From Olsenella sp. oral taxon 807 (GTDB taxonomy: Bacteria; Actinomycetota; Coriobacteriia; Coriobacteriales; Atopobiaceae), in NCBI RefSeq assembly GCF_001189515.2, contig NZ_CP012069.2, positions 868,001 to 932,000 on the forward strand: a DNA stretch of 64,000 nucleotides, read 5' to 3'. Each line of letters begins with the position of its first letter. Position 1 is the stretch's first letter. Under the pieces are notes generated by a model. The model saw only the letters and a program-made list of their open reading frames with translations. It was not told the origin of the DNA and searched no databases. Positions 1 through 64,000 of the stretch are shown here, one piece after another. The position numbers and the translations under genes are program-made.

Positions 1-634
1 GAAGGACGGGGAGTTGTGTGCGTGCCCAGGCAGGGGCTTTTGCCGCAGCTGCCGATGCGATACTCGAGCGTCGTGCGCTCCTTTGCGCCAGTGCCATGCG
101 CTCTTTGCGGTCCATGTGTGTTTGCGCGGACAGGGGGATCTCTCCGAGGGTGGCGATGACAGTACTTGTGTCCTCGTTTCCGCGTGTTTCCATGCGCCTG
201 AGCTCCCGTCGACTCGCATCTGTGTAACTTGCAATTCCAACGCCATGCTGTAAGGGTACCCGTTGGGCGACACAGAGCATACGAACAAGAAGTGGGCAAC
301 CCAAGATGGCGATGGGTGGCGTGTCAAGCTCGCATGTCCTATGGTGGGAAACGGCGTGCGAGCATCTCACGTAGAGGTTGGTACAATAGCGACGGGCACG
401 CGGTCGCGCGTGTGCTCTGGTTGGTAGGGGTGGCGTCGTGGTAGACACGTGCGCTGGTTTCCCATCTGTTCGTGGGAGGAGCTGCTTGGGGATGTGTGAC
501 CTTGCCGGCTCTTTTGGTCGGGTTCAGGGCCAGGAGTCTCGACGTCATGCTAAGGTGGACGTGGACACTGTAGCTATAGGGGGAGGTCTAGGCGCGAACG
601 CGGCTACGCCCGCACGTGAGGATGAGGTGCACGG
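1..634. other. No recognisable gene; region before the prepilin peptidase
   Basis: Short open frames exist in several frames, but none has a convincing ribosome binding site or a recognisable product. An alanine-rich frame at about 18-227 could be the tail of a gene entering from the left or a decayed gene. No transposon ends, RNA genes or terminators were seen. The stretch may be degraded coding DNA next to the IS-rich segment that follows. Confidence 0.4.
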
Positions 635-1168
635 GTGAGTATTGGGATTTCTTTGCTTGGACGAATACTTGAGGTTGCCTGTCTGCTCATCCCACTCGTA
701 TACCTGAGTATCAAGGATCTGCGCGAGAGGACCATACCCAACGTCAGCATCTTGGCGATCATACTGATACATGCGGCGCACGTCATGGTGCGTTCTCTCG
801 TCAATGGAGTGCCACCTGGCCAGGCGCTCCAAGAGCTTTTCTTCTTGCTTATCCAGGCAGTGGTGGTTGGTGCCGCGTTCCTGCTATTTACCCTGATCAT
901 GGATTATGTGCTTGGCAAGGAGAGCGCCGGCGGAGGAGACATAAAGTTGTTTGCTGTCACTGCCTTCTGCCTTGGGTGGAGAAGGTGCATCGTGGCAGTT
1001 ATGCTCGCCTGCGTGTTTGGTGTCATATTCTTTGGCATTCGGTGGGTATTGGCTCGGTGTGCCAATAAGAAGGCGCAAGATGATATTGCGGCGTACCCCG
1101 AGGGCAGCTTTGCCTGGGGGCCGTGGATCGCCCTTGCGCTCTGCTTGCTCATGGTCCTTGGCGATTGA
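635..1168 (+). CDS. Prepilin peptidase, A24 family (type IV leader peptidase)
   Basis: This 177-residue integral membrane protein has the two aspartate motifs of A24 aspartyl proteases: D28 in a KDLRERTIPN segment and D102 in GGGDIKL. Family members cleave the leader of type IV or Flp/Tad-type prepilins at the inner face of the membrane, and bifunctional members also N-methylate the new N-terminus. The protein is short and lacks the N-terminal cytosolic methylase domain of PilD, so it is more like TadV/CpaA-type peptidases. Hydrophobic segments lie at about 10-27, 38-52, 68-93, 105-133 and 158-175. The start is GTG with GAGG about 10-17 bases upstream. No pilin or pilus assembly gene is visible nearby, and an ISL3 element sits 56 bp downstream and may have disrupted a former neighbour. 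Confidence 0.8.
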   Translation: MSIGISLLGRILEVACLLIPLVYLSIKDLRERTIPNVSILAIILIHAAHVMVRSLVNGVPPGQALQELFFLLIQAVVVGAAFLLFTLIMDYVLGKESAGGGDIKLFAVTAFCLGWRRCIVAVMLACVFGVIFFGIRWVLARCANKKAQDDIAAYPEGSFAWGPWIALALCLLMVLGD

Positions 1169-1224
1169 TGAGCGTAAGGGTAGGGGTCTCATGGTGACGA
1201 GGTTAGGGAGACGCAGAATGAGTG

Positions 1225-1287
1225 GGCCCCTCACGGTTTTTAGTGGGTAGCACAGAGGGACGTCTGGGGAAAACGTAGCTTTCCTAG
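1225..1287. repeat. Left terminal inverted repeat of the ISL3 element
   Basis: This 63-bp end matches the reverse complement of 2563-2625 with a single A/G difference, near its outer tip. The last codons and stop of the transposase lie inside it. Confidence 0.93.
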
Positions 1288-2508
1288 TTTTAGGTAGATG
1301 ATGGTCTTGAAGTACTCCAAGTTACTGAACCCTCGTGCCTGCCTCTTGGCCGACTGGATTACCGAGTTCATTCCCTCGAGGACGGCGTTGGTGAGCCTGT
1401 GGTCGAAGTAGTTCAGGATCTCGGCCCTGTGCTCCCGTATGGTCCTGGCGACCGTCTTCATCTGGGGGACGTTCGAGTGCATGATCCAGCTGCACAGAGC
1501 GTCCAGCTCCGACCCCGCGTCGTCCCTGGCCCCGCAGTCGTAGACCGCCTGCAGCGCCTCCTTCATCGCGCAGGCGCGGGCGGTCCTGAGGTGCTCCCTC
1601 GACAGCGTGCGCTTCCTCTCGGCCTGCCCCTCCGTGAGACTCGCCTCGTTCCTCAGCCATATGTACTTGGTCCTGGCTAGGAGCGCCCTCTTCTCCCTCG
1701 ACTCCCTTGCCTCGGCGGACCTCACCCTGTCCAGCTGCCTGGTCGCGAGCTGGATCACGTGGAAGCGGTCGGCGACCCGCTCGGCGTTTGGCAGGTGCTC
1801 GGAGACGCCCTTGGCGAACGCCGGCGAGAGGTCGCAGGTCACGACCCTCACCGCCTCCGGGTCGCCGCCGTGCTCGGCCAGCTCGCGGGCGAACTCGGCG
1901 ACCGTGCCGGCGTCGCGCCCGAGGGCGCAGACCATGACCCGCTCGCCCCCGAGGTCGACGAAGCTGGCCGGGTAGTTGTGCCCGCGCCTCCTGGCCGTCT
2001 CGTCGACGCCGACGTCAGTCACGCCCGAGAAGTCGGCCTCCGCATGGGCCTTGGCGACGATCCTGTCGGGCATCGCCCAGATCCTCGTGTCGTGCTCGCG
2101 CATCACCCCCGCTATGCCCCTCACGGGCATCGAGGACATCGCCATGACCAGCACCTGGGCCTCGAAGAGGGCGGCGAGGTGCTTGGCGTCGGGATCCGCC
2201 CACGGGACCTCTGCGGTCACCGGGCCGCCCTCGTCGCAGTCGAGGCGCGGCAGCCTGCAGTGGATGTAGGTCTCGTGCTGCCATATGTCCAGGTGGCGCC
2301 ACGTGCGCTCGCGCGTGTCGTAGACCCCGTGCATCGCCCCGCACCTGGGGCACCTCATCGCGTGGCCGGGGGTCCGCTCCACGTAGACGTGCAGCTCGTC
2401 GGGATCGGGCCCGCATCTTCTCATCTCGACATCCACGACGGTCCACTCGTCGCCCAGGTCCGGCGACTTGGACACGAGGGCTGCCAGCATCTTCATCTCG
2501 GGACTCAT
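1240..2508 (-). CDS. ISL3-family transposase
   Basis: The 422-residue transposase moves the surrounding IS. An N-terminal zinc-finger-like segment includes CPRC at 53-56. The DDE catalytic core is seen as D169 (VGVDETARRRG), D226 (VTCDLSPAF) and E378 (VLEGMNSVIQ), followed by the family segment KRQARGFSNLEYF. GGAGGT lies 6 bases upstream of ATG 2508; an overlapping GTG at 2511 is too close to that site to be preferred. The reading frame is uninterrupted. The C-terminus is encoded within the left inverted repeat, so the protein ends at the IS edge. Very high GC at third positions matches the other IS genes in the window. Confidence 0.93.
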   Translation of the reverse strand: MSPEMKMLAALVSKSPDLGDEWTVVDVEMRRCGPDPDELHVYVERTPGHAMRCPRCGAMHGVYDTRERTWRHLDIWQHETYIHCRLPRLDCDEGGPVTAEVPWADPDAKHLAALFEAQVLVMAMSSMPVRGIAGVMREHDTRIWAMPDRIVAKAHAEADFSGVTDVGVDETARRRGHNYPASFVDLGGERVMVCALGRDAGTVAEFARELAEHGGDPEAVRVVTCDLSPAFAKGVSEHLPNAERVADRFHVIQLATRQLDRVRSAEARESREKRALLARTKYIWLRNEASLTEGQAERKRTLSREHLRTARACAMKEALQAVYDCGARDDAGSELDALCSWIMHSNVPQMKTVARTIREHRAEILNYFDHRLTNAVLEGMNSVIQSAKRQARGFSNLEYFKTIIYLKLGKLRFPQTSLCATH

Positions 2509-2562
2509 CACGACACCTCCACACGCTCGTCAACTTTCGTGCAGAATGATACCGCCCCGCCG

Positions 2563-2625
2563 CTAGGAAAGCTACGTTTTCCCCAGACGTCCCTCTGTGC
2601 TACCCACTAAAAACCGCGAGGGGCC
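2563..2625. repeat. Right terminal inverted repeat of the ISL3 element
   Basis: Reverse complement of the left end at 1225-1287 with one mismatch over 63 bp. It lies upstream of the transposase gene, followed directly by the AATGAGTG target duplication. Confidence 0.93.
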
Positions 2626-2897
2626 AATGAGTGTTTACCCCTGCTAGAACCCCTGGCAATCGGTCGATTTTCTCGGTTATGTCTGAGGCTTCGTGAGCTC
2701 GTGTGGGTAGGCGGTTGCGTCACCGCCCCGGTGGCATGGACCTCAGGTCCGAGCGCCCTGGCATCACGGGAGCCACGGGCCCCTCGATGTCGTGGGACCC
2801 GTGGCCCCGCCCGGTTGCGCGGGCGGGCAGACGTGGGTATGCAGGAGTGTACGCAGATCGGCGAAAACAGGCTCTCGGCGCAACCACCGCCCACATG

Positions 2898-3045
2898 CAG
2901 AACGCGCCCTTTGGTGGGGCCCACGCGCAGAATGCGCCTTTCCGTGAGGTCTCCCGCCCAGAGTGCGCCTCTCGGTCACGTCGCGGTGGCGTCGCCGGTG
3001 CAGAGCGCGCCTTTCCGTGAGCCGCCGGTTGCAGAGTGGGGCACT
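2898..3045. repeat. Degenerate short direct repeats, about 30-bp spacing
   Basis: Four related copies of a CAGARYGCGCCTTTCCGTGA-like sequence begin at 2898, 2928, 2959 and 3001, and a partial fifth begins at 3032. The spacings are 30, 31, 42 and 31 bp. Copies 2 and 4 are the closest to each other. They are unrelated to the palindromic family that starts 230 bp further on. Function unknown; they lie outside any convincing gene. Confidence 0.6.
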
Positions 3046-3270
3046 TGTGTACACTGCTGCGACGCGATTCGCCGAGGCGTCAACCCACACGAACCCCCGA
3101 AGAGCCTTATGTCTACTCCTATAGGGCGCGGGACCCCAGGAAGCTGGGCATGCATGGCAAGGGCAGCTCCTGGAGCTCCTCAGGAGAGAGGCCGGCATGA
3201 GGCGGCACGCCGTCAGAGCGCTTGGGGGCATGTGGAACACGTTGATGACCCTCACTTGACGGCACGCCGT

Positions 3271-3694
3271 ACACTGCCACTCGTCGGTGAACGTATGGGG
3301 CGGCGCGTTCAGGGCCGAGTGGCAGTGCGTCGGGTACGTTCAGGGTCGAGTGGCAGTGCGACTCACACTGCCACTCGGTGGCGAGCGTGCTGGGTGGCGC
3401 GCCGTACACTGCCACTCGGCATCGAGCGTGCCGTATCGGTACGATCAGGGTCGAGTGGCAGTGCGTCCGGTACGTTCAGGGTCGAGTGGCAGTGCGACTC
3501 GCACTGCCACTCGGTGGTGAGCGTGCTGGGTGGCGCGCCGTACACTGCCACTCGACATCGAGCGTGCCGCATCGGTACGATCAGGGTCGAGTGGCAGTGC
3601 GACCGGTACGCCCGGGAGCGAGCGGCAGTGCGCCGTACACTGCCACTCGGCATCGAGCGTGCCATATTAGTACGTTCAGGGCCGAGTGGCAGTG
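3271..3694. repeat. Palindromic repeat array A (CACTGCCACTCG family)
   Basis: About 13 half-sites with core CACTGCCACTCG or its complement CGAGTGGCAGTG alternate in orientation as + - - + + - - + + - - + -. Plus half-sites begin (ACTG) at 3273, 3367, 3408, 3503, 3544 and 3639, so the spacing alternates between 94-95 and 41 bp and the composite period is about 136 bp. Each + - pair also has inner complementary segments of the type GAGCGTGCC and GGTACGATC, giving long hairpins. The family is shared with arrays B and C near the ribosomal genes, but here the larger step is about 31 bp longer because of an extra minus half-site. Confidence 0.93.
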
Positions 3695-3998
3695 CTGGCC
3701 GGGACGAACTCCGAACCCGCAGCCGTCATGCCGATTAGAGAGTGGCCCAACTGGACAAATGCGCTCGGGCAACCGCCCGCCAAGCCGCAGGGGGGTTGCG
3801 CCAGAGTCGGCAGGCCTCGGCCTGAGGCCTGACCGCACGGATAGGCGCAGTCTGGGCAGAGGGCCTTGCTGATGGCGCGCCCTGGGCCAGGCCGGGGTAC
3901 CATCAGGCTGCCAGTTGTGGGCTCAGGAGGTGCCAGGAACTCAGGCTTAGAGTTCGCCTTATCTGCTCCCATGGCATGTCACGCATGGGCGCAGAAAC

Positions 3999-4053
3999 GT
4001 ACACGAATCGCTCCAACCAGCCGCAGTCCTGATGATCTTCGCGATTCGTGTAC
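3999..4053. repeat. 13-bp inverted repeat downstream of the surface-protein gene
   Basis: Arms GTACACGAATCGC (3999-4011) and GCGATTCGTGTAC (4041-4053) are exact complements separated by 29 bases. On the minus strand the structure begins 15 bases after the stop of the gene at 4068-5966, so it could form a 3-prime stem-loop on that transcript. No strong uridine tract follows, so intrinsic termination is uncertain. Confidence 0.6.
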
Positions 4054-4067
4054 ACTATTGGCGGAGC

Positions 4068-5966
4068 TCACGAGAGCCCAAAGAGTCCCTTGAACCAGCT
4101 CACGATGGCGTCCCACCAGCTCTGCCCGCTGTTCTCCGTCGAGGTGGACGCGCCGACGGACGTAGAGGACGACGCCGAAGTCTGCGCATCGGCTCCCAGC
4201 GTAAAGGCGGTGCTCGTACCGTACTCGTTGTCAAAGGCGCTGCGATCGATGAGGTCGCTCGAGAGGCTTCCTGCGCCATCTGCGTCATAGCTCGTCGAAT
4301 AGCTTCCGGTCACGGTCAGCGTGACGTTGGAGCTCCCCTCGCGCAGCACGGTTCCGCTCGCGTCCTTGATGGTGACGTTTGCACCTGACGTGTCGACGAC
4401 CCTGCCGCCATCGGCCACCGCGAGGTTCGTGACGGTGGAGTCCCCGTTTACGACCCAGGTTGAACTTGCGTCCACGTTGACCGTGATGGGCGCCTCGGTC
4501 TTAGCGGAGTCGATCGCGCTCTCGTTGTCACGTACCGTGGCTGCGCCGGTCCACGTCGTCGAGCTTGTAAGATAGAGCTTGACTGACGAGATCGTATCGG
4601 CCTCCACGGTGCCCGAGAGCGTCTGGCTGATACCCGTAAAGCTGACCGCAGCACCGTTTGATCCTGCGCTGCCCCAGTTGTTTGAGTTGTTGCCTGCTGC
4701 TAGGATGAGGTTGGCGGCGGTGGAGTCAAAGTCAAGCGTCGTGTCTTTGAGCACCACGTCCGCCTTCGTGTTCGTGAAGTAGAACATTGAGCCGGACGCG
4801 ATGGCACTCTTGAGGGTGGAGCCCACCGCCTGGAAGGTCGCAGTCTTGCCCGTAGCGGTCTCGGCATCCCCTGAGGTGGACTGGTAGATGATAATACCGT
4901 CGGCAATGGGGTCGCTCGCGGTCTTCCCGTTCTGGGTGCTCTCGAGCGTTGAGTCGTTGATGAGGATGGTGTTCAGACCCTCCATGCCCGCAATCTGGCT
5001 TCCTGAGGAACTGCCTGTGACATTGTTCAACTCGATGTTGCCCGTCGAGTAGAGCAAGGGGGAGCCCGAGCCGGCAGTCTTGATGGTGGAGTTCGTGAGC
5101 GAGATGTTCCCGCCACCGCGATCGGTCGCGACGCCCGCGCTGTGATCGCCCTGCGTGGAGATGTCGAGGGTATCGGCAAGTATGGTGCCGCCGTAGGTTG
5201 CGTCAAGGCCTCGACTGTTGCCGGCTGAGGTCGTGATGGAGCTATCGCGCACGTAGGCGGTCGCCGAGTCGGTCGAAAAGACGCCATTCGAGCCCTCGCT
5301 CGTTGCACTCAGTTTCGAGCTCGAGATCTTGAGAAGACTGCCGTTGCCCACGGAGAGAGCGATCGAGTTCAGGCCGTAGAAGTTGCAGTTGTCGCCGTTG
5401 TTATCATCGCCGGACTTGTCTACACTCGCGCCTGTCACGACAAGCGTGCCGCCACCCTTGGCAAGAAGCGCGTTCTGGTCGCTCTCGGTCGCAGACGCGC
5501 TGTTGCCGTCAGAGCGCACCTCTTCGCCGTCGGCCGTGAGTGCGCCGGTGTAGCTTCCCGTATAGTCAAAAGTTTGGGTGTTCGCGCCGCCCATGCTGCC
5601 GGCGGGAGGTTGTCCCTGGCTCATGCTGCCAGAGGGAGGCTGGGCATGATCGCTCGGTGGCTGTCCTTGGGTGTTGGGAGCCGTTCCCTTGCTGCCACCT
5701 GAGGGCGGGGCCGGAGGGGTGCTGCTGCCCTGGGAGTCGCCGGAAGGCGCCTGCGGCTGAGCGCTGCTTGTGGTGGAGCCCGTGTTCGTAGAGCTTGCCG
5801 AGCTGCTTTCGGCAAGGGCTGCCGTCGGGATCATCGAGAGCGTGAGAGCCCCCGTCACGACGGCGACGCCAATTTGGCGCAGGAGTCTATCGCCATCGAA
5901 GGTGACCAGGCGTGTTGCCGTCTCGTTCTTGTACTGCGAGCGTCTTTTTGTGGTAGTCGTGGTCAT
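4068..5966 (-). CDS. Secreted Ser/Thr/Asn-rich surface protein, beta-helix-like
   Basis: This 632-residue protein is predicted to be exported. A basic start is followed by a hydrophobic signal segment at about 29-53 ending TAALAES. A Ser/Thr-rich then Pro/Gly/Gln-rich linker follows (repeated PPSGS and GQPP units, about 54-140). The remainder is made of short strand-like turns (for example NISLTNSTIKTAG, NIELNNVTG, TILINDSTLES), the pattern of right-handed parallel beta-helix adhesins or pectate-lyase-like folds. No LPXTG sorting motif is present; the protein ends in an aromatic tail, WWDAIVSWFKGLFGLS, that might be membrane- or wall-associated. The start at 5966 is chosen because the signal peptide begins here. 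It is divergent from the PcsB-like hydrolase. Adhesion or biofilm roles are inference only. Confidence 0.75.
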   Translation of the reverse strand: MTTTTTKRRSQYKNETATRLVTFDGDRLLRQIGVAVVTGALTLSMIPTAALAESSSASSTNTGSTTSSAQPQAPSGDSQGSSTPPAPPSGGSKGTAPNTQGQPPSDHAQPPSGSMSQGQPPAGSMGGANTQTFDYTGSYTGALTADGEEVRSDGNSASATESDQNALLAKGGGTLVVTGASVDKSGDDNNGDNCNFYGLNSIALSVGNGSLLKISSSKLSATSEGSNGVFSTDSATAYVRDSSITTSAGNSRGLDATYGGTILADTLDISTQGDHSAGVATDRGGGNISLTNSTIKTAGSGSPLLYSTGNIELNNVTGSSSGSQIAGMEGLNTILINDSTLESTQNGKTASDPIADGIIIYQSTSGDAETATGKTATFQAVGSTLKSAIASGSMFYFTNTKADVVLKDTTLDFDSTAANLILAAGNNSNNWGSAGSNGAAVSFTGISQTLSGTVEADTISSVKLYLTSSTTWTGAATVRDNESAIDSAKTEAPITVNVDASSTWVVNGDSTVTNLAVADGGRVVDTSGANVTIKDASGTVLREGSSNVTLTVTGSYSTSYDADGAGSLSSDLIDRSAFDNEYGTSTAFTLGADAQTSASSSTSVGASTSTENSGQSWWDAIVSWFKGLFGLS

Positions 5967-6345
5967 GGATCTCACCCTGCCTTTCGATGTGCCCGTGTCC
6001 GATAGGTTGCGAGGAACTTTATCCAATGCTGGGGATGTCGTAGCGCTTGTTGGAGCAATGCCACGTGCGTGGCACAAGCTTCTCTTCTCGCTGAAGTCAT
6101 TTGATAAGGAATCTGAAGCGCGAAGATTCACAGCATACTGCCTAGCCGGATCCTTACCCAAAGCCTTGCAAGAAGTATGTGCCCTGCTTGTGTCAAAGCC
6201 TTGGCCAGTATCTCGGAGAACGAATATAAGACCAAAGGTGGTATTCTGTGTGCTGCCATATCTGTCTGCACGGTGTCTGGCTCTGGACATGCCGTCTAGG
6301 CGTATGGGTGCTCCAACTGCATATCAAATGGACAAGGGGATTGTT
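5967..6345. other. Divergent promoter region between surface protein and murein hydrolase
   Basis: The 379-bp spacer separates two divergently transcribed envelope genes. It holds a 16-bp palindrome at 6059-6074 (TGCCACG, TG, CGTGGCA) that could bind a dimeric regulator, and a plus-strand promoter candidate at 6201-6230. A plus-strand open frame crosses the spacer but continues antisense into the surface-protein gene and is not regarded as coding. Confidence 0.55.
6201..6230 (+). promoter_or_regulatory. Candidate promoter for the PcsB-like gene
   Basis: TTGGCC at 6201-6206 and TATAAG at 6225-6230 are separated by 18 bases, resembling a housekeeping sigma promoter. Transcription would begin near 6237, leaving about 110 bases of leader before the TTG start at 6346. 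Confidence 0.5.
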
Positions 6346-7572
6346 TTGGAGTTCAACGACCTCACGCGCAGACAAGCGCTCAAGCTCATGATGGCTGCCG
6401 CTACCATGGCTGCCCTGACGCCCTCGGTGGCGACTGCCGATACAGCCTCGGACCTCGCACAGACCGAGGCCAACCTCAACAATGCGCAGGCTCAGGTTGA
6501 GCAGGTGCAGGCCCAGCTTGACCAGATTGCCCGTGACTACCAGGCCCTTGCCGAGGAGCAGTCCAAGACCCTCGCCCAGATAGAGGACAAGCAGGGCGAG
6601 ATAGATGACACGCAAGAGCAGATCGACAGGAAGCAGAAGGAACTCGAGGAGAAGCAGGACCGCTTAGCCAAGCGTCTCTCAAGCTCCTATAAGCATGGTG
6701 ACGATAATATCCTCTCCATCATACTGAACTCAACGAGTCTCGAGGACCTCGCCTCTAGCATCTACTACTTTGGCAAGATCTCCGACAGCGATCGCAGGAT
6801 GATCGAGGAGGTCAAGACCGTCAAGGAGGAACTCGCCCAGAAGAAGGCCGAGCTTGAGGACCAGAAGGCCGAGCTCGAGGCGCTCAGTCAGACGCAGCAG
6901 CAGCAGATGCAGGCCATGCAGGCCAAACAGGAGGAGGTCAACGCCACCTTGGCTGGTCTCTCTGACCAGGTGAAGCAGCTCATGGCGCAGCGTGATGACC
7001 AACTGGAGCAGATGGCTCAGGAAAAAGCCGCCCAGGAGCGGGCCGCCCGTGAGGCCGCAGAAGCTGCAGAAGCTGCGGAGGCCGCAGAAGCAGAGCGGAG
7101 ACGGACGAGCTCACGGAGTGGAAACTCAGGTAGTAGCGGAGGCTCGGGTAGCAGGGGTACCACAGGCACGGTCAACCCCGGTGGCTCCCTGACCGGCGCG
7201 CAGCAGAGGGTCATCAACTGCTGCCATTCGACGCCATCACCGGGTGGCGGTCTCTGTGCCATGTGGGTGAGTCGGGTCTTTGCTAATGCTGGTTACGGCT
7301 ATGCCTCGGGCAACGCGAACGATATGTACAACGCTTGGTGCACCAGCTCCAACAAGGGTTACCTTCAGCCGGGCATGGTCGTCGCGGTCTCCACGCACAG
7401 GCACTCCACGGCGGGGCGCATCTACGGGCACATTGGCATCTACGTAGGCAACGGTATGGTCATGCAAAACGTCGGTTCCATCACTACCCAGTCCCTGAAC
7501 GACTGGATTGCCTACTATGGTACGACGGTGACGCCGCGCTGGGGATGGCTCATGGGCATCTCGCTACGCTGA
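6346..7572 (+). CDS. PcsB-like coiled-coil peptidoglycan hydrolase
   Basis: The 408-residue protein has a Tat-like signal (TRRQALKLMMAAATMAAL) and a cleavage-like ATADT. A long coiled coil follows at about 27-250, rich in Gln, Glu, Lys and Ala. An Ala/Glu run, a Ser/Gly linker and a C-terminal CHAP/NlpC-P60-like domain complete it. The likely nucleophile is C304 in GGLCAMWVS and the base H362 in YGHIGIYVGNG. The architecture matches PcsB/CwlO-type hydrolases that split septal peptidoglycan and are usually held inactive by the coiled coil until engaged by FtsEX. The TTG at 6346 has AAGGGG seven bases upstream; the ATG at 6328 lacks a Shine-Dalgarno site. A twin-arginine signal on a PcsB-like enzyme is unusual, and export by Sec cannot be excluded. 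Confidence 0.83.
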   Translation: MEFNDLTRRQALKLMMAAATMAALTPSVATADTASDLAQTEANLNNAQAQVEQVQAQLDQIARDYQALAEEQSKTLAQIEDKQGEIDDTQEQIDRKQKELEEKQDRLAKRLSSSYKHGDDNILSIILNSTSLEDLASSIYYFGKISDSDRRMIEEVKTVKEELAQKKAELEDQKAELEALSQTQQQQMQAMQAKQEEVNATLAGLSDQVKQLMAQRDDQLEQMAQEKAAQERAAREAAEAAEAAEAAEAERRRTSSRSGNSGSSGGSGSRGTTGTVNPGGSLTGAQQRVINCCHSTPSPGGGLCAMWVSRVFANAGYGYASGNANDMYNAWCTSSNKGYLQPGMVVAVSTHRHSTAGRIYGHIGIYVGNGMVMQNVGSITTQSLNDWIAYYGTTVTPRWGWLMGISLR

Positions 7573-7672
7573 TGAGGCGTGCATGTGCGGGTGGGTGCTC
7601 TTGACACAGATGGGCAGGTACCTGCGCATGCTGGATAGGACACTGGTGGGTGAGCTGTGAGGGAGTGGTCCC

Positions 7673-8236
7673 ATGCAAATCGACAGGAAGCACACGGCGC
7701 TCTTGGTCATCGACGTGCTGGAGGGGACGGATGCCGACAGCGTCTATCGACCCACACCCGACGAGCAGACCATGAACGAAAACTGCGTGAAGGTCACCCA
7801 TGCTGCACGCTCCGCTGGCCTCCCCATCATCTTTTGCGATGACGCCCACATACTGGGCGTCGACAGGGAGCTCGAGTTGTGGGGCGAGCATGGCATTGCC
7901 GGCAAGACTGCACCGATCGCCGCCCTCAAGGCAGGCTCCGGAGAGAGGGACTTCATCATCCCCAAGCGTCGCTATAGCGGCTTCTTTGGCACTGACCTCG
8001 ACCTCACCCTGCGCGAGCTGGGCGTGACCCATCTTATCGCCATCGGTGCGGACACGAACATCTGCGTGCTTCACACGCTTGGCGATGCCTACTTCTTGGG
8101 GTACGATTCCATCGTTGTCGAGGATGCCACCCGTACGTTCCTCTGTGGGACGCAGGAGGGCGCCCTCGAGCACTTTAGGAAGTGCTACGGCTCAAAGATA
8201 GTCTCGACCGCCGAACTTATCGCCGAGCTGGCATAG
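7673..8236 (+). CDS. Isochorismatase-family cysteine hydrolase
   Basis: The 187-residue cytoplasmic enzyme has the isochorismatase-fold catalytic triad D14 (LLVIDVLEG), K98 (IPKRRYSGF) and C131 (GADTNICVLHT), with the usual cis-peptide-type IGAD loop. Family members hydrolyse nicotinamide, isochorismate, N-carbamoyl compounds or related amides. The substrate cannot be set from sequence: no nicotinamidase-type metal cluster is obvious and no NAD genes adjoin. GAGGGAG lies 7 bases before the ATG. It stands alone, 100 bp after the murein hydrolase, and converges on the TrhA gene 40 bp away. Confidence 0.85.
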   Translation: MQIDRKHTALLVIDVLEGTDADSVYRPTPDEQTMNENCVKVTHAARSAGLPIIFCDDAHILGVDRELELWGEHGIAGKTAPIAALKAGSGERDFIIPKRRYSGFFGTDLDLTLRELGVTHLIAIGADTNICVLHTLGDAYFLGYDSIVVEDATRTFLCGTQEGALEHFRKCYGSKIVSTAELIAELA

Positions 8237-8276
8237 GACACCCTGCTTGGCGCAGCCGCGCGTTCTCCGCAAGTGG

Positions 8277-8948
8277 CTAGACCACGTAGAGCAGCGCGGA
8301 GAGCGTGATGCAGATGGCACCTGCGAGCACCCAGAGGTGCCAGATAAAATGCAGGTAGGGAACCTTCTTGGCCACATAGAAGCCGACGCCTATGGTGTAG
8401 CAGATGCCTCCGGCCACGAGGAGCATGAAGGCGGGCGGTGGCAGCAGCTCATAGAGGTCCGTGATGCGAAAGACTATGAACCAGCCCATTGCGAGATAGA
8501 TGAGGGCCGAAAGCCAGTGGGGCTGCCTCTCTTTGAGGAGTACCTCGGCGATGACGCCGGCGATTGCGATGCCCCAGATGAGAAAGGTGAGCTGCAGGCC
8601 ACCGCGATCAGCGAGGGTTATGAGTTCAAAGGGCGCGTTGCTTCCGGCTATGAGCAGATAGATGGCACTGTGATCGAGGATGCGAAAGACCGACTTGGCT
8701 CTCTTGGGCACGAGTGCGTGGTAGAGCGTCGAGAAGAGAAACTCAAGGATGAGCGAGATTCCCATGAGGAGGGCCGCCACAAGGTGGGCGACCTCCTTAT
8801 GGTCCATCGCCCGTAGGATGAGCAGCACGAGCGCTGCTATGGAGAGGAGCACGCCTACCCCGTGCGAGACCGAGTTGGCGATCTCCTCGCCCGTCGAGTA
8901 CTGCCGTCCCTCCTTGGTGAGGCCTTGCTTTTGTTGGGTCATTTCCAT
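8277..8948 (-). CDS. trhA: Hemolysin III / TrhA family membrane protein (PAQR fold)
   Basis: The 223-residue protein has seven hydrophobic segments and the conserved PAQR residues seen in SVSHGVG, STLYHAL, RILDHSAIYLLIAGS and the terminal YLHFIWHLW, which form the presumed zinc site. Family members are linked to membrane energetics and fluidity homeostasis in E. coli and were named for hemolysin III of Bacillus cereus; haemolysis is not implied. The start at 8948 has GAGG 7 bases upstream; a second ATG lies at 8942. It is 64 bp downstream of the dipeptidase gene on the same strand, so the two may be cotranscribed. Confidence 0.88.
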   Translation of the reverse strand: MEMTQQKQGLTKEGRQYSTGEEIANSVSHGVGVLLSIAALVLLILRAMDHKEVAHLVAALLMGISLILEFLFSTLYHALVPKRAKSVFRILDHSAIYLLIAGSNAPFELITLADRGGLQLTFLIWGIAIAGVIAEVLLKERQPHWLSALIYLAMGWFIVFRITDLYELLPPPAFMLLVAGGICYTIGVGFYVAKKVPYLHFIWHLWVLAGAICITLSALLYVV

Positions 8949-9012
8949 GGGCTTACCTCGATTGCTGTAGCGGCTCTTGCTCCCTCTTGGGCAGCTGCCT
9001 GTGTTTGCGCGC

Positions 9013-10587
9013 CTATCCGTCGCTTCGCGAGTATGCGTTTCGCATGTTCTCGCTCGTTGTGAAGAGGACGTTGAAGAGGAGTCGGTCGGTTTCGTCGCGC
9101 AGCATGGCGGCGAGCCGCTCATTGGCTGTTGCGAGCCGTGCCGCCGCATCCGCGCGAGTGAGCTTCGCGACCTCACGGTCTGCCTTTGCCACCAATGCGT
9201 GGCCCTTCGAGCCCACGGCGAGCTGATAGCGCTCTATGTGGGCGGTGTTGAGCGAGAACTGTGCGTCAGCCAGAGCGGCGATGAGGCGGCTTGCCCAGTA
9301 GAGGCTCTCGGTTGAGACACGCCCCTCCTCGGTGTTCGAGAGGTACTCGGGCAGTTCGTTCACGTTGGCGAAGAGGGGTACGAGCGCATTGAAGATGTTG
9401 GAGCCAAAGGCCATCCACTGGAGCGCCCTGCTACCCGCAGGAGCATAGGGCCTGATTTGCAGGACGGCGAGGAAGTTGTTGCGGTTGATGCCGATGGGGC
9501 GGTAGATCCCACGTGTAGAATCACTGCCCAGCCGTCCGTAGGGGTCAAACGGCGTTCCCTGGTAGTGGAGGGAGAGCGTGTATTTCACGTCCTCTATCGT
9601 GAGCTTGCGCTCGGGGGTCCTGCACCAGGGAAGGTCGTCCGACTCGGGTCCTAAGGCCCCGACGGGGTCATCCCAACCACCGTGAGGTGCAAGGTAGCGG
9701 TGCATGGACCAAGCTCGCGGCGTGTTGTAGACGTGATCGGCGTCGGAGTGGCTGCCAAAGGCGTCACGCGGATTGAAGATGCGCGTCCCAGTTGCGCCTG
9801 CCTCACTGCTTCTTGCTGCGTCTGTCTTGCTGTCCTTTGCCTCGCCTGCGGTGCGGGCGGTGATGGTCAAGTCGAGATGATGCTCGCCCATCCATGCCTC
9901 GAGATCGGCAGAACACATGAACTCGGACCTCTTGCCACGGGCGTCGGCGAGGTCAAACTCGTCGATGCCAAGCTGGTTGGGCATCGTGACGTAGCAGTCA
10001 TCCGGCACGCGCCGCGCGATCCAGTGGTGTCCGCCCACGGTCTCGAGCCACCAGATCTCATCGACGTCCGAGAAGGCGATGCCGTTCATCTCGTAGGTAC
10101 CGTACGCCTCGAGGAGCGAACCCAAGCGCTTGACACCCTCGCGGGCCGAGCGGATGTAGGGGAGGACGAGCGTGACCATGTCTTCCTCGCCTATACCGCC
10201 GCTCTGCTCGCCCACATAGCCCGCCTCACCCTCTTTGCCCTTGGCCTCTGTGAGCTCGACCAAGGGGTCGGCACCAAGCACGCGCTCGTTTGAGGTCAAC
10301 GTCTCGGTCGCGGTCATTGCGACGTCAGCCTCGTTCACGCCTGCCGCCGCCCAGATGCCCTTTGATGCGCAGGCGTCCGGGACCGAGCTGTAGCGCAAGG
10401 GGTTGTCAGGCAGGTCAATCTCCACATGGCTGATGGTGGAGCGATAGTGGCGAGGCTGATCGGCGGGAAGGATGACCTTCATGCGCTTCGCCGTGAACTG
10501 GCCCGCAGGCGAGTCCTCGTTCCTCGCGATGATGGTCGACCCATCGTAGCTTGCGTTCTTGCCGACGAGAATGGTTGTGCAGGCCAT
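9013..10587 (-). CDS. C69-family dipeptidase
   Basis: This 524-residue Ntn-hydrolase begins MACTTILVGKNASYDGST, placing the catalytic cysteine at position 3. C69 (PepD-type) enzymes expose the N-terminal nucleophile by processing. The conserved ARNEDS segment follows at 21-26. Members cleave a broad range of dipeptides in amino-acid-fermenting lactobacilli and Coriobacteria; no signal peptide is present, so a cytoplasmic peptide-utilisation role is likely. GGGAGGG lies just upstream of the ATG. The gene is divergent from DAHP synthase across a 290-bp gap and is followed by trhA. Confidence 0.9.
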   Translation of the reverse strand: MACTTILVGKNASYDGSTIIARNEDSPAGQFTAKRMKVILPADQPRHYRSTISHVEIDLPDNPLRYSSVPDACASKGIWAAAGVNEADVAMTATETLTSNERVLGADPLVELTEAKGKEGEAGYVGEQSGGIGEEDMVTLVLPYIRSAREGVKRLGSLLEAYGTYEMNGIAFSDVDEIWWLETVGGHHWIARRVPDDCYVTMPNQLGIDEFDLADARGKRSEFMCSADLEAWMGEHHLDLTITARTAGEAKDSKTDAARSSEAGATGTRIFNPRDAFGSHSDADHVYNTPRAWSMHRYLAPHGGWDDPVGALGPESDDLPWCRTPERKLTIEDVKYTLSLHYQGTPFDPYGRLGSDSTRGIYRPIGINRNNFLAVLQIRPYAPAGSRALQWMAFGSNIFNALVPLFANVNELPEYLSNTEEGRVSTESLYWASRLIAALADAQFSLNTAHIERYQLAVGSKGHALVAKADREVAKLTRADAAARLATANERLAAMLRDETDRLLFNVLFTTSENMRNAYSRSDG

Positions 10588-10801
10588 ACGCCCTCCCTCT
10601 CTCTATGCATGTCCTATTCTTGCGCAAATGCGCGCAGCCATAGCGGTTTCCCGAAGCTTACACAACTCGCTGGTCTTCCTGTGGACGCATGTCGTCAGGC
10701 TGCAGGTGCATGTTGTCGGGTCAAGACGAGTTGCTTCGTGTGACTTGATGCTCAGGTGTGTCCATGCCGTGCCTTACGATTCTGCAACATCTGAGACGGT
10801 C

Positions 10802-10832
10802 TTGACCACTCGAGGCAAACACGTGGCATAAT
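10802..10832 (+). promoter_or_regulatory. Candidate promoter for DAHP synthase
   Basis: TTGACC (10802-10807) and CATAAT (10827-10832) each match five of six consensus bases, but the spacer is 19 bp, longer than ideal. The coding start is 46 bp downstream of the -10 element. No tryptophan- or tyrosine-type leader peptide or T-box was recognised. Confidence 0.5.
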
Positions 10833-10877
10833 GCACGCGACCAACACAGGTGGTTGAGGGCTAGGAGGATGCATTCA

Positions 10878-11906
10878 ATGGCGATGAAGTTCAAGCGCAG
10901 GTTACCCATTCCCCAAGAGATTCGCGAGGAGATGCCCCTTCCTGCCAATCTTGCGGACAAAAAGCGCAGCTTCGACGAGGCCGTCGCCTCTGTGATCAAA
11001 GGAGAGGATCCTCGCCTCCTGCTCGTTATGGGCCCGTGCTCTGCAGATCGCGAGGACTCGGTGCTCGATTACGTGGTCCGCCTCGCGAGCCTTCAGGAGG
11101 AGGTTGCGGACAAGCTCCTCTTTATCCCGCGCGTCTACACCAACAAGCCGCGCACGAAGGGTACGGGTTACAAGGGCCTGCTTCACAATCCAGACCCGAA
11201 CGGCGCGCCCGACCTGCTCGAGGGCGTCAAGGCGATCCGTCACATGCACCTGCGTGTGGTGGAGGAGTCGGGCATGTTCACTGCCGATGAGATGCTCTAT
11301 CCAGAGAACTATCAGTACCTGATAGACCTGCTCTCCTACGTGGCCGTGGGGGCCCGCTCGGTGGAGAACCAGCAGCATCGTCTTGTGGCGAGCGGCGTCT
11401 GTGGCGCCGTGGGCATGAAGAACCCTACGGGCGGTTCCACTGCGGTCATGCTGAACTCGATACATGCCGCTCAGGCCCGCCAGACCTTCATCTTTCGCAA
11501 CTGGGAGGTTGAGACGACGGGCAACCCCCTCGCGCATGCCCTCCTGCGCGGGTACGTGGGTGACGACGGTGTGAACTATCCCAACTACCACTTCGAGTAC
11601 CTGGAGCGCCTTGCTGAGACCTACGATCCGGCTGCTTACGAGAACCCTGCCGTCATCATTGACTGCAACCACGACAATTCCGGCAAGCGCCCTGGCGAGC
11701 AGGGGCGCATCGCGATGGAGGTCCTTGACTCCGTGCGCCGCAGCTCAGACATCGCGAGACTCTTCCGTGGCCTCATGGTCGAGTCCTACCTCGTTGGTGG
11801 CAGCCAGGACGTGGGCGGCGGGGTCTATGGACAGTCGATCACCGATGCCTGCCTTGGCTGGGATGACACCGTCAGGCTCGTGCGCAGTATCGCTGAGCGC
11901 CTGTAA
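10878..11906 (+). CDS. aroF: 3-deoxy-7-phosphoheptulonate synthase (DAHP synthase, type I)
   Basis: The enzyme condenses phosphoenolpyruvate and erythrose 4-phosphate, the first step of the shikimate pathway. The 342-residue sequence has the type I (AroFGH) landmarks: VMGPCSAD near the N-terminus, PRVYTNKPRTKGTGYKGL for phosphate and PEP binding, and DCNHDNSGKRP with its metal and substrate residues. The length is normal for the family. The start at 10878 has AGGAGG at 10863-10868, nine bases away; an upstream ATG at 10869 abuts that site. No other aromatic-pathway gene adjoins. Which AroF/G/H feedback specificity applies cannot be told; the symbol is by family only. Confidence 0.92.
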   Translation: MAMKFKRRLPIPQEIREEMPLPANLADKKRSFDEAVASVIKGEDPRLLLVMGPCSADREDSVLDYVVRLASLQEEVADKLLFIPRVYTNKPRTKGTGYKGLLHNPDPNGAPDLLEGVKAIRHMHLRVVEESGMFTADEMLYPENYQYLIDLLSYVAVGARSVENQQHRLVASGVCGAVGMKNPTGGSTAVMLNSIHAAQARQTFIFRNWEVETTGNPLAHALLRGYVGDDGVNYPNYHFEYLERLAETYDPAAYENPAVIIDCNHDNSGKRPGEQGRIAMEVLDSVRRSSDIARLFRGLMVESYLVGGSQDVGGGVYGQSITDACLGWDDTVRLVRSIAERL

Positions 11907-12039
11907 GCGGTAGACTCTCTCGCGTCTGTGTCCCACAGGTTTTGGGGCACGAGGCTCCGGACGTTCGGTGGCGACGAAGCGACCATTCGGTGCGCATGTG
12001 GCGTCTCGTACCCAGCACAATTCTGAGGGCGTCGCTTTC

Positions 12040-12522
12040 CTAGCTCGAGCGAAGGGGCAGCTCTCTCTGTGCGAGTTGCACGTACTCGAGCGCGTTGTCA
12101 CGGTTGCGTCCGATCTCATCGGGAGACATCGCCCTCCTCACCTGTGCTGGGCTGCCAAACGCGAGGCTACCGTCTGGTATCTCGGTCCCTTGGGTCACGA
12201 GCGCGCCTGCGCCCACGATGCAGTCGCGCCCGATCCTCGCACCGTTGAGGAGAATAGCGCCCATGCCGATGATGGTGTTGTCGCCGACCGTGCAGCCGTG
12301 CACGATGGCGTTGTGGCCAATGGAGACCCCTTCACCGACATGCACCGGAAAGCCAGGATCGACGTGGATGGTGACGTTGTCCTGCACGTTGCTCCTCGCG
12401 CCGATGATGATGGGGGCGCAGTCGGCCCTCACGACCGCTCCGTGCCAGACAGAGCTATCCGTTCCCATCGAGACGTCGCCCGTGACGGTTGCGGATGCGG
12501 CGATGTAGACGCTTCCCTCCAT
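12040..12522 (-). CDS. Gamma-carbonic-anhydrase-family hexapeptide protein
   Basis: The 160-residue protein is built of left-handed beta-helix hexapeptide repeats (about 10-125) and has the metal-site histidine pattern TIHVD, SIGHNAIVHGC of gamma-class carbonic anhydrases and YrdA/PaaY-like proteins. These trimeric cytoplasmic proteins bind zinc or iron; many have weak or undetected anhydrase activity, so function is by family only. The start at 12522 follows GAGAGGATAGTGCC; upstream methionines in the frame lack a binding site. It is isolated and converges on DAHP synthase. Confidence 0.85.
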   Translation of the reverse strand: MEGSVYIAASATVTGDVSMGTDSSVWHGAVVRADCAPIIIGARSNVQDNVTIHVDPGFPVHVGEGVSIGHNAIVHGCTVGDNTIIGMGAILLNGARIGRDCIVGAGALVTQGTEIPDGSLAFGSPAQVRRAMSPDEIGRNRDNALEYVQLAQRELPLRSS

Positions 12523-12956
12523 GGCACTATCCTCTCTCTGTGCGGTCCTCTGGCCTCCTGCTGCAAGGCTATGGTGCCTTACGAGCGTCGTACGTAGAGT
12601 GTACACGAAGAAGGTGCGGGGTGGCGAAGGGCGCGTGCCTGTCCCTCTGTCGGCGTTGATTCAGGCGTCATTGCCGGGTGTAGGGTGGCGGGAGGCACAT
12701 CAGGGCGTTTCGGGATGGTGACGCGCCGATAAACCTTAGGGTCGCGCCGCGCGTCGTCACGACGCGTATGCGACAACTCGTCTAGAATAGCTATGGTTTT
12801 CTGCCTAGATCGGTTAAGGGCGACAGGACAGATGGAAAACGTATGCCATGGACTAAGGCGGCGTTGTAGCCGTGAGCGACTGAGGCTTCGCCTGCCAGCG
12901 ACCACCACGAGACCGAGTCGCGAAAGGCGCGATGGGTCCAGTGAGGAGGGATACAT
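12523..12956. other. Intergenic region with a perfect palindrome upstream of the amino-acid ABC operon
   Basis: This 434-bp gap lies between divergent genes. It holds a perfect 17-base palindrome at 12750-12766, arms CGCGTCGT and ACGACGCG around one C. TAGAAT at 12783-12788 is a candidate -10 element for the ABC operon, although no good -35 element pairs with it. No small gene was found. Confidence 0.5.
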
Positions 12957-13688
12957 ATGGCCGACATGATAGAGATCAGCCATCTCGATAAGTACTTCGG
13001 CGACCTACACGTCCTCAAGGACGTGAGCCTGAACGTGCGCGAGGGTGAGAAGGTCGTGCTCATTGGCCCATCGGGCTCGGGCAAGTCGACCCTCATTCGC
13101 TCCATCAACTGGCTCGAGGAGCCCACGAGCGGTGAGGTGCGCGTGGGAGGTACGCTCCTCACGCGCAAGAATCACCTTGAGGTTACGCGCACCTATACCT
13201 CGATGGTGTTCCAGCAGTTCAACCTCTATCCCAACATGACCGTCATGGGCAATCTCACGCTCGCGCCAATACGGCTGCAGGGCAAGAGTCGCGAGGAAGC
13301 CGAGAGTACCGCACTCGCCAACCTAGAGCGCGTCGGCCTTGCCCATAAGGCGGACGAGTGTCCCCAGAACCTCTCGGGTGGCCAGCAGCAGCGTGTCGCC
13401 ATCGCACGGGCGCTCTGCACGAAGCAGCCCGTGATGCTGCTCGATGAGCCCACGAGTGCGCTAGACCCCGAGATGGTCAACGAGGTCCTCAACGTGATGG
13501 TCGAGCTGGCCCAAGAGAACATCACGATGGTCTGCGTGACGCACGAGATGGGCTTCGCGCGTCAGGTGGCTGATCGTGTGGTGTTCATGGATGACGGCCA
13601 GATCCTCGAGACGGGTACGCCCGAGCATTTCTTCACCCATCCTGACAACCCACGTTGCCAGGAGTTTCTCGACAAGATCCTCAAGTAA
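12957..13688 (+). CDS. glnQ: Polar amino-acid ABC transporter ATPase (GlnQ-like)
   Basis: The 243-residue ATPase powers an amino-acid importer. Walker [10 protein letters not shown], signature LSGGQQQR and Walker [13 protein letters not shown] followed by the H-loop CVTHEMGFA are all present. The late segment ([20 protein letters not shown]) is characteristic of the GlnQ/HisP/ArtP family. GGAGGG lies 8-10 bases before the ATG. It is the first gene of a four-gene transporter operon with binding protein and two permeases. The transported amino acid cannot be told from sequence; the symbol is a family label. Confidence 0.93.
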
Positions 13689-13705
13689 GAGGAGGCATAG
13701 GGGAC

Positions 13706-14647
13706 ATGAGGCAGAACAGTCGAGAGCAAGGCGACTTCGGGATCATGGGCATCGTGGGCCTTGCAGGTGGCAAGGGCGGCACGGGGCGTGACGCCATATG
13801 TCCACCAACCCTTACGAGGCGCTCCTTCGTGGGCACGATACTGGCTGTGGCCTCGGCGGGTCTCTCGCTTATGGGCTGTGCCGGCTCGGGCTCGCTCAGC
13901 GCCGCCGACGGCGTGTCTGCCGTAAGGACCCGTGGTCGCCTCAAGTGTGGTGTCAAGACCGATGTTCCGGGATATGGCTACCAGGACCCCGCCACGGGTA
14001 CCTTTCGTGGGATGGAGATAGACATCTGCTACGAGATCGCGGCGCGCCTCTTCTCCGTGACGGCGGTCGAGGCGCAGGAGAGGGGCCTCGTTGACTTCAC
14101 GGGCGTCACAGCCAAGACCAGAGGCCCGCTCGTCGATTCGGGCCAGGTGGACCTTGTGTGCGCAACCTACACGATCACAGAGGAGCGCAAGAGGTCCTGG
14201 AACTTCACCGATCCCTACTACACGGACTCCATTGGCATGCTCGTCCTCAAGTCCTCGGGCCTCAAGACCCTCGCCGACCTCGATGGTAGGATCGTCGGCG
14301 TTGGTGAGGGCGCCAACACGAAGAAGCTCATGCAACAGATGCTCAAGGACCAGGGCCTTGGTGACATCAGTGTGAGCTACCCGCAGTATCTCGACTATCC
14401 CACGCTCGCCGCAGCTCTCGCCTCGGGCAACATCGACGTGTTTGCCATCGACCGTTCCATCCTGGGGGGCTACTTTAACGACAGCAACGAGCTCCTCGAG
14501 CCCGACCTTGTCTTTGGGGAGCAGCGCTACGGCGTCTGTACCAACAAGCAAGCGACGGAGCTCTCGGACCTCTGCGATGAGGTGGTCGCCCGCATGGTCT
14601 CAGACGGCAGCATCGATGCGCTCGCCGAGCGTTACGGCCTGCTCTAG
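13706..14647 (+). CDS. Amino-acid ABC transporter substrate-binding lipoprotein
   Basis: The 313-residue solute-binding protein (SBP_bac_3 type) has an unusual N-terminus. About 34 residues precede a twin-arginine stretch TRRSFVG (R38, R39), a hydrophobic segment and a lipobox LSLMGC with C58, so the mature protein should be a Tat- or Sec-exported lipoprotein. The binding fold shows GVKTDVPGYGYQDPATG and the hinge region DFTGVTAKTRGPLVDSGQ. GGAGG precedes the ATG at 13706, and the gene begins 17 bases after the ATPase. The long pre-signal extension leaves the true start open; a start closer to the twin arginines is possible. Confidence 0.88.
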   Translation: MRQNSREQGDFGIMGIVGLAGGKGGTGRDAICPPTLTRRSFVGTILAVASAGLSLMGCAGSGSLSAADGVSAVRTRGRLKCGVKTDVPGYGYQDPATGTFRGMEIDICYEIAARLFSVTAVEAQERGLVDFTGVTAKTRGPLVDSGQVDLVCATYTITEERKRSWNFTDPYYTDSIGMLVLKSSGLKTLADLDGRIVGVGEGANTKKLMQQMLKDQGLGDISVSYPQYLDYPTLAAALASGNIDVFAIDRSILGGYFNDSNELLEPDLVFGEQRYGVCTNKQATELSDLCDEVVARMVSDGSIDALAERYGLL

Positions 14648-14662
14648 GAAGGGGCTGACAGC

Positions 14663-15415
14663 ATGGAACTTGCCAACGCTGACAGGTGGGCTGCGACGCT
14701 CGCCAACGCGGACCTCCTGTGGCAGGGGTTCCTCTTTACGGTGGGGGTCTCGCTTCTGGGGCTTGTCCTCTCGCTCGTGGTGGGGACGCTGCTGGGCGTC
14801 CTCTCGACCACGCGCTCGGGGGCGCTGCGTGCCATCGCCCGCGTCTACGTCGAGTTCTTCCAGAACACGCCAATCGTGGTGCAGGTGTTCTTCGTCTACA
14901 CCGCAGGTCCCATGATACTGCAGGCTGCCATGGGCGCCGAGCATGTGGTGAGGATAGCTCCCTTCCTGCTCGTGGTCGTGTGCGTCGGTCTCTATCACGG
15001 CGCGTACGTGGCCGAGGTCATCCGTACCGGCATCGAGGCGATACCGCGCGGGCAGATGGAGGGCGCCCAGTCCCAAGGCTTCTCGCGGGTGCAGGCGTAC
15101 CGCTACATCATCTTGCCCCAGACCTTCCGCATCATCCTGCCGCCCTTGGCAAACCAGGCGCTGAACCTCGTGAAGAATACCTCGGTGCTCGCGCTGATAG
15201 CCGGGGGCGACCTCATGTACCAGTCAGACATCATCGTCGCCGACACGGGATATTTGCAGGGCTACGTCGTGTGCTGCGTCCTGTACTTCCTCATCTGCTT
15301 TCCCATTGCCATGCTCATCACGTGGCTCGAGGCTCGCAGCAAGCAGACGCCCAGGGCGGGCAAGCAAGCCAAGGGACGCGCGTCTGTCGCTGCCACGGGC
15401 ACCAAGGGGGTGTAG
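14663..15415 (+). CDS. Amino-acid ABC transporter permease (first subunit)
   Basis: This 250-residue HisM/GlnP-type permease has about five membrane segments and the EAA-loop region (EAIPRGQMEGAQSQGFS) that contacts the ATPase. It begins 15 bases after the binding-protein gene. A basic tail (about 223-250) is cytoplasmic. It is expected to pair with the following permease as a heterodimer. Confidence 0.92.
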   Translation: MELANADRWAATLANADLLWQGFLFTVGVSLLGLVLSLVVGTLLGVLSTTRSGALRAIARVYVEFFQNTPIVVQVFFVYTAGPMILQAAMGAEHVVRIAPFLLVVVCVGLYHGAYVAEVIRTGIEAIPRGQMEGAQSQGFSRVQAYRYIILPQTFRIILPPLANQALNLVKNTSVLALIAGGDLMYQSDIIVADTGYLQGYVVCCVLYFLICFPIAMLITWLEARSKQTPRAGKQAKGRASVAATGTKGV

Positions 15416-15417
15416 AG

Positions 15418-16065
15418 ATGGAGATCTTCACCGCCAGCAACGTGAGCTTCATGCTCCAAGGCCTGTTCAACACCATCGTCATCTCACTCGCCTCCATAGG
15501 ACTCTCTATCATCTTTGGCACGATCCTCGCACTCATGAAGACGTATTGCACAGGCAGGCTCCGCTGGCTCAGCTGGATCGTGAGCGCCTACATAGAGCTC
15601 TTCCGCTGTACGCCCAACCTGCTCTGGATCCTGATATTCCGCTTCACGATACAGGGGGACAACGTCCTCATATCGATCCTCGCCTTTACGGTGTTCACCT
15701 CGGCCGTCATGGCCGAGATCGTGCGCGGGGGGCTCAACGCCCTGCCCAAGGGGCAGTTTGAGGCCGCCCAGTCCCAGGGCTTTGGCTTCTTTGCCACGAT
15801 GCGCCTCATTGTGCTGCCCCAGGTGTTCAAGATGATCGTGCCGGCGCTGTTCAGCCAGTGCACGACCGTCATTAAGGACACCTCGTACCTGCGTGGCATC
15901 GACGTCCATGAGTTCATGAGGAACTCGGCCGTCGTCATGGGCCAGGCCTCCACGCTCCAGCAGATCCTTCTGCTCTATGGCTTCGTCCTTCTCACCTACT
16001 TCGTCTTGAACTTCGCCATCTCGCTGGCTGTCCGTGCCTACCAGCGACGTATTGTTGCCGCCTGA
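15418..16065 (+). CDS. Amino-acid ABC transporter permease (second subunit)
   Basis: A 215-residue permease of the same family, with an EAA-like loop NALPKGQFEAAQSQGFG. Its ATG follows the stop of the first permease with two bases between them, consistent with translational coupling. Together with the ATPase and binding protein it completes a polar amino-acid uptake system of the GltJK/HisQM type. Confidence 0.92.
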   Translation: MEIFTASNVSFMLQGLFNTIVISLASIGLSIIFGTILALMKTYCTGRLRWLSWIVSAYIELFRCTPNLLWILIFRFTIQGDNVLISILAFTVFTSAVMAEIVRGGLNALPKGQFEAAQSQGFGFFATMRLIVLPQVFKMIVPALFSQCTTVIKDTSYLRGIDVHEFMRNSAVVMGQASTLQQILLLYGFVLLTYFVLNFAISLAVRAYQRRIVAA

Positions 16066-16113
16066 CCCAAGGCGAAGTCCTCTACCAACACGTCTGTCTT
16101 CGAAGGGAACGAC

Positions 16114-16782
16114 ATGAGCGACAGCTACATCGACGCACGTCACAGTACAGATGTCGCCGGAGGTCACGGCGACAGGGACCCCATCGTCATCTCGATCGCC
16201 CGTGACTATGGGGCCGAGGGCCATGAGGTGGGCAAGCTCCTCTCGGTGCACCTGGGGCTTCCCCTGTACGACAACGAGCTGCTCGTGCGCTCCGCCCGGC
16301 GTATGGGCGTGGACGTGGACGAGGCGGCTGCCTACGACGAGCGCACCCAGCGTGGCCCTCTGGCCTTCCTGCCCGACTCGACGGACCAGCGTACGGGTGC
16401 CGACAAGCTTTTTAAGGCCATGAAGCAGGTCATACTCGACCTTGGAAGTAGCAAGAGCTGCATCATCGAGGGGCGCCTCTCTGATTACATTCTGCGTGAC
16501 AACCCCAACCTGATCTCGGTGCTCGTGACGGCGCCGCTTGAGTGCCGCGTCAGGATCGTGGGTGACAAGAGGGGCCTCTCCACGCACGACGCGCTCGTGC
16601 TCGTGAGGCGCATGCAGCACCGTCGCGAGCGATTCTATACCCGATACTCCGCAGGCAAGTGGGACATGTACACCGACAAGGACCTCATCGTGGACCGCTC
16701 GGTGTTCGGAAGGCAGGGCTGCTGCGAGATCATCGCGGCCGCCTACGAGTACAAGAGGGGGTTGCTCGAGGCGGATCGCTGA
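16114..16782 (+). CDS. Cytidylate-kinase-like family protein
   Basis: The 222-residue protein belongs to the cytidylate-kinase-like P-loop family common in Firmicutes and Coriobacteria. It begins, after about 24 residues, with VISIARDYGAEGHEVGKLLS, where the canonical GxxGxGK loop is replaced by GAEGHEVGK. The later IIEGRLSDYIL and LIVDRSVFG segments fit the family. The substrate is unknown; these proteins are distinct from Cmk and may act on other nucleotides or small molecules. It lies 48 bp after the second permease and is probably read through from the ABC operon. Confidence 0.8.
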   Translation: MSDSYIDARHSTDVAGGHGDRDPIVISIARDYGAEGHEVGKLLSVHLGLPLYDNELLVRSARRMGVDVDEAAAYDERTQRGPLAFLPDSTDQRTGADKLFKAMKQVILDLGSSKSCIIEGRLSDYILRDNPNLISVLVTAPLECRVRIVGDKRGLSTHDALVLVRRMQHRRERFYTRYSAGKWDMYTDKDLIVDRSVFGRQGCCEIIAAAYEYKRGLLEADR

Positions 16783-16865
16783 GCGCGGTCGCAAGACGGG
16801 TCCCGACTGTGTGCACGATGTGGACTCAGGTTGCATAGGTGTCGCCGGGCCAAGCAAGCGGGTAT

Positions 16866-16896
16866 TCTTTCAAAAGTTAGTGAGTAATCTTTCAAA
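16866..16896 (+). promoter_or_regulatory. Direct repeat TCTTTCAAA, 22-bp spacing, upstream of the ABC-FtsX gene
   Basis: Two exact 9-bp copies at 16866-16874 and 16888-16896 lie 22 bp apart, two helical turns, about 90 bp before the ABC-FtsX gene. Such spacing suits a dimeric response regulator or other activator binding one DNA face. No regulator gene adjoins, and the matching promoter elements are not clear. Confidence 0.5.
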
Positions 16897-16982
16897 CTAT
16901 GCCGGCTGCGTGCGAGGCTTCAATGCGACCAGGGGCCTTCAGGGTCGGGGGCCGCAAACGTCCGGCGACAAGGTAGGCGCGC

Positions 16983-19900
16983 ATGCTTCAGCTCAGGGAT
17001 GTCTCGAAGGCGTACAGGACTGGCTCCTTCACCCAGGTCGCACTCGATGCGGTTTCGGTCTGTCTGCGTGACAATGAGTTCGTGGCCGTGCTTGGTCCCT
17101 CTGGCTCGGGCAAGACCACGCTGCTCAACATCCTTGGTGGCCTTGACCGGGCTGACTCGGGCGACATCATCATCAACGGTGTCTCGACCAAGAGCTATCG
17201 TCCCAGGGATTGGGATAACTACCGCAACCACCGTGTGGGCTTCGTCTTCCAGAGCTACAACCTCATACCACACCAGTCGATACTCTCCAACGTGGAGCTT
17301 GCGCTCACGCTCTCGGGTGTGGGGCGCGCTGAGAGACGCCGTCGTGCCGTCGAGGCCCTCACGGAGGTGGGGCTTGCGGAGCACGTCCACAAGAGGCCGA
17401 GCCAGCTCTCGGGTGGCCAGATGCAGCGCGTGGCGATTGCCCGCGCCCTCGTGAACGACCCCGACATTGTGCTCGCCGACGAACCGACCGGTGCCCTTGA
17501 CAGCGAGACCGGTATCCAGGTCATGGACATCCTCAAGCGGGTGGCCGATGACCGCCTGGTCGTGATGGTGACGCACAACCCCGAGCTTGCCGAGGGCTAT
17601 GCGACGCGCATCATCCGCGTGCAGGATGGGCGCATAGACGGAGACACGGATCCGCTCTCGGGCGACGCGGCCCTGGTCGTGGGGACTTCCGGCATGGCCA
17701 AGTCCTCGGTCGATGGTGCGGCGGCGCAGACCCCTGTGTTTGGTGGGTCGCCTGCGGGGGCCTCAGACGGGAGGGGAGAGCCTGACGCAGACGTGACCGG
17801 CGTCATGCCGCCTGTGGGTACGAGCAGACTCGACAAGCGACGGAGCAGGCGTGCCTCGATGGGATTTCTCACTGCACTCTCGCTCTCGTTCAACAACCTC
17901 ATGACCAAGAAGGGGCGAACGGCGCTCACGGCCTTCGCAGGTTCCATAGGCATCATTGGCATCGCAGCCATCCTCGCCCTCTCCAACGGTGTCAACCACT
18001 ACATCACCAAGACGGAAGAGGATGCGCTCTCAAGCTACCCACTCACGATCAACAAGAGCAGCCTAGACGTCGCAACCCTGCTCTCGTCCGCGATGGGGAC
18101 GGGTGGTAAGGGCAGCTCGGAGTCGAGCGAGTCTGATCAGGCCGGCGTGGACGGATCTGGCGAGATCAGGCAGACGAGGCTCGCCGCAGACATGTTCGCC
18201 AAGGTCAAGTCTAATGACCTCGCATCGTTCAAGCGCTACCTGGAAGGCGACGCGTCAGACATCGGTCGATACGCGGCCGACGTCCAGTATGGCTATGGCA
18301 TCGCCCCACAGGTCTTCGAGAGCGACAGCTCCAAGGGCATCGTGAGGCTCAATCCCTCCGAGACGGGCAGGAAGATGGCCAGTGGGGCCATGGGCTCGGC
18401 CCTTACGGGCGGCTCCACGAACTCGTCCTTCAGTGAGCTCGTGGATGACCGCAGGTTGCTCGAAAGTCAGCTGCGCGTGGTCAGGGGCCGCTGGCCCGAG
18501 GCGGCTGACGAGGCGGTGCTCACACTCGACAAGGATGGGTGCATTAGTGACTACACCCTCTATAGCCTAGGGTTCTATGACCCCGACGTCATGCGCCAGA
18601 TGACACAGCAGATGCTGAACGGCGAGGAGGTGAAGATGCCCGATAACACCCGGGCGTTCACCTACGACGACGCCATGGGCATGACCTTCAAGGTGATACC
18701 CGCGAGTGCCCTCTATCAGAAAAACGAGGCGCAGGGTACGTGGACAGACATGTCCGACGACGAGGGCTACATGAGGGAGAGGCTCGACGAGGGCATCACG
18801 CTCAGGGTCGTGGGCGTCGTGAGGCCCTCTGACTCCGCAGGCTCCACGAGCGTGCGCGAGGGCATCTCCTACACTTCGGCGCTCACCCGTAGACTCATCC
18901 AGGAGTCGTCTGACTCCCAGATAGTGCGAGAGCAGCTTGCCAACCCCGACGTGGACGTCTTCACAGGCAAGACCTTCGAGGAGCTTCGGGACAGCCAAGG
19001 CAGGGCCTTTGACATGAGCTCGATGTTCACGATCGACCAGGGCGCGCTCAAGAGGGCCTTCTCCTTCGACTCGAGTGCGCTTGGCAGGTCGGCGGCCGAC
19101 ATGGGCGAGCTCGATCTTTCGGGGGTGAGCCTTGACCCATCGGGCTTCGACATGAGTTCGATGAGCCTTGACACCAGCGCACTCGCCTCGATCTTCGACG
19201 CGGACACGATGTCAAAGATCCTGGGCAACGCACCCAAGTTCGACTTGGCAAGGAGCGGACTTGCGGATCTTGGTACGGGACTCACCGACGAGCAGGCCAA
19301 GCGTATCACCCAGGCTGCCAACAAGCTCGCGAGCGGCTTCATCGCATGGATGGAGAAGAACCATCCGGGGGAGTTGGGTCCTTGGGCGGGGTCTGGCCCG
19401 GCAGCGGGATCAAGGGCCGCGAATGCTGCAGGCGCATCAAGCGATACTCCCAGCGGGTCCGCAGCTGATGGTGGCCGTGTATCGGGCTACGTCGTGTACC
19501 TGCGAGAGTACCTCTCAAACGATGAGACAGCCAAGGAGGTGCTTGCGGAGCTGCGGGGCATGCTTGGGGAGGAGGCCTCGAGGCTCGTGGAAGGGGCCAT
19601 GCAGGACTATCTGACCAAGCAGTTCGTGCCTTACTTCTCTGAGGCCCTAGGCTCCCTCATGTCAGAGGCGGCTCAGGCGATGGCGACGCAGCTCGCCCTC
19701 CAGATGCAGCAGCAGATGGCGGCGGCGACGGGTCAGTTGGGCACACAGCTTTCGAGCGCCATCTCGGGGCAGCTCCAGAAGCAGATGGCAACGCTCTCGA
19801 GCGCCATGCAGGATGGCTTCAAGGTAGACCCGACAGCCTTCGCGAGCGCCATCAGGCTCAACGTGAGCCAGGATGACCTGACGTCTCTGCTCACCAACTT

Positions 19901-20540
19901 CATGAACGCCAAGGACCTGAGCTACGAGAGCGACCTCAAGAAGCTCGGCTACGCTGACGTCGCCAGCCCGGAGTCCATCAGGATCTATCCCAAGGACTTC
20001 AAGGCCAAGCAGGGTGTTCTCGACATCATCGACGGCTATAACAGGAAGGTGAGTGGCGCGGGCGACGATAGTCAGACCATCCAATACACCGACATCGCGG
20101 GGACGCTCATGAGCTCGGTCACGAGTATCGTGGACATGGTGTCCCTTGTCCTGATCGCCTTCGTGTCGATCTCGCTCGTGGTGAGTTCCATCATGATCGG
20201 CATCATCACCCATATTTCGGTGCTCGAGCGCAGGAAGGAGATAGGCATCCTCCGCGCGATGGGTGCCTCGAAGCTTGGCATCGCCAACATCTTCAACGCC
20301 GAGACCGTGATAGAGGGGCTCTTCTCGGGAGTTCTTGCCATGGCTGTGGTGTACGTGGTGTCCGTACCGGTCAACAGCATCGTCGAGCAGACGCAGAAGG
20401 TTTCGAACATCATGGCGCTCACGCCGCAGAATGCCTTGGCGCTGGTAGCGGTCTCGGTCGTGCTCACGCTCGTTGCCGGTACCATGCCCGCCATGAGCGC
20501 GGCCCGTCGTGATCCGGTCGAGGCGCTCAGGAGCGAGTAG
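16983..20540 (+). CDS. ABC transporter ATPase-FtsX/MacB-like permease fusion
   Basis: The 1185-residue protein joins an N-terminal LolD/MacB-type ATPase to a large MacB/FtsX-type permease. The ATPase has Walker [10 protein letters not shown] at 38-46, signature LSGGQMQR, Walker [14 protein letters not shown] Ser/Gly linker (about 225-285) leads to one membrane helix near 315-335 and a very long extracytoplasmic domain (about 340-1035). That domain has aspartate/serine turns such as [13 protein letters not shown] and Gln/Met/Ala-rich helical stretches. Three C-terminal helices complete an FtsX unit with [18 protein letters not shown]. Such single-chain transporters in Actinobacteria are thought to export peptides or lipoproteins or to act mechanically on envelope enzymes. 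No membrane-fusion partner is encoded next to it. Confidence 0.88.
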
Positions 20541-20596
20541 GGACGCCGGGCTCTGGTGTGTCTCACCTCAGTTCTGGTGGGTGCCTCGGTAGGTTT

Positions 20597-20627
20597 CTCG
20601 GTGCCCCAGAATCTGCGGGGCATCGAG
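20597..20627 (+). terminator. Hairpin after the ABC-FtsX gene
   Basis: Arms CTCGGTGCCCC (20597-20607) and GGGGCATCGAG (20617-20627) pair along 11 positions with one G-T wobble around a 9-base loop, 57 bp past the stop. No uridine tract follows, so it may act with Rho or stabilise the 3-prime end. It also lies just beyond the end of the convergent gene at 20677-21580. Confidence 0.45.
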
Positions 20628-20676
20628 GAGGGAGTGCGTCAGCCCGGCAAGGCGAAAGGAGCTCTGCTCGGCTGTC

Positions 20677-21580
20677 CTACCAACCAAGCCTGCTGCCATT
20701 GATGCCTTCCCAGTTGCCGTTCATACCACCTGTCTCGTATGCCCCGCCTGCAGCCGCACCCTTGCGCAGCCGGATGGCACCAAGCAGGAAAAGGACGGAC
20801 ATGAAGAGGTCTATGGCATTTCCCAAAGGAAAGCCGAAGGATGTATCCACGATCAGATGATAGCAGTCCTGTGCGGTGAACATGGCGTCGACCACGCTCA
20901 GGAAGATGCCCATCAGAAGGATGCGACGAGTGTCCGAGAGGCCGTAGTGGGTGCTCGCCTGATGGCCGATGATGCCAATCAGGAGGCGCACGATCATGTA
21001 CATGTATTTGAACGGCGTTTGCGGCATCCCCAACGACAGAGCAAGGACAAGATCGAGCACGGACCATGCCATCAGGGCGATTGACGTCCTGCGCAGCAGG
21101 CGACGATCATCCTTCTCCGGCGTAACAGCTGTGCCAAGGGTATCTATGTAGTGCTGGTTCGTCTGGATGACCCCATACACATAGAGGATGGACAGGACAA
21201 GAACAATGAGGTTGCCCACGTTCAGCTGAGGTAAGCGTGCGACAAACAGCATGGCAGGCATGGCCACAGAGACGATACCTAGGACGAGGGCGGGGGGTGT
21301 TCGGGCCATCATGCTTTCCCGCACGATAGCCGACGATGCCCGTAACGACTTCAAACGCAGCAAGGGCGAGCGTAGAAAGCGGGATAGACGTTCGACCATG
21401 CAGGGAGTCAACGGCCTGTTGGTATACCTGTGGGTGCAGCGAGCTGTTCTGTAGTATCGCGCTTGTGCAGACCATGCTCACGAGGCCTATGCCCCAAAAT
21501 ATGCTCAATGCGAGCGATACCCGTCGCAGCAGCGCGCTTCCCTCGCCCTGCATGAAGACCCCATCTCCATAGTCTATCAC
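20677..21580 (-). pseudogene. Multi-helix membrane protein gene with a one-base frameshift
   Basis: Two overlapping frames together encode one protein. The 5-prime part reads from GTG 21580 (AGGAGG 8 bases upstream) through VTGIVGYRAGKHDGPNTP and then loses its hydrophobic pattern. The 3-prime part continues in another frame as ALVLGIVSVAMPAMLF to YVYGVIQTNQHY and on through a second membrane module. The switch maps to a run of six G on the plus strand, 21292-21297; removing one base restores NTPALVLG, which aligns with NTLAFVLG of the neighbour at 21659. The corrected protein would be about 300 residues with two tandem four-helix-like modules. Sequencing error, true inactivation and slippage are all possible. 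Function unknown. Confidence 0.7.
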
Positions 21581-21658
21581 TAGGCCATCCTCCTCTGCGA
21601 GGCCATGTGACGCTGAGGGTCCCCATGGCCATCTGTCCTTGGTCATGAGCTACTTGCG

Positions 21659-22105
21659 CTACCAGCCGCCAGCCCGGTATCCGTTGTTTTGCCTCGTCTC
21701 GTAGACGCCATAGACGTAAAGTGCGGCGAGAAAGGCGAAGAAGAAGGTAAGGATGGTAAAATCAGAGAGCAGTGACAAGAGGCGTATGACCAAGAATATC
21801 CTACCAAGGACAAACGCGAGGGTGTTCTCACCGTTACGCTGCCCCGCGCGGTAACCGACCACGCCCACAAAGATCTGAAACAGGTAATCGAGGTACAGGA
21901 TACCCGCGTTTTTCTGCATGAACCTGACGTAGTCCACTGTGTCCGAGCCAAAGTCGGCGCGGTACTGCTCCACACTCTGTCCCAAGGAGCTTAACCACAT
22001 CAGCATGATGATGCACAGAACGCAGATCACCATCCAGATCACCGATACGATGCGCAGCAGCGAGCTGCCCTCCCGATATCCCATGATGCCATCTCCCCAC
22101 GACAC
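21659..22105 (-). CDS. Small paralogous membrane protein of unknown function
   Basis: A protein of about 148 residues with four hydrophobic segments and the motif VGVVGYRAGQRNGENTLAFVLG, shared with the first module of the downstream gene, and a YVYGVYETR segment near the C-terminus. The start is uncertain. GTG 22105 matches the paralogue start by homology, ATG 22084 has a better GGGGAG site, and an upstream ATG at 22171 lacks one. The two genes form a minus-strand pair of related membrane proteins. I do not recognise the family. Confidence 0.6.
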   Translation of the reverse strand: MSWGDGIMGYREGSSLLRIVSVIWMVICVLCIIMLMWLSSLGQSVEQYRADFGSDTVDYVRFMQKNAGILYLDYLFQIFVGVVGYRAGQRNGENTLAFVLGRIFLVIRLLSLLSDFTILTFFFAFLAALYVYGVYETRQNNGYRAGGW

Positions 22106-22209
22106 GATGTCCAGGAGGCCCTGGGCGACTTCGCAATTGCTCACCCCATGTGAGTAAGTCCGATGCGGCATTCTAGCAAATTACGAGGCGTCATTCAAGC
22201 CTACGCAGC

Positions 22210-22239
22210 GCGCCTGGTCCCATATGAGGGACCAGGCGC
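22210..22239 (-). terminator. Strong hairpin between gpmA and the small membrane genes
   Basis: Perfect 12-bp arms GCGCCTGGTCCC (22210-22221) and GGGACCAGGCGC (22228-22239) around a 6-base loop. It lies 54 bp past the stop of gpmA on the minus strand and would separate gpmA from the genes that follow. There is no uridine tract on the minus strand; a short TTT follows on the plus strand. Confidence 0.5.
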
Positions 22240-22293
22240 TTTAGTGCCGCCGATCGGATGCCAACGGACAGCAATCTCAGGCCAGACTGGTGG

Positions 22294-23061
22294 CTACTTC
22301 TTCACCTTGCCCTGGTTGGCGACGGCCTCGATCTTCTTTGCGATGGTCTCGGGATCGCCGATGTAGTGCTTGTCGGTGATGTTCCAGTCGCTATCGAAGG
22401 TATAGGAGCAGGGTACGCCGGTGGGGATGTTGACCTTCAGGATCTCGTCGGGCGTGAGGTGCTCGAACTCCATCACGAGCGCGCGCAGGCTGTTGCCATG
22501 AGCGGCGATGAGAACGCGCTTTTTGGCCTCGAGCTCGGGCTTGATGTGCTGCTCGAAGTAGGGCCAGGCACGGGCGATGGTGTCCTTGAGGCACTCGGTG
22601 TAGGGGAGGTCCTCCTGCGGCACCTCGCGAAACTGTGCCTGGATGTGGGGATCGCGCTTGTCGCCTGGCTTGAGTGCGGGAGGCTGGACGTCAAAGGAGC
22701 GACGCCAGATGAGGACCTGGTCCTCGCCGTGCTCAGCAGCTGCGTCGGCCTTGTTGAGGCCCTGCAGGGCCCCGTAGTGGCGCTCATTGAGGCGCCAGGT
22801 CTTGTGGACGGGAAGCCAGGCGCGGTCAAGCTCGTCGAGCACGATGTCAAGGGTGTGAATGGCACGCTTTAGCAGCGATGTGTAGCATACGTCGAAGTCG
22901 AAGCCTGCCTCGCGAAGCGCCTTGCCGCCTGCGGCCGCCTCCTCGCGGCCCGTATCGGTGAGGTCGACGTCAGTCCAGCCAGTGAAGAGGTTCTTGAGGT
23001 TCCACTCGCTCTCGCCGTGGCGTACGATCACCAGCTGCATGCGCCCATCATTCTCGGCCAT
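22294..23061 (-). CDS. gpmA: 2,3-bisphosphoglycerate-dependent phosphoglycerate mutase
   Basis: This 255-residue glycolytic enzyme interconverts 3- and 2-phosphoglycerate. The phosphohistidine motif VRHGESEWN places H15 at the active site; NLFTGWTDVDLT, the RLNERHYGALQG segment and the second histidine in IAAHGNSLRALV are all conserved. The length and start are normal for dPGM; AAGGAG lies 5 bases before the ATG. It is transcribed alone, with a strong hairpin beyond its 3-prime end. Confidence 0.95.
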   Translation of the reverse strand: MAENDGRMQLVIVRHGESEWNLKNLFTGWTDVDLTDTGREEAAAGGKALREAGFDFDVCYTSLLKRAIHTLDIVLDELDRAWLPVHKTWRLNERHYGALQGLNKADAAAEHGEDQVLIWRRSFDVQPPALKPGDKRDPHIQAQFREVPQEDLPYTECLKDTIARAWPYFEQHIKPELEAKKRVLIAAHGNSLRALVMEFEHLTPDEILKVNIPTGVPCSYTFDSDWNITDKHYIGDPETIAKKIEAVANQGKVKK

Positions 23062-23250
23062 GATGGCTCCTTTCTTCTTGGAACGTGCGTCTCTCGTTCC
23101 ATATGCTCGGGCCTCCGCCCCCATGGCGGCCGTCACCCGAAGACCATCCCTATTACAGCACCTTTTTGGGTGCCCGTCGGCGAGAGAACCGCGAGTTGCG
23201 CCATCGGTCGGCGACGTGACGATGCCTCGTGCGATGGGACCAGGATGCAG

Positions 23251-23289
23251 TTTCGCAGAGCCTCTTTAGGTTTCGCAGAGCCTCTTTAG
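23251..23289. repeat. Perfect tandem duplication at the end of pth2
   Basis: A 20-bp unit beginning TTTCGCAGAGCCTCTTTAG occurs twice in tandem (23251-23270 and 23271-23289; the last base of the second unit differs). The stop codon of the minus-strand peptidyl-tRNA hydrolase falls within the second copy, so the duplication leaves the protein unchanged and lengthens the 3-prime end. Confidence 0.9.
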
Positions 23290-23726
23290 TATAGCGGGAG
23301 CTCGCCAGTGATGGGGTCGATCTCATCGGCGTGCAGAGGTTCGAAGGCTAGGCAGGTATGTGTGGGCTTACCGTGGAACTCCGTGAGGCCCGCGTCGCGG
23401 ATGAGCGCGACGATGAAGTTGCGCTCGCGTCCCTGTGCCGCGATGTCGAGCAGCTCATCCTCGGAGTCCACGTAGACGCAGACCTTGGCGACGCCGGCGT
23501 CGAACCAGTCGGAAAGTGCCGTCGGTATCCCGTTTTCGTCGTCGAGGTAGACTCGACTGCCGTCCGGTGCCACGCGCAGCTGGTCTTGGCGCCCCTCCCG
23601 GACGAGTGCCGCTAGGGTTGCCTCGACGCAGGCGTGTCCCGCCTGGGCTGCGACTTTTCCCTTGCGCATCTTGAGGTCGCGTCTCATGACGATCAGCTGC
23701 TTTGCCTTGTAGGACAAGTTTGGCAT
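23286..23726 (-). CDS. Peptidyl-tRNA hydrolase 2 (Pth2 family)
   Basis: The 146-residue protein shows the Pth2 fold signature KQLIVMRRDLKMRKGKVAAQAGHA and the later AKVCVYVDSEDELLDIA and IRDAGLTEF segments. Pth2 hydrolyses the ester bond of peptidyl-tRNAs released during translation and is the archaeal/eukaryotic type; most bacteria rely on unrelated Pth1. AGGAG lies 5 bases before the ATG. Whether a Pth1 gene exists elsewhere cannot be seen here. The neighbouring gpmA is on the same strand, but an intervening 224-bp gap argues against a tight operon. Confidence 0.85.
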   Translation of the reverse strand: MPNLSYKAKQLIVMRRDLKMRKGKVAAQAGHACVEATLAALVREGRQDQLRVAPDGSRVYLDDENGIPTALSDWFDAGVAKVCVYVDSEDELLDIAAQGRERNFIVALIRDAGLTEFHGKPTHTCLAFEPLHADEIDPITGELPLY

Positions 23727-23943
23727 GAAGACTCCTATCCCCGCGTCGGCTTCCTTTGGGCTGGGTGGCTCCCGGCGTGAGTGGATCGCCCAGTCTCGAC
23801 TCCAGGCTACACGCCTGACCTGCGTGACTATAGACCGTCACACAAGCTTGCGTACCTGATCCCTCTAGAAAATCACTCGCTTTTGCGAGAGGATAGCCGT
23901 GTCGGGTCCCATCATTCTACATAATTTGCTATCCTATGAGGGC

Positions 23944-23959
23944 AAACGAGTAAACGAGT
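23944..23959. repeat. Tandem AAACGAGT pair upstream of the CydD-like gene
   Basis: Two adjacent copies of AAACGAGT lie about 65 bp before the likely start of the ABC exporter gene, in the divergent region shared with pth2. They could form a regulator site. No promoter elements were matched to them. Confidence 0.35.
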
Positions 23960-24024
23960 GCATGTTGGTAACGTTTGGCGACGGACGGTGCCGCGTTGGC
24001 AGCGCGAGGTGTGGTGGGGCTCAC

Positions 24025-26121
24025 ATGATAAGAAAAAGGCTGTTCGAGCTTGTGCCGGGGGCGCCGTGGCATGTGTTTCTGACGGTCGCTCTGCGGTGGT
24101 TGGGACTCGTCTCGAACATCGCCTTCGTGTGGGTGGTGTGCTCGACGCTCACACTCGCTCTGGAGGGCGCCTTGGATGTTGGCGGCATGCGGCGGGCGCT
24201 CGTAGTCGGCCTTGTCGTGCTTGCGCTCAAGGCCATCTCTACCAAGCTGGCATCACGCGAGAGCTTTGCTGCCGCCGTAGACGTCAAGCGCGTGCTGCGC
24301 CACAGGATCTACGAGAAGCTTTTGCGCTTGGGTCCAAGCTACAGCAAGAGGGTCCCCACGGCCGAGGTCGTGCAACTTTCCGTCGAGGGCTGCGAGCAGC
24401 TCGAGACCTACTTTGGCCAGTACCTGCCTCAGCTCTTCAGCGCAATCCTCGCACCGATCACCCTGTTTGTCGCTCTCTTCCTCATGGCACCCGCAGCCTG
24501 GCCCGCAGCGCTCGTGCTTCTTGTCTTCGTGCCGCTCATTCCCTTGGTCATCGTCTTGGTGCGGCGGACGGCCAAGGGTGTGTTGTCCTCCTACTGGGAT
24601 GAGTACACGAGTCTTGGAGACTCATTCCTTGAGAGTCTCCAGGGACTCACGACCCTCAAGATCTACCAGGCGGACAAGGCCCGACACGAGGTCATGGACG
24701 AGGAGGCGGAGCGTTTCCGAGCCGCCACGATGAGGGTTCTGCGCACCCAGCTCAACTCCATCGTGTTCATGGATGTCGGAGCCTTTGGCGGGGCTGCGGC
24801 AGGTATGGGCATGGCGCTGTGGCTTCTCTCGGTGGGATCTATCGACTTCACGGAGGCCCTGTTGGTGGCCTTGCTCTCGGTCGACTTCTTCCGTCCCCTG
24901 CGACGTTTGGGCTCATACTTCCATGTCGCCATGAGCGGCATGGCGGCATCCGACAGGATCTTCAACTTGCTCGACCTCGAGGAGCCCACCGAGGGTGGCA
25001 CCCAGGTCCCGGCGCAGGGGGATCACCTGCTCATGAGTCACCTGAGCTTCTCATGGGACGGCGGGCGCGAGGTGCTGCACGACGTCTCGGTCGACATCCC
25101 CTCCGTCGGGCTCACCGCCATCGTTGGCGAGTCAGGATCGGGCAAGTCAACGATAGCCGCGCTTCTGGCAGGGCGCGCGGAGGGTTATGGGGGCAAGCTC
25201 CTTCTTGGTGGCAGACCGCTCGCGCACTTCGATCGCAGGGCCCTCGCACGTTACGTGACGACGGTGCCTGCGGCAAGTTACCTCTTTGCGGGTACTGTCA
25301 AAGATAACCTCCTGATGGGGCATCCCCGCGCCTCTGAGGAGGATATGTGGTCGGTTCTTGAGGGCGTTGACCTTGCGGCCTTCCTACGCGCGCAGGATGG
25401 TCTGGACACCAGGATCGAGAAGAGGGGAGAGAACCTCTCCGGTGGCCAGAGGCAGCGTCTGGCCCTGGCTCGAGCCTTCCTGCACAACTCACCCGTTTAT
25501 ATCCTGGACGAGGCTACGAGCAACATCGACGTCGAGAGCGAGAAGGCGATCATGACGGCCGTGCGCGGAATCGCTCGCTACAAGGCCGTGATCTTGATCA
25601 GTCATCGCCTGGCAAATGTCACGGCAGCTCGTAGGATCTATGTGCTCGAGCACGGCCGGGTGGTCGGCGAGGGTGATCACGCGCGACTCCTGCTTGAAAA
25701 CACGACCTATCGACGACTTTGGGAGGGTCAGCAGGCGCTCGAGGCCTTTGAGCCCACCACGCTTGACGCGCCCTTTGATGACGAGATCGAGGATGATGAG
25801 CAAGTCTCAGAGGGTGTGGACGCTGCAGAGGAGGGCGGTATGGGTGGGACGGCCGATACCGGTGGTGCTGGGGACGCGAGCTCTGACGCCCCTAGCGGCA
25901 CAGGTGACGCTGACGCCCTTAGCGACACTGACGATGCAGGTACCGAGCCCGTCGCAAAGGACGCTGCAGACGAGACTCCCACAGCAGAGGTGAGCGCCGC
26001 ACCTACCGAAACCGAGGTGGTTGACATGCCTGAGCCTGCTGAGGCCGATGCCAAAGACGTACCCGTCACGTCCATTGCCGATAGCAATGCGAGGGAGGCC
26101 GATGATGCAAAGCCGGAGTAA
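24025..26121 (+). CDS. ABC exporter half-transporter, CydD-like, with acidic tail
   Basis: The 698-residue protein has a six-helix exporter membrane domain (about 10-310) and an ATPase domain (about 330-560) with Walker A GESGSGKST, signature LSGGQRQR and Walker B VYILDEATSNID. Sequence style and pairing match the CydD/CydC group, which exports cysteine or glutathione or moves haem-related cargo for cytochrome bd assembly; no cydAB genes are in view, so cargo is unknown. The start at 24025 follows GGTGGGG; upstream sequence in the frame is not conserved in style. After about residue 575 comes an unusual tail of some 120 residues rich in Asp, Glu, Ala, Thr and Gly, probably disordered. Its 3-prime end overlaps the next gene. 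Confidence 0.85.
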   Translation: MIRKRLFELVPGAPWHVFLTVALRWLGLVSNIAFVWVVCSTLTLALEGALDVGGMRRALVVGLVVLALKAISTKLASRESFAAAVDVKRVLRHRIYEKLLRLGPSYSKRVPTAEVVQLSVEGCEQLETYFGQYLPQLFSAILAPITLFVALFLMAPAAWPAALVLLVFVPLIPLVIVLVRRTAKGVLSSYWDEYTSLGDSFLESLQGLTTLKIYQADKARHEVMDEEAERFRAATMRVLRTQLNSIVFMDVGAFGGAAAGMGMALWLLSVGSIDFTEALLVALLSVDFFRPLRRLGSYFHVAMSGMAASDRIFNLLDLEEPTEGGTQVPAQGDHLLMSHLSFSWDGGREVLHDVSVDIPSVGLTAIVGESGSGKSTIAALLAGRAEGYGGKLLLGGRPLAHFDRRALARYVTTVPAASYLFAGTVKDNLLMGHPRASEEDMWSVLEGVDLAAFLRAQDGLDTRIEKRGENLSGGQRQRLALARAFLHNSPVYILDEATSNIDVESEKAIMTAVRGIARYKAVILISHRLANVTAARRIYVLEHGRVVGEGDHARLLLENTTYRRLWEGQQALEAFEPTTLDAPFDDEIEDDEQVSEGVDAAEEGGMGGTADTGGAGDASSDAPSGTGDADALSDTDDAGTEPVAKDAADETPTAEVSAAPTETEVVDMPEPAEADAKDVPVTSIADSNAREADDAKPE

Positions 26122-27766
26122 CGCCCGTGTCATGTGGCGCATGCTGGGGCTTGTCAGACCACTTTCGGGCTTCATGGTCATCTCGGTCCTCTGTGGCGTT
26201 GCGGGCTTCTGCTGCGCCACCTTTTTGCCGGTGCTTGCGGTTTGGGAGGCCTGCTCCATCGTGCTTCACCAGGAACCGCCCCTCTCGCTTGGCGTCTGCC
26301 TCGGCACGTTGGCGCTGATGGCCCTGCTACGCGGCATCTTGCGTTATGCAGAGCAAATCTGTAACCATTACATCGCCTTTAAGCTGCTCGCCCACATCAG
26401 AAGCGAGATCTTCGCCAGTCTACGTCGCCTGGCTCCCGCACGGCTGTCGGGTGTTGACCGGGGTAGCCTTATCTCCACGCTGACCTCTGACATAGAGCTA
26501 CTCGAGGTCTTCTTCGCACATACGATCTCACCCGTCTGTATCGCGGTGCTCATGCTGGTGGTCATGGTGGCTTTCACGGGGAGCTTTGCGTGGCAGCTTG
26601 GCTTGGTCATGCTCGTCGCCCAGCTCGTTGTGGGTGCCGTGGTGCCCATCATGGTTTATCGCGTCTCCGGAAATGGTGGGCGGGTGGTACGGGACCGAGC
26701 TGCAGGTCTCTCGACTTTCGTGCTCGATGGCTTGCGCGGTCTCACTGAGGTTCTGCAGTTTGATGTTGGCGCGTCACGCCTCAGGACGCTCGACGAGCGG
26801 TCGCGCAGACTTGCTGGGGCGCAGCGTGCCCTATCGGCTGTAGGTTCGACCGGCTCCGCTGCCGCAGATGCAGCCATAGCCGCCTTCTCGCTCGCAGAAC
26901 TCTTGGTCGGTGTGAATCTTTATATGGCGGGTGTCGTCGATGCGAGTGCGGTGGCCATCTCTGCCGCCGCCATGCTCGGCTCGTTTGGTCCGGCTGTGGC
27001 GCTCGCCAGTCTCGGTTCGACCCTGCAGGGTACCCTTGCTGCGGCACATCGCGTCATTGACGTGCTTGAGGAGGAGCCTGTGGTTGAGGAGGTCAGTGAG
27101 GGGGACACGATTTCCTTTGGTGGTGCCGCAGCCAAGAACGCGTCGTTCTCGTATGGTCGCAAGAGGGTCCTTGATAATGTTACGGTCGAGATACCCAAGG
27201 GCTCCATCGTGGGCATCTCGGGCAAGAGTGGATCGGGCAAGTCAACGCTCTGCCGCCTGATGATGCGCTTTTGGGATGTTGACCGGGGCCAGATCTCCAT
27301 CAGTGACCAGCGTATCGATACCATCCGTACGGACAACCTGCGCGATATGGAAGCGCTCGTGGAGCAGGACACCTATCTCTTTCACCAGAGCATCAGAGAC
27401 AATCTACTCATTGCCAAGCCTCATGCCATCCAGTCGGAACTCGATGCCGCCTGTCGCGCAGCGTCGGTCTATGACTTCATCATGGGCTTGCCGGAGGGGT
27501 ATGACGCCGAGGTCGGGGAGCTTGGAGACACCCTATCGGGAGGTGAGCGCCAACGTCTGGGATTGGCTCGTGCCTTCCTGCACGATGCACCGTTACTGAT
27601 CTTGGACGAGCCCACGAGCAATCTCGACTCGCTCAATGAGGGTATCATCCTGTGTAGTCTCGACAGGCAGCGTCGTAAGCGTACCGTACTGCTCGTGAGC
27701 CATCGGGCGAGCACCATGGCCGTGGCTGACAGGGTCTTTTCCATGGACAGCGGTCGTGTGAGCTAG
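26105..27766 (+). CDS. ABC exporter half-transporter, CydC-like
   Basis: A 553-residue partner of the preceding gene, with six membrane helices (about 10-300) and an ATPase domain having Walker A GKSGSGKST, signature LSGGERQR and Walker B LLILDEPTSNLD. It starts inside the end of the upstream gene (17 bases of overlap) behind GGGAGG; ATG 26102 is an alternative. The overlap and domain complementarity point to a heterodimeric CydDC-type exporter. Confidence 0.87.
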   Translation: MQSRSNARVMWRMLGLVRPLSGFMVISVLCGVAGFCCATFLPVLAVWEACSIVLHQEPPLSLGVCLGTLALMALLRGILRYAEQICNHYIAFKLLAHIRSEIFASLRRLAPARLSGVDRGSLISTLTSDIELLEVFFAHTISPVCIAVLMLVVMVAFTGSFAWQLGLVMLVAQLVVGAVVPIMVYRVSGNGGRVVRDRAAGLSTFVLDGLRGLTEVLQFDVGASRLRTLDERSRRLAGAQRALSAVGSTGSAAADAAIAAFSLAELLVGVNLYMAGVVDASAVAISAAAMLGSFGPAVALASLGSTLQGTLAAAHRVIDVLEEEPVVEEVSEGDTISFGGAAAKNASFSYGRKRVLDNVTVEIPKGSIVGISGKSGSGKSTLCRLMMRFWDVDRGQISISDQRIDTIRTDNLRDMEALVEQDTYLFHQSIRDNLLIAKPHAIQSELDAACRAASVYDFIMGLPEGYDAEVGELGDTLSGGERQRLGLARAFLHDAPLLILDEPTSNLDSLNEGIILCSLDRQRRKRTVLLVSHRASTMAVADRVFSMDSGRVS

Positions 27767-27981
27767 TCTTGAGGTGGTGTTCCTGCAAGGGGTGAGCGCT
27801 CATGGGTGACAGTTGCCGGTAGCGAGGAAGTGCTTGTTCGGTCGAGCGAGATTTTTGGCCTGTGTGGTGGTGTATGATCGTCCTTGTTTACGGGAGTGTT
27901 TTCCTTGGCAGATCGGGCTATGACGCGGCGGGCGCCTGTGCTGTTGTACGCGAGGGCTTGGCGCGAGTGGGAGGTGTGGCT

Positions 27982-28950
27982 ATGGCGACGCGGCTCATGG
28001 ATGATGACGCGCGGTATGGTGACGGGATGGATGGTGTGTTTCCTGACAGGGCCGCGCAGTTTATGGAAGGCGGGGGGCTGTACAGTGGCGAGGGAATAGA
28101 CGGCCTGTTCCCCGACAGGTCGGCGCATTTCGTGGATGATCCGGTAGGTGACCCTTTGGGCGGCATGTTCTCGGCTGGGTCCGCGCAGCCGATGGGCGCC
28201 GCCGCACCATATGGCACCAAGGTGGACAGCGTGTTTCCGGATAGGGCCACGCAGTCCATGGGAGGGGGCAGGAAGGCGACGGCATGGCCGTTCGTGTGGA
28301 AGTACAGCGATGGGGCAAAGGGGTCGCAGGTGTTCATACCGACCCTCCTGTTTGGGGTGGTGGGGAGTTTGGTCGTGGCGTTTCCGGGTTTTGCGCTTCT
28401 GACCAATCTCTCGGAGGGTGTGTGGCGCGAGGGTTCCTCCCTCGGCGGGCTGGCGACATGGATATTGCTGGTCACTACCGTCGTTGCTGCGGCCGCTCCC
28501 GCCATTGCCGCCGTGCACGTTATCTCGGCGGCCTCCGTCGAGTACGCGCGCGACTCATGGGGAAGGATGTGGGTTTCCGACTGGTCGAGGGGTCTGATAG
28601 CGGGAGGACCGGGTACGGCGGTCTCGATTGCCGCAGCTATCGTTGCGTGCCTTGGTGGCATCGGTCCCCTCTCCTCGCTTGGCGGGCTTGGCGATATGTA
28701 CGAGGCTCTCAGAAAGTTCGAGGTGGGCGAGGACTTCGAGCGGGCGGTCACGAATGGGTATGCCAATCGTCTCGCGCAGCGGATTGTCTCTGTCCAGTCA
28801 TATGCCGCGGGGCCCTTCACCACGAGGGTGAGTTGCACGGTGGAACCTTACGGCGGTGGTCAGCCCAAGCGCAGGAGGCTCTTCATCTCCCGTTCATGCA
28901 AGGGACTCGACGAGCTCATGTGTGAGGTAGACACCCTGATCCAAGAGTAG
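27982..28950 (+). CDS. Membrane protein of unknown function with FPDR repeats
   Basis: The 322-residue protein is not recognised. Residues 12-93 hold four imperfect repeats of about 22 residues built on VDGVFPDRAAQFM: units end near 28, 51, 71 and 93, and the third has lost the FPDR core. Two clear membrane segments follow (about 118-145 and 155-188), with a third weak one near 212-240. The C-terminal 90 residues look cytoplasmic and end in basic and acidic patches. Start ATG 27982 has GGGAGG 7-8 bases upstream; earlier in-frame starts lack a site. It stands alone on the plus strand between the exporter pair and the HTH-amylase gene. Confidence 0.65.
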   Translation: MATRLMDDDARYGDGMDGVFPDRAAQFMEGGGLYSGEGIDGLFPDRSAHFVDDPVGDPLGGMFSAGSAQPMGAAAPYGTKVDSVFPDRATQSMGGGRKATAWPFVWKYSDGAKGSQVFIPTLLFGVVGSLVVAFPGFALLTNLSEGVWREGSSLGGLATWILLVTTVVAAAAPAIAAVHVISAASVEYARDSWGRMWVSDWSRGLIAGGPGTAVSIAAAIVACLGGIGPLSSLGGLGDMYEALRKFEVGEDFERAVTNGYANRLAQRIVSVQSYAAGPFTTRVSCTVEPYGGGQPKRRRLFISRSCKGLDELMCEVDTLIQE

Positions 28951-29071
28951 GGGTGTCCCCCACAGGTTGTGCGGGAGTCTTTGGGCTGCCCACACGCCTC
29001 AAAGTCTGGACCAGCGGCCACAATTGTCTCCTAAAGTAGTAGTTGTCCTTCGAACGTTCTCCAAAATCTCG

Positions 29072-29100
29072 TTTACATCTGATATACGCTGTGCTATACC
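29072..29100 (+). promoter_or_regulatory. Promoter of the HTH-GH13 gene
   Basis: TTTACA (29072-29077) and TATACC (29095-29100) are separated by exactly 17 bp. The -10 element abuts the palindrome at 29101-29130, so the predicted transcription start (about 29107) lies within it, as expected for an autorepressed promoter. Confidence 0.7.
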
Positions 29101-29130
29101 TATTAATGTCGGAAATAACCGATATTAATA
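29101..29130. promoter_or_regulatory. 30-bp palindromic operator candidate
   Basis: Arms TATTAATGTCGG (29101-29112) and CCGATATTAATA (29119-29130) are complementary at 11 of 12 positions around AAATAA. It starts immediately after the -10 element of the HTH-GH13 promoter and ends 43 bp before its ATG. Position and symmetry suggest binding of a dimeric HTH protein, most simply the XRE domain encoded just downstream. Confidence 0.75.
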
Positions 29131-29172
29131 AGTTGTATGTTCAAAGTGTGCAGATCGTATCGGGAGGCGGTC

Positions 29173-30849
29173 ATGGTTCAGGAAAACTCATCCAACGCAA
29201 TGCAGGGGATCGGCGCAAGCCTCAAGTCATGGCGGGCCATGGGTGGCCTCACGGCCGACGAGCTCGCCCAGTCCGTGGGGGTGTCTCGCGACACCATCTC
29301 GCGCGTGGAGCGCGGAGACGCGAGCGTGGGCGTCGGCACGGTGCTGGACATCTGCGGGGAGTTTGGCCTGCTCGGCAAGGTGAGGGCTGCCTTTGACCCT
29401 GCAAACAGCGAGCTTGGCAAGATCGGTCTCTCGCGTGGCGTTCCCAAGCGCGTCCGCAAGGCACAGGACGCCTCGCCAGAGGAATGGCGAAACAACATGA
29501 ACTGGTACGAGAGTTCCTTCGTCTATCAGATCTATCCTCTGGGGTTGTGTGGCGCCCCCTGGTCCAACGATGGCTCGACGCAAGGGGCGACCAATGACGA
29601 CGATCACCGCCTGCTCAGGCTCGTGAACGACGGATGGGTCGAGCACGTCTCTAGGCTCGGTGCCACCTGCGTGATGCTCAACCCCGTCTTCGAGAGCGAT
29701 GCCCACGGCTATGACACGCGCGACTACACGCGCGTGGACGCTCGCCTGGGCACGAACGATGATCTCAAGACCGTCGTGGACGCCTTTCACGAGGCGGGCA
29801 TCCGTGTGATGTTCGACGGTGTGTTCAACCACGTGGGACGCGGCTTCTGGGCGTTCCAGGACGTCATCGCAAAGCGTGCCGACAGCCATTATGCCGGCTG
29901 GTTCAACATCGACTGGAACGGTAACTCATCCTATGAGGACGGCTTCGGCTACGAGACCTGGGGGGGCGTTCCCTATCTCGTGAAGCTGAATCACAACAAC
30001 CTCGACCTCAACGATTACCTGGCCGGCGTCATTCGCGGCTGGGAGAGCGAGTTCGACATCGACGGCTTGCGCCTTGACGTCGCCTACTGCCTTGACCCGG
30101 GCTACCTCGGGTACCTGCGGCGCATCGCCAACGAGCTTACCGAGAAGCGCGACGAGAAGTTCATCCTCGTCGGCGAGACGATGTTTGGCGACTATAACCG
30201 CTGGATGAATGACGATGCCTGTGACTCCGCCTACAACTATGAGGCCTACAAGGGACTCTGGTCAAGCATGAACTCCGCCAACATGCACGAGATAGCCTAT
30301 ACGCTCGAGCGCCAGAGCGGTGATAAGCCCTGGGATCTCTACACGGGCAAGCACCTGCTCACCTTCGTTGACAACCACGACGTGCCGAGAATCGCGACCC
30401 AACTCACTGACAAGCATCAGCTCGGCTGCCTCTACGGCCTCCTGTTTGGCATGTGCGGTGTGCCCTGCGTCTACTATGGTAGCGAGTGGGGTATCGAGGG
30501 TGCCCAGAGCTTCGGCGACCACGAGCTGCGCCCCGCGCTCGACGCACCCCAGTGGAGTGAGCTCACGGACCTCATCGCCAGCTTTGCGGCCGCGCGGCTC
30601 CAAAGCGAGGCGCTCTGCATGGGTGACTACCACGAGCTGCAATGCCAGCCTCAGCAGTTGGTGTTCCAGCGCAGCTGCGCAGGCCAGCGCGTGATCGTGG
30701 CCGTCAACGCCGCTTCCCAACCCACGACCCTGCACTTCGACGCGGGCTGCGGTCGGGCGGTTGACCTCGTCACGGGCGAGGACCATGACTTTGGCGCGGG
30801 CTCCGAGGTGGGGGCATACTCCTGCCACTACTGGCTCTGTGAGAGGTAG
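29173..30849 (+). CDS. XRE-type HTH domain fused to GH13 alpha-amylase-family enzyme
   Basis: The 558-residue protein combines two functions not normally joined. Residues 13-49 are an XRE helix-turn-helix (LTADELAQSVGVSRDTISRVERG), followed by a segment like HipB-type antitoxin regulators (about 62-96). From about residue 110 comes a GH13 barrel with all motifs: region I FDGVFNHVG (D215, NH 219-220), region II DGLRLDVA with nucleophile D302, region III LVGETMFGD with acid E335, and region IV FVDNHDVPR with D403. A short C-terminal beta domain follows. No signal peptide, so it is cytoplasmic. The ATG at 29173 has GGGAGG upstream. It could be a regulator that senses a glucan or maltooligosaccharide through a catalytic domain, or an enzyme that represses its own gene. 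Substrate specificity is not predictable here. Confidence 0.85.
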   Translation: MVQENSSNAMQGIGASLKSWRAMGGLTADELAQSVGVSRDTISRVERGDASVGVGTVLDICGEFGLLGKVRAAFDPANSELGKIGLSRGVPKRVRKAQDASPEEWRNNMNWYESSFVYQIYPLGLCGAPWSNDGSTQGATNDDDHRLLRLVNDGWVEHVSRLGATCVMLNPVFESDAHGYDTRDYTRVDARLGTNDDLKTVVDAFHEAGIRVMFDGVFNHVGRGFWAFQDVIAKRADSHYAGWFNIDWNGNSSYEDGFGYETWGGVPYLVKLNHNNLDLNDYLAGVIRGWESEFDIDGLRLDVAYCLDPGYLGYLRRIANELTEKRDEKFILVGETMFGDYNRWMNDDACDSAYNYEAYKGLWSSMNSANMHEIAYTLERQSGDKPWDLYTGKHLLTFVDNHDVPRIATQLTDKHQLGCLYGLLFGMCGVPCVYYGSEWGIEGAQSFGDHELRPALDAPQWSELTDLIASFAAARLQSEALCMGDYHELQCQPQQLVFQRSCAGQRVIVAVNAASQPTTLHFDAGCGRAVDLVTGEDHDFGAGSEVGAYSCHYWLCER

Positions 30850-30923
30850 GGGACACCGCTGTTCGTGTTCTCTGTGCGGCACGGGCGTCCACGATGTTCG
30901 GGGTCGTCAGTGTACCCTCTCGA

Positions 30924-30949
30924 GAGGACCGGGGATTTCCCCGGTCCTC
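30924..30949 (+). terminator. Hairpin between the HTH-GH13 gene and murI
   Basis: Perfect 11-bp arms GAGGACCGGGG (30924-30934) and CCCCGGTCCTC (30939-30949) around ATTT. It lies 74 bp past the HTH-GH13 stop and 65 bp before murI. No uridine tract follows, so Rho-independent termination is uncertain despite the stable stem. Confidence 0.5.
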
Positions 30950-31014
30950 CCACTTGCGAAGGGGTATGCTGCTCTTTGGGACGAGCGAGTCATGTCACGA
31001 AGGGAGGGTCATCC

Positions 31015-31788
31015 ATGGCGGGCGGGAAGGGATTCGTCGCGGTGTTCGATTCAGGCCTTGGCGGCATCAGTGTGCTGCGCCGACTGGTGGACGTCCTGCC
31101 CCATGAGGACTTCGTCTATGTGGGTGACTCCGCTCACAATCCTTACGGCGAGAGGAGTCCAAGCCAGATCCTGAGCCTCTCTCGTCAGATAGTGGGCGAA
31201 CTGGTCCGCGAAGGCGCAAAGGCCGTTGTGATCGCCTGCAACACTGCGACGAGCGTCGCTGCGGCGACCCTTCGCAGGGAGCTGTCCACCATTCCCATAG
31301 TGGGCGTCGAGCCTGCGCTCAAGCCAGCGACAGAACACGATCCCCACAGACGCATCCTCGTGATGGCGACGCCCGTTACCCTGCGCCTTGACAAGTACCA
31401 GCAGCTCGCCAAGGCCTATGGCTCTGACTCCGAGGTGATCTCCGTCCCCTGCGCGGGCCTGGCCAAGCGTATTGAGCAGGGAGGGCTCGATGAGGCGGAC
31501 CTGCGCGAGATGATCTCATCCTTGGTGGGAAGGTATCGGGGTACCGTCGACTCGGTGGTTCTTGGCTGCACGCACTACCCCTTCGTCGCCCGCCAGATCC
31601 GCGAGGTCGTTGGGGACGTCCCCTTCTTCGATGGGGCGAACGGTGTCACGCATAGGCTCAAGAGCCTTCTTTCGAAGGATCACGCCCTCGCAAAAGATGA
31701 CGCCGCAGGATCTGTGACCCTGCGCTCGAGCCTTAACGATCCAAAGGTGCTCGAGCGCTACCGACGCTTTCTCAAGATGGAGCTGTAA
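31015..31788 (+). CDS. murI: Glutamate racemase
   Basis: This 257-residue enzyme makes D-glutamate for peptidoglycan. The two catalytic cysteines are C75 in VIACNTATS and C185 in VLGCTHYPF, and the N-terminal FDSGLGGISVLR and GDSAHNPYGERS segments are typical. The length is normal. GGGAGG lies upstream of the ATG. It is transcribed toward the convergent DegV gene, 40 bp away. Confidence 0.95.
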   Translation: MAGGKGFVAVFDSGLGGISVLRRLVDVLPHEDFVYVGDSAHNPYGERSPSQILSLSRQIVGELVREGAKAVVIACNTATSVAAATLRRELSTIPIVGVEPALKPATEHDPHRRILVMATPVTLRLDKYQQLAKAYGSDSEVISVPCAGLAKRIEQGGLDEADLREMISSLVGRYRGTVDSVVLGCTHYPFVARQIREVVGDVPFFDGANGVTHRLKSLLSKDHALAKDDAAGSVTLRSSLNDPKVLERYRRFLKMEL

Positions 31789-31828
31789 CCGTCGGCTCAC
31801 GATGAGGCGCATCGGATACGTGCTGCCA

Positions 31829-32713
31829 CTACGTTCTGGACGCTCCCCAAAAGAAGAGGGCGACAGTGCCGGGTCCTGTGTGACAGCCTATGGTCGCGCC
31901 GACGTCAAAGTGATGTACGGGTCCGTCAAGTTTGGGAAACTGCGCCTCGATCATGTCGGAGACCGCACGCGCGTCATCCAGGCAGTCGGCGTTGCAGATG
32001 AAGACCTTGCCTGCGTAGTCATCGCCGTCCCGTGCGAGCTGGTGCATGAGTGCGACGACGCGCCTCTCGGCCTTGGCCTTGGTGCGGATCTTCTCCTTGA
32101 CGGCGAGGGTGCCGTCGGCCTCGACGTTCATCACGGGACAGATCTTAAGCATGCCGCCCACAACGCCCGCCACCTTCGAGATGCGTCCCCCACGCACGAA
32201 AAAGCTGAGATCAGACGAGAAAAACCAGTGCTGCACCTCGAGCCGGTGTATCGTGGCCCACGACGCCAGGTCATCTAGGCCCATGCCAGCACTCCTGAGC
32301 TGGGCCATCCTGTCTACGAGGAGCCCGTAGCCCGACGAGGCGCAGAGCGAGTCAATAACGATCAGCCTGCGTTCGGGAAACACCCGCCTGAGCGCGTCTC
32401 GTGCGGCGCAGGCGGAGCCATACGTTCCCGAGATGCCCGACGACAGGGTCACATGCAGCACGTCTTGGCCCGCCTCAAGCAGCGGCGCCCAGAACTCCAT
32501 GTACTCACCGATGCTGACCTGGGAGGTCTTTACCGTGGCACCCTTGAGCATGCGCGCATAGAGCTCCTTGGGCGCATGCGTCTTGCCAAAATCGTCCTTG
32601 CACGGGATGCCGTCGAGCTCGTAGTTGAAGAACACGTATCTGACACCAATCCCATCGAGCCAGGACGGAGTGAGATCTGCGGTGGAACAGCAGGTAAGGG
32701 CATAGGTAAGCAT
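31829..32713 (-). CDS. DegV-family fatty-acid-binding protein
   Basis: The 294-residue protein has the DegV landmarks CSTADL near the N-terminus, VTLSSGISGTYGSA in the middle and a GGRIS motif in the second domain. DegV/FakB proteins bind a fatty acid and present it to FakA for phosphorylation. The partner kinase is not in the window, so a role in exogenous fatty-acid use is by family. AAGGGG lies upstream of ATG 32713; a GTG at 32758 would add 15 residues. It is divergent from the sulfhydrylase gene with about 107 bp between starts. Confidence 0.85.
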   Translation of the reverse strand: MLTYALTCCSTADLTPSWLDGIGVRYVFFNYELDGIPCKDDFGKTHAPKELYARMLKGATVKTSQVSIGEYMEFWAPLLEAGQDVLHVTLSSGISGTYGSACAARDALRRVFPERRLIVIDSLCASSGYGLLVDRMAQLRSAGMGLDDLASWATIHRLEVQHWFFSSDLSFFVRGGRISKVAGVVGGMLKICPVMNVEADGTLAVKEKIRTKAKAERRVVALMHQLARDGDDYAGKVFICNADCLDDARAVSDMIEAQFPKLDGPVHHFDVGATIGCHTGPGTVALFFWGASRT

Positions 32714-32820
32714 GCATTTCCCCTTTGGGTCGAACAAGCCGATGTTTCTTTTCTCCACTACTATAGGACTTTGGGGTGATAATCTGCTGTGAGATACGAG
32801 GCGAGGAAGAGGAGCTGATG

Positions 32821-34122
32821 ATGGAGAAGCGTATCGGAGGACTGGGACAGAGCATCGAGACCCGCTGCGTGCAGGCAGGCTACACGCCCAAGAATGGTGA
32901 GCCGCGGCAGCTGCCCATTGTGCAGTCCACGACCTTCAAATATGACAGTTCGGACGCCATGGGGCGGCTTTTCGATCTTGAGGAATCGGGTTATTTCTAC
33001 ACGCGCCTGCAGAACCCCACCAACGATCACGTCGCGGCAAAGATCGCGGCACTCGAAGGAGGGTCTGCGGCCATGCTCACGAGCTCTGGCCAGGCCGCCA
33101 ACTTCTTTGCCGTGTTCAACGTCTGCGAGTGCGGTGACCATATGGTGGCAAGCTCTACGATATATGGCGGTACGTTCAACCTGCTCGCACACACCCTGCG
33201 CAAGATGGGTATTGAGTGCAGCTTCGTTTCGCCCTTCTGTAGTGAGGATGAGCTGGAAGCAGCCTTCAGGCCCAACACCACATGTGTTCTTGGTGAGACC
33301 ATCGCGAACCCCGCACTCACAGTCCTCGACATCGAGCGCTTCGCTGCAGCTGCCCACGCTCACGGCGTGCCCCTGATCGTTGACAACACGTTCCCAACGC
33401 CCATCAACTGCCGTCCCATCGAGTGGGGCGCTGACATCGTGACCCACTCCACGACCAAGTACATGGATGGCCACGGGGCAGCGGTGGGAGGCGCGATCGT
33501 GGACTCCGGCAACTTTGACTGGATGGCGCACGCCGAGCGCTTTCCTGGACTTACCATGCCGGATGAGTCCTACCACGGCATCGTCTACGCAGAGCGCTTT
33601 GGCAAGGCCAAGGCCTTCATCACCAAGGCGACCGCGCAGCTCATGCGTGACTTTGGCTCCATCCAGAGTCCGCAGAATGCCTTCCTTTTGAACCTTGGCC
33701 TAGAGTCGCTTCACGTGCGCATGCCACAGCACTGCCAGAGCGCCAGGGCGCTCGCCGAGTTGCTCGCAGAAAGCAACAAGGTCCTTGCCGTCAGCTACCC
33801 CGACCTTTCGGGTGACGAGTCGCATGAGCTTGCCCAGAAGTACCTGCCGCAGGGCTCCTGCGGTGTTGTGAGCCTTGAGGTCGCGGGTGGCCGTGCGGCG
33901 GCGGAGCGCTTCCTGGCGGCCCTTCGGGTGTTTGCGATCGAGACGCACGTTGCCGACGCCCGCAGCTGTTGCTTGCACCCCGCGAGCTCGACGCATCGCC
34001 AGATGAGCGACGACGAGCTCGCGGCGGCGGGTATCTCGCCCGCGACAGTGCGCATGAGCTGCGGGCTCGAGGGCACCGCCGACCTCGTGGCCGACGTCGA
34101 GCAAGCGCTTGCCGCCATCTAG
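32821..34122 (+). CDS. metY: O-acetylhomoserine sulfhydrylase (aminocarboxypropyltransferase)
   Basis: The 433-residue PLP enzyme belongs to the Cys/Met-metabolism fold-type I family. The Schiff-base lysine is K213 in HSTTKYMDGHG, with LTSSGQAA for cofactor phosphate and YTRLQNPTN for substrate contacts. Its length is that of O-acetylhomoserine sulfhydrylases rather than the shorter cystathionine enzymes, so the likely reaction forms homocysteine from O-acetylhomoserine and sulfide. AGAGGAG lies 6-7 bases before ATG 32821; an adjacent ATG is at 32818. An ArsR-type regulator follows closely. No SAM riboswitch was recognised in the short leader. Confidence 0.88.
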   Translation: MEKRIGGLGQSIETRCVQAGYTPKNGEPRQLPIVQSTTFKYDSSDAMGRLFDLEESGYFYTRLQNPTNDHVAAKIAALEGGSAAMLTSSGQAANFFAVFNVCECGDHMVASSTIYGGTFNLLAHTLRKMGIECSFVSPFCSEDELEAAFRPNTTCVLGETIANPALTVLDIERFAAAAHAHGVPLIVDNTFPTPINCRPIEWGADIVTHSTTKYMDGHGAAVGGAIVDSGNFDWMAHAERFPGLTMPDESYHGIVYAERFGKAKAFITKATAQLMRDFGSIQSPQNAFLLNLGLESLHVRMPQHCQSARALAELLAESNKVLAVSYPDLSGDESHELAQKYLPQGSCGVVSLEVAGGRAAAERFLAALRVFAIETHVADARSCCLHPASSTHRQMSDDELAAAGISPATVRMSCGLEGTADLVADVEQALAAI

Positions 34123-34148
34123 CGATGCCGGTCGCAAGGGACACGAGC

Positions 34149-34526
34149 GTGCCCGATGTGAGAAAAGACGAGAGAGGCGCCAGGCAGGATACGATTGACT
34201 CGAGGCAACTTCGGGGCTATCTCGTAGACGATGACATCGTCTACGGCGCCACGCAGATCTTCGACGCGCTCTCGGACTCAACACGCTTCCAAATCTTGGG
34301 AGTGCTCGTCCAGGGGGAGAGGAGCGTCTCCGACCTGCAGGAGGTAGGCAAGGTCTCGCAGTCCGCGATCTCCCACCAGCTCAGGCTCCTCCGTGACCGG
34401 GGTCTGGTGACGGCCAGGCGTGAGGGGCAGCGCGTCTTCTACTCCCTGTCAGATGAGCACGTCGCTGACCTCATATCAATTGGCCTCTCGCATGCCGCAG
34501 AGCTGGTCACGTCTCAGAAAGACTAG
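34149..34526 (+). CDS. ArsR/SmtB-family metal-sensing regulator
   Basis: The 125-residue winged-helix repressor has the ArsR recognition helix in VSQSAISHQLRLLRDRGLVTARREGQRVFYSL. The C-terminal helix carries the exact alpha-5 metal pattern D-x-H-x10-H-x2-E: D102, H104, H115, E118, as in zinc or cobalt sensors CzrA, SmtB and NmtR. GTG 34149 has AAGGGA 8 bases upstream; ATG 34125 has none and lies only 2 bases past the previous stop. It probably shares a transcript with the sulfhydrylase. No metal exporter adjoins, so the target genes are unknown. Confidence 0.8.
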   Translation: MPDVRKDERGARQDTIDSRQLRGYLVDDDIVYGATQIFDALSDSTRFQILGVLVQGERSVSDLQEVGKVSQSAISHQLRLLRDRGLVTARREGQRVFYSLSDEHVADLISIGLSHAAELVTSQKD

Positions 34527-34597
34527 GGGTGGGCCGCTTCGTGTGTGCATGTCATGGAATACTGGCAAAGGTCAGCTGCGTCAGCAGCCATGGTGTT

Positions 34598-34626
34598 TTG
34601 ACATATGCCTTAAGGCAGTGTAAAGT
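34598..34626 (+). promoter_or_regulatory. Promoter of the str operon (rpsL)
   Basis: Consensus TTGACA (34598-34603) and TAAAGT (34621-34626) with a 17-bp spacer form the best promoter match in the window. The start would be near 34633, giving a leader of about 130 bases before rpsL, long enough for attenuation or ribosomal-protein feedback. A second TTGACA at 34705-34710 lacks a good -10 partner. Confidence 0.8.
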
Positions 34627-34762
34627 TAGAGTTTGTGCAGGGCTCGCTATGGGTCGTGCACATCCGCACGTGTGACGATCCAGGGGGACGGTGCTGCGCC
34701 CTCCTTGACACATAGGTGCTCGCGCACCGTCATCCCAACGTTCTCAGCTAAGGAGAGAAGCT

Positions 34763-35137
34763 TTGCCTACAATCAATCAGCTCATTCGCCAGGGTCGCGT
34801 GTCGCACAAGGCCAAGTCCAAGAACGCCGCGCTGCAGCACAATCCCCAGAAGCGCGGCGTCTGCACCCGCGTCTTCACCACCACACCCAAGAAGCCCAAC
34901 TCGGCGCTACGCAAGGTTGCCCGCGTGCGCCTCGTCAACGGCCTCGAGGTCACGGCCTACATTCCCGGCGAGGGCCATAACCTTCAGGAGCACTCCATCG
35001 TGCTCATCCGCGGTGGCCGCGTCCGTGACCTTCCCGGCGTGCGCTACAAGATCGTTCGCGGCGCCTATGACTGCGCTGCTGTCCAGGACCGCAAGAAGGC
35101 CCGTTCCCGCTACGGCGCCAAGCGCCCCAAGGAGTAG
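34763..35137 (+). CDS. rpsL: 30S ribosomal protein S12
   Basis: The 124-residue S12 begins [11 protein letters not shown] and holds the decoding-centre loops [18 protein letters not shown] and [16 protein letters not shown], where streptomycin-resistance changes arise (KPNS and GRVKDLPG positions); here the second loop reads GGRVRDLPG. The start is TTG behind AAGGAGAG. First gene of the str cluster, under the strong promoter at 34598. Confidence 0.97.
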
Positions 35138-35185
35138 GGGACCGCGCTCCATCTGACATCGCAACCAGTTCTGAGGAGATACACT

Positions 35186-35656
35186 ATGCCGCGTCGTGCA
35201 GCAGCTATCCGTCGGGAGGTCACTCCCGACGCTATCTACAACAACCGCCTTGTGACCCAGCTCATCAACAAGGTCCTTCTCGATGGCAAGAAAGCCACCG
35301 CCGAGCGCATCGTCTACGGGGCCTTCAAGCTCGTCCAACAGAAGACCGAGCAAGATCCCCTGTCCGTCTTCAAGAAAGCTATGGACAACGTCCGACCTAC
35401 GCTCGAGGTCAAGCCCAAGCGCGTCGGCGGTGCCACCTATCAGGTGCCTATGGAGGTCAACTCCCGTCGCGCCACCACCCTTGCCATCCGTTGGATGGTC
35501 AACTTCTCACGTGATCGCAAGGAGAAGACCATGATCGAGCGCCTCGCCAACGAGATCATGGACGCCGCCAACGGCGTCGGCGCGTCTGTCAAGCGTCGCG
35601 AGGACCTCTACAAGATGGCTGAGGCCAATCGTGCCTTCTCTCACTACCGCTTCTAG
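35186..35656 (+). CDS. rpsG: 30S ribosomal protein S7
   Basis: The 156-residue S7 organises the head of the small subunit by binding 16S r[23 protein letters not shown] and the [16 protein letters not shown] core are typical. GAGGAG precedes the ATG; it follows rpsL by 48 bp in the str operon. Confidence 0.97.
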
Positions 35657-35679
35657 CCAAACATCAGGAGTAGGGATAC

Positions 35680-37776
35680 ATGGCTAAGATCAAGTACGAC
35701 CTCAAGGACCTCCGTAATATCGGCATCATGGCCCATATCGATGCGGGCAAGACTACCACGACGGAGCGCATCCTCTACTACACCGGCAAGACTCACAAGA
35801 TAGGTGAGGTCCACGATGGGGCAGCGACCATGGACTGGATGGTCCAGGAGCAGGAGCGTGGCGTGACCATCACGTCGGCCGCCACCACCTGTTTCTGGAA
35901 GGACCATGTCATCCAGATCATCGACACGCCGGGCCACGTTGACTTCACCGCAGAGGTCGAGCGCTCCCTGCGCGTGCTCGACGGAGCCGTCGCGGTCTTC
36001 GACGCCGTCGCGGGGGTTCAGCCCCAGTCCGAGACCGTCTGGCGTCAGGCGACCAAGTACAATGTCCCCCGCATCGCCTTCATCAACAAGTACGACCGCG
36101 TGGGCGCAGACTTCTTCCACGCCATCGAGACCATGAAGGAACGTCTGGGTGCCGTTGCTGTCGCCGCGCAGATACCGATGGGTGCGGAGTCCAACTTCTG
36201 GGGTCTCATTGACCTCGTCTCAAACACTGCCTGGGACTTCAAAGAGGACGCCAAGGGCATGATCTATCCCGAGCCCATGGACGCGATTCCCGACGAATTC
36301 GTGGAGCTTGCCCAAGAGAAGCGAGACGAGCTGCTTGACGCTGCCTCGAACTTCGACGACAGCCTCATGGAGAAGATCCTCATGGAAGAGGAGATACCCC
36401 AAGACGATCTTAAGGCGGCCATCCGCACAGGTGTGCTCACCGGCGAGCTCAACCCCGTCTTCGTTGGCTCAGCCTACAAGAACAAGGGTATCCAGGAGCT
36501 GCTCGACGCGGTCGTTGACTACCTGCCGAGCCCGCTTGACGTGCCAGAGATCGATGGCACCAACCCCAAGGGCCAGCCCGAGCTGCGCCATGCGGACATA
36601 AAGGAGCCCTTTAGTGCCCTTGCGTTCAAGATCATGACTGACCCCTTCGTCGGTAAGCTCACCTATATCCGCATCTATTCCGGTCAGGCCGAGGCAGGCT
36701 CCTATGTCTACAACTCGGTTAAGGGCGAGCGCGAACGCTTGGGGCGTATCCTCGAGATGAACGCAAACGAACGGGTGGACCGTGAAGAGTGCTCGGCCGG
36801 TGACATCGTTGCCTGCGTTGGCCTCAAGAACACCACCACCGGTGATACCCTCTGCGATGAGAAGCATCCCATCGTGCTTGAGTCCATCAGCTTCGCCGAT
36901 CCTGTCATCGATGTCGCCGTCGAGCCCAAGACCAAGGCCGAACAGGAGAAGATGTCCGTCGGTCTCGCGAAGCTCGCCGAGGAGGACCCGACCTTCCAGG
37001 TTCGTACCGACCACGAGACAGGTCAGACCATCATCGCCGGCATGGGCGAGCTGCACCTCGAGATCATCGTCGATCGCCTGCGCCGCGAGTTCAAGGTCGA
37101 CGCGAATGTCGGCAAGCCGCAGGTCGCCTACCGTGAGACCGCAGGCAAGGCTGTGAGCCACGTCCAAGGCAAATTCGTGCGCCAGTCCGGCGGTCGCGGC
37201 CAGTACGGTGACGCCATCATCGACATGGAGCCCATGGAGCCCGGTTTTGGCTACGAGTTTGTGGACGCCACCGTCGGGGGCTCGGTTCCCAAGGAGTACG
37301 TCCCTTCGGTGGACAAGGGCATACGGGAGGCTCTGCAGTCCGGCGTCATCGCAGGCTACCCGACGCAGGACATCAAGGTCACGCTCGTCGACGGTTCCTA
37401 CCACGAGGTCGACTCCTCCGAGGCCGCCTTCAAGATCGCGGGTTCCATGGCGATCAAGAAGGCGCTCGAGCAGTCTGGTCCCGTGCTGCTCGAACCTATC
37501 GAGAAGGTCGAGGTCGAGACCCCCGAGCAGTACATGGGCGACGTCATGGGCAATCTCTCGGGTCGCCGCGGCAAGATCGAGGGCATAGAGGACCGCACGA
37601 ACACCAAGGTTATTCACGCCAAGGTTCCCCTCGGCGAGATGTTTGGCTATGCGACCGACCTTCGCTCGCAGACTCAGGGTCGTGCGAGCTACACTATGCA
37701 GTTTGACTCCTACGAGTCCGTCCCCAAGAACATCCGTGACGAGATCGTCTCCAAAAACGGCGGAAGCGCCACATAA
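35680..37776 (+). CDS. fusA: Elongation factor G
   Basis: The 698-residue translocase GTPase has G1 [14 protein letters not shown]2/G3 around [12 protein letters not shown] and DTPGHVDFT, and G4 NKYD, where the more usual NKMD is replaced. Domains II to V follow through to the C-terminal. It drives tRNA and mRNA movement and, with RRF, ribosome recycling. It lies 23 bp after rpsG. In many bacteria tuf would follow; here rpsJ follows directly, so tuf is elsewhere. Confidence 0.97.
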
Positions 37777-37855
37777 CTGACCAGCCAGGGCCACCGCCAT
37801 TATCCGGGCGGGTGGCCGACAGAGGAGCTTCACGCTCATGATGGAGGTAAGCATC

Positions 37856-38164
37856 GTGCTCAACCAGAAGATCAGGATACGCCTGAAGGGCTATGACCAC
37901 GAGATCGTGGACCAGTCCGCAAAGCTCATCGTGGACACCGCGCAGAAGACAGGAGCTCGCGTCGCTGGTCCCATCCCCTTGCCCACGAGGCGTAATGTCT
38001 ATACTGTCATCCGTTCGCCCCATAAGGACAAGGACTCGCGCGAGGAGTTCGAGATGCGCACGCACAAGCGCCTCATCGACATCGTAGACCCCAGTCCGTC
38101 GACCGTTGACTCGCTCATGCGCCTCGACCTGCCCGCTGGGGTCGATATTGAGATTAAGCTGTAG
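37856..38164 (+). CDS. rpsJ: 30S ribosomal protein S10
   Basis: The 102-residue S10 ([17 protein letters not shown] at the N-terminus) joins 30S assembly and, with NusB, antitermination. The GTG at 37856 is preferred because it gives the canonical length and has GGAGGT seven bases upstream; ATG 37838 would add six residues behind a more distant GAGGAG. Normally S10 leads directly into rplC; here a hairpin and four unrelated genes intervene. Confidence 0.93.
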
Positions 38165-38187
38165 GTCTCGACCGCATTCTTTGTGCT

Positions 38188-38231
38188 GCACGCCCCCTCG
38201 TACCACTGATCTTTGGGACGAGGGGGCGTGC
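38188..38231 (+). terminator. Strong hairpin ending the rpsJ transcript
   Basis: Perfect 14-bp arms GCACGCCCCCTCGT (38188-38201) and ACGAGGGGGCGTGC (38218-38231) lie 24 bp past rpsJ and 27 bp past the convergent glycosyltransferase stop, so it may serve both. No long uridine tract follows. It supports the view that the S10 operon is truly divided here. Confidence 0.65.
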
Positions 38232-38257
38232 CTTCGTATCTTTGTACGCGTGGCTGC

Positions 38258-39253
38258 CTAGTGTTCGCTGCCTGCTGTGGCGTTGGTCGTCACACCCCAC
38301 TCGCTTGCCCTGCCCTCGTCCATGCGCCTGATCTGCCGGGCGATGTAAATCGGGCGATGCTTGCCCTCCATGTAGATGTGGGAGAGGTATTCGCCGATGA
38401 TGCCGAGCGACAGCAGGATGAGACCTCCTACGATGAGGAGGAGCGAGACGATCGTGGGGTAGCCTGCTGGCGTGTTGTGCAGGACCATCGCGTCGATGAA
38501 GACGAAGATGATGTATACGAAGCCAATAAGGGCGAACAGTGCACCGACGTAAGCCGAGAAGAGCAGGGGCACCGAGGAGAATGCCACGAAGCCTGTCGTC
38601 GCGTAGTGCAAAAGAGAGCCGAGCGACCACTTGCTGTGGCCGGCGTATCGCTCGTCCGGCTCGTACTCAAAGGGACGTGTCCTGAAGCCTACCCATGAGA
38701 AGAGCCCCTTGGTGAAGCGGCTGTACTCGGGCATTGCAAGCAGTGCCTCTGCGACGCAGCGCTTGAAGACACGAAAGTCAGACGCGTCGGGCTCAAGCCT
38801 TGTCTCGGAGATGCTGTTGAATGCTCCGTAGAAGCAGCTGCTCAGTTTCGCGCGGAGGCCGCCTTTGCGCCTTGATTGATAGGCGGCGACAACGTCGCAC
38901 TCATCTTGGTGTGCTATGAGCAGGTCGTACATCGCAAGCAGAGTCTTGGGGCTCTGCTGGAGGTCTGCGTCCATGAAGGCAAGGTAGTCTCCTGTGGCCT
39001 GCTGCAGGCCGGCTAGCATCGAGGGCTCCTTACCGAAGTTGCGCGAGAGCGTGATGACCACCGTGTGGGCCATGCGCCCGTCTGCCTGGACTGCCTCGAG
39101 CGCGTGGGAGGTGTCGTCGGTGGAGCCGTCGTTCACGAAGACGAGCTCGAGGCAAAGCCCCTCACGCGATGTGAAGGTGCGCGCCAGCTCCTCGCAGAGG
39201 CTAGGAAGCGAGCCTGCCTCGTTCTTGCAGGGAATGATCACGGACAGGTCCAT
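38258..39253 (-). CDS. Family 2 glycosyltransferase, polyprenyl-phosphate type (GtrB-like)
   Basis: The 331-residue enzyme has a GT-A domain starting [14 protein letters not shown] with the metal-binding DAD at 95-97 ([10 protein letters not shown]), and two C-terminal membrane helices (about 232-262 and 268-295). This is the GtrB/DPM1-like layout that loads a hexose onto undecaprenyl phosphate for transfer across the membrane. YdjC and YfhO-family genes lie divergently just upstream, so the set may form a cell-envelope glycosylation locus. The start at 39253 is the first methionine before the conserved domain; earlier ones lack a site. Confidence 0.85.
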
Positions 39254-39420
39254 ATGTGCTGCGTCCTTGTCTTTGGCTGTGTTGTCCTCACTGCGTTGGA
39301 CGGGGAGTCCATCGCAGTGTTCTCTTATTGTGTCCAATGATATCGATACTCTGGACCCGTGTGGCAAAGTCATTATCATTTGATAACGTACAGTCTGGCC
39401 TCCACCGTTGGGGGATGTGA

Positions 39421-40371
39421 GTGAACGTTTTTTTTCATGCAGATGACTTTGGCATCAACCTAGGGCAATCACAGAGGATCTTGGAGTGCGCCGAGCGAGG
39501 CGTCCTGAACTCGCTCTCCATCATGGCGAACAGCCCGCACTTCGAAGCGTGTGCACGACTCTTGGACGTCGCTCCGCACCATCTCAAGCGAGCCGTTCAT
39601 GTGAACCTCGTCGAGGGATCCTGCTGCGTCGAGCCCGCCTCCATCCCACTTCTGGCGGGTGAGGATGGCGTCTTCAACCGCAGCTTCGTCGGCCTGCTAC
39701 GTATGTCGTTGGGCAGGGACCACGGTGAGCTTCGTCGTCAGGTGGCGCTCGAGGCTGCAGCCCAGATTTCCAAGGTCACGGACCGCTTCCCCGCGCTTGC
39801 GCAGGGGTTGCGCGTGGACGGCCACCAGCACTTCCAGCTCATCCCCGCCGTGTTCGAGGGCATCCTCGACGCGATCTGGAAAGGCGGCTACGCCCTCGAG
39901 TACCTGCGCGTGCCCGTAGAGCCCGTGCGGGCGTTTATGAGGCGTGACGTCCTCTTCTCCATACGACCCGTAAACTGGATCAAGCGCCTGGTCCTCGGCT
40001 GGTGCTGGGGCCGTGACAGGCGTCTTGCGCGGTCCCTCGTCGGCAGTGGCCGCCCCTGCTCCTGTGATGGCCGCTCGGCCCTGTTCTGTGGTGTGCTCTT
40101 CTCAGGCGAGATGAGCGCGGAGCGCGTCTGTGCGGTCTTTCCGGCCTACGCAAGCTTGGCCAGGCACAGGGGCTTGGATATCGAGCTGCTCTTCCATCCA
40201 GGTGGTGAGCCTGATGCCGCGAGCTGCCTGAACCCCAAGATGGAGGACTTCGTGGCGTTCTACCAGTCTTCGGGCAGAGAGGTGGAGCATGATGCGCTCA
40301 TGGGCCTGCACCTCGACCCGTCCGGTCCCGACGGGCTTCCCACGCTGCACTTCGAGGGGAGTTGTGCATGA
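39421..40371 (+). CDS. YdjC/ChbG-family carbohydrate deacetylase
   Basis: The 316-residue protein has the metal-site pattern HADDFG at the N-terminus, HVNLVEG and VDGHQHFQLIP of YdjC/ChbG/HpnK deacetylases, which remove acetyl groups from N-acetylated sugars or glycolipid intermediates. The start is GTG behind GGGGG. Its last four bases overlap the start of the YfhO-family gene (ATGA), implying translational coupling and a shared lipid-linked or surface-glycan role. Confidence 0.82.
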   Translation: MNVFFHADDFGINLGQSQRILECAERGVLNSLSIMANSPHFEACARLLDVAPHHLKRAVHVNLVEGSCCVEPASIPLLAGEDGVFNRSFVGLLRMSLGRDHGELRRQVALEAAAQISKVTDRFPALAQGLRVDGHQHFQLIPAVFEGILDAIWKGGYALEYLRVPVEPVRAFMRRDVLFSIRPVNWIKRLVLGWCWGRDRRLARSLVGSGRPCSCDGRSALFCGVLFSGEMSAERVCAVFPAYASLARHRGLDIELLFHPGGEPDAASCLNPKMEDFVAFYQSSGREVEHDALMGLHLDPSGPDGLPTLHFEGSCA

Positions 40372-43124
40372 GGGTTGCTCGATGCTTGGCAAAAGGCCCG
40401 CTCGCGCATGGGCGCCTCGAGTACGCACTGGCTCTTCTCGTTCCGCTTGCCACGCTCAGCGTCACCTTTGCCCTGAGAGGGGTCTATCCCTTTGGAGATC
40501 TCAGCGTTTGTGTCTATGACATGGACCTCCAGTATCTGAGTCTCTTCTCATGGCTCGGCAAGGTCATGCACGGTCAGGACTCGCTGCTCTATTCGTTTTC
40601 CCAGGGCATCGGAGGCAATGGGCTCGCACTCTTCGCATACTACCTCTCGAGTCCGCTCAATATCTTGATGTATGTGTTCGACCCTACGCAAAGTGCCGCC
40701 TTTCTGAGCCTCATGGTGTTGATCAAGGTGTCGCTTGCGGGACTTACCTGCTATGTCTTTTTGCGCAAGCGCTACGGGGCGGGTGCGATGAGCTTGGTTC
40801 TCTCGACCGCCTATGCCCTCTGCGGCTATGCCATCGGCCAAGCAAGTAATATCATGTGGCTCGATGGCTTCTACATGCTGCCGCTCGTCACGCTGGGCGT
40901 ATGGCGGCTTGTCCATGACAGGAGCAGTACGCTGCTCTTCTGCACGGTGCTCTATGCCACGCTTGCCAACTGGTACTCAAGTTACATCGATTGCGTCTTC
41001 TCCTTGGTCTATCTCATCGCTTGTCTCGTTGCCAAAAGGGACGGGCATCCTCGCGAGTTGGCGTTGCGCTATGCTGCGACGATGGTCCTCGCTCTTGGGG
41101 CTAGTGCGGTGCTCTTTCTCCCCTCTGCGCTCAATCTTTTGGCGGGCGCTGAGAGCGGCTTTGGACTAAAGGTTCTTATTAACCCGAAGCCGATCACCAT
41201 GCCGCTGCACCTTCCTGCCTTCTTTGGCATTGGAACCAAGGCGGAGACGGGTGAGTCTATCGTCCCCTACCTCTTCACCAGTGCGCTCGCTCTCGTCCTT
41301 GCGCTCCTCGCCCTCGTAAGGTCGGGCCTCTCCCGGCGCAGGAGGTTGGCGCTGATTATCCTCGTGGCTGCTCCCCTGCTCGGCTGCATGCTCAAGGGTC
41401 CCATGACCATCTGGAGCTGTCTGCGCTATGCGAGCTCGTTTTTTTTCAGGCACTCCTACACTGTCTCGTTTGCGCTCGTCATCTGTGCGCGTGAGGGCTA
41501 TGCGGGTCTTCGTGAGCTGCCCCGGCAACAGAGGGTGCGCTTGCTCGGCGCCATCTCTGTCGCCCTCGCCATCTGCATAGAGCTCTCACAGCTTCTGGTG
41601 GACGCCAAGGGCAGTTCTGTGCCGGGCATGCCCGCGCGTGTGGTTGAGGTGACCTGCCTGCTCGTTCTGCCCGCGCTCGTGGAATTTCTTGTAGGGGCTC
41701 GCGAGCCGGCCGCTGAGGAGCGAATCTCGCTGGAGGAAGAAGCCGCATCCCCTTTTCATGTGCGAGGGGTGATCCGGGTGAGGAGTGTGTCTTTTGCCGC
41801 GGCGCTGTGTGTGCTCGTCGCCATCGAGGGCGGTTACAATGCCTGGTTGCTTGAGTCTCGTTTCTCCAATGCTGTGAGCATGTATGCTGGATATCTGGAT
41901 GATATTGGGTTCACCTACGAGCAGATCAAGGCAGACGCCCGATCCAGCGACAAGGCAGATGCCGACGCACTCCTTGTGGGCCAGGCTAGAATCGGCTATA
42001 AGGGCGATCGTGCTCATGGCGCTCCGACGACCTGCGAGGGTTTCGTCACGGGTACCCAGCAGATGAGCGAGTACACTTCGGTCGTACGTGGTACGACGGA
42101 GACGTTCATGCAGGCGCTGGGCTACACGAACAGCTGCGAGGACATCTTCGGCTACAGCTACAATAGTCCGATGCTGCTCACAGATACCCTGCTGGGCATG
42201 GATTACGTGATCAACGATGAGGCAGTGCCGGGATCGAGGGCTAACGCCATCGCGACGCACCATGGCTTTTCTGCCTACCGCTACCAAGATCTCCTGCCTG
42301 CTGCCTACGGCCTCTCTGTGACCGCAAGAGGCACGGTCGCATGGGGTTCCCATGCTCTGAGAAACCAGGAGGCGCTCTTTGCAGATGCTACGGGTGTCGG
42401 TGGTGCCTACATTGCCGCTCAGGTGGCTGACGTCGCAGCAGATCCTTCTGTAAAGTTGCGCACGCTTTCGATCACCTGCAAGGGGGATGGCCCCCTCTAC
42501 CTCTACTTCCCTGGGCTCAGCGCCCAGACGCGCATTGGCTCCAGCTATACCAGGTACACCCTGACAGCCAACGGCAGGGCCCTGCAGGATGTGGGGGGGC
42601 GCTTCGGAATGAACATCGTATACGCCGGGACCTACTCCAAGGGCGATGAGGTTACACTGACCGTTATGGATATCACGGCCCAGACGGTCGACAGGCGTTT
42701 TCCTGCCGCCACGGACTCACAGGGCTCAGAGCTGCTCTGGACGAGTCGCTTAAACGAGCTCCTCGAGGCAGGAACGCTCGATATGGATGCATATGCGACG
42801 GGCGTCTCGGCACTTGATAGTGGCCTCAGGAGCGCGCGCTTTTGCGGCAATAAGGCGTCCATTGACTTTTACGCCTCGCGTGACGAGACCCTCTTCCTAC
42901 GGATTGGCTATGATACGGGCTGGTCGGCCACCGTTGACGGCGAGCCGGCGACGCTCAGGCAGCTCTACACCGCCTTCCTAGGCCTAAGCGTGGGCGCAGG
43001 GTCGCACCACATCGAACTGAGCTTCGAGCCACCAGGTCTTACGCTGGGTGTTGTCGTGAGTATCGTCAGCATCCTCGCCTTCGTGGTCTGGCGCGCCGCA
43101 GCGCACCGCGGGGATGTGCAATGA
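40368..43124 (+). CDS. YfhO-family membrane protein (putative glycosyltransferase)
   Basis: The 918-residue protein has about a dozen membrane helices in its first 500 residues, starting VYPFGDLSVCVYDMDLQY, where the acidic loop resembles the GT-C type YfhO family. A large extracytoplasmic beta-rich domain follows, with a last helix near the C-terminus. YfhO in Bacillus and Listeria acts in glycosylation of lipoteichoic acid or wall polymers. The ATG is coupled to the deacetylase stop, behind GAGGGGAG. The substrate is not known. With the divergent GtrB-like gene it fits a three-component system (carrier loading, flip, transfer). Confidence 0.85.
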   Translation: MRVARCLAKGPLAHGRLEYALALLVPLATLSVTFALRGVYPFGDLSVCVYDMDLQYLSLFSWLGKVMHGQDSLLYSFSQGIGGNGLALFAYYLSSPLNILMYVFDPTQSAAFLSLMVLIKVSLAGLTCYVFLRKRYGAGAMSLVLSTAYALCGYAIGQASNIMWLDGFYMLPLVTLGVWRLVHDRSSTLLFCTVLYATLANWYSSYIDCVFSLVYLIACLVAKRDGHPRELALRYAATMVLALGASAVLFLPSALNLLAGAESGFGLKVLINPKPITMPLHLPAFFGIGTKAETGESIVPYLFTSALALVLALLALVRSGLSRRRRLALIILVAAPLLGCMLKGPMTIWSCLRYASSFFFRHSYTVSFALVICAREGYAGLRELPRQQRVRLLGAISVALAICIELSQLLVDAKGSSVPGMPARVVEVTCLLVLPALVEFLVGAREPAAEERISLEEEAASPFHVRGVIRVRSVSFAAALCVLVAIEGGYNAWLLESRFSNAVSMYAGYLDDIGFTYEQIKADARSSDKADADALLVGQARIGYKGDRAHGAPTTCEGFVTGTQQMSEYTSVVRGTTETFMQALGYTNSCEDIFGYSYNSPMLLTDTLLGMDYVINDEAVPGSRANAIATHHGFSAYRYQDLLPAAYGLSVTARGTVAWGSHALRNQEALFADATGVGGAYIAAQVADVAADPSVKLRTLSITCKGDGPLYLYFPGLSAQTRIGSSYTRYTLTANGRALQDVGGRFGMNIVYAGTYSKGDEVTLTVMDITAQTVDRRFPAATDSQGSELLWTSRLNELLEAGTLDMDAYATGVSALDSGLRSARFCGNKASIDFYASRDETLFLRIGYDTGWSATVDGEPATLRQLYTAFLGLSVGAGSHHIELSFEPPGLTLGVVVSIVSILAFVVWRAAAHRGDVQ

Positions 43125-43170
43125 GCCATGCTCGGTTCTGATGGCGTGACTCGGCTCGGTGGGCTGCGAC

Positions 43171-43243
43171 GCCGTCGTGAGCGTCTTATGTGGCGCGGCG
43201 CAAAGGTCGCTCGCCCGCTTGACGAGGTAGCTCTCACGACGGC
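43171..43243. repeat. 11-bp inverted repeat downstream of the YfhO gene
   Basis: Arms GCCGTCGTGAG (43171-43181) and CTCACGACGGC (43233-43243) are exact complements separated by 51 bases, in the gap before the DUF1810 gene. It could fold the end of the YfhO transcript or mark a decayed mobile end. No transposase lies between the arms. Confidence 0.5.
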
Positions 43244-43301
43244 CCATGCGTACCGGTACACGCTAAGCAGCTGACAAAAGCTTGAGGAGGGGATGGTGGC
43301 C

Positions 43302-43721
43302 ATGACGTATGACCTGTCGAGGTTTATAGAGGCCCAGCAAAGGGACTATGCGATCGCACTCGCCGAGATCAGGGCCGCAAGGAAGCAAAGTCACTGGATG
43401 TGGTACATCTTCCCGCAGCTCAAGGGGCTCGGCAGAAGCTCGACCTCAGAGTACTATGGTATCGATGGCCTCGGGGAGGCTACAGCCTTTCTAAAGGACA
43501 CGTATCTTGGACATAATCTCAGGGAGATCTCATCAGAGCTTTTGGGGATCTCGGATAAGGACGCGCACCAGGTGTTTGGGAGCCCCGATGACCTGAAATT
43601 GCGTTCATCTATGACGCTCTTTGCCCATGCGGGTCCGGAGGATACCGTATTCAGGGATGTGATCGAAGCGTATTTCGATGGGCGCGAGGACCAGCGTACG
43701 CTGCACCTATTGGACCTGTGA
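43302..43721 (+). CDS. DUF1810-family protein
   Basis: A 139-residue cytoplasmic protein with the family opening LSRFIEAQQRDYAIALAEIRAARKQSHWMWYIFPQLKGL, followed by SEYYGIDGLGEA. Members are widespread and small; biochemical function is not established to my knowledge. The ATG at 43302 has GGAGGGG nine bases upstream; starts at 43293 and 43296 are alternatives. It is the last non-ribosomal gene before rplC. Confidence 0.8.
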   Translation: MTYDLSRFIEAQQRDYAIALAEIRAARKQSHWMWYIFPQLKGLGRSSTSEYYGIDGLGEATAFLKDTYLGHNLREISSELLGISDKDAHQVFGSPDDLKLRSSMTLFAHAGPEDTVFRDVIEAYFDGREDQRTLHLLDL

Positions 43722-44072
43722 CGACGAGTGCGCTACGGCTCGGACATACAAGGCTCGTCAGGCATGCCAGTATGCCGTGCTAGGTGCGGCGGCCTACGGA
43801 CACAGCCGAGGGGGCTTTCGTCTCCTCGCAGCTAGAAGGACGCAAAAAAATTCTGCGCAGACCTTGTGAACACAAAGCCGCGCGTGTACACTATTCAAGC
43901 TGCGTTTTTGGGCAAAGAGGGAGGGCTGTGTCTCTGCAGCTTGCCGTGGTGTCACAGCTGTCCCATGGGACGCGGCATACAGAAGGATGTGGTCCGCTGG
44001 GGAGGGGTGGGAAAGCCGCCTCGAGTGTACGGTCGTGCGAGGTCCCAAGACCACCGAGGGTAAGGAACGAGC
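43722..44072. other. Leader region of the rplC operon
   Basis: The 351-bp stretch has no gene. It holds an A-rich run at 43846-43853, a promoter at 43864-43892 and a GC-rich leader of about 175 bases before rplC. A leader of this size may fold for L4-type feedback, although no E. coli-like S10 leader was recognised. Confidence 0.6.
43864..43892 (+). promoter_or_regulatory. Promoter of the divided S10 operon (rplC)
   Basis: TTGTGA (43864-43869) and TACACT (43887-43892) have a 17-bp spacer with TG directly before the -10 element. It is the only good match between DUF1810 and rplC and explains how the genes from rplC on are expressed apart from rpsJ. Confidence 0.7.
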
Positions 44073-44693
44073 ATGGTCAGTACGATTCTTGGCCGTAAGA
44101 TCGGGATGACGCAGGTGTGGGATGACAACGACAACGTCGTTCCCGTCACCGTCATCCAGGCGGGCCCCTGCGTCGTCTCGCAGGTAAAGACGAAGGAACA
44201 CGACGGCTACGATGCCGTGCAGATCGGCTTTGGGGACATCAAGCCCAAGCACGTCAACAAGCCCATGCAGGGGCACTTTGATGCTCAGGGCGTCGAGCCC
44301 ATGCGCTACCTGCGCGAGGTTCGTGTTGAGGATGGTACGGAGCACGCGACGGGCGACACGGTCACGGTCGCGGACTTTGCAGAGGTCAAGGCTGTCGATG
44401 TCATCGGTACCTCGAAGGGCAAGGGTTTTCAAGGCACCATCAAGCGTTGGAACTTCTCCCGTGGACCCATGACGCATGGTTCCCGCAACCAGCGTAAGCC
44501 CGGCTCCATCGGCCAGTGTGCCTATCCCGCCCGCGTGCGCAAGGGCTTGCACATGGCCGGTCATATGGGAGACGAGCGCGTCACAGTCAAGAACCTCAAG
44601 CTGGTTCGCATCGACGAGGAGCAGAATCTCATGCTCATCAAGGGCGCTGTTCCCGGCGGAAAGAACGCCCTCGTCCAGGTCCGCAGGGCCTAA
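44073..44693 (+). CDS. rplC: 50S ribosomal protein L3
   Basis: The 206-residue L3 (STILGRKIGMTQVWDDN at the start) nucleates 23S rRNA assembly near the peptidyl-transferase centre. The conserved loop RGPMTHGSRNQRKPGSIG is intact. The ATG follows AAGGAACG. It now heads its own operon because rpsJ lies 6 kb away. Confidence 0.97.
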   Translation: MVSTILGRKIGMTQVWDDNDNVVPVTVIQAGPCVVSQVKTKEHDGYDAVQIGFGDIKPKHVNKPMQGHFDAQGVEPMRYLREVRVEDGTEHATGDTVTVADFAEVKAVDVIGTSKGKGFQGTIKRWNFSRGPMTHGSRNQRKPGSIGQCAYPARVRKGLHMAGHMGDERVTVKNLKLVRIDEEQNLMLIKGAVPGGKNALVQVRRA

Positions 44694-44740
44694 GGCCACG
44701 CCAGGCACCAATTGATCCTTAGGCCAGCAAGGGAGACACC

Positions 44741-45367
44741 ATGTCCAAGATAGAAGTCAAGAACGTGCAGGGAGAGGCGGTCGAGACGCTAGAGTTTTCT
44801 GATGGCGTCTTTGGCATCGAGCCGAACATCCCGGTGGTGCACCACGTTGTCGTCGCCTATGAGGCGACGCTGCGCCAAGGCACCCACTCTACAAAGAACC
44901 GCTCTGCCGTCTCCGGCGGTGGGGCCAAGCCCTACCGACAAAAAGGTACCGGCCGTGCTCGTCAGGGCACCATACGTGCCCCACAGTGGGCTGGCGGTGG
45001 CGTCGTTTTCGGCCCGGTGCCCCGCAGTCACGCCAAGCGTGCTAACAACAAGGAGAAGAAGCTTGCCATGAGGTCAGTTCTCTCTGGCAAGCTCGCGGAC
45101 TCTGAGCTTGTGCTCGTCGATGACTTCTCATTCGAGAAGCCCTCGACCAAGCAGGCCGCAGCGATCCTGAAGGCCCTCGGTCTTGCCGACAGGCGCGTCA
45201 CTCTCATCCTCGACGATGATGATGTGATTACCTATTTCGCCTTTCGCAACCTCCCCCAGGTCATCGTCTACGGTGTCTCGGAGGCCAATACCAGAAACCT
45301 TCTCGACAATGGTGCGCTTGTCATGACCACTGCCGTCGCCAAGCAGCTTGAGGAGGTGCTCGCATAA
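44741..45367 (+). CDS. rplD: 50S ribosomal protein L4
   Basis: The 208-residue L4 lines the nascent-chain tunnel; the long loop with KPYRQKGTGRARQGTIRAPQ is present. In E. coli it represses the S10 operon. Its stop overlaps the rplW start by one base. Confidence 0.97.
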   Translation: MSKIEVKNVQGEAVETLEFSDGVFGIEPNIPVVHHVVVAYEATLRQGTHSTKNRSAVSGGGAKPYRQKGTGRARQGTIRAPQWAGGGVVFGPVPRSHAKRANNKEKKLAMRSVLSGKLADSELVLVDDFSFEKPSTKQAAAILKALGLADRRVTLILDDDDVITYFAFRNLPQVIVYGVSEANTRNLLDNGALVMTTAVAKQLEEVLA

Positions 45368-45669
45368 TGAACTCACCCCACGAGGTGATCATCCGCCCGA
45401 TCGTCACTGAGCGTTCCTTCGACCAGATGTCTCTGAACAAGTACAGCTTTGAGGTTGCCCGCAGTGCTCCCAAGGAGGAAATCGCCTCTGCTGTCGAGAC
45501 GCTCTTCAACGTTCACGTGAAGAAGGTCAACACCCAATGGGTCAAGCCCAAGACCAAGCGCGTTCGCTACGTCGCCGGCAAGACCCGCAGCTGGAAGAAG
45601 GCCATCGTCACCGTTGCTGACGGTGAGCAGATAGAGATCTTCGCGAATCAGCAGACTAGCGAGGAGTAG
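45367..45669 (+). CDS. rplW: 50S ribosomal protein L23
   Basis: The 100-residue L23 sits at the tunnel exit and docks trigger factor and SRP. IIRPIVTERSFDQMSLNKY is the typical opening. TAATG overlap with rplD indicates coupling. Confidence 0.96.
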   Translation: MNSPHEVIIRPIVTERSFDQMSLNKYSFEVARSAPKEEIASAVETLFNVHVKKVNTQWVKPKTKRVRYVAGKTRSWKKAIVTVADGEQIEIFANQQTSEE

Positions 45670-45676
45670 GTAATTC

Positions 45677-45702
45677 GCCCGCGATCCTGATGGTTCGCGG
45701 GC
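45677..45702 (+). other. Hairpin between rplW and rplB
   Basis: Arms GCCCGCGA (45677-45684) and TCGCGGGC (45695-45702) around a 10-base loop, 8 bp past rplW. The 134-bp gap is unusually large for this operon. The stem may be a processing or attenuation site; no uridine tract follows. Confidence 0.5.
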
Positions 45703-45803
45703 ATGTGTGTCGCGAGTGATGGATACGCGCGGTACCGTGGTAGTCCGGCGTCATCACGCAAATCCCTGGACGTGATGGCCAGCGGAAGAAAGGGAACAAA
45801 GCA

Positions 45804-46640
45804 ATGGCAGTCAGGCACCTCAAGCCCACGAGCGCGGGACGGCGCTGGCAGACGGTCTCCGACTTCAAGGAGATCACCTCGACCAAGCCCGAGAAGTCGC
45901 TCTTGGAGCCCCTGAACAAGAAGGCTGGTCGTAACAACAACGGCCGTATCACCACCCGCCACCAAGGTGGCGGCACTAAGCGCAAGTATCGCCGGATAGA
46001 CTTCAAGCGCAAGAAGGACGACGTCCCGGCCAAGGTCGCCACGATCGAGTACGATCCCAATCGTTCTGCCCGCATCGCGCTGCTTCACTACGTCGATGGT
46101 GCGAAGGCCTACATCCTTGCTCCCCAGGGCCTTAAGGTGGGCGACAAGGTTATCTCTGGCAAGAAGGACGTCGACATCAAACCCGGCAATGCCATGCCGC
46201 TCTCCGAGATCCCCGTCGGCACCCTCGTGCATGCCGTCGAGTTTCAGCCTGGCAAGGGTGCCGCGATGGCTCGTGCAGCCGGCACTTCCGTGCAGCTCAT
46301 GGGTAAGGACGGTGCCTACGCGGTCCTGCGTATGCCCTCCTCGGAGCTTCGTCGCGTGCTCGTTACTTGTCGCGCCACCATCGGCGAGGTTGGCAATGCG
46401 GAGCACTCTAACATCGTTATCGGCAAGGCCGGCCGCAATCGCTGGCGCGGCGTGCGTCCCACCGTCAGGGGCACGGTCATGAATCCGGTTGACCACCCGC
46501 ATGGAGGCGGCGAGGGTAAGAACCACACCTCCGGTCGCCCGTCCGTCACGCCCTGGGGCATCCCAACCAAGGGCAAGAAGACGCGCGATCCCAAGAAGGC
46601 CAGCAACCATCTCATCATCCGTCGTCGTCGTTCCAAGTAG
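45804..46640 (+). CDS. rplB: 50S ribosomal protein L2
   Basis: The 278-residue L2 contacts the peptidyl-transferase region; the conserved [20 protein letters not shown] with its histidine is intact. AAGGGAAC lies before the ATG. Full length. Confidence 0.97.
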
Positions 46641-46666
46641 CACACGAGCAAGAGGAGATCGAACGT

Positions 46667-46927
46667 ATGAGCAGAAGCCTCAAGAAGGGTCCGTTTGTGG
46701 AGACTCGCCTCCTTGCGCGTGTCGCCGCCATGAATGAGTCAGGCAAGAAGGAGGTCATCAAGACCTGGTCGCGCGCCTCGACCATCTTCCCCGAGATGGT
46801 TGGACACACCATTGCCGTTCACGATGGCCGCAAGCACGTGCCCGTCTACATCACCGAGTCCATGGTTGGTCATAAGCTGGGCGAGTTTGCCCAGACCCGC
46901 ACCTTCCGCGGGCACAAGAAGGATTAG
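46667..46927 (+). CDS. rpsS: 30S ribosomal protein S19
   Basis: The 86-residue S19 ([15 protein letters not shown]) forms part of the 30S head and, with S13, the A-site finger bridge. AGAGGAG precedes the ATG; 26 bp after rplB. Confidence 0.97.
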
Positions 46928-46941
46928 GGGGTGCGTGGATA

Positions 46942-47304
46942 ATGGCTAGTAACTCCGCTTCCAATGAGGTCCGTGCCACCGCCAAGTATGTGCGCATGGC
47001 TCCTCGTAAGGTCCGTATGGTCGTCGACCAGATCCGCAGCCTCCCGGTCGAGAGGGCCCTCGAGGTCCTGCGCTTCTCGCCCCGCTCCGCAACCGAGCCG
47101 GTTGCCAAGGTCGTGCAGTCTGCTGTTGCCAATGCCGAGAACAACAACGGCCTGCGCGCTCGCAATCTCGTGATCAAGAGCGCCTACGTCGACGAGGGTC
47201 CCACGCTCAAGCGCATCCGCCCGCGTGCGAAGGGTTCTGCATCGCGCATCCACAAGCGCACGAGCCATATCACCGTCGTCGTCGCACCTGGAAAGGGGGC
47301 GTAG
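46942..47304 (+). CDS. rplV: 50S ribosomal protein L22
   Basis: The 120-residue L22 has the extended tunnel hairpin with [19 protein letters not shown], the area of macrolide-resistance changes. It lies 14 bp after rpsS behind AGGGGG. Confidence 0.96.
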
Positions 47305-47311
47305 GGAAAGC

Positions 47312-48028
47312 ATGGGTCAAAAAGTTCAGCCTACGGGCTTTCGTCTTGGCATCACCGAAGAGTGGCGTTCCCGTTGGTACGCCGATAAGAAGGGCTATGC
47401 CAAGAGCCTTGGCAACGACCTTGAGATTCGTAAGTTCTTGGGAAAACGTCTCGCCAATGCCGCCCTCTCTCGTGTTGACATCGAGCGTGCGGGGGACAAG
47501 GTCAGGATCACCATCTACACGGCCCGCCCTGGCATCGTCATAGGCAAGAAGGGTGCCGACATTGACGCCCTGCGCATTCAGCTCGAGAAGATCGTCAAGG
47601 CCGAGAAGGGCCACGTCAACGTGGACGTCATCGAGGTCAAGCGCCCTGAGCTTGACGCCCAACTTACCGCCCAGTCCATCGCTGAGCAGCTCGAGGGCCG
47701 CATCGCCTTCCGCCGTGCCATGCGCAAGGCCGTCCAGACCGCCCGTAAGTCAGGTGCCCAGGGCATTCGCATCCAGTGCTCCGGCCGTCTGAACGGTGCC
47801 GAGATGGGCCGCCGTGAGTGGTATCGAGAGGGCCGCGTGCCCCTGCACACCCTGCGCGCGAAGATCGGCTTCGGAGAGTCGACTGCCCGTACGACCATGG
47901 GTGCCGTAGGCGTAAAGGTATGGGTCTACCTCGGCGAGCAGCTTCCCGGTCAGCCTGCCCTGCGCCCCGAGCTCGAGGGCACGAGCAGCCGTCCTCGTCG
48001 CGGCCGTAACGAGAGGAGGGGTCGTTAA
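47312..48028 (+). CDS. rpsC: 30S ribosomal protein S3
   Basis: The 238-residue S3 ([13 protein letters not shown]) has the KH domain GxxG at GKKG and forms the mRNA entry channel. Start ATG 47312 behind AGGGAAAG; the final base of its stop overlaps the rplP start. Confidence 0.97.
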
Positions 48029-48456
48029 TGCTGGCTCCCAAGCGCGTCCTTCACCGCAAGGTCCAGCGTGGCTCCATGAAGGGCCATGCCAAGGGCAACA
48101 CCGAGTTGCACTTTGGCGCCTGGGGCCTCCAGGCACTTGAGGCCCACTGGATCACCAACCGTCAGATCGAGGCTGCCCGTATCGCCATGACGCGTCGGAT
48201 GAGGCGCGGAGGCAGAGTCTGGATCACCATCTTTCCCGACAAGCCCGTCACCAAGAAGCCAGCCGAGACGCGCATGGGTTCCGGCAAGGGCAATCCGGAG
48301 GAGTGGGTGGCCGTCGTCAAGCCCGGTCGCATCATGTTCGAGATTGCCGATGTCGACGAGCTAACGGCCAAGGAGGCCTTGCGTCTCGCTCAGCATAAGC
48401 TTCCCATCAAGACGAAGATTATCGCCCGCACCGAGCAGGACGGGGAGGCACAGTAG
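48028..48456 (+). CDS. rplP: 50S ribosomal protein L16
   Basis: The 142-residue L16 binds near the A-site tRNA. It begins [19 protein letters not shown] and includes [30 protein letters not shown] coupling to rpsC. Confidence 0.97.
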
Positions 48457-48672
48457 ATGAAGTATAGGGACATTCAGGAGCTCTCCGACGAAGAGCTTAG
48501 CCAGAAGCTCGAGGATGGTCGCACGGAGCTCTTTAATCTCCGCTTCCAGATGGCCACGAGCCAGCTGGATAACACTGCCCGCGTCACGATCGTCAAGCGT
48601 GACATCGCTCGCGTCCAGACCGAGATGCGTGCTCGCCAGATCGCGGCGGAGAAGTCCGCTGCCCAGAAGTAG
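48457..48672 (+). CDS. rpmC: 50S ribosomal protein L29
   Basis: The 71-residue L29 forms the two-helix protein at the tunnel exit: [30 protein letters not shown]. The ATG directly abuts the rplP stop. Confidence 0.96.
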
Positions 48673-48691
48673 ATCGCAGGAAAGGCAAGAA

Positions 48692-48958
48692 ATGGCAGAT
48701 ACCGAAGGCAGGAACGCACGTCATGTCCGCACCGGTGAGGTCATCTCACGTTCCGGCGACAAGACCATTGCCGTGCAGATTACCTATCGCAAGCACCACC
48801 CCAAGTACGGAAAGATGATGACCATCCACAAGAAGCTCCATTGCCATGACGAGAAGAACGAGTGTGGCATAGGCGATAGCGTTCGCGTCATGGAGACTCG
48901 TCCGCTGTCCAAGACTAAGCGTTGGCGCGTTGTGGAGATCGTGGAGAAGGCAAAGTAG
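48692..48958 (+). CDS. rpsQ: 30S ribosomal protein S17
   Basis: The 88-residue S17 is an OB-fold 16S-binding protein; [16 protein letters not shown] and the later [19 protein letters not shown] are typical. AGGAAAGGC lies upstream of ATG 48692. Confidence 0.96.
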
Positions 48959-49039
48959 CGATCGTATCAACCACACCCAGACAGGCACATCGCCTGTAGC
49001 GTCGTGCCCCCGCTCGGGGCAGTGTTCGGAGGAACTGCA

Positions 49040-49408
49040 ATGATTCAGATGGAGACCATGCTTAACGTCGCTGACAACAGTGGCGCGAAGCGCGTGAAGT
49101 GCATCAAGGTCCTTGGTGGCTCCAAGCGCCGTTATGCTGGCCTTGCCGACGTCATCATGTGCGCCGTGCAGGAGGCAACGCCCGGCGGGCAGGTGAAGAA
49201 GGGTGACATCGTACGCTGTGTCATCGTTCGTACGGCTAAGGAGCAGCGTCGCAAGGACGGTAGCTACATCAAGTTCGATCAGAACGCCTGCGTCCTAGTC
49301 GACAAGGATGGTGAGCCCAAGGGTACGCGCATCTTTGGGCCAGTTGCTCGTGAGTTGCGCGATCATAAGTATATGAAAATCGTTTCGCTCGCGCTCGAGA
49401 CGCTGTAG
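49040..49408 (+). CDS. rplN: 50S ribosomal protein L14
   Basis: The 122-residue L14 begins [19 protein letters not shown], the canonical start, behind GGAGG. It joins intersubunit bridges and binds RsfS. The 81-bp gap after rpsQ holds a small TGCCCC/GGGGCA stem. Confidence 0.97.
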
Positions 49409-49420
49409 GAAGTGAGCAGC

Positions 49421-49738
49421 ATGCCTAAGATGAAGATCAGGAAGGGCGATCAGGTCCAGGTCTTGTCCGGCAAGGACAGGGGTGCTCGCGGTGAGGTCAT
49501 TCGCGCCATCCCGTCTGAGGGCAGGGTCGTCGTTCGTGGCGTCGCCATGGTGAAGAAGGCCCAGAAGCCCAATCAGATGGGGCAAAATGGCGGCATCATC
49601 GAGAAGGAGTCAGCGATCGACGTCTCGAACGTAGCGCTGATTGATCCCAAGACCGATACTCCGACTCGTGTCGGCTATCGATTTGGCACAGATGGCAAGA
49701 AAGTGCGCTATGCCAAGAAATCTGGCGAGGAGATTTAG
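49421..49738 (+). CDS. rplX: 50S ribosomal protein L24
   Basis: The 105-residue L24 has the KOW-type opening KIRKGDQVQVLSGKDRGARGEV and initiates 50S assembly. ATG 49421 is used; a GTG three codons earlier is possible. It is the last gene of this half: a terminator lies 99 bp on, and rplE, its normal neighbour, is 7 kb away. Confidence 0.96.
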   Translation: MPKMKIRKGDQVQVLSGKDRGARGEVIRAIPSEGRVVVRGVAMVKKAQKPNQMGQNGGIIEKESAIDVSNVALIDPKTDTPTRVGYRFGTDGKKVRYAKKSGEEI

Positions 49739-49836
49739 AAACAGCGTAGCATGTGCACTGTGCAGGGAGTGACTGCACTGCGCTGTGTACTTGAGTGCTG
49801 CGTGAGACATGCGATATGCATTACATGCCTTGAGTG

Positions 49837-49876
49837 CCGCCCGGCAGTGTGAGCCATACTGCCGGGCGGTCTTTTA
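49837..49876 (+). terminator. Intrinsic terminator after rplX
   Basis: Perfect 12-bp stem CCGCCCGGCAGT (49837-49848) and ACTGCCGGGCGG (49858-49869) with a 9-base loop, then TCTTTT. It is the most complete intrinsic terminator in the window and lies in the middle of what is normally one spc operon. The 98 bases before it also fold (ACAGCG and CGCTGT arms at 49741-49746 and 49780-49785). Confidence 0.85.
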
Positions 49877-49916
49877 CGCTATCGGGTGGCTTTGATATGC
49901 CCGGACCCCACCCCTT

Positions 49917-50311
49917 CACTGCCACTCGCCTCTGCCCTGCACTGCCACTCGCCCCCGAGCGTACCGTCCCGGCACGTTCACGCCCGAGTGGCAGTGTGGG
50001 TCGCACTGCCACTCGGCCCCGAACGTACCTTGGCCCCGGTTACGCACTGCCACTCGCCCCCGAGCGTACCGTCCCGGTACGTTCACGCCCAAGTGGCAGT
50101 GTGGGTCGCACTGCCACTCGCCGTTGAGCGTGCCCAGGCTCCACCCCTTCGCTGCCACTCGCCCCCGAGCGTACCGTCCCAGCACGTTCACGCGCGAGTG
50201 GCAGTCTCGTCCGCACTGCCACTCGCCCCCGAGCGTACCTTGGCCCCGGTTACGCACTGCCACTCGGCCCCGAGCGTACCGTCCCGGTACGTTCACGCCC
50301 AAGTGGCAGTG
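49917..50311. repeat. Palindromic repeat array B, 105-bp period
   Basis: Twelve half-sites with core CACTGCCACTCG are ordered + + - four times. Plus half-sites begin (ACTG or variant) at 49941, 50005, 50046, 50110, 50151, 50215 and 50256, so the steps are exactly 64, 41, 64, 41, 64, 41 bp. A shortened copy at 49918 opens the array. Each + - pair forms a 57-bp nested hairpin: 12-bp outer stem, inner stem GAGCGTACC with GGTACGTTC, loop GTCCC. The single + half is followed by a tail such as CCTTGGCCCCGGTTACG. It begins 41 bp after the rplX terminator and ends just before the IS630 element. Confidence 0.95.
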
Positions 50312-50322
50312 AGAGCTATCCT

Positions 50323-51627
50323 ACTAGTTATATCGTTCTTTAAGTATATAGTGGCATTACAGACCTCCCTGCCGTATAATGGTGTCATGGCGACGACACG
50401 TTTACGAGGAGGCTGGCATGCCAAGGACACCGGAGGCCCTGAGGCTCACGGAGGGCGACAGGGAGGCGCTCGAGCTCGTGGCGAGGACCAGGACCGAGCA
50501 GGCGCGGCGGGTGGACAGGGCCCGCATGCTGCTGTGGAAGGCCGACGGCCGCAGCCTCGCGGAGATAGCCCGCTCGCTGGGGGCGAACGTCAACACGGTG
50601 GCGCTCTGCGTGCGGAAGTACCGCGAGGGCGGCGTGGAGGCGGCGCTCTCCGACGCGGCCCGCAGCGGCAGGCCCGCGTCGATAGGCGACGGCGACCGCG
50701 CGTGGGTGGTGAGCCTCGCGTGCCAGAGGCCGTGCGAGCTGGGGCACCCCGCCGAGACGTGGACGCAGTCGGCGCTCGCCGCGCACGTGAGGGCCGAGGC
50801 CGCCCGCGCGGGGCACCCCGCGCTCGCGCGCGCGACGAAGTCCATGGTGTGGTCGATCCTCCACGCGGCCGACCTGCACCCCGACCGGGTGCGCTACTAC
50901 TGCGAGCGGCGCGACCCCGACTTCGAGGGGAAGACGCGCGAGGTGCTCGTCGTCTGCCAGCAGCTCTCGTTCCGCTTCGACGACGACGGCGACCTGCTGC
51001 CCTGGGAGGGCGAGGAGCCGGAGGTCCACGTCGTGTCGGTCGACGAGAAGCCCGGCATCCAGGCGATCGCGCCCGTCGCCCCGGACGTGAGGCCCGAGCC
51101 GGGCGTGCGGGGAGGGGCGCTGCTGCGCGACGGCGAGTACCGCCGGCTCGGCACGGTGTCGCTCATTGCCGGCATAGACCTGCAGGACGGCACGGTGGAG
51201 GGCATCGTGCGGGAGCGCCACAGGAGCCGCGAGTTCGTCGAGCTGCTGGAGGCCCTCGACGCCAAGTACCCCGAGGGGCACGTCATAAGGCTCGTGCTCG
51301 ACAACCACTCCGTGCACAGGTCGAGGGAGACCCGGGCCTGGCTCGAGGGGCATCCCGGCAGGTTCGAGATGGTGTTCACGCCGAGGCACGGCAGCTGGCT
51401 CAACGTGATAGAGGGCTTCTTCGGCAAGATGGCCAGGCAGGTGCTGCGTCACATCCGCGTGAGGTCGCTAGACGAGCTGAGGGAGCGCATCGAGCTGTAC
51501 CTCAGGGAGGTCAACGCGAGCCCCGTGCCCCACAGGTGGAGGTGGGGGATCGGACCCAGCGGAGACGGCAAAGAGGATGCGGCGTGATATGAATACGCTT
51601 CATATAATTCTAGAACGGTCTACTAGT
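50323..51627 (+). mobile_element. IS630-family insertion sequence
   Basis: An intact IS630-type transposase is flanked by imperfect inverted ends. Left: ACTAGT then CGTTCT near 50323-50338. Right, reverse complement: ACTAGT then CGTTCT near 51612-51627. Both ends sit in TA-containing sequence, as IS630 elements target TA. Exact limits are uncertain by a few bases. The left end is 12 bp from array B. Confidence 0.7.
50418..51587 (+). CDS. IS630-family transposase
   Basis: The 389-residue transposase has an N-terminal helix-turn-helix region (about 45-72, RSLAEIARSLGANVNTVALCV). Its DDE core is D209 in VVSVDEKPGIQA, D295 in LVLDNHSVH and E332 in HGSWLNVIEGFFGKM. The frame is intact. GAGGAGG lies 5-8 bases before ATG 50418. 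Very high GC coding, like the other IS genes. It is in the sense direction of the ribosomal operon but behind the rplX terminator. Confidence 0.92.
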   Translation: MPRTPEALRLTEGDREALELVARTRTEQARRVDRARMLLWKADGRSLAEIARSLGANVNTVALCVRKYREGGVEAALSDAARSGRPASIGDGDRAWVVSLACQRPCELGHPAETWTQSALAAHVRAEAARAGHPALARATKSMVWSILHAADLHPDRVRYYCERRDPDFEGKTREVLVVCQQLSFRFDDDGDLLPWEGEEPEVHVVSVDEKPGIQAIAPVAPDVRPEPGVRGGALLRDGEYRRLGTVSLIAGIDLQDGTVEGIVRERHRSREFVELLEALDAKYPEGHVIRLVLDNHSVHRSRETRAWLEGHPGRFEMVFTPRHGSWLNVIEGFFGKMARQVLRHIRVRSLDELRERIELYLREVNASPVPHRWRWGIGPSGDGKEDAA

Positions 51628-51693
51628 GATCTGTCTATTTATATCCTACTGATATTGAGATAGAATGGCACCACACGGGGGAAGGGTGGCTCC

Positions 51694-52821
51694 ATGCCTG
51701 CGGAGAGGTACAGGGTCGAGCTGACGGCGGAGGAGCGCGGGGAGCTGCTCGCGGTGGTGAGGAGGGGTAAGGGAGGGGCCGCGCAGGTCAGGCGGGCGAA
51801 CACCCTGCTCGCGGTGGACGTCGGCGAGCACGCCGACCTGCGCACGAGCGAGGCGAGGCGGCCAGGACGTACCGGGCCTCGGCCAAGACGGTCTTCAGCC
51901 TGAAGAAGAAGCTGGCGGCCGAGGGGTTCCGGGGCGTGCTCGAGCGGAGGCGCAGGTCGTCACCGGGAAACCTCAAGATCGACGGGGACGTCGAGGCGAG
52001 GGTCATCGCCCTCGCGCGCACGGACGCGCCGGAGGGCCACGACCACTGGACGGTCCGCCTGCTCGCGGACAAGGCCGTCGAGCTCGGGTACGTCGAGTCG
52101 GTGTGCCCCGCCACGATCGCGAACCACCTGAAGAAGACGAGGTAAAGCCCCGGGGGGTGAGGGAGTGGTGCGTGCCCGAGGCGTCCCGCGACCCCGTCGC
52201 GGCGACGGGGGACGTGCTCGCCGCGCGTGGGCGCCCCGCCCGCCCCATCGTGCGCCCCGGCGGGGGCTCGCGCCAGCTCGTCGCCCACTCGCGCGGGCCC
52301 CTGCCCGCGAGGCCCGGTGCGCCGGGACCACGGGTGCGTCCGCAACGGCGTGGCCGACGTGCTCGTGTGCTTCGCGCCGCTGCTGTGCGAGCGCCACGCG
52401 CGAGCGGCCCCCACGAGGACCCGCGCGGGCCTGGCCGAGACTCTGTGATGGCTCTCGGACGACGCGTGCCTGCGGGCAGGGCGCATGGTCCTGGTCTGGG
52501 ACAACCCGAGCGCGCACTCCATGGGGTCCCCCTGCGAGGCGTTCCCGCCCGAGGAGGCCGAGCGCCTGGCGAGGCGCCTCGGGCCGCATCACACCCCGGG
52601 GCACGGCTCCTGGCCGGCACATGGCGGAGACCGGGGTCGGTCGTCTTGTGCGGCACGGCCTTCCGGCGCGCGTCGGGAGCTTCGACGAGATGGGGCGTCT
52701 CACGGTCGCCTGGGAGGACGAACGTAACGCACGCGCCCGGACGGCCGGCTGGAAGCTCGCGGTCGGTGATGCCAGGGATAGGCTCGCCAGGCTGTATCCT
52801 AAAATAGTGATAGCAGATTAA
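51694..52821 (+). pseudogene. Decayed IS630-like transposase
   Basis: Fragments in three frames match one IS630-type protein different from the intact copy upstream. An N-terminal part (MPAERYRVELTAEERGELL to DLRTSE), a middle part reading ASAKTVFSLKKKLAAEGFRG to VCPATIANHLKKTR with a stop at 52145, and a C-terminal part with LVWDNPSAHS, HTPGHGSW and VGDARDRLARLYPK. At least three frame changes or deletions separate them. The surrounding ends share ATCTG and CTAT elements near 51629 and 52810, so the element probably spans about 51628-52820. Not functional as read. Confidence 0.75.
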
Positions 52822-52866
52822 GCATAGACGCTATGCTAGGGCTCTTTGAGCACGCCGATGACTAAA

Positions 52867-54588
52867 CCTGAGTTCCCGGCACTTCCTTAGCCCACAACCG
52901 GCAGCCTGATGGTGTCCGGGCACCTGATCCCGAAGGCCCCGTGCGCCTCGCTCGTCTTCCTCACGGGCTCGGTGGTGACCAGCCGCCCGTCGTACCCTGT
53001 CGCGTGCCGCTCGCGCGGGATCCCCGGCATCGACTCGACCGCGGGCGAGGTCCTGCGCGAGGCCAGCACGTCCGACATCATCCTGGTCGCCGCGGTGGCC
53101 ACGAGGCACATGAGCAGGTGCCCGCGGAAGGTCCCCTCGCTCCGCACGCAGACGGGCAGGGCTCTGCCGCCCTGCCTGGCGATCTCGAAGACCTTCTCGA
53201 CGCGGTCTCGGGCGTGGCAGGGGGGGAGCAGCCTCCCCCTGGCTATCCTCCTGGTGCCGGCGAGCACGAACACGCCCCTCGAGGCCATCGAGTCGTGGGC
53301 CTCGGCGCCCGAGAGCCCGCCCTCGGCGGCCCTCCTGGCGGCGTCGCGCCCGGGCTCGCGGCGCATGGCGGCGTCCAGGCACAGGTAGGCGTAGCCCCTG
53401 CGGTCGCCCCTGGAGCCGATCCCCACGGGGACGCACCTGGCGCACGCGAGCCTGCCGTCGCGCGTGACCGCGTTCTCCCTGGCCTCGAGCCCGTCGACCA
53501 CCTCCCCGTGGGCCCCCGGGTTGGGCCCCGTCCTCGCGAGGATGGGCACCCTCGCGCCCATCAGCGCGTCGGCGCTCGCGTTCGCGTGGTACCCGGCGTC
53601 GAGGACGGCGAACCTGGTGTCCACGCCCATCGCCCCGGGCTCGGCGATGGTGCGGGTGACCGTGCTCACGTCGATCACGTTGCCGGCGACGTGGCGGAAG
53701 AAGAGGGGCAGGCCCGTGTCGCGCTGCACGACGTAGATGAGGCGGACCTCCTCGCCGGCCTGGCCGTTGTGGTTGCTGACGGCCGTGACGGGAAGGCGGC
53801 AGGAGTTGGGCAGCCCCGTGGAGTCGATGAGGATGCCGTCGGCGCGCCCGCCTGCGGCCGCCTCCCTCCGCCTGCCGACGAGGGCCAGGTACTCGCCCAC
53901 GAAGCGGCGCTTGGCGTCCTCGCTGCCGAGGTCGGCCAGGCACTCGCTGACCCTCTGGGAGGCCATCCTGGCCCTGGGGTAGAGGAGCCTCGCGTAGGTG
54001 AGCTCCCACCAGTCCACGGCGTGGCGGTTGGCGAGGCCGGTGAGCACGTAGAACGCCAGCAGCGCCCGCACCGTGTCGGGCTCGGCGTGGCCGCACGCGT
54101 CGGCGCAGGCCATCAGCCCGCCCGGGCGCAGGGGGGAGCCCGGCAGGAACGCGTCGCCGAACGACACGGCGAGCGTCGGGCGAGCGGCGCGGGCGTTGCG
54201 CCCCCTCGCCCCCTCGACGCCCTCCGGCGCGGGCCCGAACTCGCCCGTCTCCAGGTCGCAGGGGAACAGGCCCCTGGCCTTGCTCCGGTACACCCCGCGC
54301 GCCCTGTCCACGACCCGGCCCAGGCACGCGCGGTCCCCCCTCGTGGCCCTCGCGCCGTCCCCCGCGGACCTGACGACCGTCGCGCGCTCGTTGCCGTCCA
54401 CGACGTCGTGGCTGATGTACATGCCCGCCTCCTGTGGAATAAGTGAAAACCTCATGCCACATGACGCCGGACGCGGCCGCCGCACGCAAGCGACGGCCAA
54501 GGCATTTCAGCAGCTAGGCGCAGGTTCTCGGGGCAGGCGGCGATCCGGGCCTGCGCCCAGTGGGCTAAGGAAGTGTCGGGAAGTCAGG
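52867..54588 (-). mobile_element. IS4/IS1634-type insertion sequence with CTAAA target duplication
   Basis: The 1722-bp element has 29-bp inverted ends (52867-52895 and 54560-54588) matching except at two positions, and a 5-bp direct repeat CTAAA on both sides (52862-52866 and 54589-54593). It carries one intact minus-strand transposase. The clean duplication points to recent insertion, into DNA lying upstream of the AbiEi/DUF559-like gene. Confidence 0.9.
52887..54422 (-). CDS. IS4/IS1634-type DDE transposase
   Basis: The 511-residue transposase has D200 in ILIDSTGLPNS, D275 in FAVLDAGYHA and a late glutamate in RVEKVFEI, the pattern of the IS4/IS1634 group (DDE_Tnp_1). ATG 54422 has AGGAGG five bases upstream; in-frame codons further out are not needed. 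The stop lies inside the left inverted end. The frame is intact and GC-rich; large open frames on the opposite strand are shadows. Confidence 0.88.
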   Translation of the reverse strand: MYISHDVVDGNERATVVRSAGDGARATRGDRACLGRVVDRARGVYRSKARGLFPCDLETGEFGPAPEGVEGARGRNARAARPTLAVSFGDAFLPGSPLRPGGLMACADACGHAEPDTVRALLAFYVLTGLANRHAVDWWELTYARLLYPRARMASQRVSECLADLGSEDAKRRFVGEYLALVGRRREAAAGGRADGILIDSTGLPNSCRLPVTAVSNHNGQAGEEVRLIYVVQRDTGLPLFFRHVAGNVIDVSTVTRTIAEPGAMGVDTRFAVLDAGYHANASADALMGARVPILARTGPNPGAHGEVVDGLEARENAVTRDGRLACARCVPVGIGSRGDRRGYAYLCLDAAMRREPGRDAARRAAEGGLSGAEAHDSMASRGVFVLAGTRRIARGRLLPPCHARDRVEKVFEIARQGGRALPVCVRSEGTFRGHLLMCLVATAATRMMSDVLASRRTSPAVESMPGIPRERHATGYDGRLVTTEPVRKTSEAHGAFGIRCPDTIRLPVVG

Positions 54589-54593
54589 CTAAA

Positions 54594-54825
54594 TTATTAA
54601 CCGAGGTATACCGGAAAAATCGAGCCCTGTATGACGCAGGAATTTCGTTGTGGGGGTCACGTACGTTTGCCTATATTTGCGGTATGTTCAGTACGCCAAT
54701 AAGCTTATACGTATCTCTCATACTTTCAGCTATTGATCCCTATACTATTCACTATTTTAGTATCTTTTTGACCTTCCAACCATGTATGGTAGGTACCTCT
54801 AGTCACAACGGGTGGGAGGGGAGAC
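54594..54825. other. AT-rich upstream region of the AbiEi/DUF559-like gene
   Basis: This 232-bp stretch is visibly richer in A and T than the rest of the window, especially 54660-54790, and has several TATACT- and TTGATC-like pieces, but no promoter with ideal spacing could be fixed. It ends in a GGAGGGG binding site. The low GC suggests foreign origin shared with the following gene. Confidence 0.5.
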
Positions 54826-55932
54826 ATGATTATTCTCAGTCACAGAAGTGCGCTTGGGATCTGGCGAGCTACGGTAAGAGAATGCGAGGAAGATGCGACG
54901 GCGACAAGTCAAGGCGGCATCGGCTTCACGTCCCATCATAGTTGGGAACCAGCTATTCCCTTCAAACCCCTGCGCGCAATGGATCTCTCCCAGTTACACT
55001 TGGCGGTTTCAGTGAGTGAGGTTCGATCTGCCCTAAGGCAACTTGGCCCATGGTTAGAGCCTGCGCTCGTGGATGGACACGTTCATTTGCTTTTTCCCTT
55101 GCACAGGAAAAGGATTGTAGTGCCTGGTGTTAGAAGTCACAGCTGGTGTGAGAGGTTACCTAGGTGTGCGCTTTATCGTATAAGCAAAAACGTGCTTCTC
55201 AGTGGTCCAGAGTTCACGCTTCTGCAGCTTGCGTATGGCTCAACACTCGTCTGTTCGACTTCACTGTCTCTTGAGTTTTGTGGATTTTATAGCAAGGCAG
55301 ATGGGAGCGAATCAAAATTGCTCACAAGGCGTACTCCACTTACAACACCATCACGTATAGGATCCCTAATCGATGAGCTGCCGGGTGCGCATGGCATCAA
55401 ACTGATCGAGCGTACCCTGCCATATCTAACGGCAGGCTCCGCTTCTCCTATGGAGACAAACGTAGCAATGTTGGCTTGTCTCCCACGACGCTATGGAGGC
55501 TATGGGTTGGCGATTCCCAAGTTCAACCAGACTATTGAGCTTTCGAAGGAGGGAGAACGGATTATGGGCATGAATGCCATCACGGTCGATTTGGTATGGA
55601 CAAGTGCGCATGTGGCTATAGAGTACAACAGTACGGCAGAACATGGCCTGTACCTTGACGAGTCAAGCAACGGTCCCATGCAGATGCAAGAGACCCTTCG
55701 CAAGCTTGAGAGAAGACGCAAGCGGGACGAGATGCGCATCTCGGCCTTGAGTGCCTCAGGATGGAAGGCATTTCCCCTTGTGAGTGCGCAGGTATACAAC
55801 TGCCAGAGCTTTGACGCAGTCATCAGGGCTATAGCGAATGCCCTTGGAAAGAAAATTCGCGCGGAGGCACTAAACTTCAAAAGGAAGCGCACATTCTTGA
55901 GGCAGGAGGTGCTGGGGCTAGAGAACCAATAG
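54826..55932 (+). CDS. AbiEi/DUF559-like protein, putative PD-(D/E)XK nuclease
   Basis: The 368-residue protein has a middle part resembling AbiEi-type regulators of DUF559 proteins (about 55-155: HVHLLFP, RIVVPGVRSHSW, LLSGPEFTLLQLA). Its C-terminal domain (about 250-345) has DLVW (D255), VAIEYNS (E266) and RDEMRISALSASGWKAFPL, the layout of DUF559/Vsr-like PD-(D/E)XK folds, although the usual lysine after the glutamate is replaced by tyrosine-asparagine. ATG 54826 has GGAGGGG upstream. Codon use is less GC-rich than neighbours. It lies inside the ribosomal operon, and array C begins 16 bp after its stop. Roles in defence, mobility or regulation are all possible; activity is not shown. Confidence 0.6.
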   Translation: MIILSHRSALGIWRATVRECEEDATATSQGGIGFTSHHSWEPAIPFKPLRAMDLSQLHLAVSVSEVRSALRQLGPWLEPALVDGHVHLLFPLHRKRIVVPGVRSHSWCERLPRCALYRISKNVLLSGPEFTLLQLAYGSTLVCSTSLSLEFCGFYSKADGSESKLLTRRTPLTTPSRIGSLIDELPGAHGIKLIERTLPYLTAGSASPMETNVAMLACLPRRYGGYGLAIPKFNQTIELSKEGERIMGMNAITVDLVWTSAHVAIEYNSTAEHGLYLDESSNGPMQMQETLRKLERRRKRDEMRISALSASGWKAFPLVSAQVYNCQSFDAVIRAIANALGKKIRAEALNFKRKRTFLRQEVLGLENQ

Positions 55933-55947
55933 CTCCGATGAATGTAA

Positions 55948-56370
55948 CACTGCCACTCGCCTTTGAGCGTACCGTCCCGGTACGTTCACGTCCGAGCGGC
56001 AGTCTCGCCCGCACTGCCACTCGGCCTTGAGCGTGCCCAGGCCCCGGTCCTGCACTGCCACTCGCCTCTGAACGTTCCGACTAGTACGTTCACGTCCGAG
56101 TGGCAGTGTGGGTTGCACTGCCACTCGCCGTTGAGCGTACCTTGGCCCCGGTTACGCACTGCCACTCGACCCCGAGCGTACCATCCCAGTACGTTCACGC
56201 TCGAGTGGCAGTGTGGGTCGCACTGCCACTCGCCGCTGAGCGTGCCTAGGCTCCGGTTACGCACTGCCACTCGCCTTCGAGCGTACCGTCCCGGCACGTT
56301 CACGCTCGAGTGGCAGTCCCGTACGCACTGCCACTCGCCCCCGAGCGTGCCCGGACCCCGGTCCTGCACT
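55948..56370. repeat. Palindromic repeat array C, 105-bp period
   Basis: Half-sites of the CACTGCCACTCG family begin (ACTG) at 55949, 56013, 56054, 56117, 56158, 56222, 56263, 56327 and 56368, giving steps 64, 41, 63, 41, 64, 41, 64, 41 bp, the same 105-bp frame as array B and the same orientation (+ + - order). Inner stems GAGCGTACC with GTACGTTC and tails CCTTGGCCCCGGTTACG are shared with array B in a mosaic way. The array opens 16 bp after the AbiEi/DUF559-like stop and the last copy is truncated (CACTGTCAAAT). Confidence 0.95.
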
Positions 56371-56376
56371 GTCAAA

Positions 56377-56735
56377 TGGTTCCTTGTAATGCGGTCTCAG
56401 AAGGAAGGCTCGCGGGCCGGAAGGATTATGAATATGCTCTGGCTTTTTTCTTTCAGCCAGTCCACTTGCCACAAAGCCCTACCATGTATTTCTGCGTGTG
56501 ACTTCTGTTTATGGCGAGATGGGCGGGATGCTGCCCAGAGTTATGGTGTTCTGGCTTTTGCCCTTTGGAGGCCGCACGCTCGCAATGGCTCCTGGCCTGA
56601 GATGCCACGGTCCAGGGGGCGCGAGGCTAACCGCAGGTCATGATCAGGCTGCGTGTCGCAACGAGTTGTGGTGCGCATTACGTCGTGACGTCAGGCCAAC
56701 CCCGCGCTAAACACCACCACAGCTAAGGAGAGCGT
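56377..56735. other. Leader region before rplE
   Basis: This 359-bp gap holds no gene. A CTGGCT/AGCCAG stem around 56440-56460 includes a run of six T. No convincing promoter pair was found, so how rplE and the following genes are transcribed (read-through, or a promoter of non-consensus type) is open. The Shine-Dalgarno context AGCTAAGGAGAG matches that of rpsL. Confidence 0.5.
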
Positions 56736-57299
56736 ATGGCAGATGGATCCACGTACGTGCCGCGACTCAAGGAGAGGTACTTCTCCGTCGTGCGCGACGA
56801 GCTTCGAAAGAAGTTTGACTATAAGAATGTCAACCAAATTCCCAAATTCGAGAAGATAGTCGTCAACATGGGTGTCGGCGAGGCCGCCACCGATTCGAAG
56901 GCTATCGACGGGGCTGTAGCTGACCTGCGCACCATCACTGGCCAACAGCCCATCGTCACCCACGCTCGCAAGTCCATCGCGACCTTCCACCTGCGTGCGG
57001 GCATGCCTATCGGCGCTAAGGTGACGCTTCGCGGAAACCGCATGTGGGAGTTTCTCGACCGTCTCATTTCCATCGCCATCCCGCGCGTCCGTGACTTTCG
57101 CGGAATCAGTCCAAAGTCCTTCGACGGCCATGGCAACTTTTCGATGGGCGTGACTGAGCAGCTAATCTTCCCCGAGATTAACTATGACAAGATCGACCGC
57201 ACGCGTGGCATGGACATCACCATCGTCACCACTGCCAAGACCGACGAGGAGGGCAGGGCGCTTCTCGAGTCCTTCCACTTCCCGTTCAAGAGGAACTAG
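56736..57299 (+). CDS. rplE: 50S ribosomal protein L5
   Basis: The 187-residue L5 binds 5S rRNA and contacts the P-site t[14 protein letters not shown], the [14 protein letters not shown] segment and the [20 protein letters not shown] loop are intact. It restarts the spc operon after the 7-kb interruption. Confidence 0.97.
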
Positions 57300-57354
57300 G
57301 AACAGAAAGCACGTTGCCCTGACGTGGGTCGGGCATTTTTAAGAAGGAGGACCT

Positions 57355-57540
57355 GTGGCAAAGACATCGATGATCGTCAAGGCTTCGCGCGAGCCGAAGT
57401 ACTCGACGCGCAAGCAGAGCCGCTGCCAGCGTTGTGGGCGTCCCCACTCCGTCTATCGCAAGTTTGGCCTCTGCCGCGTGTGCTTCCGCGAGCTTGCGAG
57501 CAAGGGCGAGCTTCCTGGCATCCGTAAGGCAAGCTGGTAG
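57355..57540 (+). CDS. rpsZ: 30S ribosomal protein S14, zinc type
   Basis: The 61-residue short S14 has two CxxC pairs (RCQRCGRP and LCRVCFRE) for one zinc, the usual form in Actinobacteria. The start is GTG behind AAGGAGG. Confidence 0.96.
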
Positions 57541-57627
57541 GCCAAAGCTCTGGCGTACAGGCGCTCTTGCTATGGGTGGGCGCGAACCGTACGCACAGTT
57601 TCATCATGAACTAAGGAGAAGGAATCA

Positions 57628-58026
57628 ATGAAGGTTACTGACCCGATCGCGGATATGTTGACGCGCATCAGAAACGCGAACTTTGCTGGCAAGACGGAGG
57701 TCTCTATGCCTTCGAGCAAGGTCCTCGTCGAGATAGCCCGTGTCATCTATGAGGAGGGCTATATCAAGGGCTATGAGGTCGAGGACACCAAGCCCCAGAA
57801 AACCCTGCACGTGCAGCTGAAGTATGGTAAAAAGAATGCACGCATCATCCGGGGTATCAAGCGTATTTCAAGGTGCGGGCTGCGTATCTACTCATCCGCA
57901 GATAAGCTACCTCGCGTCCTCGGTGGTCTTGGCACCGCTGTCATCTCGACGTCCAAGGGCATGATGTGCGATCGCGATGCTCGCAAGCTTGGCATCGGCG
58001 GCGAGGTCATGTGCTACATCTGGTAA
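57628..58026 (+). CDS. rpsH: 30S ribosomal protein S8
   Basis: The 132-residue S8 (VTDPIADMLTRIRNAN) binds the central 16S domain and represses the spc operon in E. coli. The C-terminal STSKGMMCDRDARKLGIGGEV is intact. AAGGAGAAGG precedes the ATG. Confidence 0.97.
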   Translation: MKVTDPIADMLTRIRNANFAGKTEVSMPSSKVLVEIARVIYEEGYIKGYEVEDTKPQKTLHVQLKYGKKNARIIRGIKRISRCGLRIYSSADKLPRVLGGLGTAVISTSKGMMCDRDARKLGIGGEVMCYIW

Positions 58027-58055
58027 GGCCAGACAGGAAGTAAGGAGGAGAGACA

Positions 58056-58592
58056 ATGTCTCGCATCGGTAAGAAGCCTGTCACGGTCCCTGCCGGGGTT
58101 ACTGTGACCATCAACGGCCCCGGCGTCTCCGTCAAGGGCCCAAAGGGGGAGCTACAGCGTAGCTTCTCTGATCTTGTGACCGTTACGCTGGAGGACGAGC
58201 AGGTCCTCGTTACCCGCAATGACGATACCCAGGCGTCCAATGCCCAGCAGGGCCTCACCCGCACGCTCGTGCACAATATGGTGGTTGGCGTGTCCGAGGG
58301 CTTTGAGAAGAAGCTCGAGCTCACGGGCGTCGGCTATCGTGCACAGCTCAAGGGCAAAGACCTCGACCTCTCCCTTGGTTACTCACATCCCGTCGTGTTC
58401 ACCTGCCCCGAGGGCATTTCCTTCGAGGTTCCTGACAATACCCACATTACGGTTAAGGGCATCTCTAAGGAGCGGGTCGGACAGGTCGCAGCAGAGGTGC
58501 GCGCCAAGAGGCCACCCGAGCCGTACAAGGGCAAGGGCATACACTACGAGGGTGAGCACATTCGCAGGAAGCTCGGTAAGGCCGCTAAGTAG
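58056..58592 (+). CDS. rplF: 50S ribosomal protein L6
   Basis: The 178-residue L6 ([16 protein letters not shown]) sits near the sarcin-ricin loop; [20 protein letters not shown] is the conserved end region. AGGAGGAG precedes the ATG. Confidence 0.97.
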
Positions 58593-58712
58593 GCGAGGTC
58601 CTGACCTCGTCTGGGTCATGTAAGTAGTCCAGCCTTGCCGCCATCAGGCCTCGTGCCTGTGCAGAGGAAAGTCCGTCACCCTGTCAGGTGGCGGCGACGT
58701 GAAGGAGAAGGA

Positions 58713-59081
58713 ATGAACAAGCATAAGGCAAAGCGCGCGGCACTCAAGCGTCGGCAGCGCCGCGTCCGCGCCAAGATCTTCGGCACCGCAGAGCGTCCGC
58801 GCCTGACTGTTCACCGCACCAATGCGCACATCTACGCGCAGGTGATCGATGATGCAGACAGCAAGACCATCTGCTCTGCCTCCACTCTGAGCTCGGAGTT
58901 TCGCGAGACCGGCAAGCTCGGCTCCAACAAGGAGGCGGCTGAGCTCGTCGGTAGGCTCATTGGTCAGCGGGCTCTTGAGAAGGGCGTCACCGAGGTCAGG
59001 TTTGATCGCGGGGGACGTATCTACCATGGTCGTGTGAAGGCTCTTGCAGACGGTGCCCGTGCAGCGGGCCTGAAGTTCTAG
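58713..59081 (+). CDS. rplR: 50S ribosomal protein L18
   Basis: The 122-residue L18 binds 5S r[21 protein letters not shown] and the [20 protein letters not shown] end are typical. Start ATG 58713 behind AAGGAGAAGG. The 120-bp gap after rplF holds a small GAGGTC/GACCTC stem. Confidence 0.96.
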
Positions 59082-59091
59082 GAGGATTTGA

Positions 59092-59613
59092 ATGCCACGT
59101 GATCGTAAGCGCCAGAATGACTCCGACCTTCAGGAGCGCGTCGTCTACATCCACCGCGTGTCAAAGACTGTCAAGGGCGGGCGTCGCATGAGCCTGCTGG
59201 CCCTCGTGGTCGTTGGTGACGGCAAGGGCAATGTCGGTATCGGTATGGGGAAGTCTGCCGAGGTGCCCCTGGCGATCCAGAAGGGCGTCGATGACGCTAA
59301 GAAGAGCATGTTCAAAGTCCCTGTTACCGAGGGAGGATCCATCCCCCACGCCGTCGAGGGTCACTATGGCGCCGGCCGTGTCCTCATCAAGCCTGCCATC
59401 GAGGGTACCGGCGTTATCGCAGGTGGGCCGGTGCGGCCGCTCTTCGAGCTTGCTGGTATCACCAATGTGCTGTCCAAGTCTCTTGGTACCGACAACGCCC
59501 TCAACATCATCAAGGCTGCCGCCGTGGGCCTGAAGTCCCTCTCCAGCCCCGAGGAGGCTGCCGAGCGTCGTGGCCTGAGCGTTTCCGAGATGTTCAACGG
59601 AAAGGAGGCATAA
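59092..59613 (+). CDS. rpsE: 30S ribosomal protein S5
   Basis: The 173-residue S5 lines the mRNA channel; VVYIHRVSKTVKGGRRMSL and GIGMGKSAEVPLAIQKGV are conserved. GGAGG precedes the ATG, 10 bp after rplR. Confidence 0.97.
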   Translation: MPRDRKRQNDSDLQERVVYIHRVSKTVKGGRRMSLLALVVVGDGKGNVGIGMGKSAEVPLAIQKGVDDAKKSMFKVPVTEGGSIPHAVEGHYGAGRVLIKPAIEGTGVIAGGPVRPLFELAGITNVLSKSLGTDNALNIIKAAAVGLKSLSSPEEAAERRGLSVSEMFNGKEA

Positions 59614-59616
59614 GCT

Positions 59617-59808
59617 ATGACAGACGAGAAAAAGCTCACCGTCAGGCTCGTGCGCAGCGCCGTTGCCTCCGTCAAGAAGGACCAGACCCTTACCTGTCGC
59701 GCCATGGGACTTCGCAGGATAGGCGATGTCTCTAAACTTCCTGACAATCCGAGTGTCCGCGGAATGATCTTCAAGGTCAAGCACCTTGTTGAGGTTGAAG
59801 AGAACTAG
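59617..59808 (+). CDS. rpmD: 50S ribosomal protein L30
   Basis: The 63-residue L30 has the VRLVRSAVASVKKDQTLTCR opening and the RMAGLRRIGD-like CRAMGLRRIGDVSKL. Three bases separate it from rpsE. Confidence 0.95.
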   Translation: MTDEKKLTVRLVRSAVASVKKDQTLTCRAMGLRRIGDVSKLPDNPSVRGMIFKVKHLVEVEEN

Positions 59809-59820
59809 GAGTCACCCACT

Positions 59821-60270
59821 ATGCAGCTCAATGATCTTCGTCCCGCTGAGGGGTCCAGAAAGGCTCGCAAGCGCATCGGGCGCGGAAACTCCTCAGGCCA
59901 TGGCACCACGGCCGGCCGTGGCTCCAAGGGCCAGCTTTCCCGTGCTGGCGGCGGCAAGGGCGCGGGTTTCGAGGGCGGGCAGACCGTCTTGGCCATGCGC
60001 CTGCCAAAGCTTCCCGGCTTCAAGAATCACAATCGCGTCGAGTACGCGCCTGTGAATGTCTCGCGCCTTGACAAGCTGTTCTCCGATGGCGATACCGTCG
60101 ATGCCGAGAGCCTCGTGGCCGCAGGCGTCATCAAACACGACTACATTCCGGTTAAGGTCCTTGGCGACGGTGAGCTCACGAAGAGGCTCACGGTCAAGGT
60201 CGATAGGGTCTCCGCCTCTGCTCAGTCCAAGATAGAGGCCGCCGGAGGAAAGGTTGAGGAGGCGTGCTAA
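59821..60270 (+). CDS. rplO: 50S ribosomal protein L15
   Basis: The 149-residue L15 has the basic Gly-rich N-terminus ([20 protein letters not shown]) that threads into 23S rRNA. Its stop overlaps the secY start. Confidence 0.97.
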
Positions 60271-61547
60271 AAGGGGTCGCAAACGCTTTTCGCATTCCTG
60301 AGCTCAGGGATAAGATCCTCTTTACCATAGGGATTCTGCTCCTGTACCGGCTGGGTGCGTATCTGCCCGCGCCTGGTATCCCGTTCAAGGACATGATTGA
60401 CGTTGGCGAGAAGCTCTCCGCAGGCAACGGGGCCATTGCGGTGCTTAACCTGTTCTCAGGAGGAGGTCTTTCTCGCGTCTCGGTCTTTAGCCTGGGAATC
60501 ATGCCCTACATCACGGCTCAGATCATCATGCAGATGATGCAGGCAGTCATACCCTCGCTCGCCGAGATGGCCAAGGAAGGAGAGGCAGGGCAGCGTAAGA
60601 TCACGCAGTACACGCGCTACGTCACCATCGCGCTTGCTCTCATCAATGCCATTGGCTACCTCTTCCTGTTCAGGGCACAGGGAATCAACTTCTCTCAGAT
60701 GCAGGGTGTATCCGAGACGCTGGAGAGCATCATCGTGGTTCTCGTACTCCTCACGGGTGCTATCCTCATCATGTGGATGGGCGAGGTGCTCACGCAGCGT
60801 GGTATCGGCAACGGTATGTCGCTGATCATCTTTGTCAATATCATGGCTGGCCTTGGACCCACCTTGGTGAGGGAGTGGACCACGCAGGACACAGGTTCGA
60901 TCATTACCGTGATCACGCTTCTGGTAATCATGGCAATCATTCCGGTGATCGTGTTTATCGAGCGAGGGCAGCGTCGCATCCCCGTCCAGTACGCAAAGCG
61001 TGTCGTGGGTCGTCGCATCATGGGTGCCAATGCCACCTATTTGCCGATCAAGGTTAACACGGCCGGTGTCGTGCCCATCATCTTCGCATCGGCGGTCCTC
61101 TACCTGCCTGCTCAGCTCGCCGTGTTCTTTCCGAACGTCGGCTGGATCCAGACCATGGCCAGCGCGCTCTCGAGCGGGGCGGTCAACTGGGTCCTTTCCG
61201 TCCTGCTGATCGTGTTCTTTGCGTACTTCTACACGTCAATGGTGTTCAATCCCGATGAGACGTCCGATCAGCTTCGTAAGGCTGGCGGCTTCATTCCGGG
61301 TGTCCGTCCGGGCAGCGCGACGTCAGCCTACATCAAGGATGTGCTTGATCACATCACGTTGCCGGGAGCTCTCTTCATGGCAGCGCTGGCGGTCATACCG
61401 TCGATTCTGTTCTCACTGACGGGAAACACGCTTCTGCAGTCATTTGGCGGTACCTCGGTGCTGATCATGGTTGGCGTTGCGATGGACACGATCTCGCAGT
61501 TGGAGTCGCAGCTCAAGATGCATAACTATGAGGGATTCTTTAAGTAG
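60264..61547 (+). CDS. secY: Protein translocase subunit SecY
   Basis: The 427-residue ten-helix core of the Sec channel. [10 protein letters not shown] in the first segment, [20 protein letters not shown] for the plug and pore ring, and the cytosolic loops [16 protein letters not shown] and [23 protein letters not shown] are typical. GTG start overlapping the rplO stop by seven bases, so translation is coupled. Confidence 0.97.
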
Positions 61548-61755
61548 GGTTGCAAGAGGGGGTTGGGGCGTGTGACTGCGGTGAATGCGCGCGGCATCAA
61601 GTTTTAATGTGTCAGTGTAGTCAGACTACCTTGACCCTCTCACGGTGTTTTTCTCGCCATGAGCTGTTTGCATTGCCGCGTGTCATGCTGTGGGAGGTAG
61701 ACTAGGGGTATCGAGTGGTATCTCATGCGGCAACCACGATGGAGAGAAGGGAAGC

Positions 61756-62382
61756 ATGAATATCGTTCTTCTAGGTGCGCCAGGCGCAGGCAAGGGCACC
61801 CAAGCCCAGAAGCTTGTCGATGACGTCGGCATTGCCCATATCTCGACCGGTGACCTGCTGCGCGCGGCAGTGAGCGCCCAGAGCAAACTTGGCATGGAGG
61901 CCAAGGGCTACATGGACGCAGGCAGGCTCGTTCCCGATCAGCTGGTCATCAACTTGGTCAAGGAGCGCCTGCAGCAGGATGACGCTAAGAAAGGCTTCAT
62001 CTTGGATGGGTTTCCACGAAACACCCAACAGGCTGTGGTTCTGGATTCCGAGCTGGAATCTATGGGAATTAAGCTCGACGTCGCCCTGCTCGTTGACGTT
62101 AAGCCGGAGGTCATCATCAATCGTCTGAGCCTGCGTCGCACCTGTCGCGACTGTGGCTACACCGCAGCGATTGGCGTCGATAGCTGTCCGCGCTGCAGTG
62201 GTGAGATGTATCAGCGTGATGATGACAGGCCAGAGACCATCGCAAGGAGGCTCGACACCTACCAGAACCAGACTGCTCCACTCATCGAGTACTACTGCGG
62301 TCGCAAAATCCTTAAGGAGGTAGACGGAGACAGGCCAGTCGACGAGGTGTACGCCGACGTGAGGTCTCTGCTTGGCCTATGA
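61756..62382 (+). CDS. adk: Adenylate kinase, zinc-LID form
   Basis: The 208-residue enzyme interconverts AMP, ADP and ATP. P-loop GAPGAGKGTQ, NMP-binding region and a LID with four cysteines C130, C133, C144 and C147 for zinc, as in Gram-positive enzymes. GAAGGGA precedes ATG 61756. The 208-bp gap after secY may hold its own promoter, but none was clear. The last bases overlap map (ATGA). Confidence 0.96.
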   Translation: MNIVLLGAPGAGKGTQAQKLVDDVGIAHISTGDLLRAAVSAQSKLGMEAKGYMDAGRLVPDQLVINLVKERLQQDDAKKGFILDGFPRNTQQAVVLDSELESMGIKLDVALLVDVKPEVIINRLSLRRTCRDCGYTAAIGVDSCPRCSGEMYQRDDDRPETIARRLDTYQNQTAPLIEYYCGRKILKEVDGDRPVDEVYADVRSLLGL

Positions 62383-63167
62383 TTCACATTAAGTCAGCAG
62401 CTGAGATCGAGGAGATGAAGCATGCGGGTTCGCTCGCCAAGCAGGCTCTGCGTTTGGCGGGGACGATGGTGCGTCCTGGCGTCTCGACGCAGGAGATTGA
62501 CTCCTCGGTCGAGAGCTTCATTCGCTTGCATGGCGCCATTCCCACCTTCAAGGGATACGGTGGTTTTCCCGGTAGCATTTGTGCCTCAGTGAATGAGCAG
62601 ATCGTGCATGGCATTCCCTCTCCGGAAGTCTTCCTGAACGAGGGGGATATTATCTCCATCGACACTGGAGCGACGTTTGGCGGCTGGGTGGGTGACAATG
62701 CTTGGACCTTCTACGTGGGAACTCCCTCCGATGAGGTGAGGGGCCTGTGCGAGGTCACGCGCGACTGCCTGAGGTGTGGCATCGAGCAGGCTGTCCCCGG
62801 GAATCACCTGGGTGACATCGGCCATGCGGTCCAGCAGCTTGCCGAAGGGAGCGGCTATGGCGTCGTGCGCGAGTACGTGGGTCATGGCGTGGGCCACACG
62901 ATGCATGAGGATCCCAATGTCCCTAACTATGGTAAGAAGGGACGAGGCGTCAAGCTGCAAGTCGGCATGGTCATTGCCATTGAGCCCATGATCACCCTTG
63001 GAGTACGCGAGAACCATACGCTCGGCAACGGTTGGACGGTCGTCACCGATGACGGAAAGGTGGCTGCGCACTACGAGAACACAGTCGCCATAACCAAGGA
63101 TGGGCCTGTGATACTCACGCAGGATGACAACGGACCTTGGTGTTCCATGCAGGGCGGCGAGCAGTAG
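62379..63167 (+). CDS. map: Methionine aminopeptidase, type I
   Basis: The 262-residue dimetal enzyme removes initiator methionine. Metal ligands are seen in ISIDTGATFGGWVGDNAW (two Asp), HGVGHTMHEDPNV (His), IEPMIT (Glu) and HYENTVAI (Glu). Translation is coupled to adk by a four-base overlap. Confidence 0.96.
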   Translation: MIHIKSAAEIEEMKHAGSLAKQALRLAGTMVRPGVSTQEIDSSVESFIRLHGAIPTFKGYGGFPGSICASVNEQIVHGIPSPEVFLNEGDIISIDTGATFGGWVGDNAWTFYVGTPSDEVRGLCEVTRDCLRCGIEQAVPGNHLGDIGHAVQQLAEGSGYGVVREYVGHGVGHTMHEDPNVPNYGKKGRGVKLQVGMVIAIEPMITLGVRENHTLGNGWTVVTDDGKVAAHYENTVAITKDGPVILTQDDNGPWCSMQGGEQ

Positions 63168-63236
63168 ACCGGCTAGGCTAAGGGACGGGAGGCGGCGAAG
63201 GTTCTGCCGAATTCTCAAGCGGACCGCAGGAGGTAC

Positions 63237-63336
63237 CCTCTCTGCAGGGAATATGAAGTTCCCTGTGGAGTGGATGCCTTGTTCTTTTTTATGTATGATA
63301 TATGGTTGCTGCTGTTAGCAAGAGAAAGTAGGTAAG
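63237..63336 (+). promoter_or_regulatory. Stem-loop and AT-rich leader before infA
   Basis: CAGGGAA and TTCCCTG arms (63243-63249 and 63257-63263) form a short stem, followed by an AT-rich stretch with TATGAT and TATATG that could be a -10 element for infA. The -35 element is not clear, so this is a weak call. Confidence 0.35.
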
Positions 63337-63555
63337 GTGGCTAAGACGGATGGAATCGAGCTTGAGGGTAAGGTCATGGAACCTCTCCCCAACGCGATGT
63401 TCAACGTGGAGCTCGAAAACGGCAAGACAATCCTCTGTACCATCTCGGGTAAGATTCGCATGAACTACATACGGATCTTGCCGGGGGACAGGGTCGTCGT
63501 AGAGATCTCCCCCTATGACCTTACGAGGGGTCGTATCACCTACCGCTACAAGTAA
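63337..63555 (+). CDS. infA: Translation initiation factor IF-1
   Basis: The 72-residue OB-fold factor blocks the A site during initiation. [20 protein letters not shown] and RGRITYRYK are typical. The start is GTG behind AGTAGGTAAG. Confidence 0.96.
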
Positions 63556-63730
63556 GAGGCAGGTTTGGCATGGCCAGAGGGAATGCGCACGAGGGCCTCG
63601 CGCGTCGTGGCCATGCATGTGCGAGGGATGTTCACGTCTGCGGCTGGACGTCAAGATAAGGCAGGTCAGCTCCACCTGGCACTGTCGGTGTGGTATCGGT
63701 TTGTGTAAGAACTACCGGAAGGAAAGCGCA

Positions 63731-63844
63731 ATGAAGGTACGTCCTTCGGTTAAGAAGATGTGCGATAAGTGCAAAATCATCCGCCGCCATGGCAAGGTTT
63801 ACGTGATCTGTGAGAACCCTCGCCACAAGCAGCGTCAGGGCTAA
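63731..63844 (+). CDS. rpmJ: 50S ribosomal protein L36
   Basis: The 37-residue L36 has the zinc ligands C-x2-C, C and H in [20 protein letters not shown] followed by RHKQRQG. GGAAAG precedes ATG 63731. Confidence 0.96.
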
Positions 63845-63859
63845 GAGAGGAGCTCGAAG

Positions 63860-64000
63860 TTGGCACGTATCAATGGTGTCGACCTCCCGCGCGACAAGCG
63901 TACCGAGGTCGGTCTTACCTATCTGTATGGCATCGGCGCGTCGAGCGCCAAGAGGATCTGCGCCGACTGTGGCGTGAACCCCGACACCCGCGTTAAGGAC
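63860..64000 (+). CDS. rpsM: 30S ribosomal protein S13, cut by the window end
   Basis: The first 47 residues of S13, starting [20 protein letters not shown]. The start is TTG behind AGAGGAGC, 15 bp after rpmJ. The gene continues beyond the window, presumably into rpsK and the alpha operon. Confidence 0.95.

Follow-up and report, generated by a model that had tools for sequence, protein, structure and literature searches.

The genes for ribosomal proteins L24 (rplX) and L5 (rplE) of Olsenella sp. oral taxon 807 are separated by 6997 bp, and between them lies a nuclease gene together with two arrays of a repeat that recurs elsewhere in the genome. This raises the question of what ties the gene to the repeats, and whether the locus records the arrival of a self-contained mobile module in an essential operon, as the first-pass annotation proposed. 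The window considered here is the whole stretch of 64,000 nt that was analysed; all positions are window coordinates, and the genome is one contig of 3.21 Mb.

The rplX–rplE interval in Olsenella and its relatives

From left to right, rplX and a terminator are followed by array B, three IS elements (one of IS630 type, a broken IS630-like copy and one of IS1634 type), the nuclease gene, array C and rplE (Table 1), which confirms the layout and boundaries of the first-pass annotation. The IS630-type element is reasonably intact, the IS630 model scoring 215.8 bits on the copy at ~50323–51627, and the CTAAA duplication of the IS1634-type element occupies 52862–52866 and 54589–54593. As was also held earlier, the IS elements look like secondary, later insertions; once they are subtracted, array B lies ~294 bp from the nuclease gene (about 300 bp had been given), and array C begins 16 bp 3' of the stop at 55932. 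The gene was rightly described as AT-richer, with 51.6% G+C against 61.2% in the window. Elsewhere in the window, a short tandem repeat with a period of 20 is found at 23250–23295.

Table 1. Features of the rplX–rplE interval, with the distant array A (window coordinates).
Feature	Position	Strand	Remarks
rplX (L24)	49412..49738	+	left edge of interval
terminator-like G+C-rich hairpin followed by T-run, 3' of rplX	49838..49878	+	read from sequence
array B	49940..50311	.	inward and outward pairs of 25-nt bipartite site CACTGCCACTCG-N5-GARCGTAC
IS630-type element	50323..51627 (approx.)	+	ORF 50379-51587
second IS630-like copy, degenerate, with broken frames	51628..52820 (approx.)	+	only fragments recognised, e.g. 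HTH_32
IS1634-type element	52867..54588	-	terminal inverted repeats; CTAAA on both sides
nuclease gene, 368 aa	54826..55932	+	predicted AbiEi-like N-terminal domain and Vsr/I-Bth0305I-like PD-(D/E)XK domain
array C	55948..56362	.	site, grammar and polarity as in array B; 84% identity to array B
rplE (L5)	56736..57299	+	right edge of interval
array A	3272..3694	.	dispersed array of the same site as B and C, distant from the nuclease gene

The idea that a module entered an essential operon presupposed that rplX and rplE are normally adjacent, which does not hold in this bacterial family, where wide gaps are usual. In every relative measured the two genes are separated, by about 95 bp to 4.4 kb (4368 bp), with 2257 bp in genome G014 and ~95–1376 bp in other relatives. 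Among the relatives' intervals listed as L097–L116, gap lengths run from 244 bp up to 7 kb within the family, and the genes inside differ. Several have their own terminator after rplX, a terminator-like hairpin being present there in congeners, and some gaps hold unrelated genes such as dehydrogenase-like ORFs. Since the interval was already open in relatives, the split of the operon is not a recent effect of the module; the gap is a tolerated docking place, open beforehand, and not the point of the system. That all close relatives share the gap, with neither arrays nor gene in it, had been named as evidence against a mobile module; this holds in part, as many have such a gap, although a smaller one. 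Just ahead of rplE, congeners also keep leader-like sequences that resemble each other.

A sister of the nuclease gene occupies the interval in O. profusa and its near-twin; it is 36–39% identical and placed with an SH-aLRT of 99, orthology being read from a quick tree. It lies in the opposite orientation to the focal gene, and on either side it is accompanied by another repeat, GGAGCGAAATGGCCCCAAGTGCGTGCT, in inverted pairs. This repeat is absent from the genome of taxon 807 (G000), as the focal repeat is from O. profusa and its twin. Thus, at one and the same locus, the repeat is replaced when the gene diverges. In genome G010, a family gene of another lineage occupies the interval; a 789-bp direct duplication of the start of a short-chain-dehydrogenase-like ORF is also seen there.

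A family of predicted fused nucleases in Coriobacteriales

In profile searches, the focal protein is not covered by any family of Pfam, NCBIfam or PADLOC. An alignment of 30 relatives yielded a predicted model with a pLDDT of 87; Foldseek, run on the full model, found no match at E below 0.001, and a second structural look was needed. Structure comparison of residues 205–342 of the model gave I-Bth0305I (Z 9.6) and Vsr (Z 8.8), and a profile search of the protein also matches 3r3p (E 3e-5). E210, D255 and E266 are invariant in the alignment of 30 relatives, with H273 and D301 conserved in at least 90%, and the predicted C-terminal domain (~205–342) combines the Vsr/I-Bth0305I fold with these conserved acidic and His residues. 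This half is also related to DUF559 and REase_MTES_1575. The N-terminal domain (residues 1–204), predicted alone, comes closest to residues 67–195 of the AbiEi antitoxin, with a moderate Z of 7.7 that stands well above only three other listed entries. On the basis of the predicted structures, the gene would encode an AbiEi-like domain fused to a nuclease domain of the Vsr/I-Bth0305I type; its initial labelling as AbiEi/DUF559-like is thereby supported.

Almost all Coriobacteriales carry the family, in multiple copies; of 100 relatives, 77 have it, often with many copies per genome. Among 396 genomes drawn from the phylum, strong matches over the full length come from Coriobacteriales, and among the matches listed, those of other groups are weaker and mostly lie in the C-terminal region. 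A phage, plasmid or viral origin of the family was considered and rejected, as phage, plasmid and viral collections lack it save for one weak plasmid hit. Purifying selection acts on the gene: of 12 pairs, 11 have a dN/dS of 0.07–0.27, and O. profusa with its near-twin, the remaining pair, differs by too few changes to judge.

Repeats of the focal gene and of its relatives

Pattern searches of the Olsenella genome return 295 exact occurrences of the 12-mer CACTGCCACTCG (142 + 153), compared with 4 (3 + 1) for the reversed control, an excess far greater than chance would give. These cluster in ~32 mostly intergenic places, while the 59 relatives searched have 0–3 copies each, which is background. 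Arrays B and C both have a 105-bp period and are each other's nearest kin genome-wide (84% identity), but with the same repeat at ~30 other sites they are not the private ends of a module. The focal site is bipartite, consisting of CACTGCCACTCG, 5 variable bases and GARCGTAC, 25 nt overall. Among 302 sites counted across 21 places, 271 of the 277 neighbour spacings fall within the classes 20, 31, 41, 43/44 and 64, of which 31 and 41 are one helical turn apart.

The variable spacer differs in behaviour according to the orientation of neighbours. In inward inverted neighbours, spacer positions 3 and 4 match in 4 of 55 cases each, where ~20 and ~19 are expected, and outward inverted neighbours have a similar shortage of matches at these positions; direct neighbours, in contrast, do match there. 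Because inverted neighbours are mismatched and direct ones matched, each array has a polarity, in which it resembles the alternating units of BIMEs. When folded, the 57-nt inward pair gives a hairpin made of two stems and an internal loop (z −5.3 to −7.1 versus shuffles). Rfam returned only sub-threshold chance matches. Most array and element copies are intergenic, 6 of 40 overlapping a gene called by the simple gene caller used.

The pairing of gene and repeat extends well beyond this locus. Inverted arms of at least 20 nt, 80–180 bp apart, accompany 37 of 75 family genes but only 23 of 381 control genes (6%) taken from the same loci (p=2e-18), an enrichment of about eight-fold that is not seen at a spacing of 180–400; by these criteria, about half of the family genes lack an inverted pair. 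Many pairs lie just 5' of the start of a family gene or just 3' of its stop. The usual form in relatives is an inverted pair, its ~20–35-nt arms 100–170 bp apart. Inverted repeats flank the gene on both sides in this Olsenella genome, O. profusa and its near-twin, whereas many other family genes have them on one side only. The annotation's view that gene and arrays belong together thus generalizes to a unit of a gene plus its cognate repeat.

Most family genes, moreover, adjoin a repeat of their own, usually scattered over that one genome. The five family genes of the Olsenella genome each adjoin a different repeat within a few hundred bases, and those of the four other genes have ~26 dispersed copies, 12, 2 and a few, the last belonging to a gene interrupted by a stop. 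Nine repeats of a first batch were searched for in 15 genomes and eleven of a second, taken in order, in 12, and each was confined to its own genome, except within the near-identical O. profusa pair. For the first batch, 8 of 10 genomes had dispersed copies beyond the gene, and for the second, 10 of 11 did (18/21 overall), the remaining 3 of the 21 repeats tested having no copy away from the gene; high copy (~300 sites) is demonstrated for the focal repeat only. By eye, the focal site has no tag of the GTAG/CGTC type, and the other arms show no tag in common. We rejected RAYT as the agent of the repeats, as it is missing from several repeat-bearing genomes: Y1_Tnp is absent from five of nine genomes tested, four of which carry dispersed repeats.

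Within elements, it is the arms that are retained. Orthologs in Eggerthellaceae have conserved arms around a diverging core. In genome G004, the arms of twelve elements covary, with 112 matches versus 101.9 expected, a value reached by 0 of 5000 shuffles; no arm covariation was found among six elements of genome G041. Dispersed copies of the repeat of one Olsenella paralog (L147–L166, from the paralog L093) are elements of ~180 bp in which 24-nt palindromes enclose a conserved core; one side resembles a hairpin plus T-run. By eye, no target-site duplication is seen around aligned element copies. O. profusa and its near-twin have about equal sets of elements (~12 each), which indicates that movement is not frequent. 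In Paraeggerthella DSM 16106, an element copy (L311, G474:C20:42272-42507) lies between genes that, on a reading of their translations, are lysC- and arcC-like, and it was not found in the sister Paraeggerthella hongkongensis RC2/2 A, both genomes being drafts. This difference hints at gain or loss of an element, but a gap in the draft assembly could also explain it.

A proposed gene–repeat partnership and its alternatives

Distinct genes beside a private repeat class of inverted doublets with a variable spacer are known from RAYT (TnpA-REP) and its REP/REPIN/BIME repeats (PMC2817692, PMC3116915). We consider it somewhat more probable than not that we are dealing with a RAYT/REPIN-like partnership built on an unrelated, Vsr-like nuclease, each gene having its own extragenic inverted repeats. 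Its direct support comprises the adjacency of gene and repeat, the dispersal of most repeats, the restriction of each one tested to a single genome or near-twin pair, the replacement of the repeat upon divergence of the gene, the purifying selection on the gene and the greater conservation of arms than of cores. In both systems, a distinct gene that is not itself a multiplying element adjoins its own repeat class and is flanked by inversely oriented repeats, and the repeats are mostly extragenic and scattered; they form inverted doublets, conserved at the ends and variable in the spacer, and are sometimes clustered. The differences are a Vsr-like PD-(D/E)XK fold instead of HUH/Y1, the lack of a GTAG/CGTC tag, and sites of ~25–33 nt in pairs ~80–180 bp apart or in phased arrays.

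As for how such a partnership might work, the nuclease would recognise the arms as hairpin DNA and cut or nick them, after which the cut element would be repaired or copied, so that the repeats are maintained and spread; we infer both the action of the nuclease on the repeats and the copying itself. The arm covariation in G004 and the mismatched spacer of inverted neighbours speak for the use of hairpins, but the mismatch could alternatively reflect two classes of double-stranded site or the instability of perfect palindromes. Whether this is a second, independently evolved REP-type system, in which a Vsr-like PD-(D/E)XK nuclease would recognise strand-polar hairpin repeats private to its gene and itself copy them genome-wide, the whole being inherited with the chromosome across Coriobacteriales, we regard as evenly balanced.

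Other known systems match in part. The C-terminal nuclease fold with its acidic and His residues is shared with I-Bth0305I and Vsr, from which the focal protein differs in being an AbiEi-like fusion and in its link with repeats scattered over the genome that encodes it; unlike homing endonucleases, it is encoded by a free-standing gene between rplX and rplE, not in an intron or intein. With AbiEi it has in common an N-terminal half resembling residues 67–195, but the match omits the N-terminal part of AbiEi, and repeats are attached to the focal family. Actinobacterial DUF559 proteins are akin in the C-terminal half, through DUF559 and REase_MTES_1575. Like MITEs, the elements are ~110–200 bp long with inverted ends of ~20–35 bp; here, however, cores diverge while arms are conserved, no target-site duplication is seen by eye in aligned copies, and the product of the cognate gene is not a known transposase.

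RAYT/REPIN-type partnerships are known with HUH enzymes, and the reason for their persistence is an open question (PMC3116915). Our literature search found RAYT/REPIN papers, and none tying DUF559/Vsr-like genes to repeats. An unrelated nuclease family with RAYT/REPIN habits would constitute an independent replicate of the gene–repeat partnership, and with several divergent copies per genome, enzyme–repeat pairs that change together would provide natural specificity variants for the study of recognition, copying and host benefit. It also offers a name for many unannotated genes and intergenic repeats of gut and oral Coriobacteriales.

A less likely explanation is that the repeats are double-stranded binding sites, regulatory or chromosome-organising, with which the protein has changed in step without mobilising them. 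Conserved arms, diverged cores and near-fixed spacing would suit it, as would the few spacing classes of the focal sites, two of them a helical turn apart, the AbiEi-like domain, and the many pairs immediately before a gene start or after a stop. Yet such strong conservation of nuclease residues is unexpected in a pure binder, hundreds of copies with tandem expansion exceed ordinary operators, and the arms in G004 covary.

The combination of AbiEi-like and Vsr/REase-like domains, and the several divergent paralogs per genome, also bring to mind a defence or restriction-like system, in which the nuclease attacks DNA according to the presence or absence of the site and the chromosomal repeats serve as self marks or decoys. 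This is improbable, given that no PADLOC model is significant for the focal protein and other members are marginal only, that repeats are multiplied hundreds-fold, and that within the window the focal gene has neither a methylase nor a toxin partner beside it: an AbiEii toxin gene is absent, its neighbours being IS elements, arrays and ribosomal genes.

Even less credible is the original proposal of a self-contained array-gene-array mobile module that jumped into the interval. The ortholog with other repeats that O. profusa and its twin have at this place speaks against it, and against a recent arrival, as do the absence of the family from phage and viral collections, with one weak plasmid hit, and the dispersal of the array repeat without the gene, against which stand the flanking of the gene by two arrays that are mutually nearest relatives, the family gene of another lineage in the same interval of G010, and an Abi_2 gene elsewhere that is flanked by direct array copies. 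Mere coincidence in palindrome-rich genomes, with genes that happen to lie among repeats, is strongly disfavoured and very improbable: 6% of control genes also have inverted pairs, but the eight-fold enrichment, the spacing preference, the gene-specificity of the repeats and the retention of arms by orthologs all oppose it.

The Abi_2-family gene just mentioned (G000:C1:1809600-1813800) lies between two direct ~420-bp copies, which contain an array of the focal repeat and the end of the adjoining gene; judged from this locus, arrays may capture cargo. A second inverted repeat, GGGCGCGAATCGGG..., encloses the element copies at L283 and L284, as though one family were nested in another.
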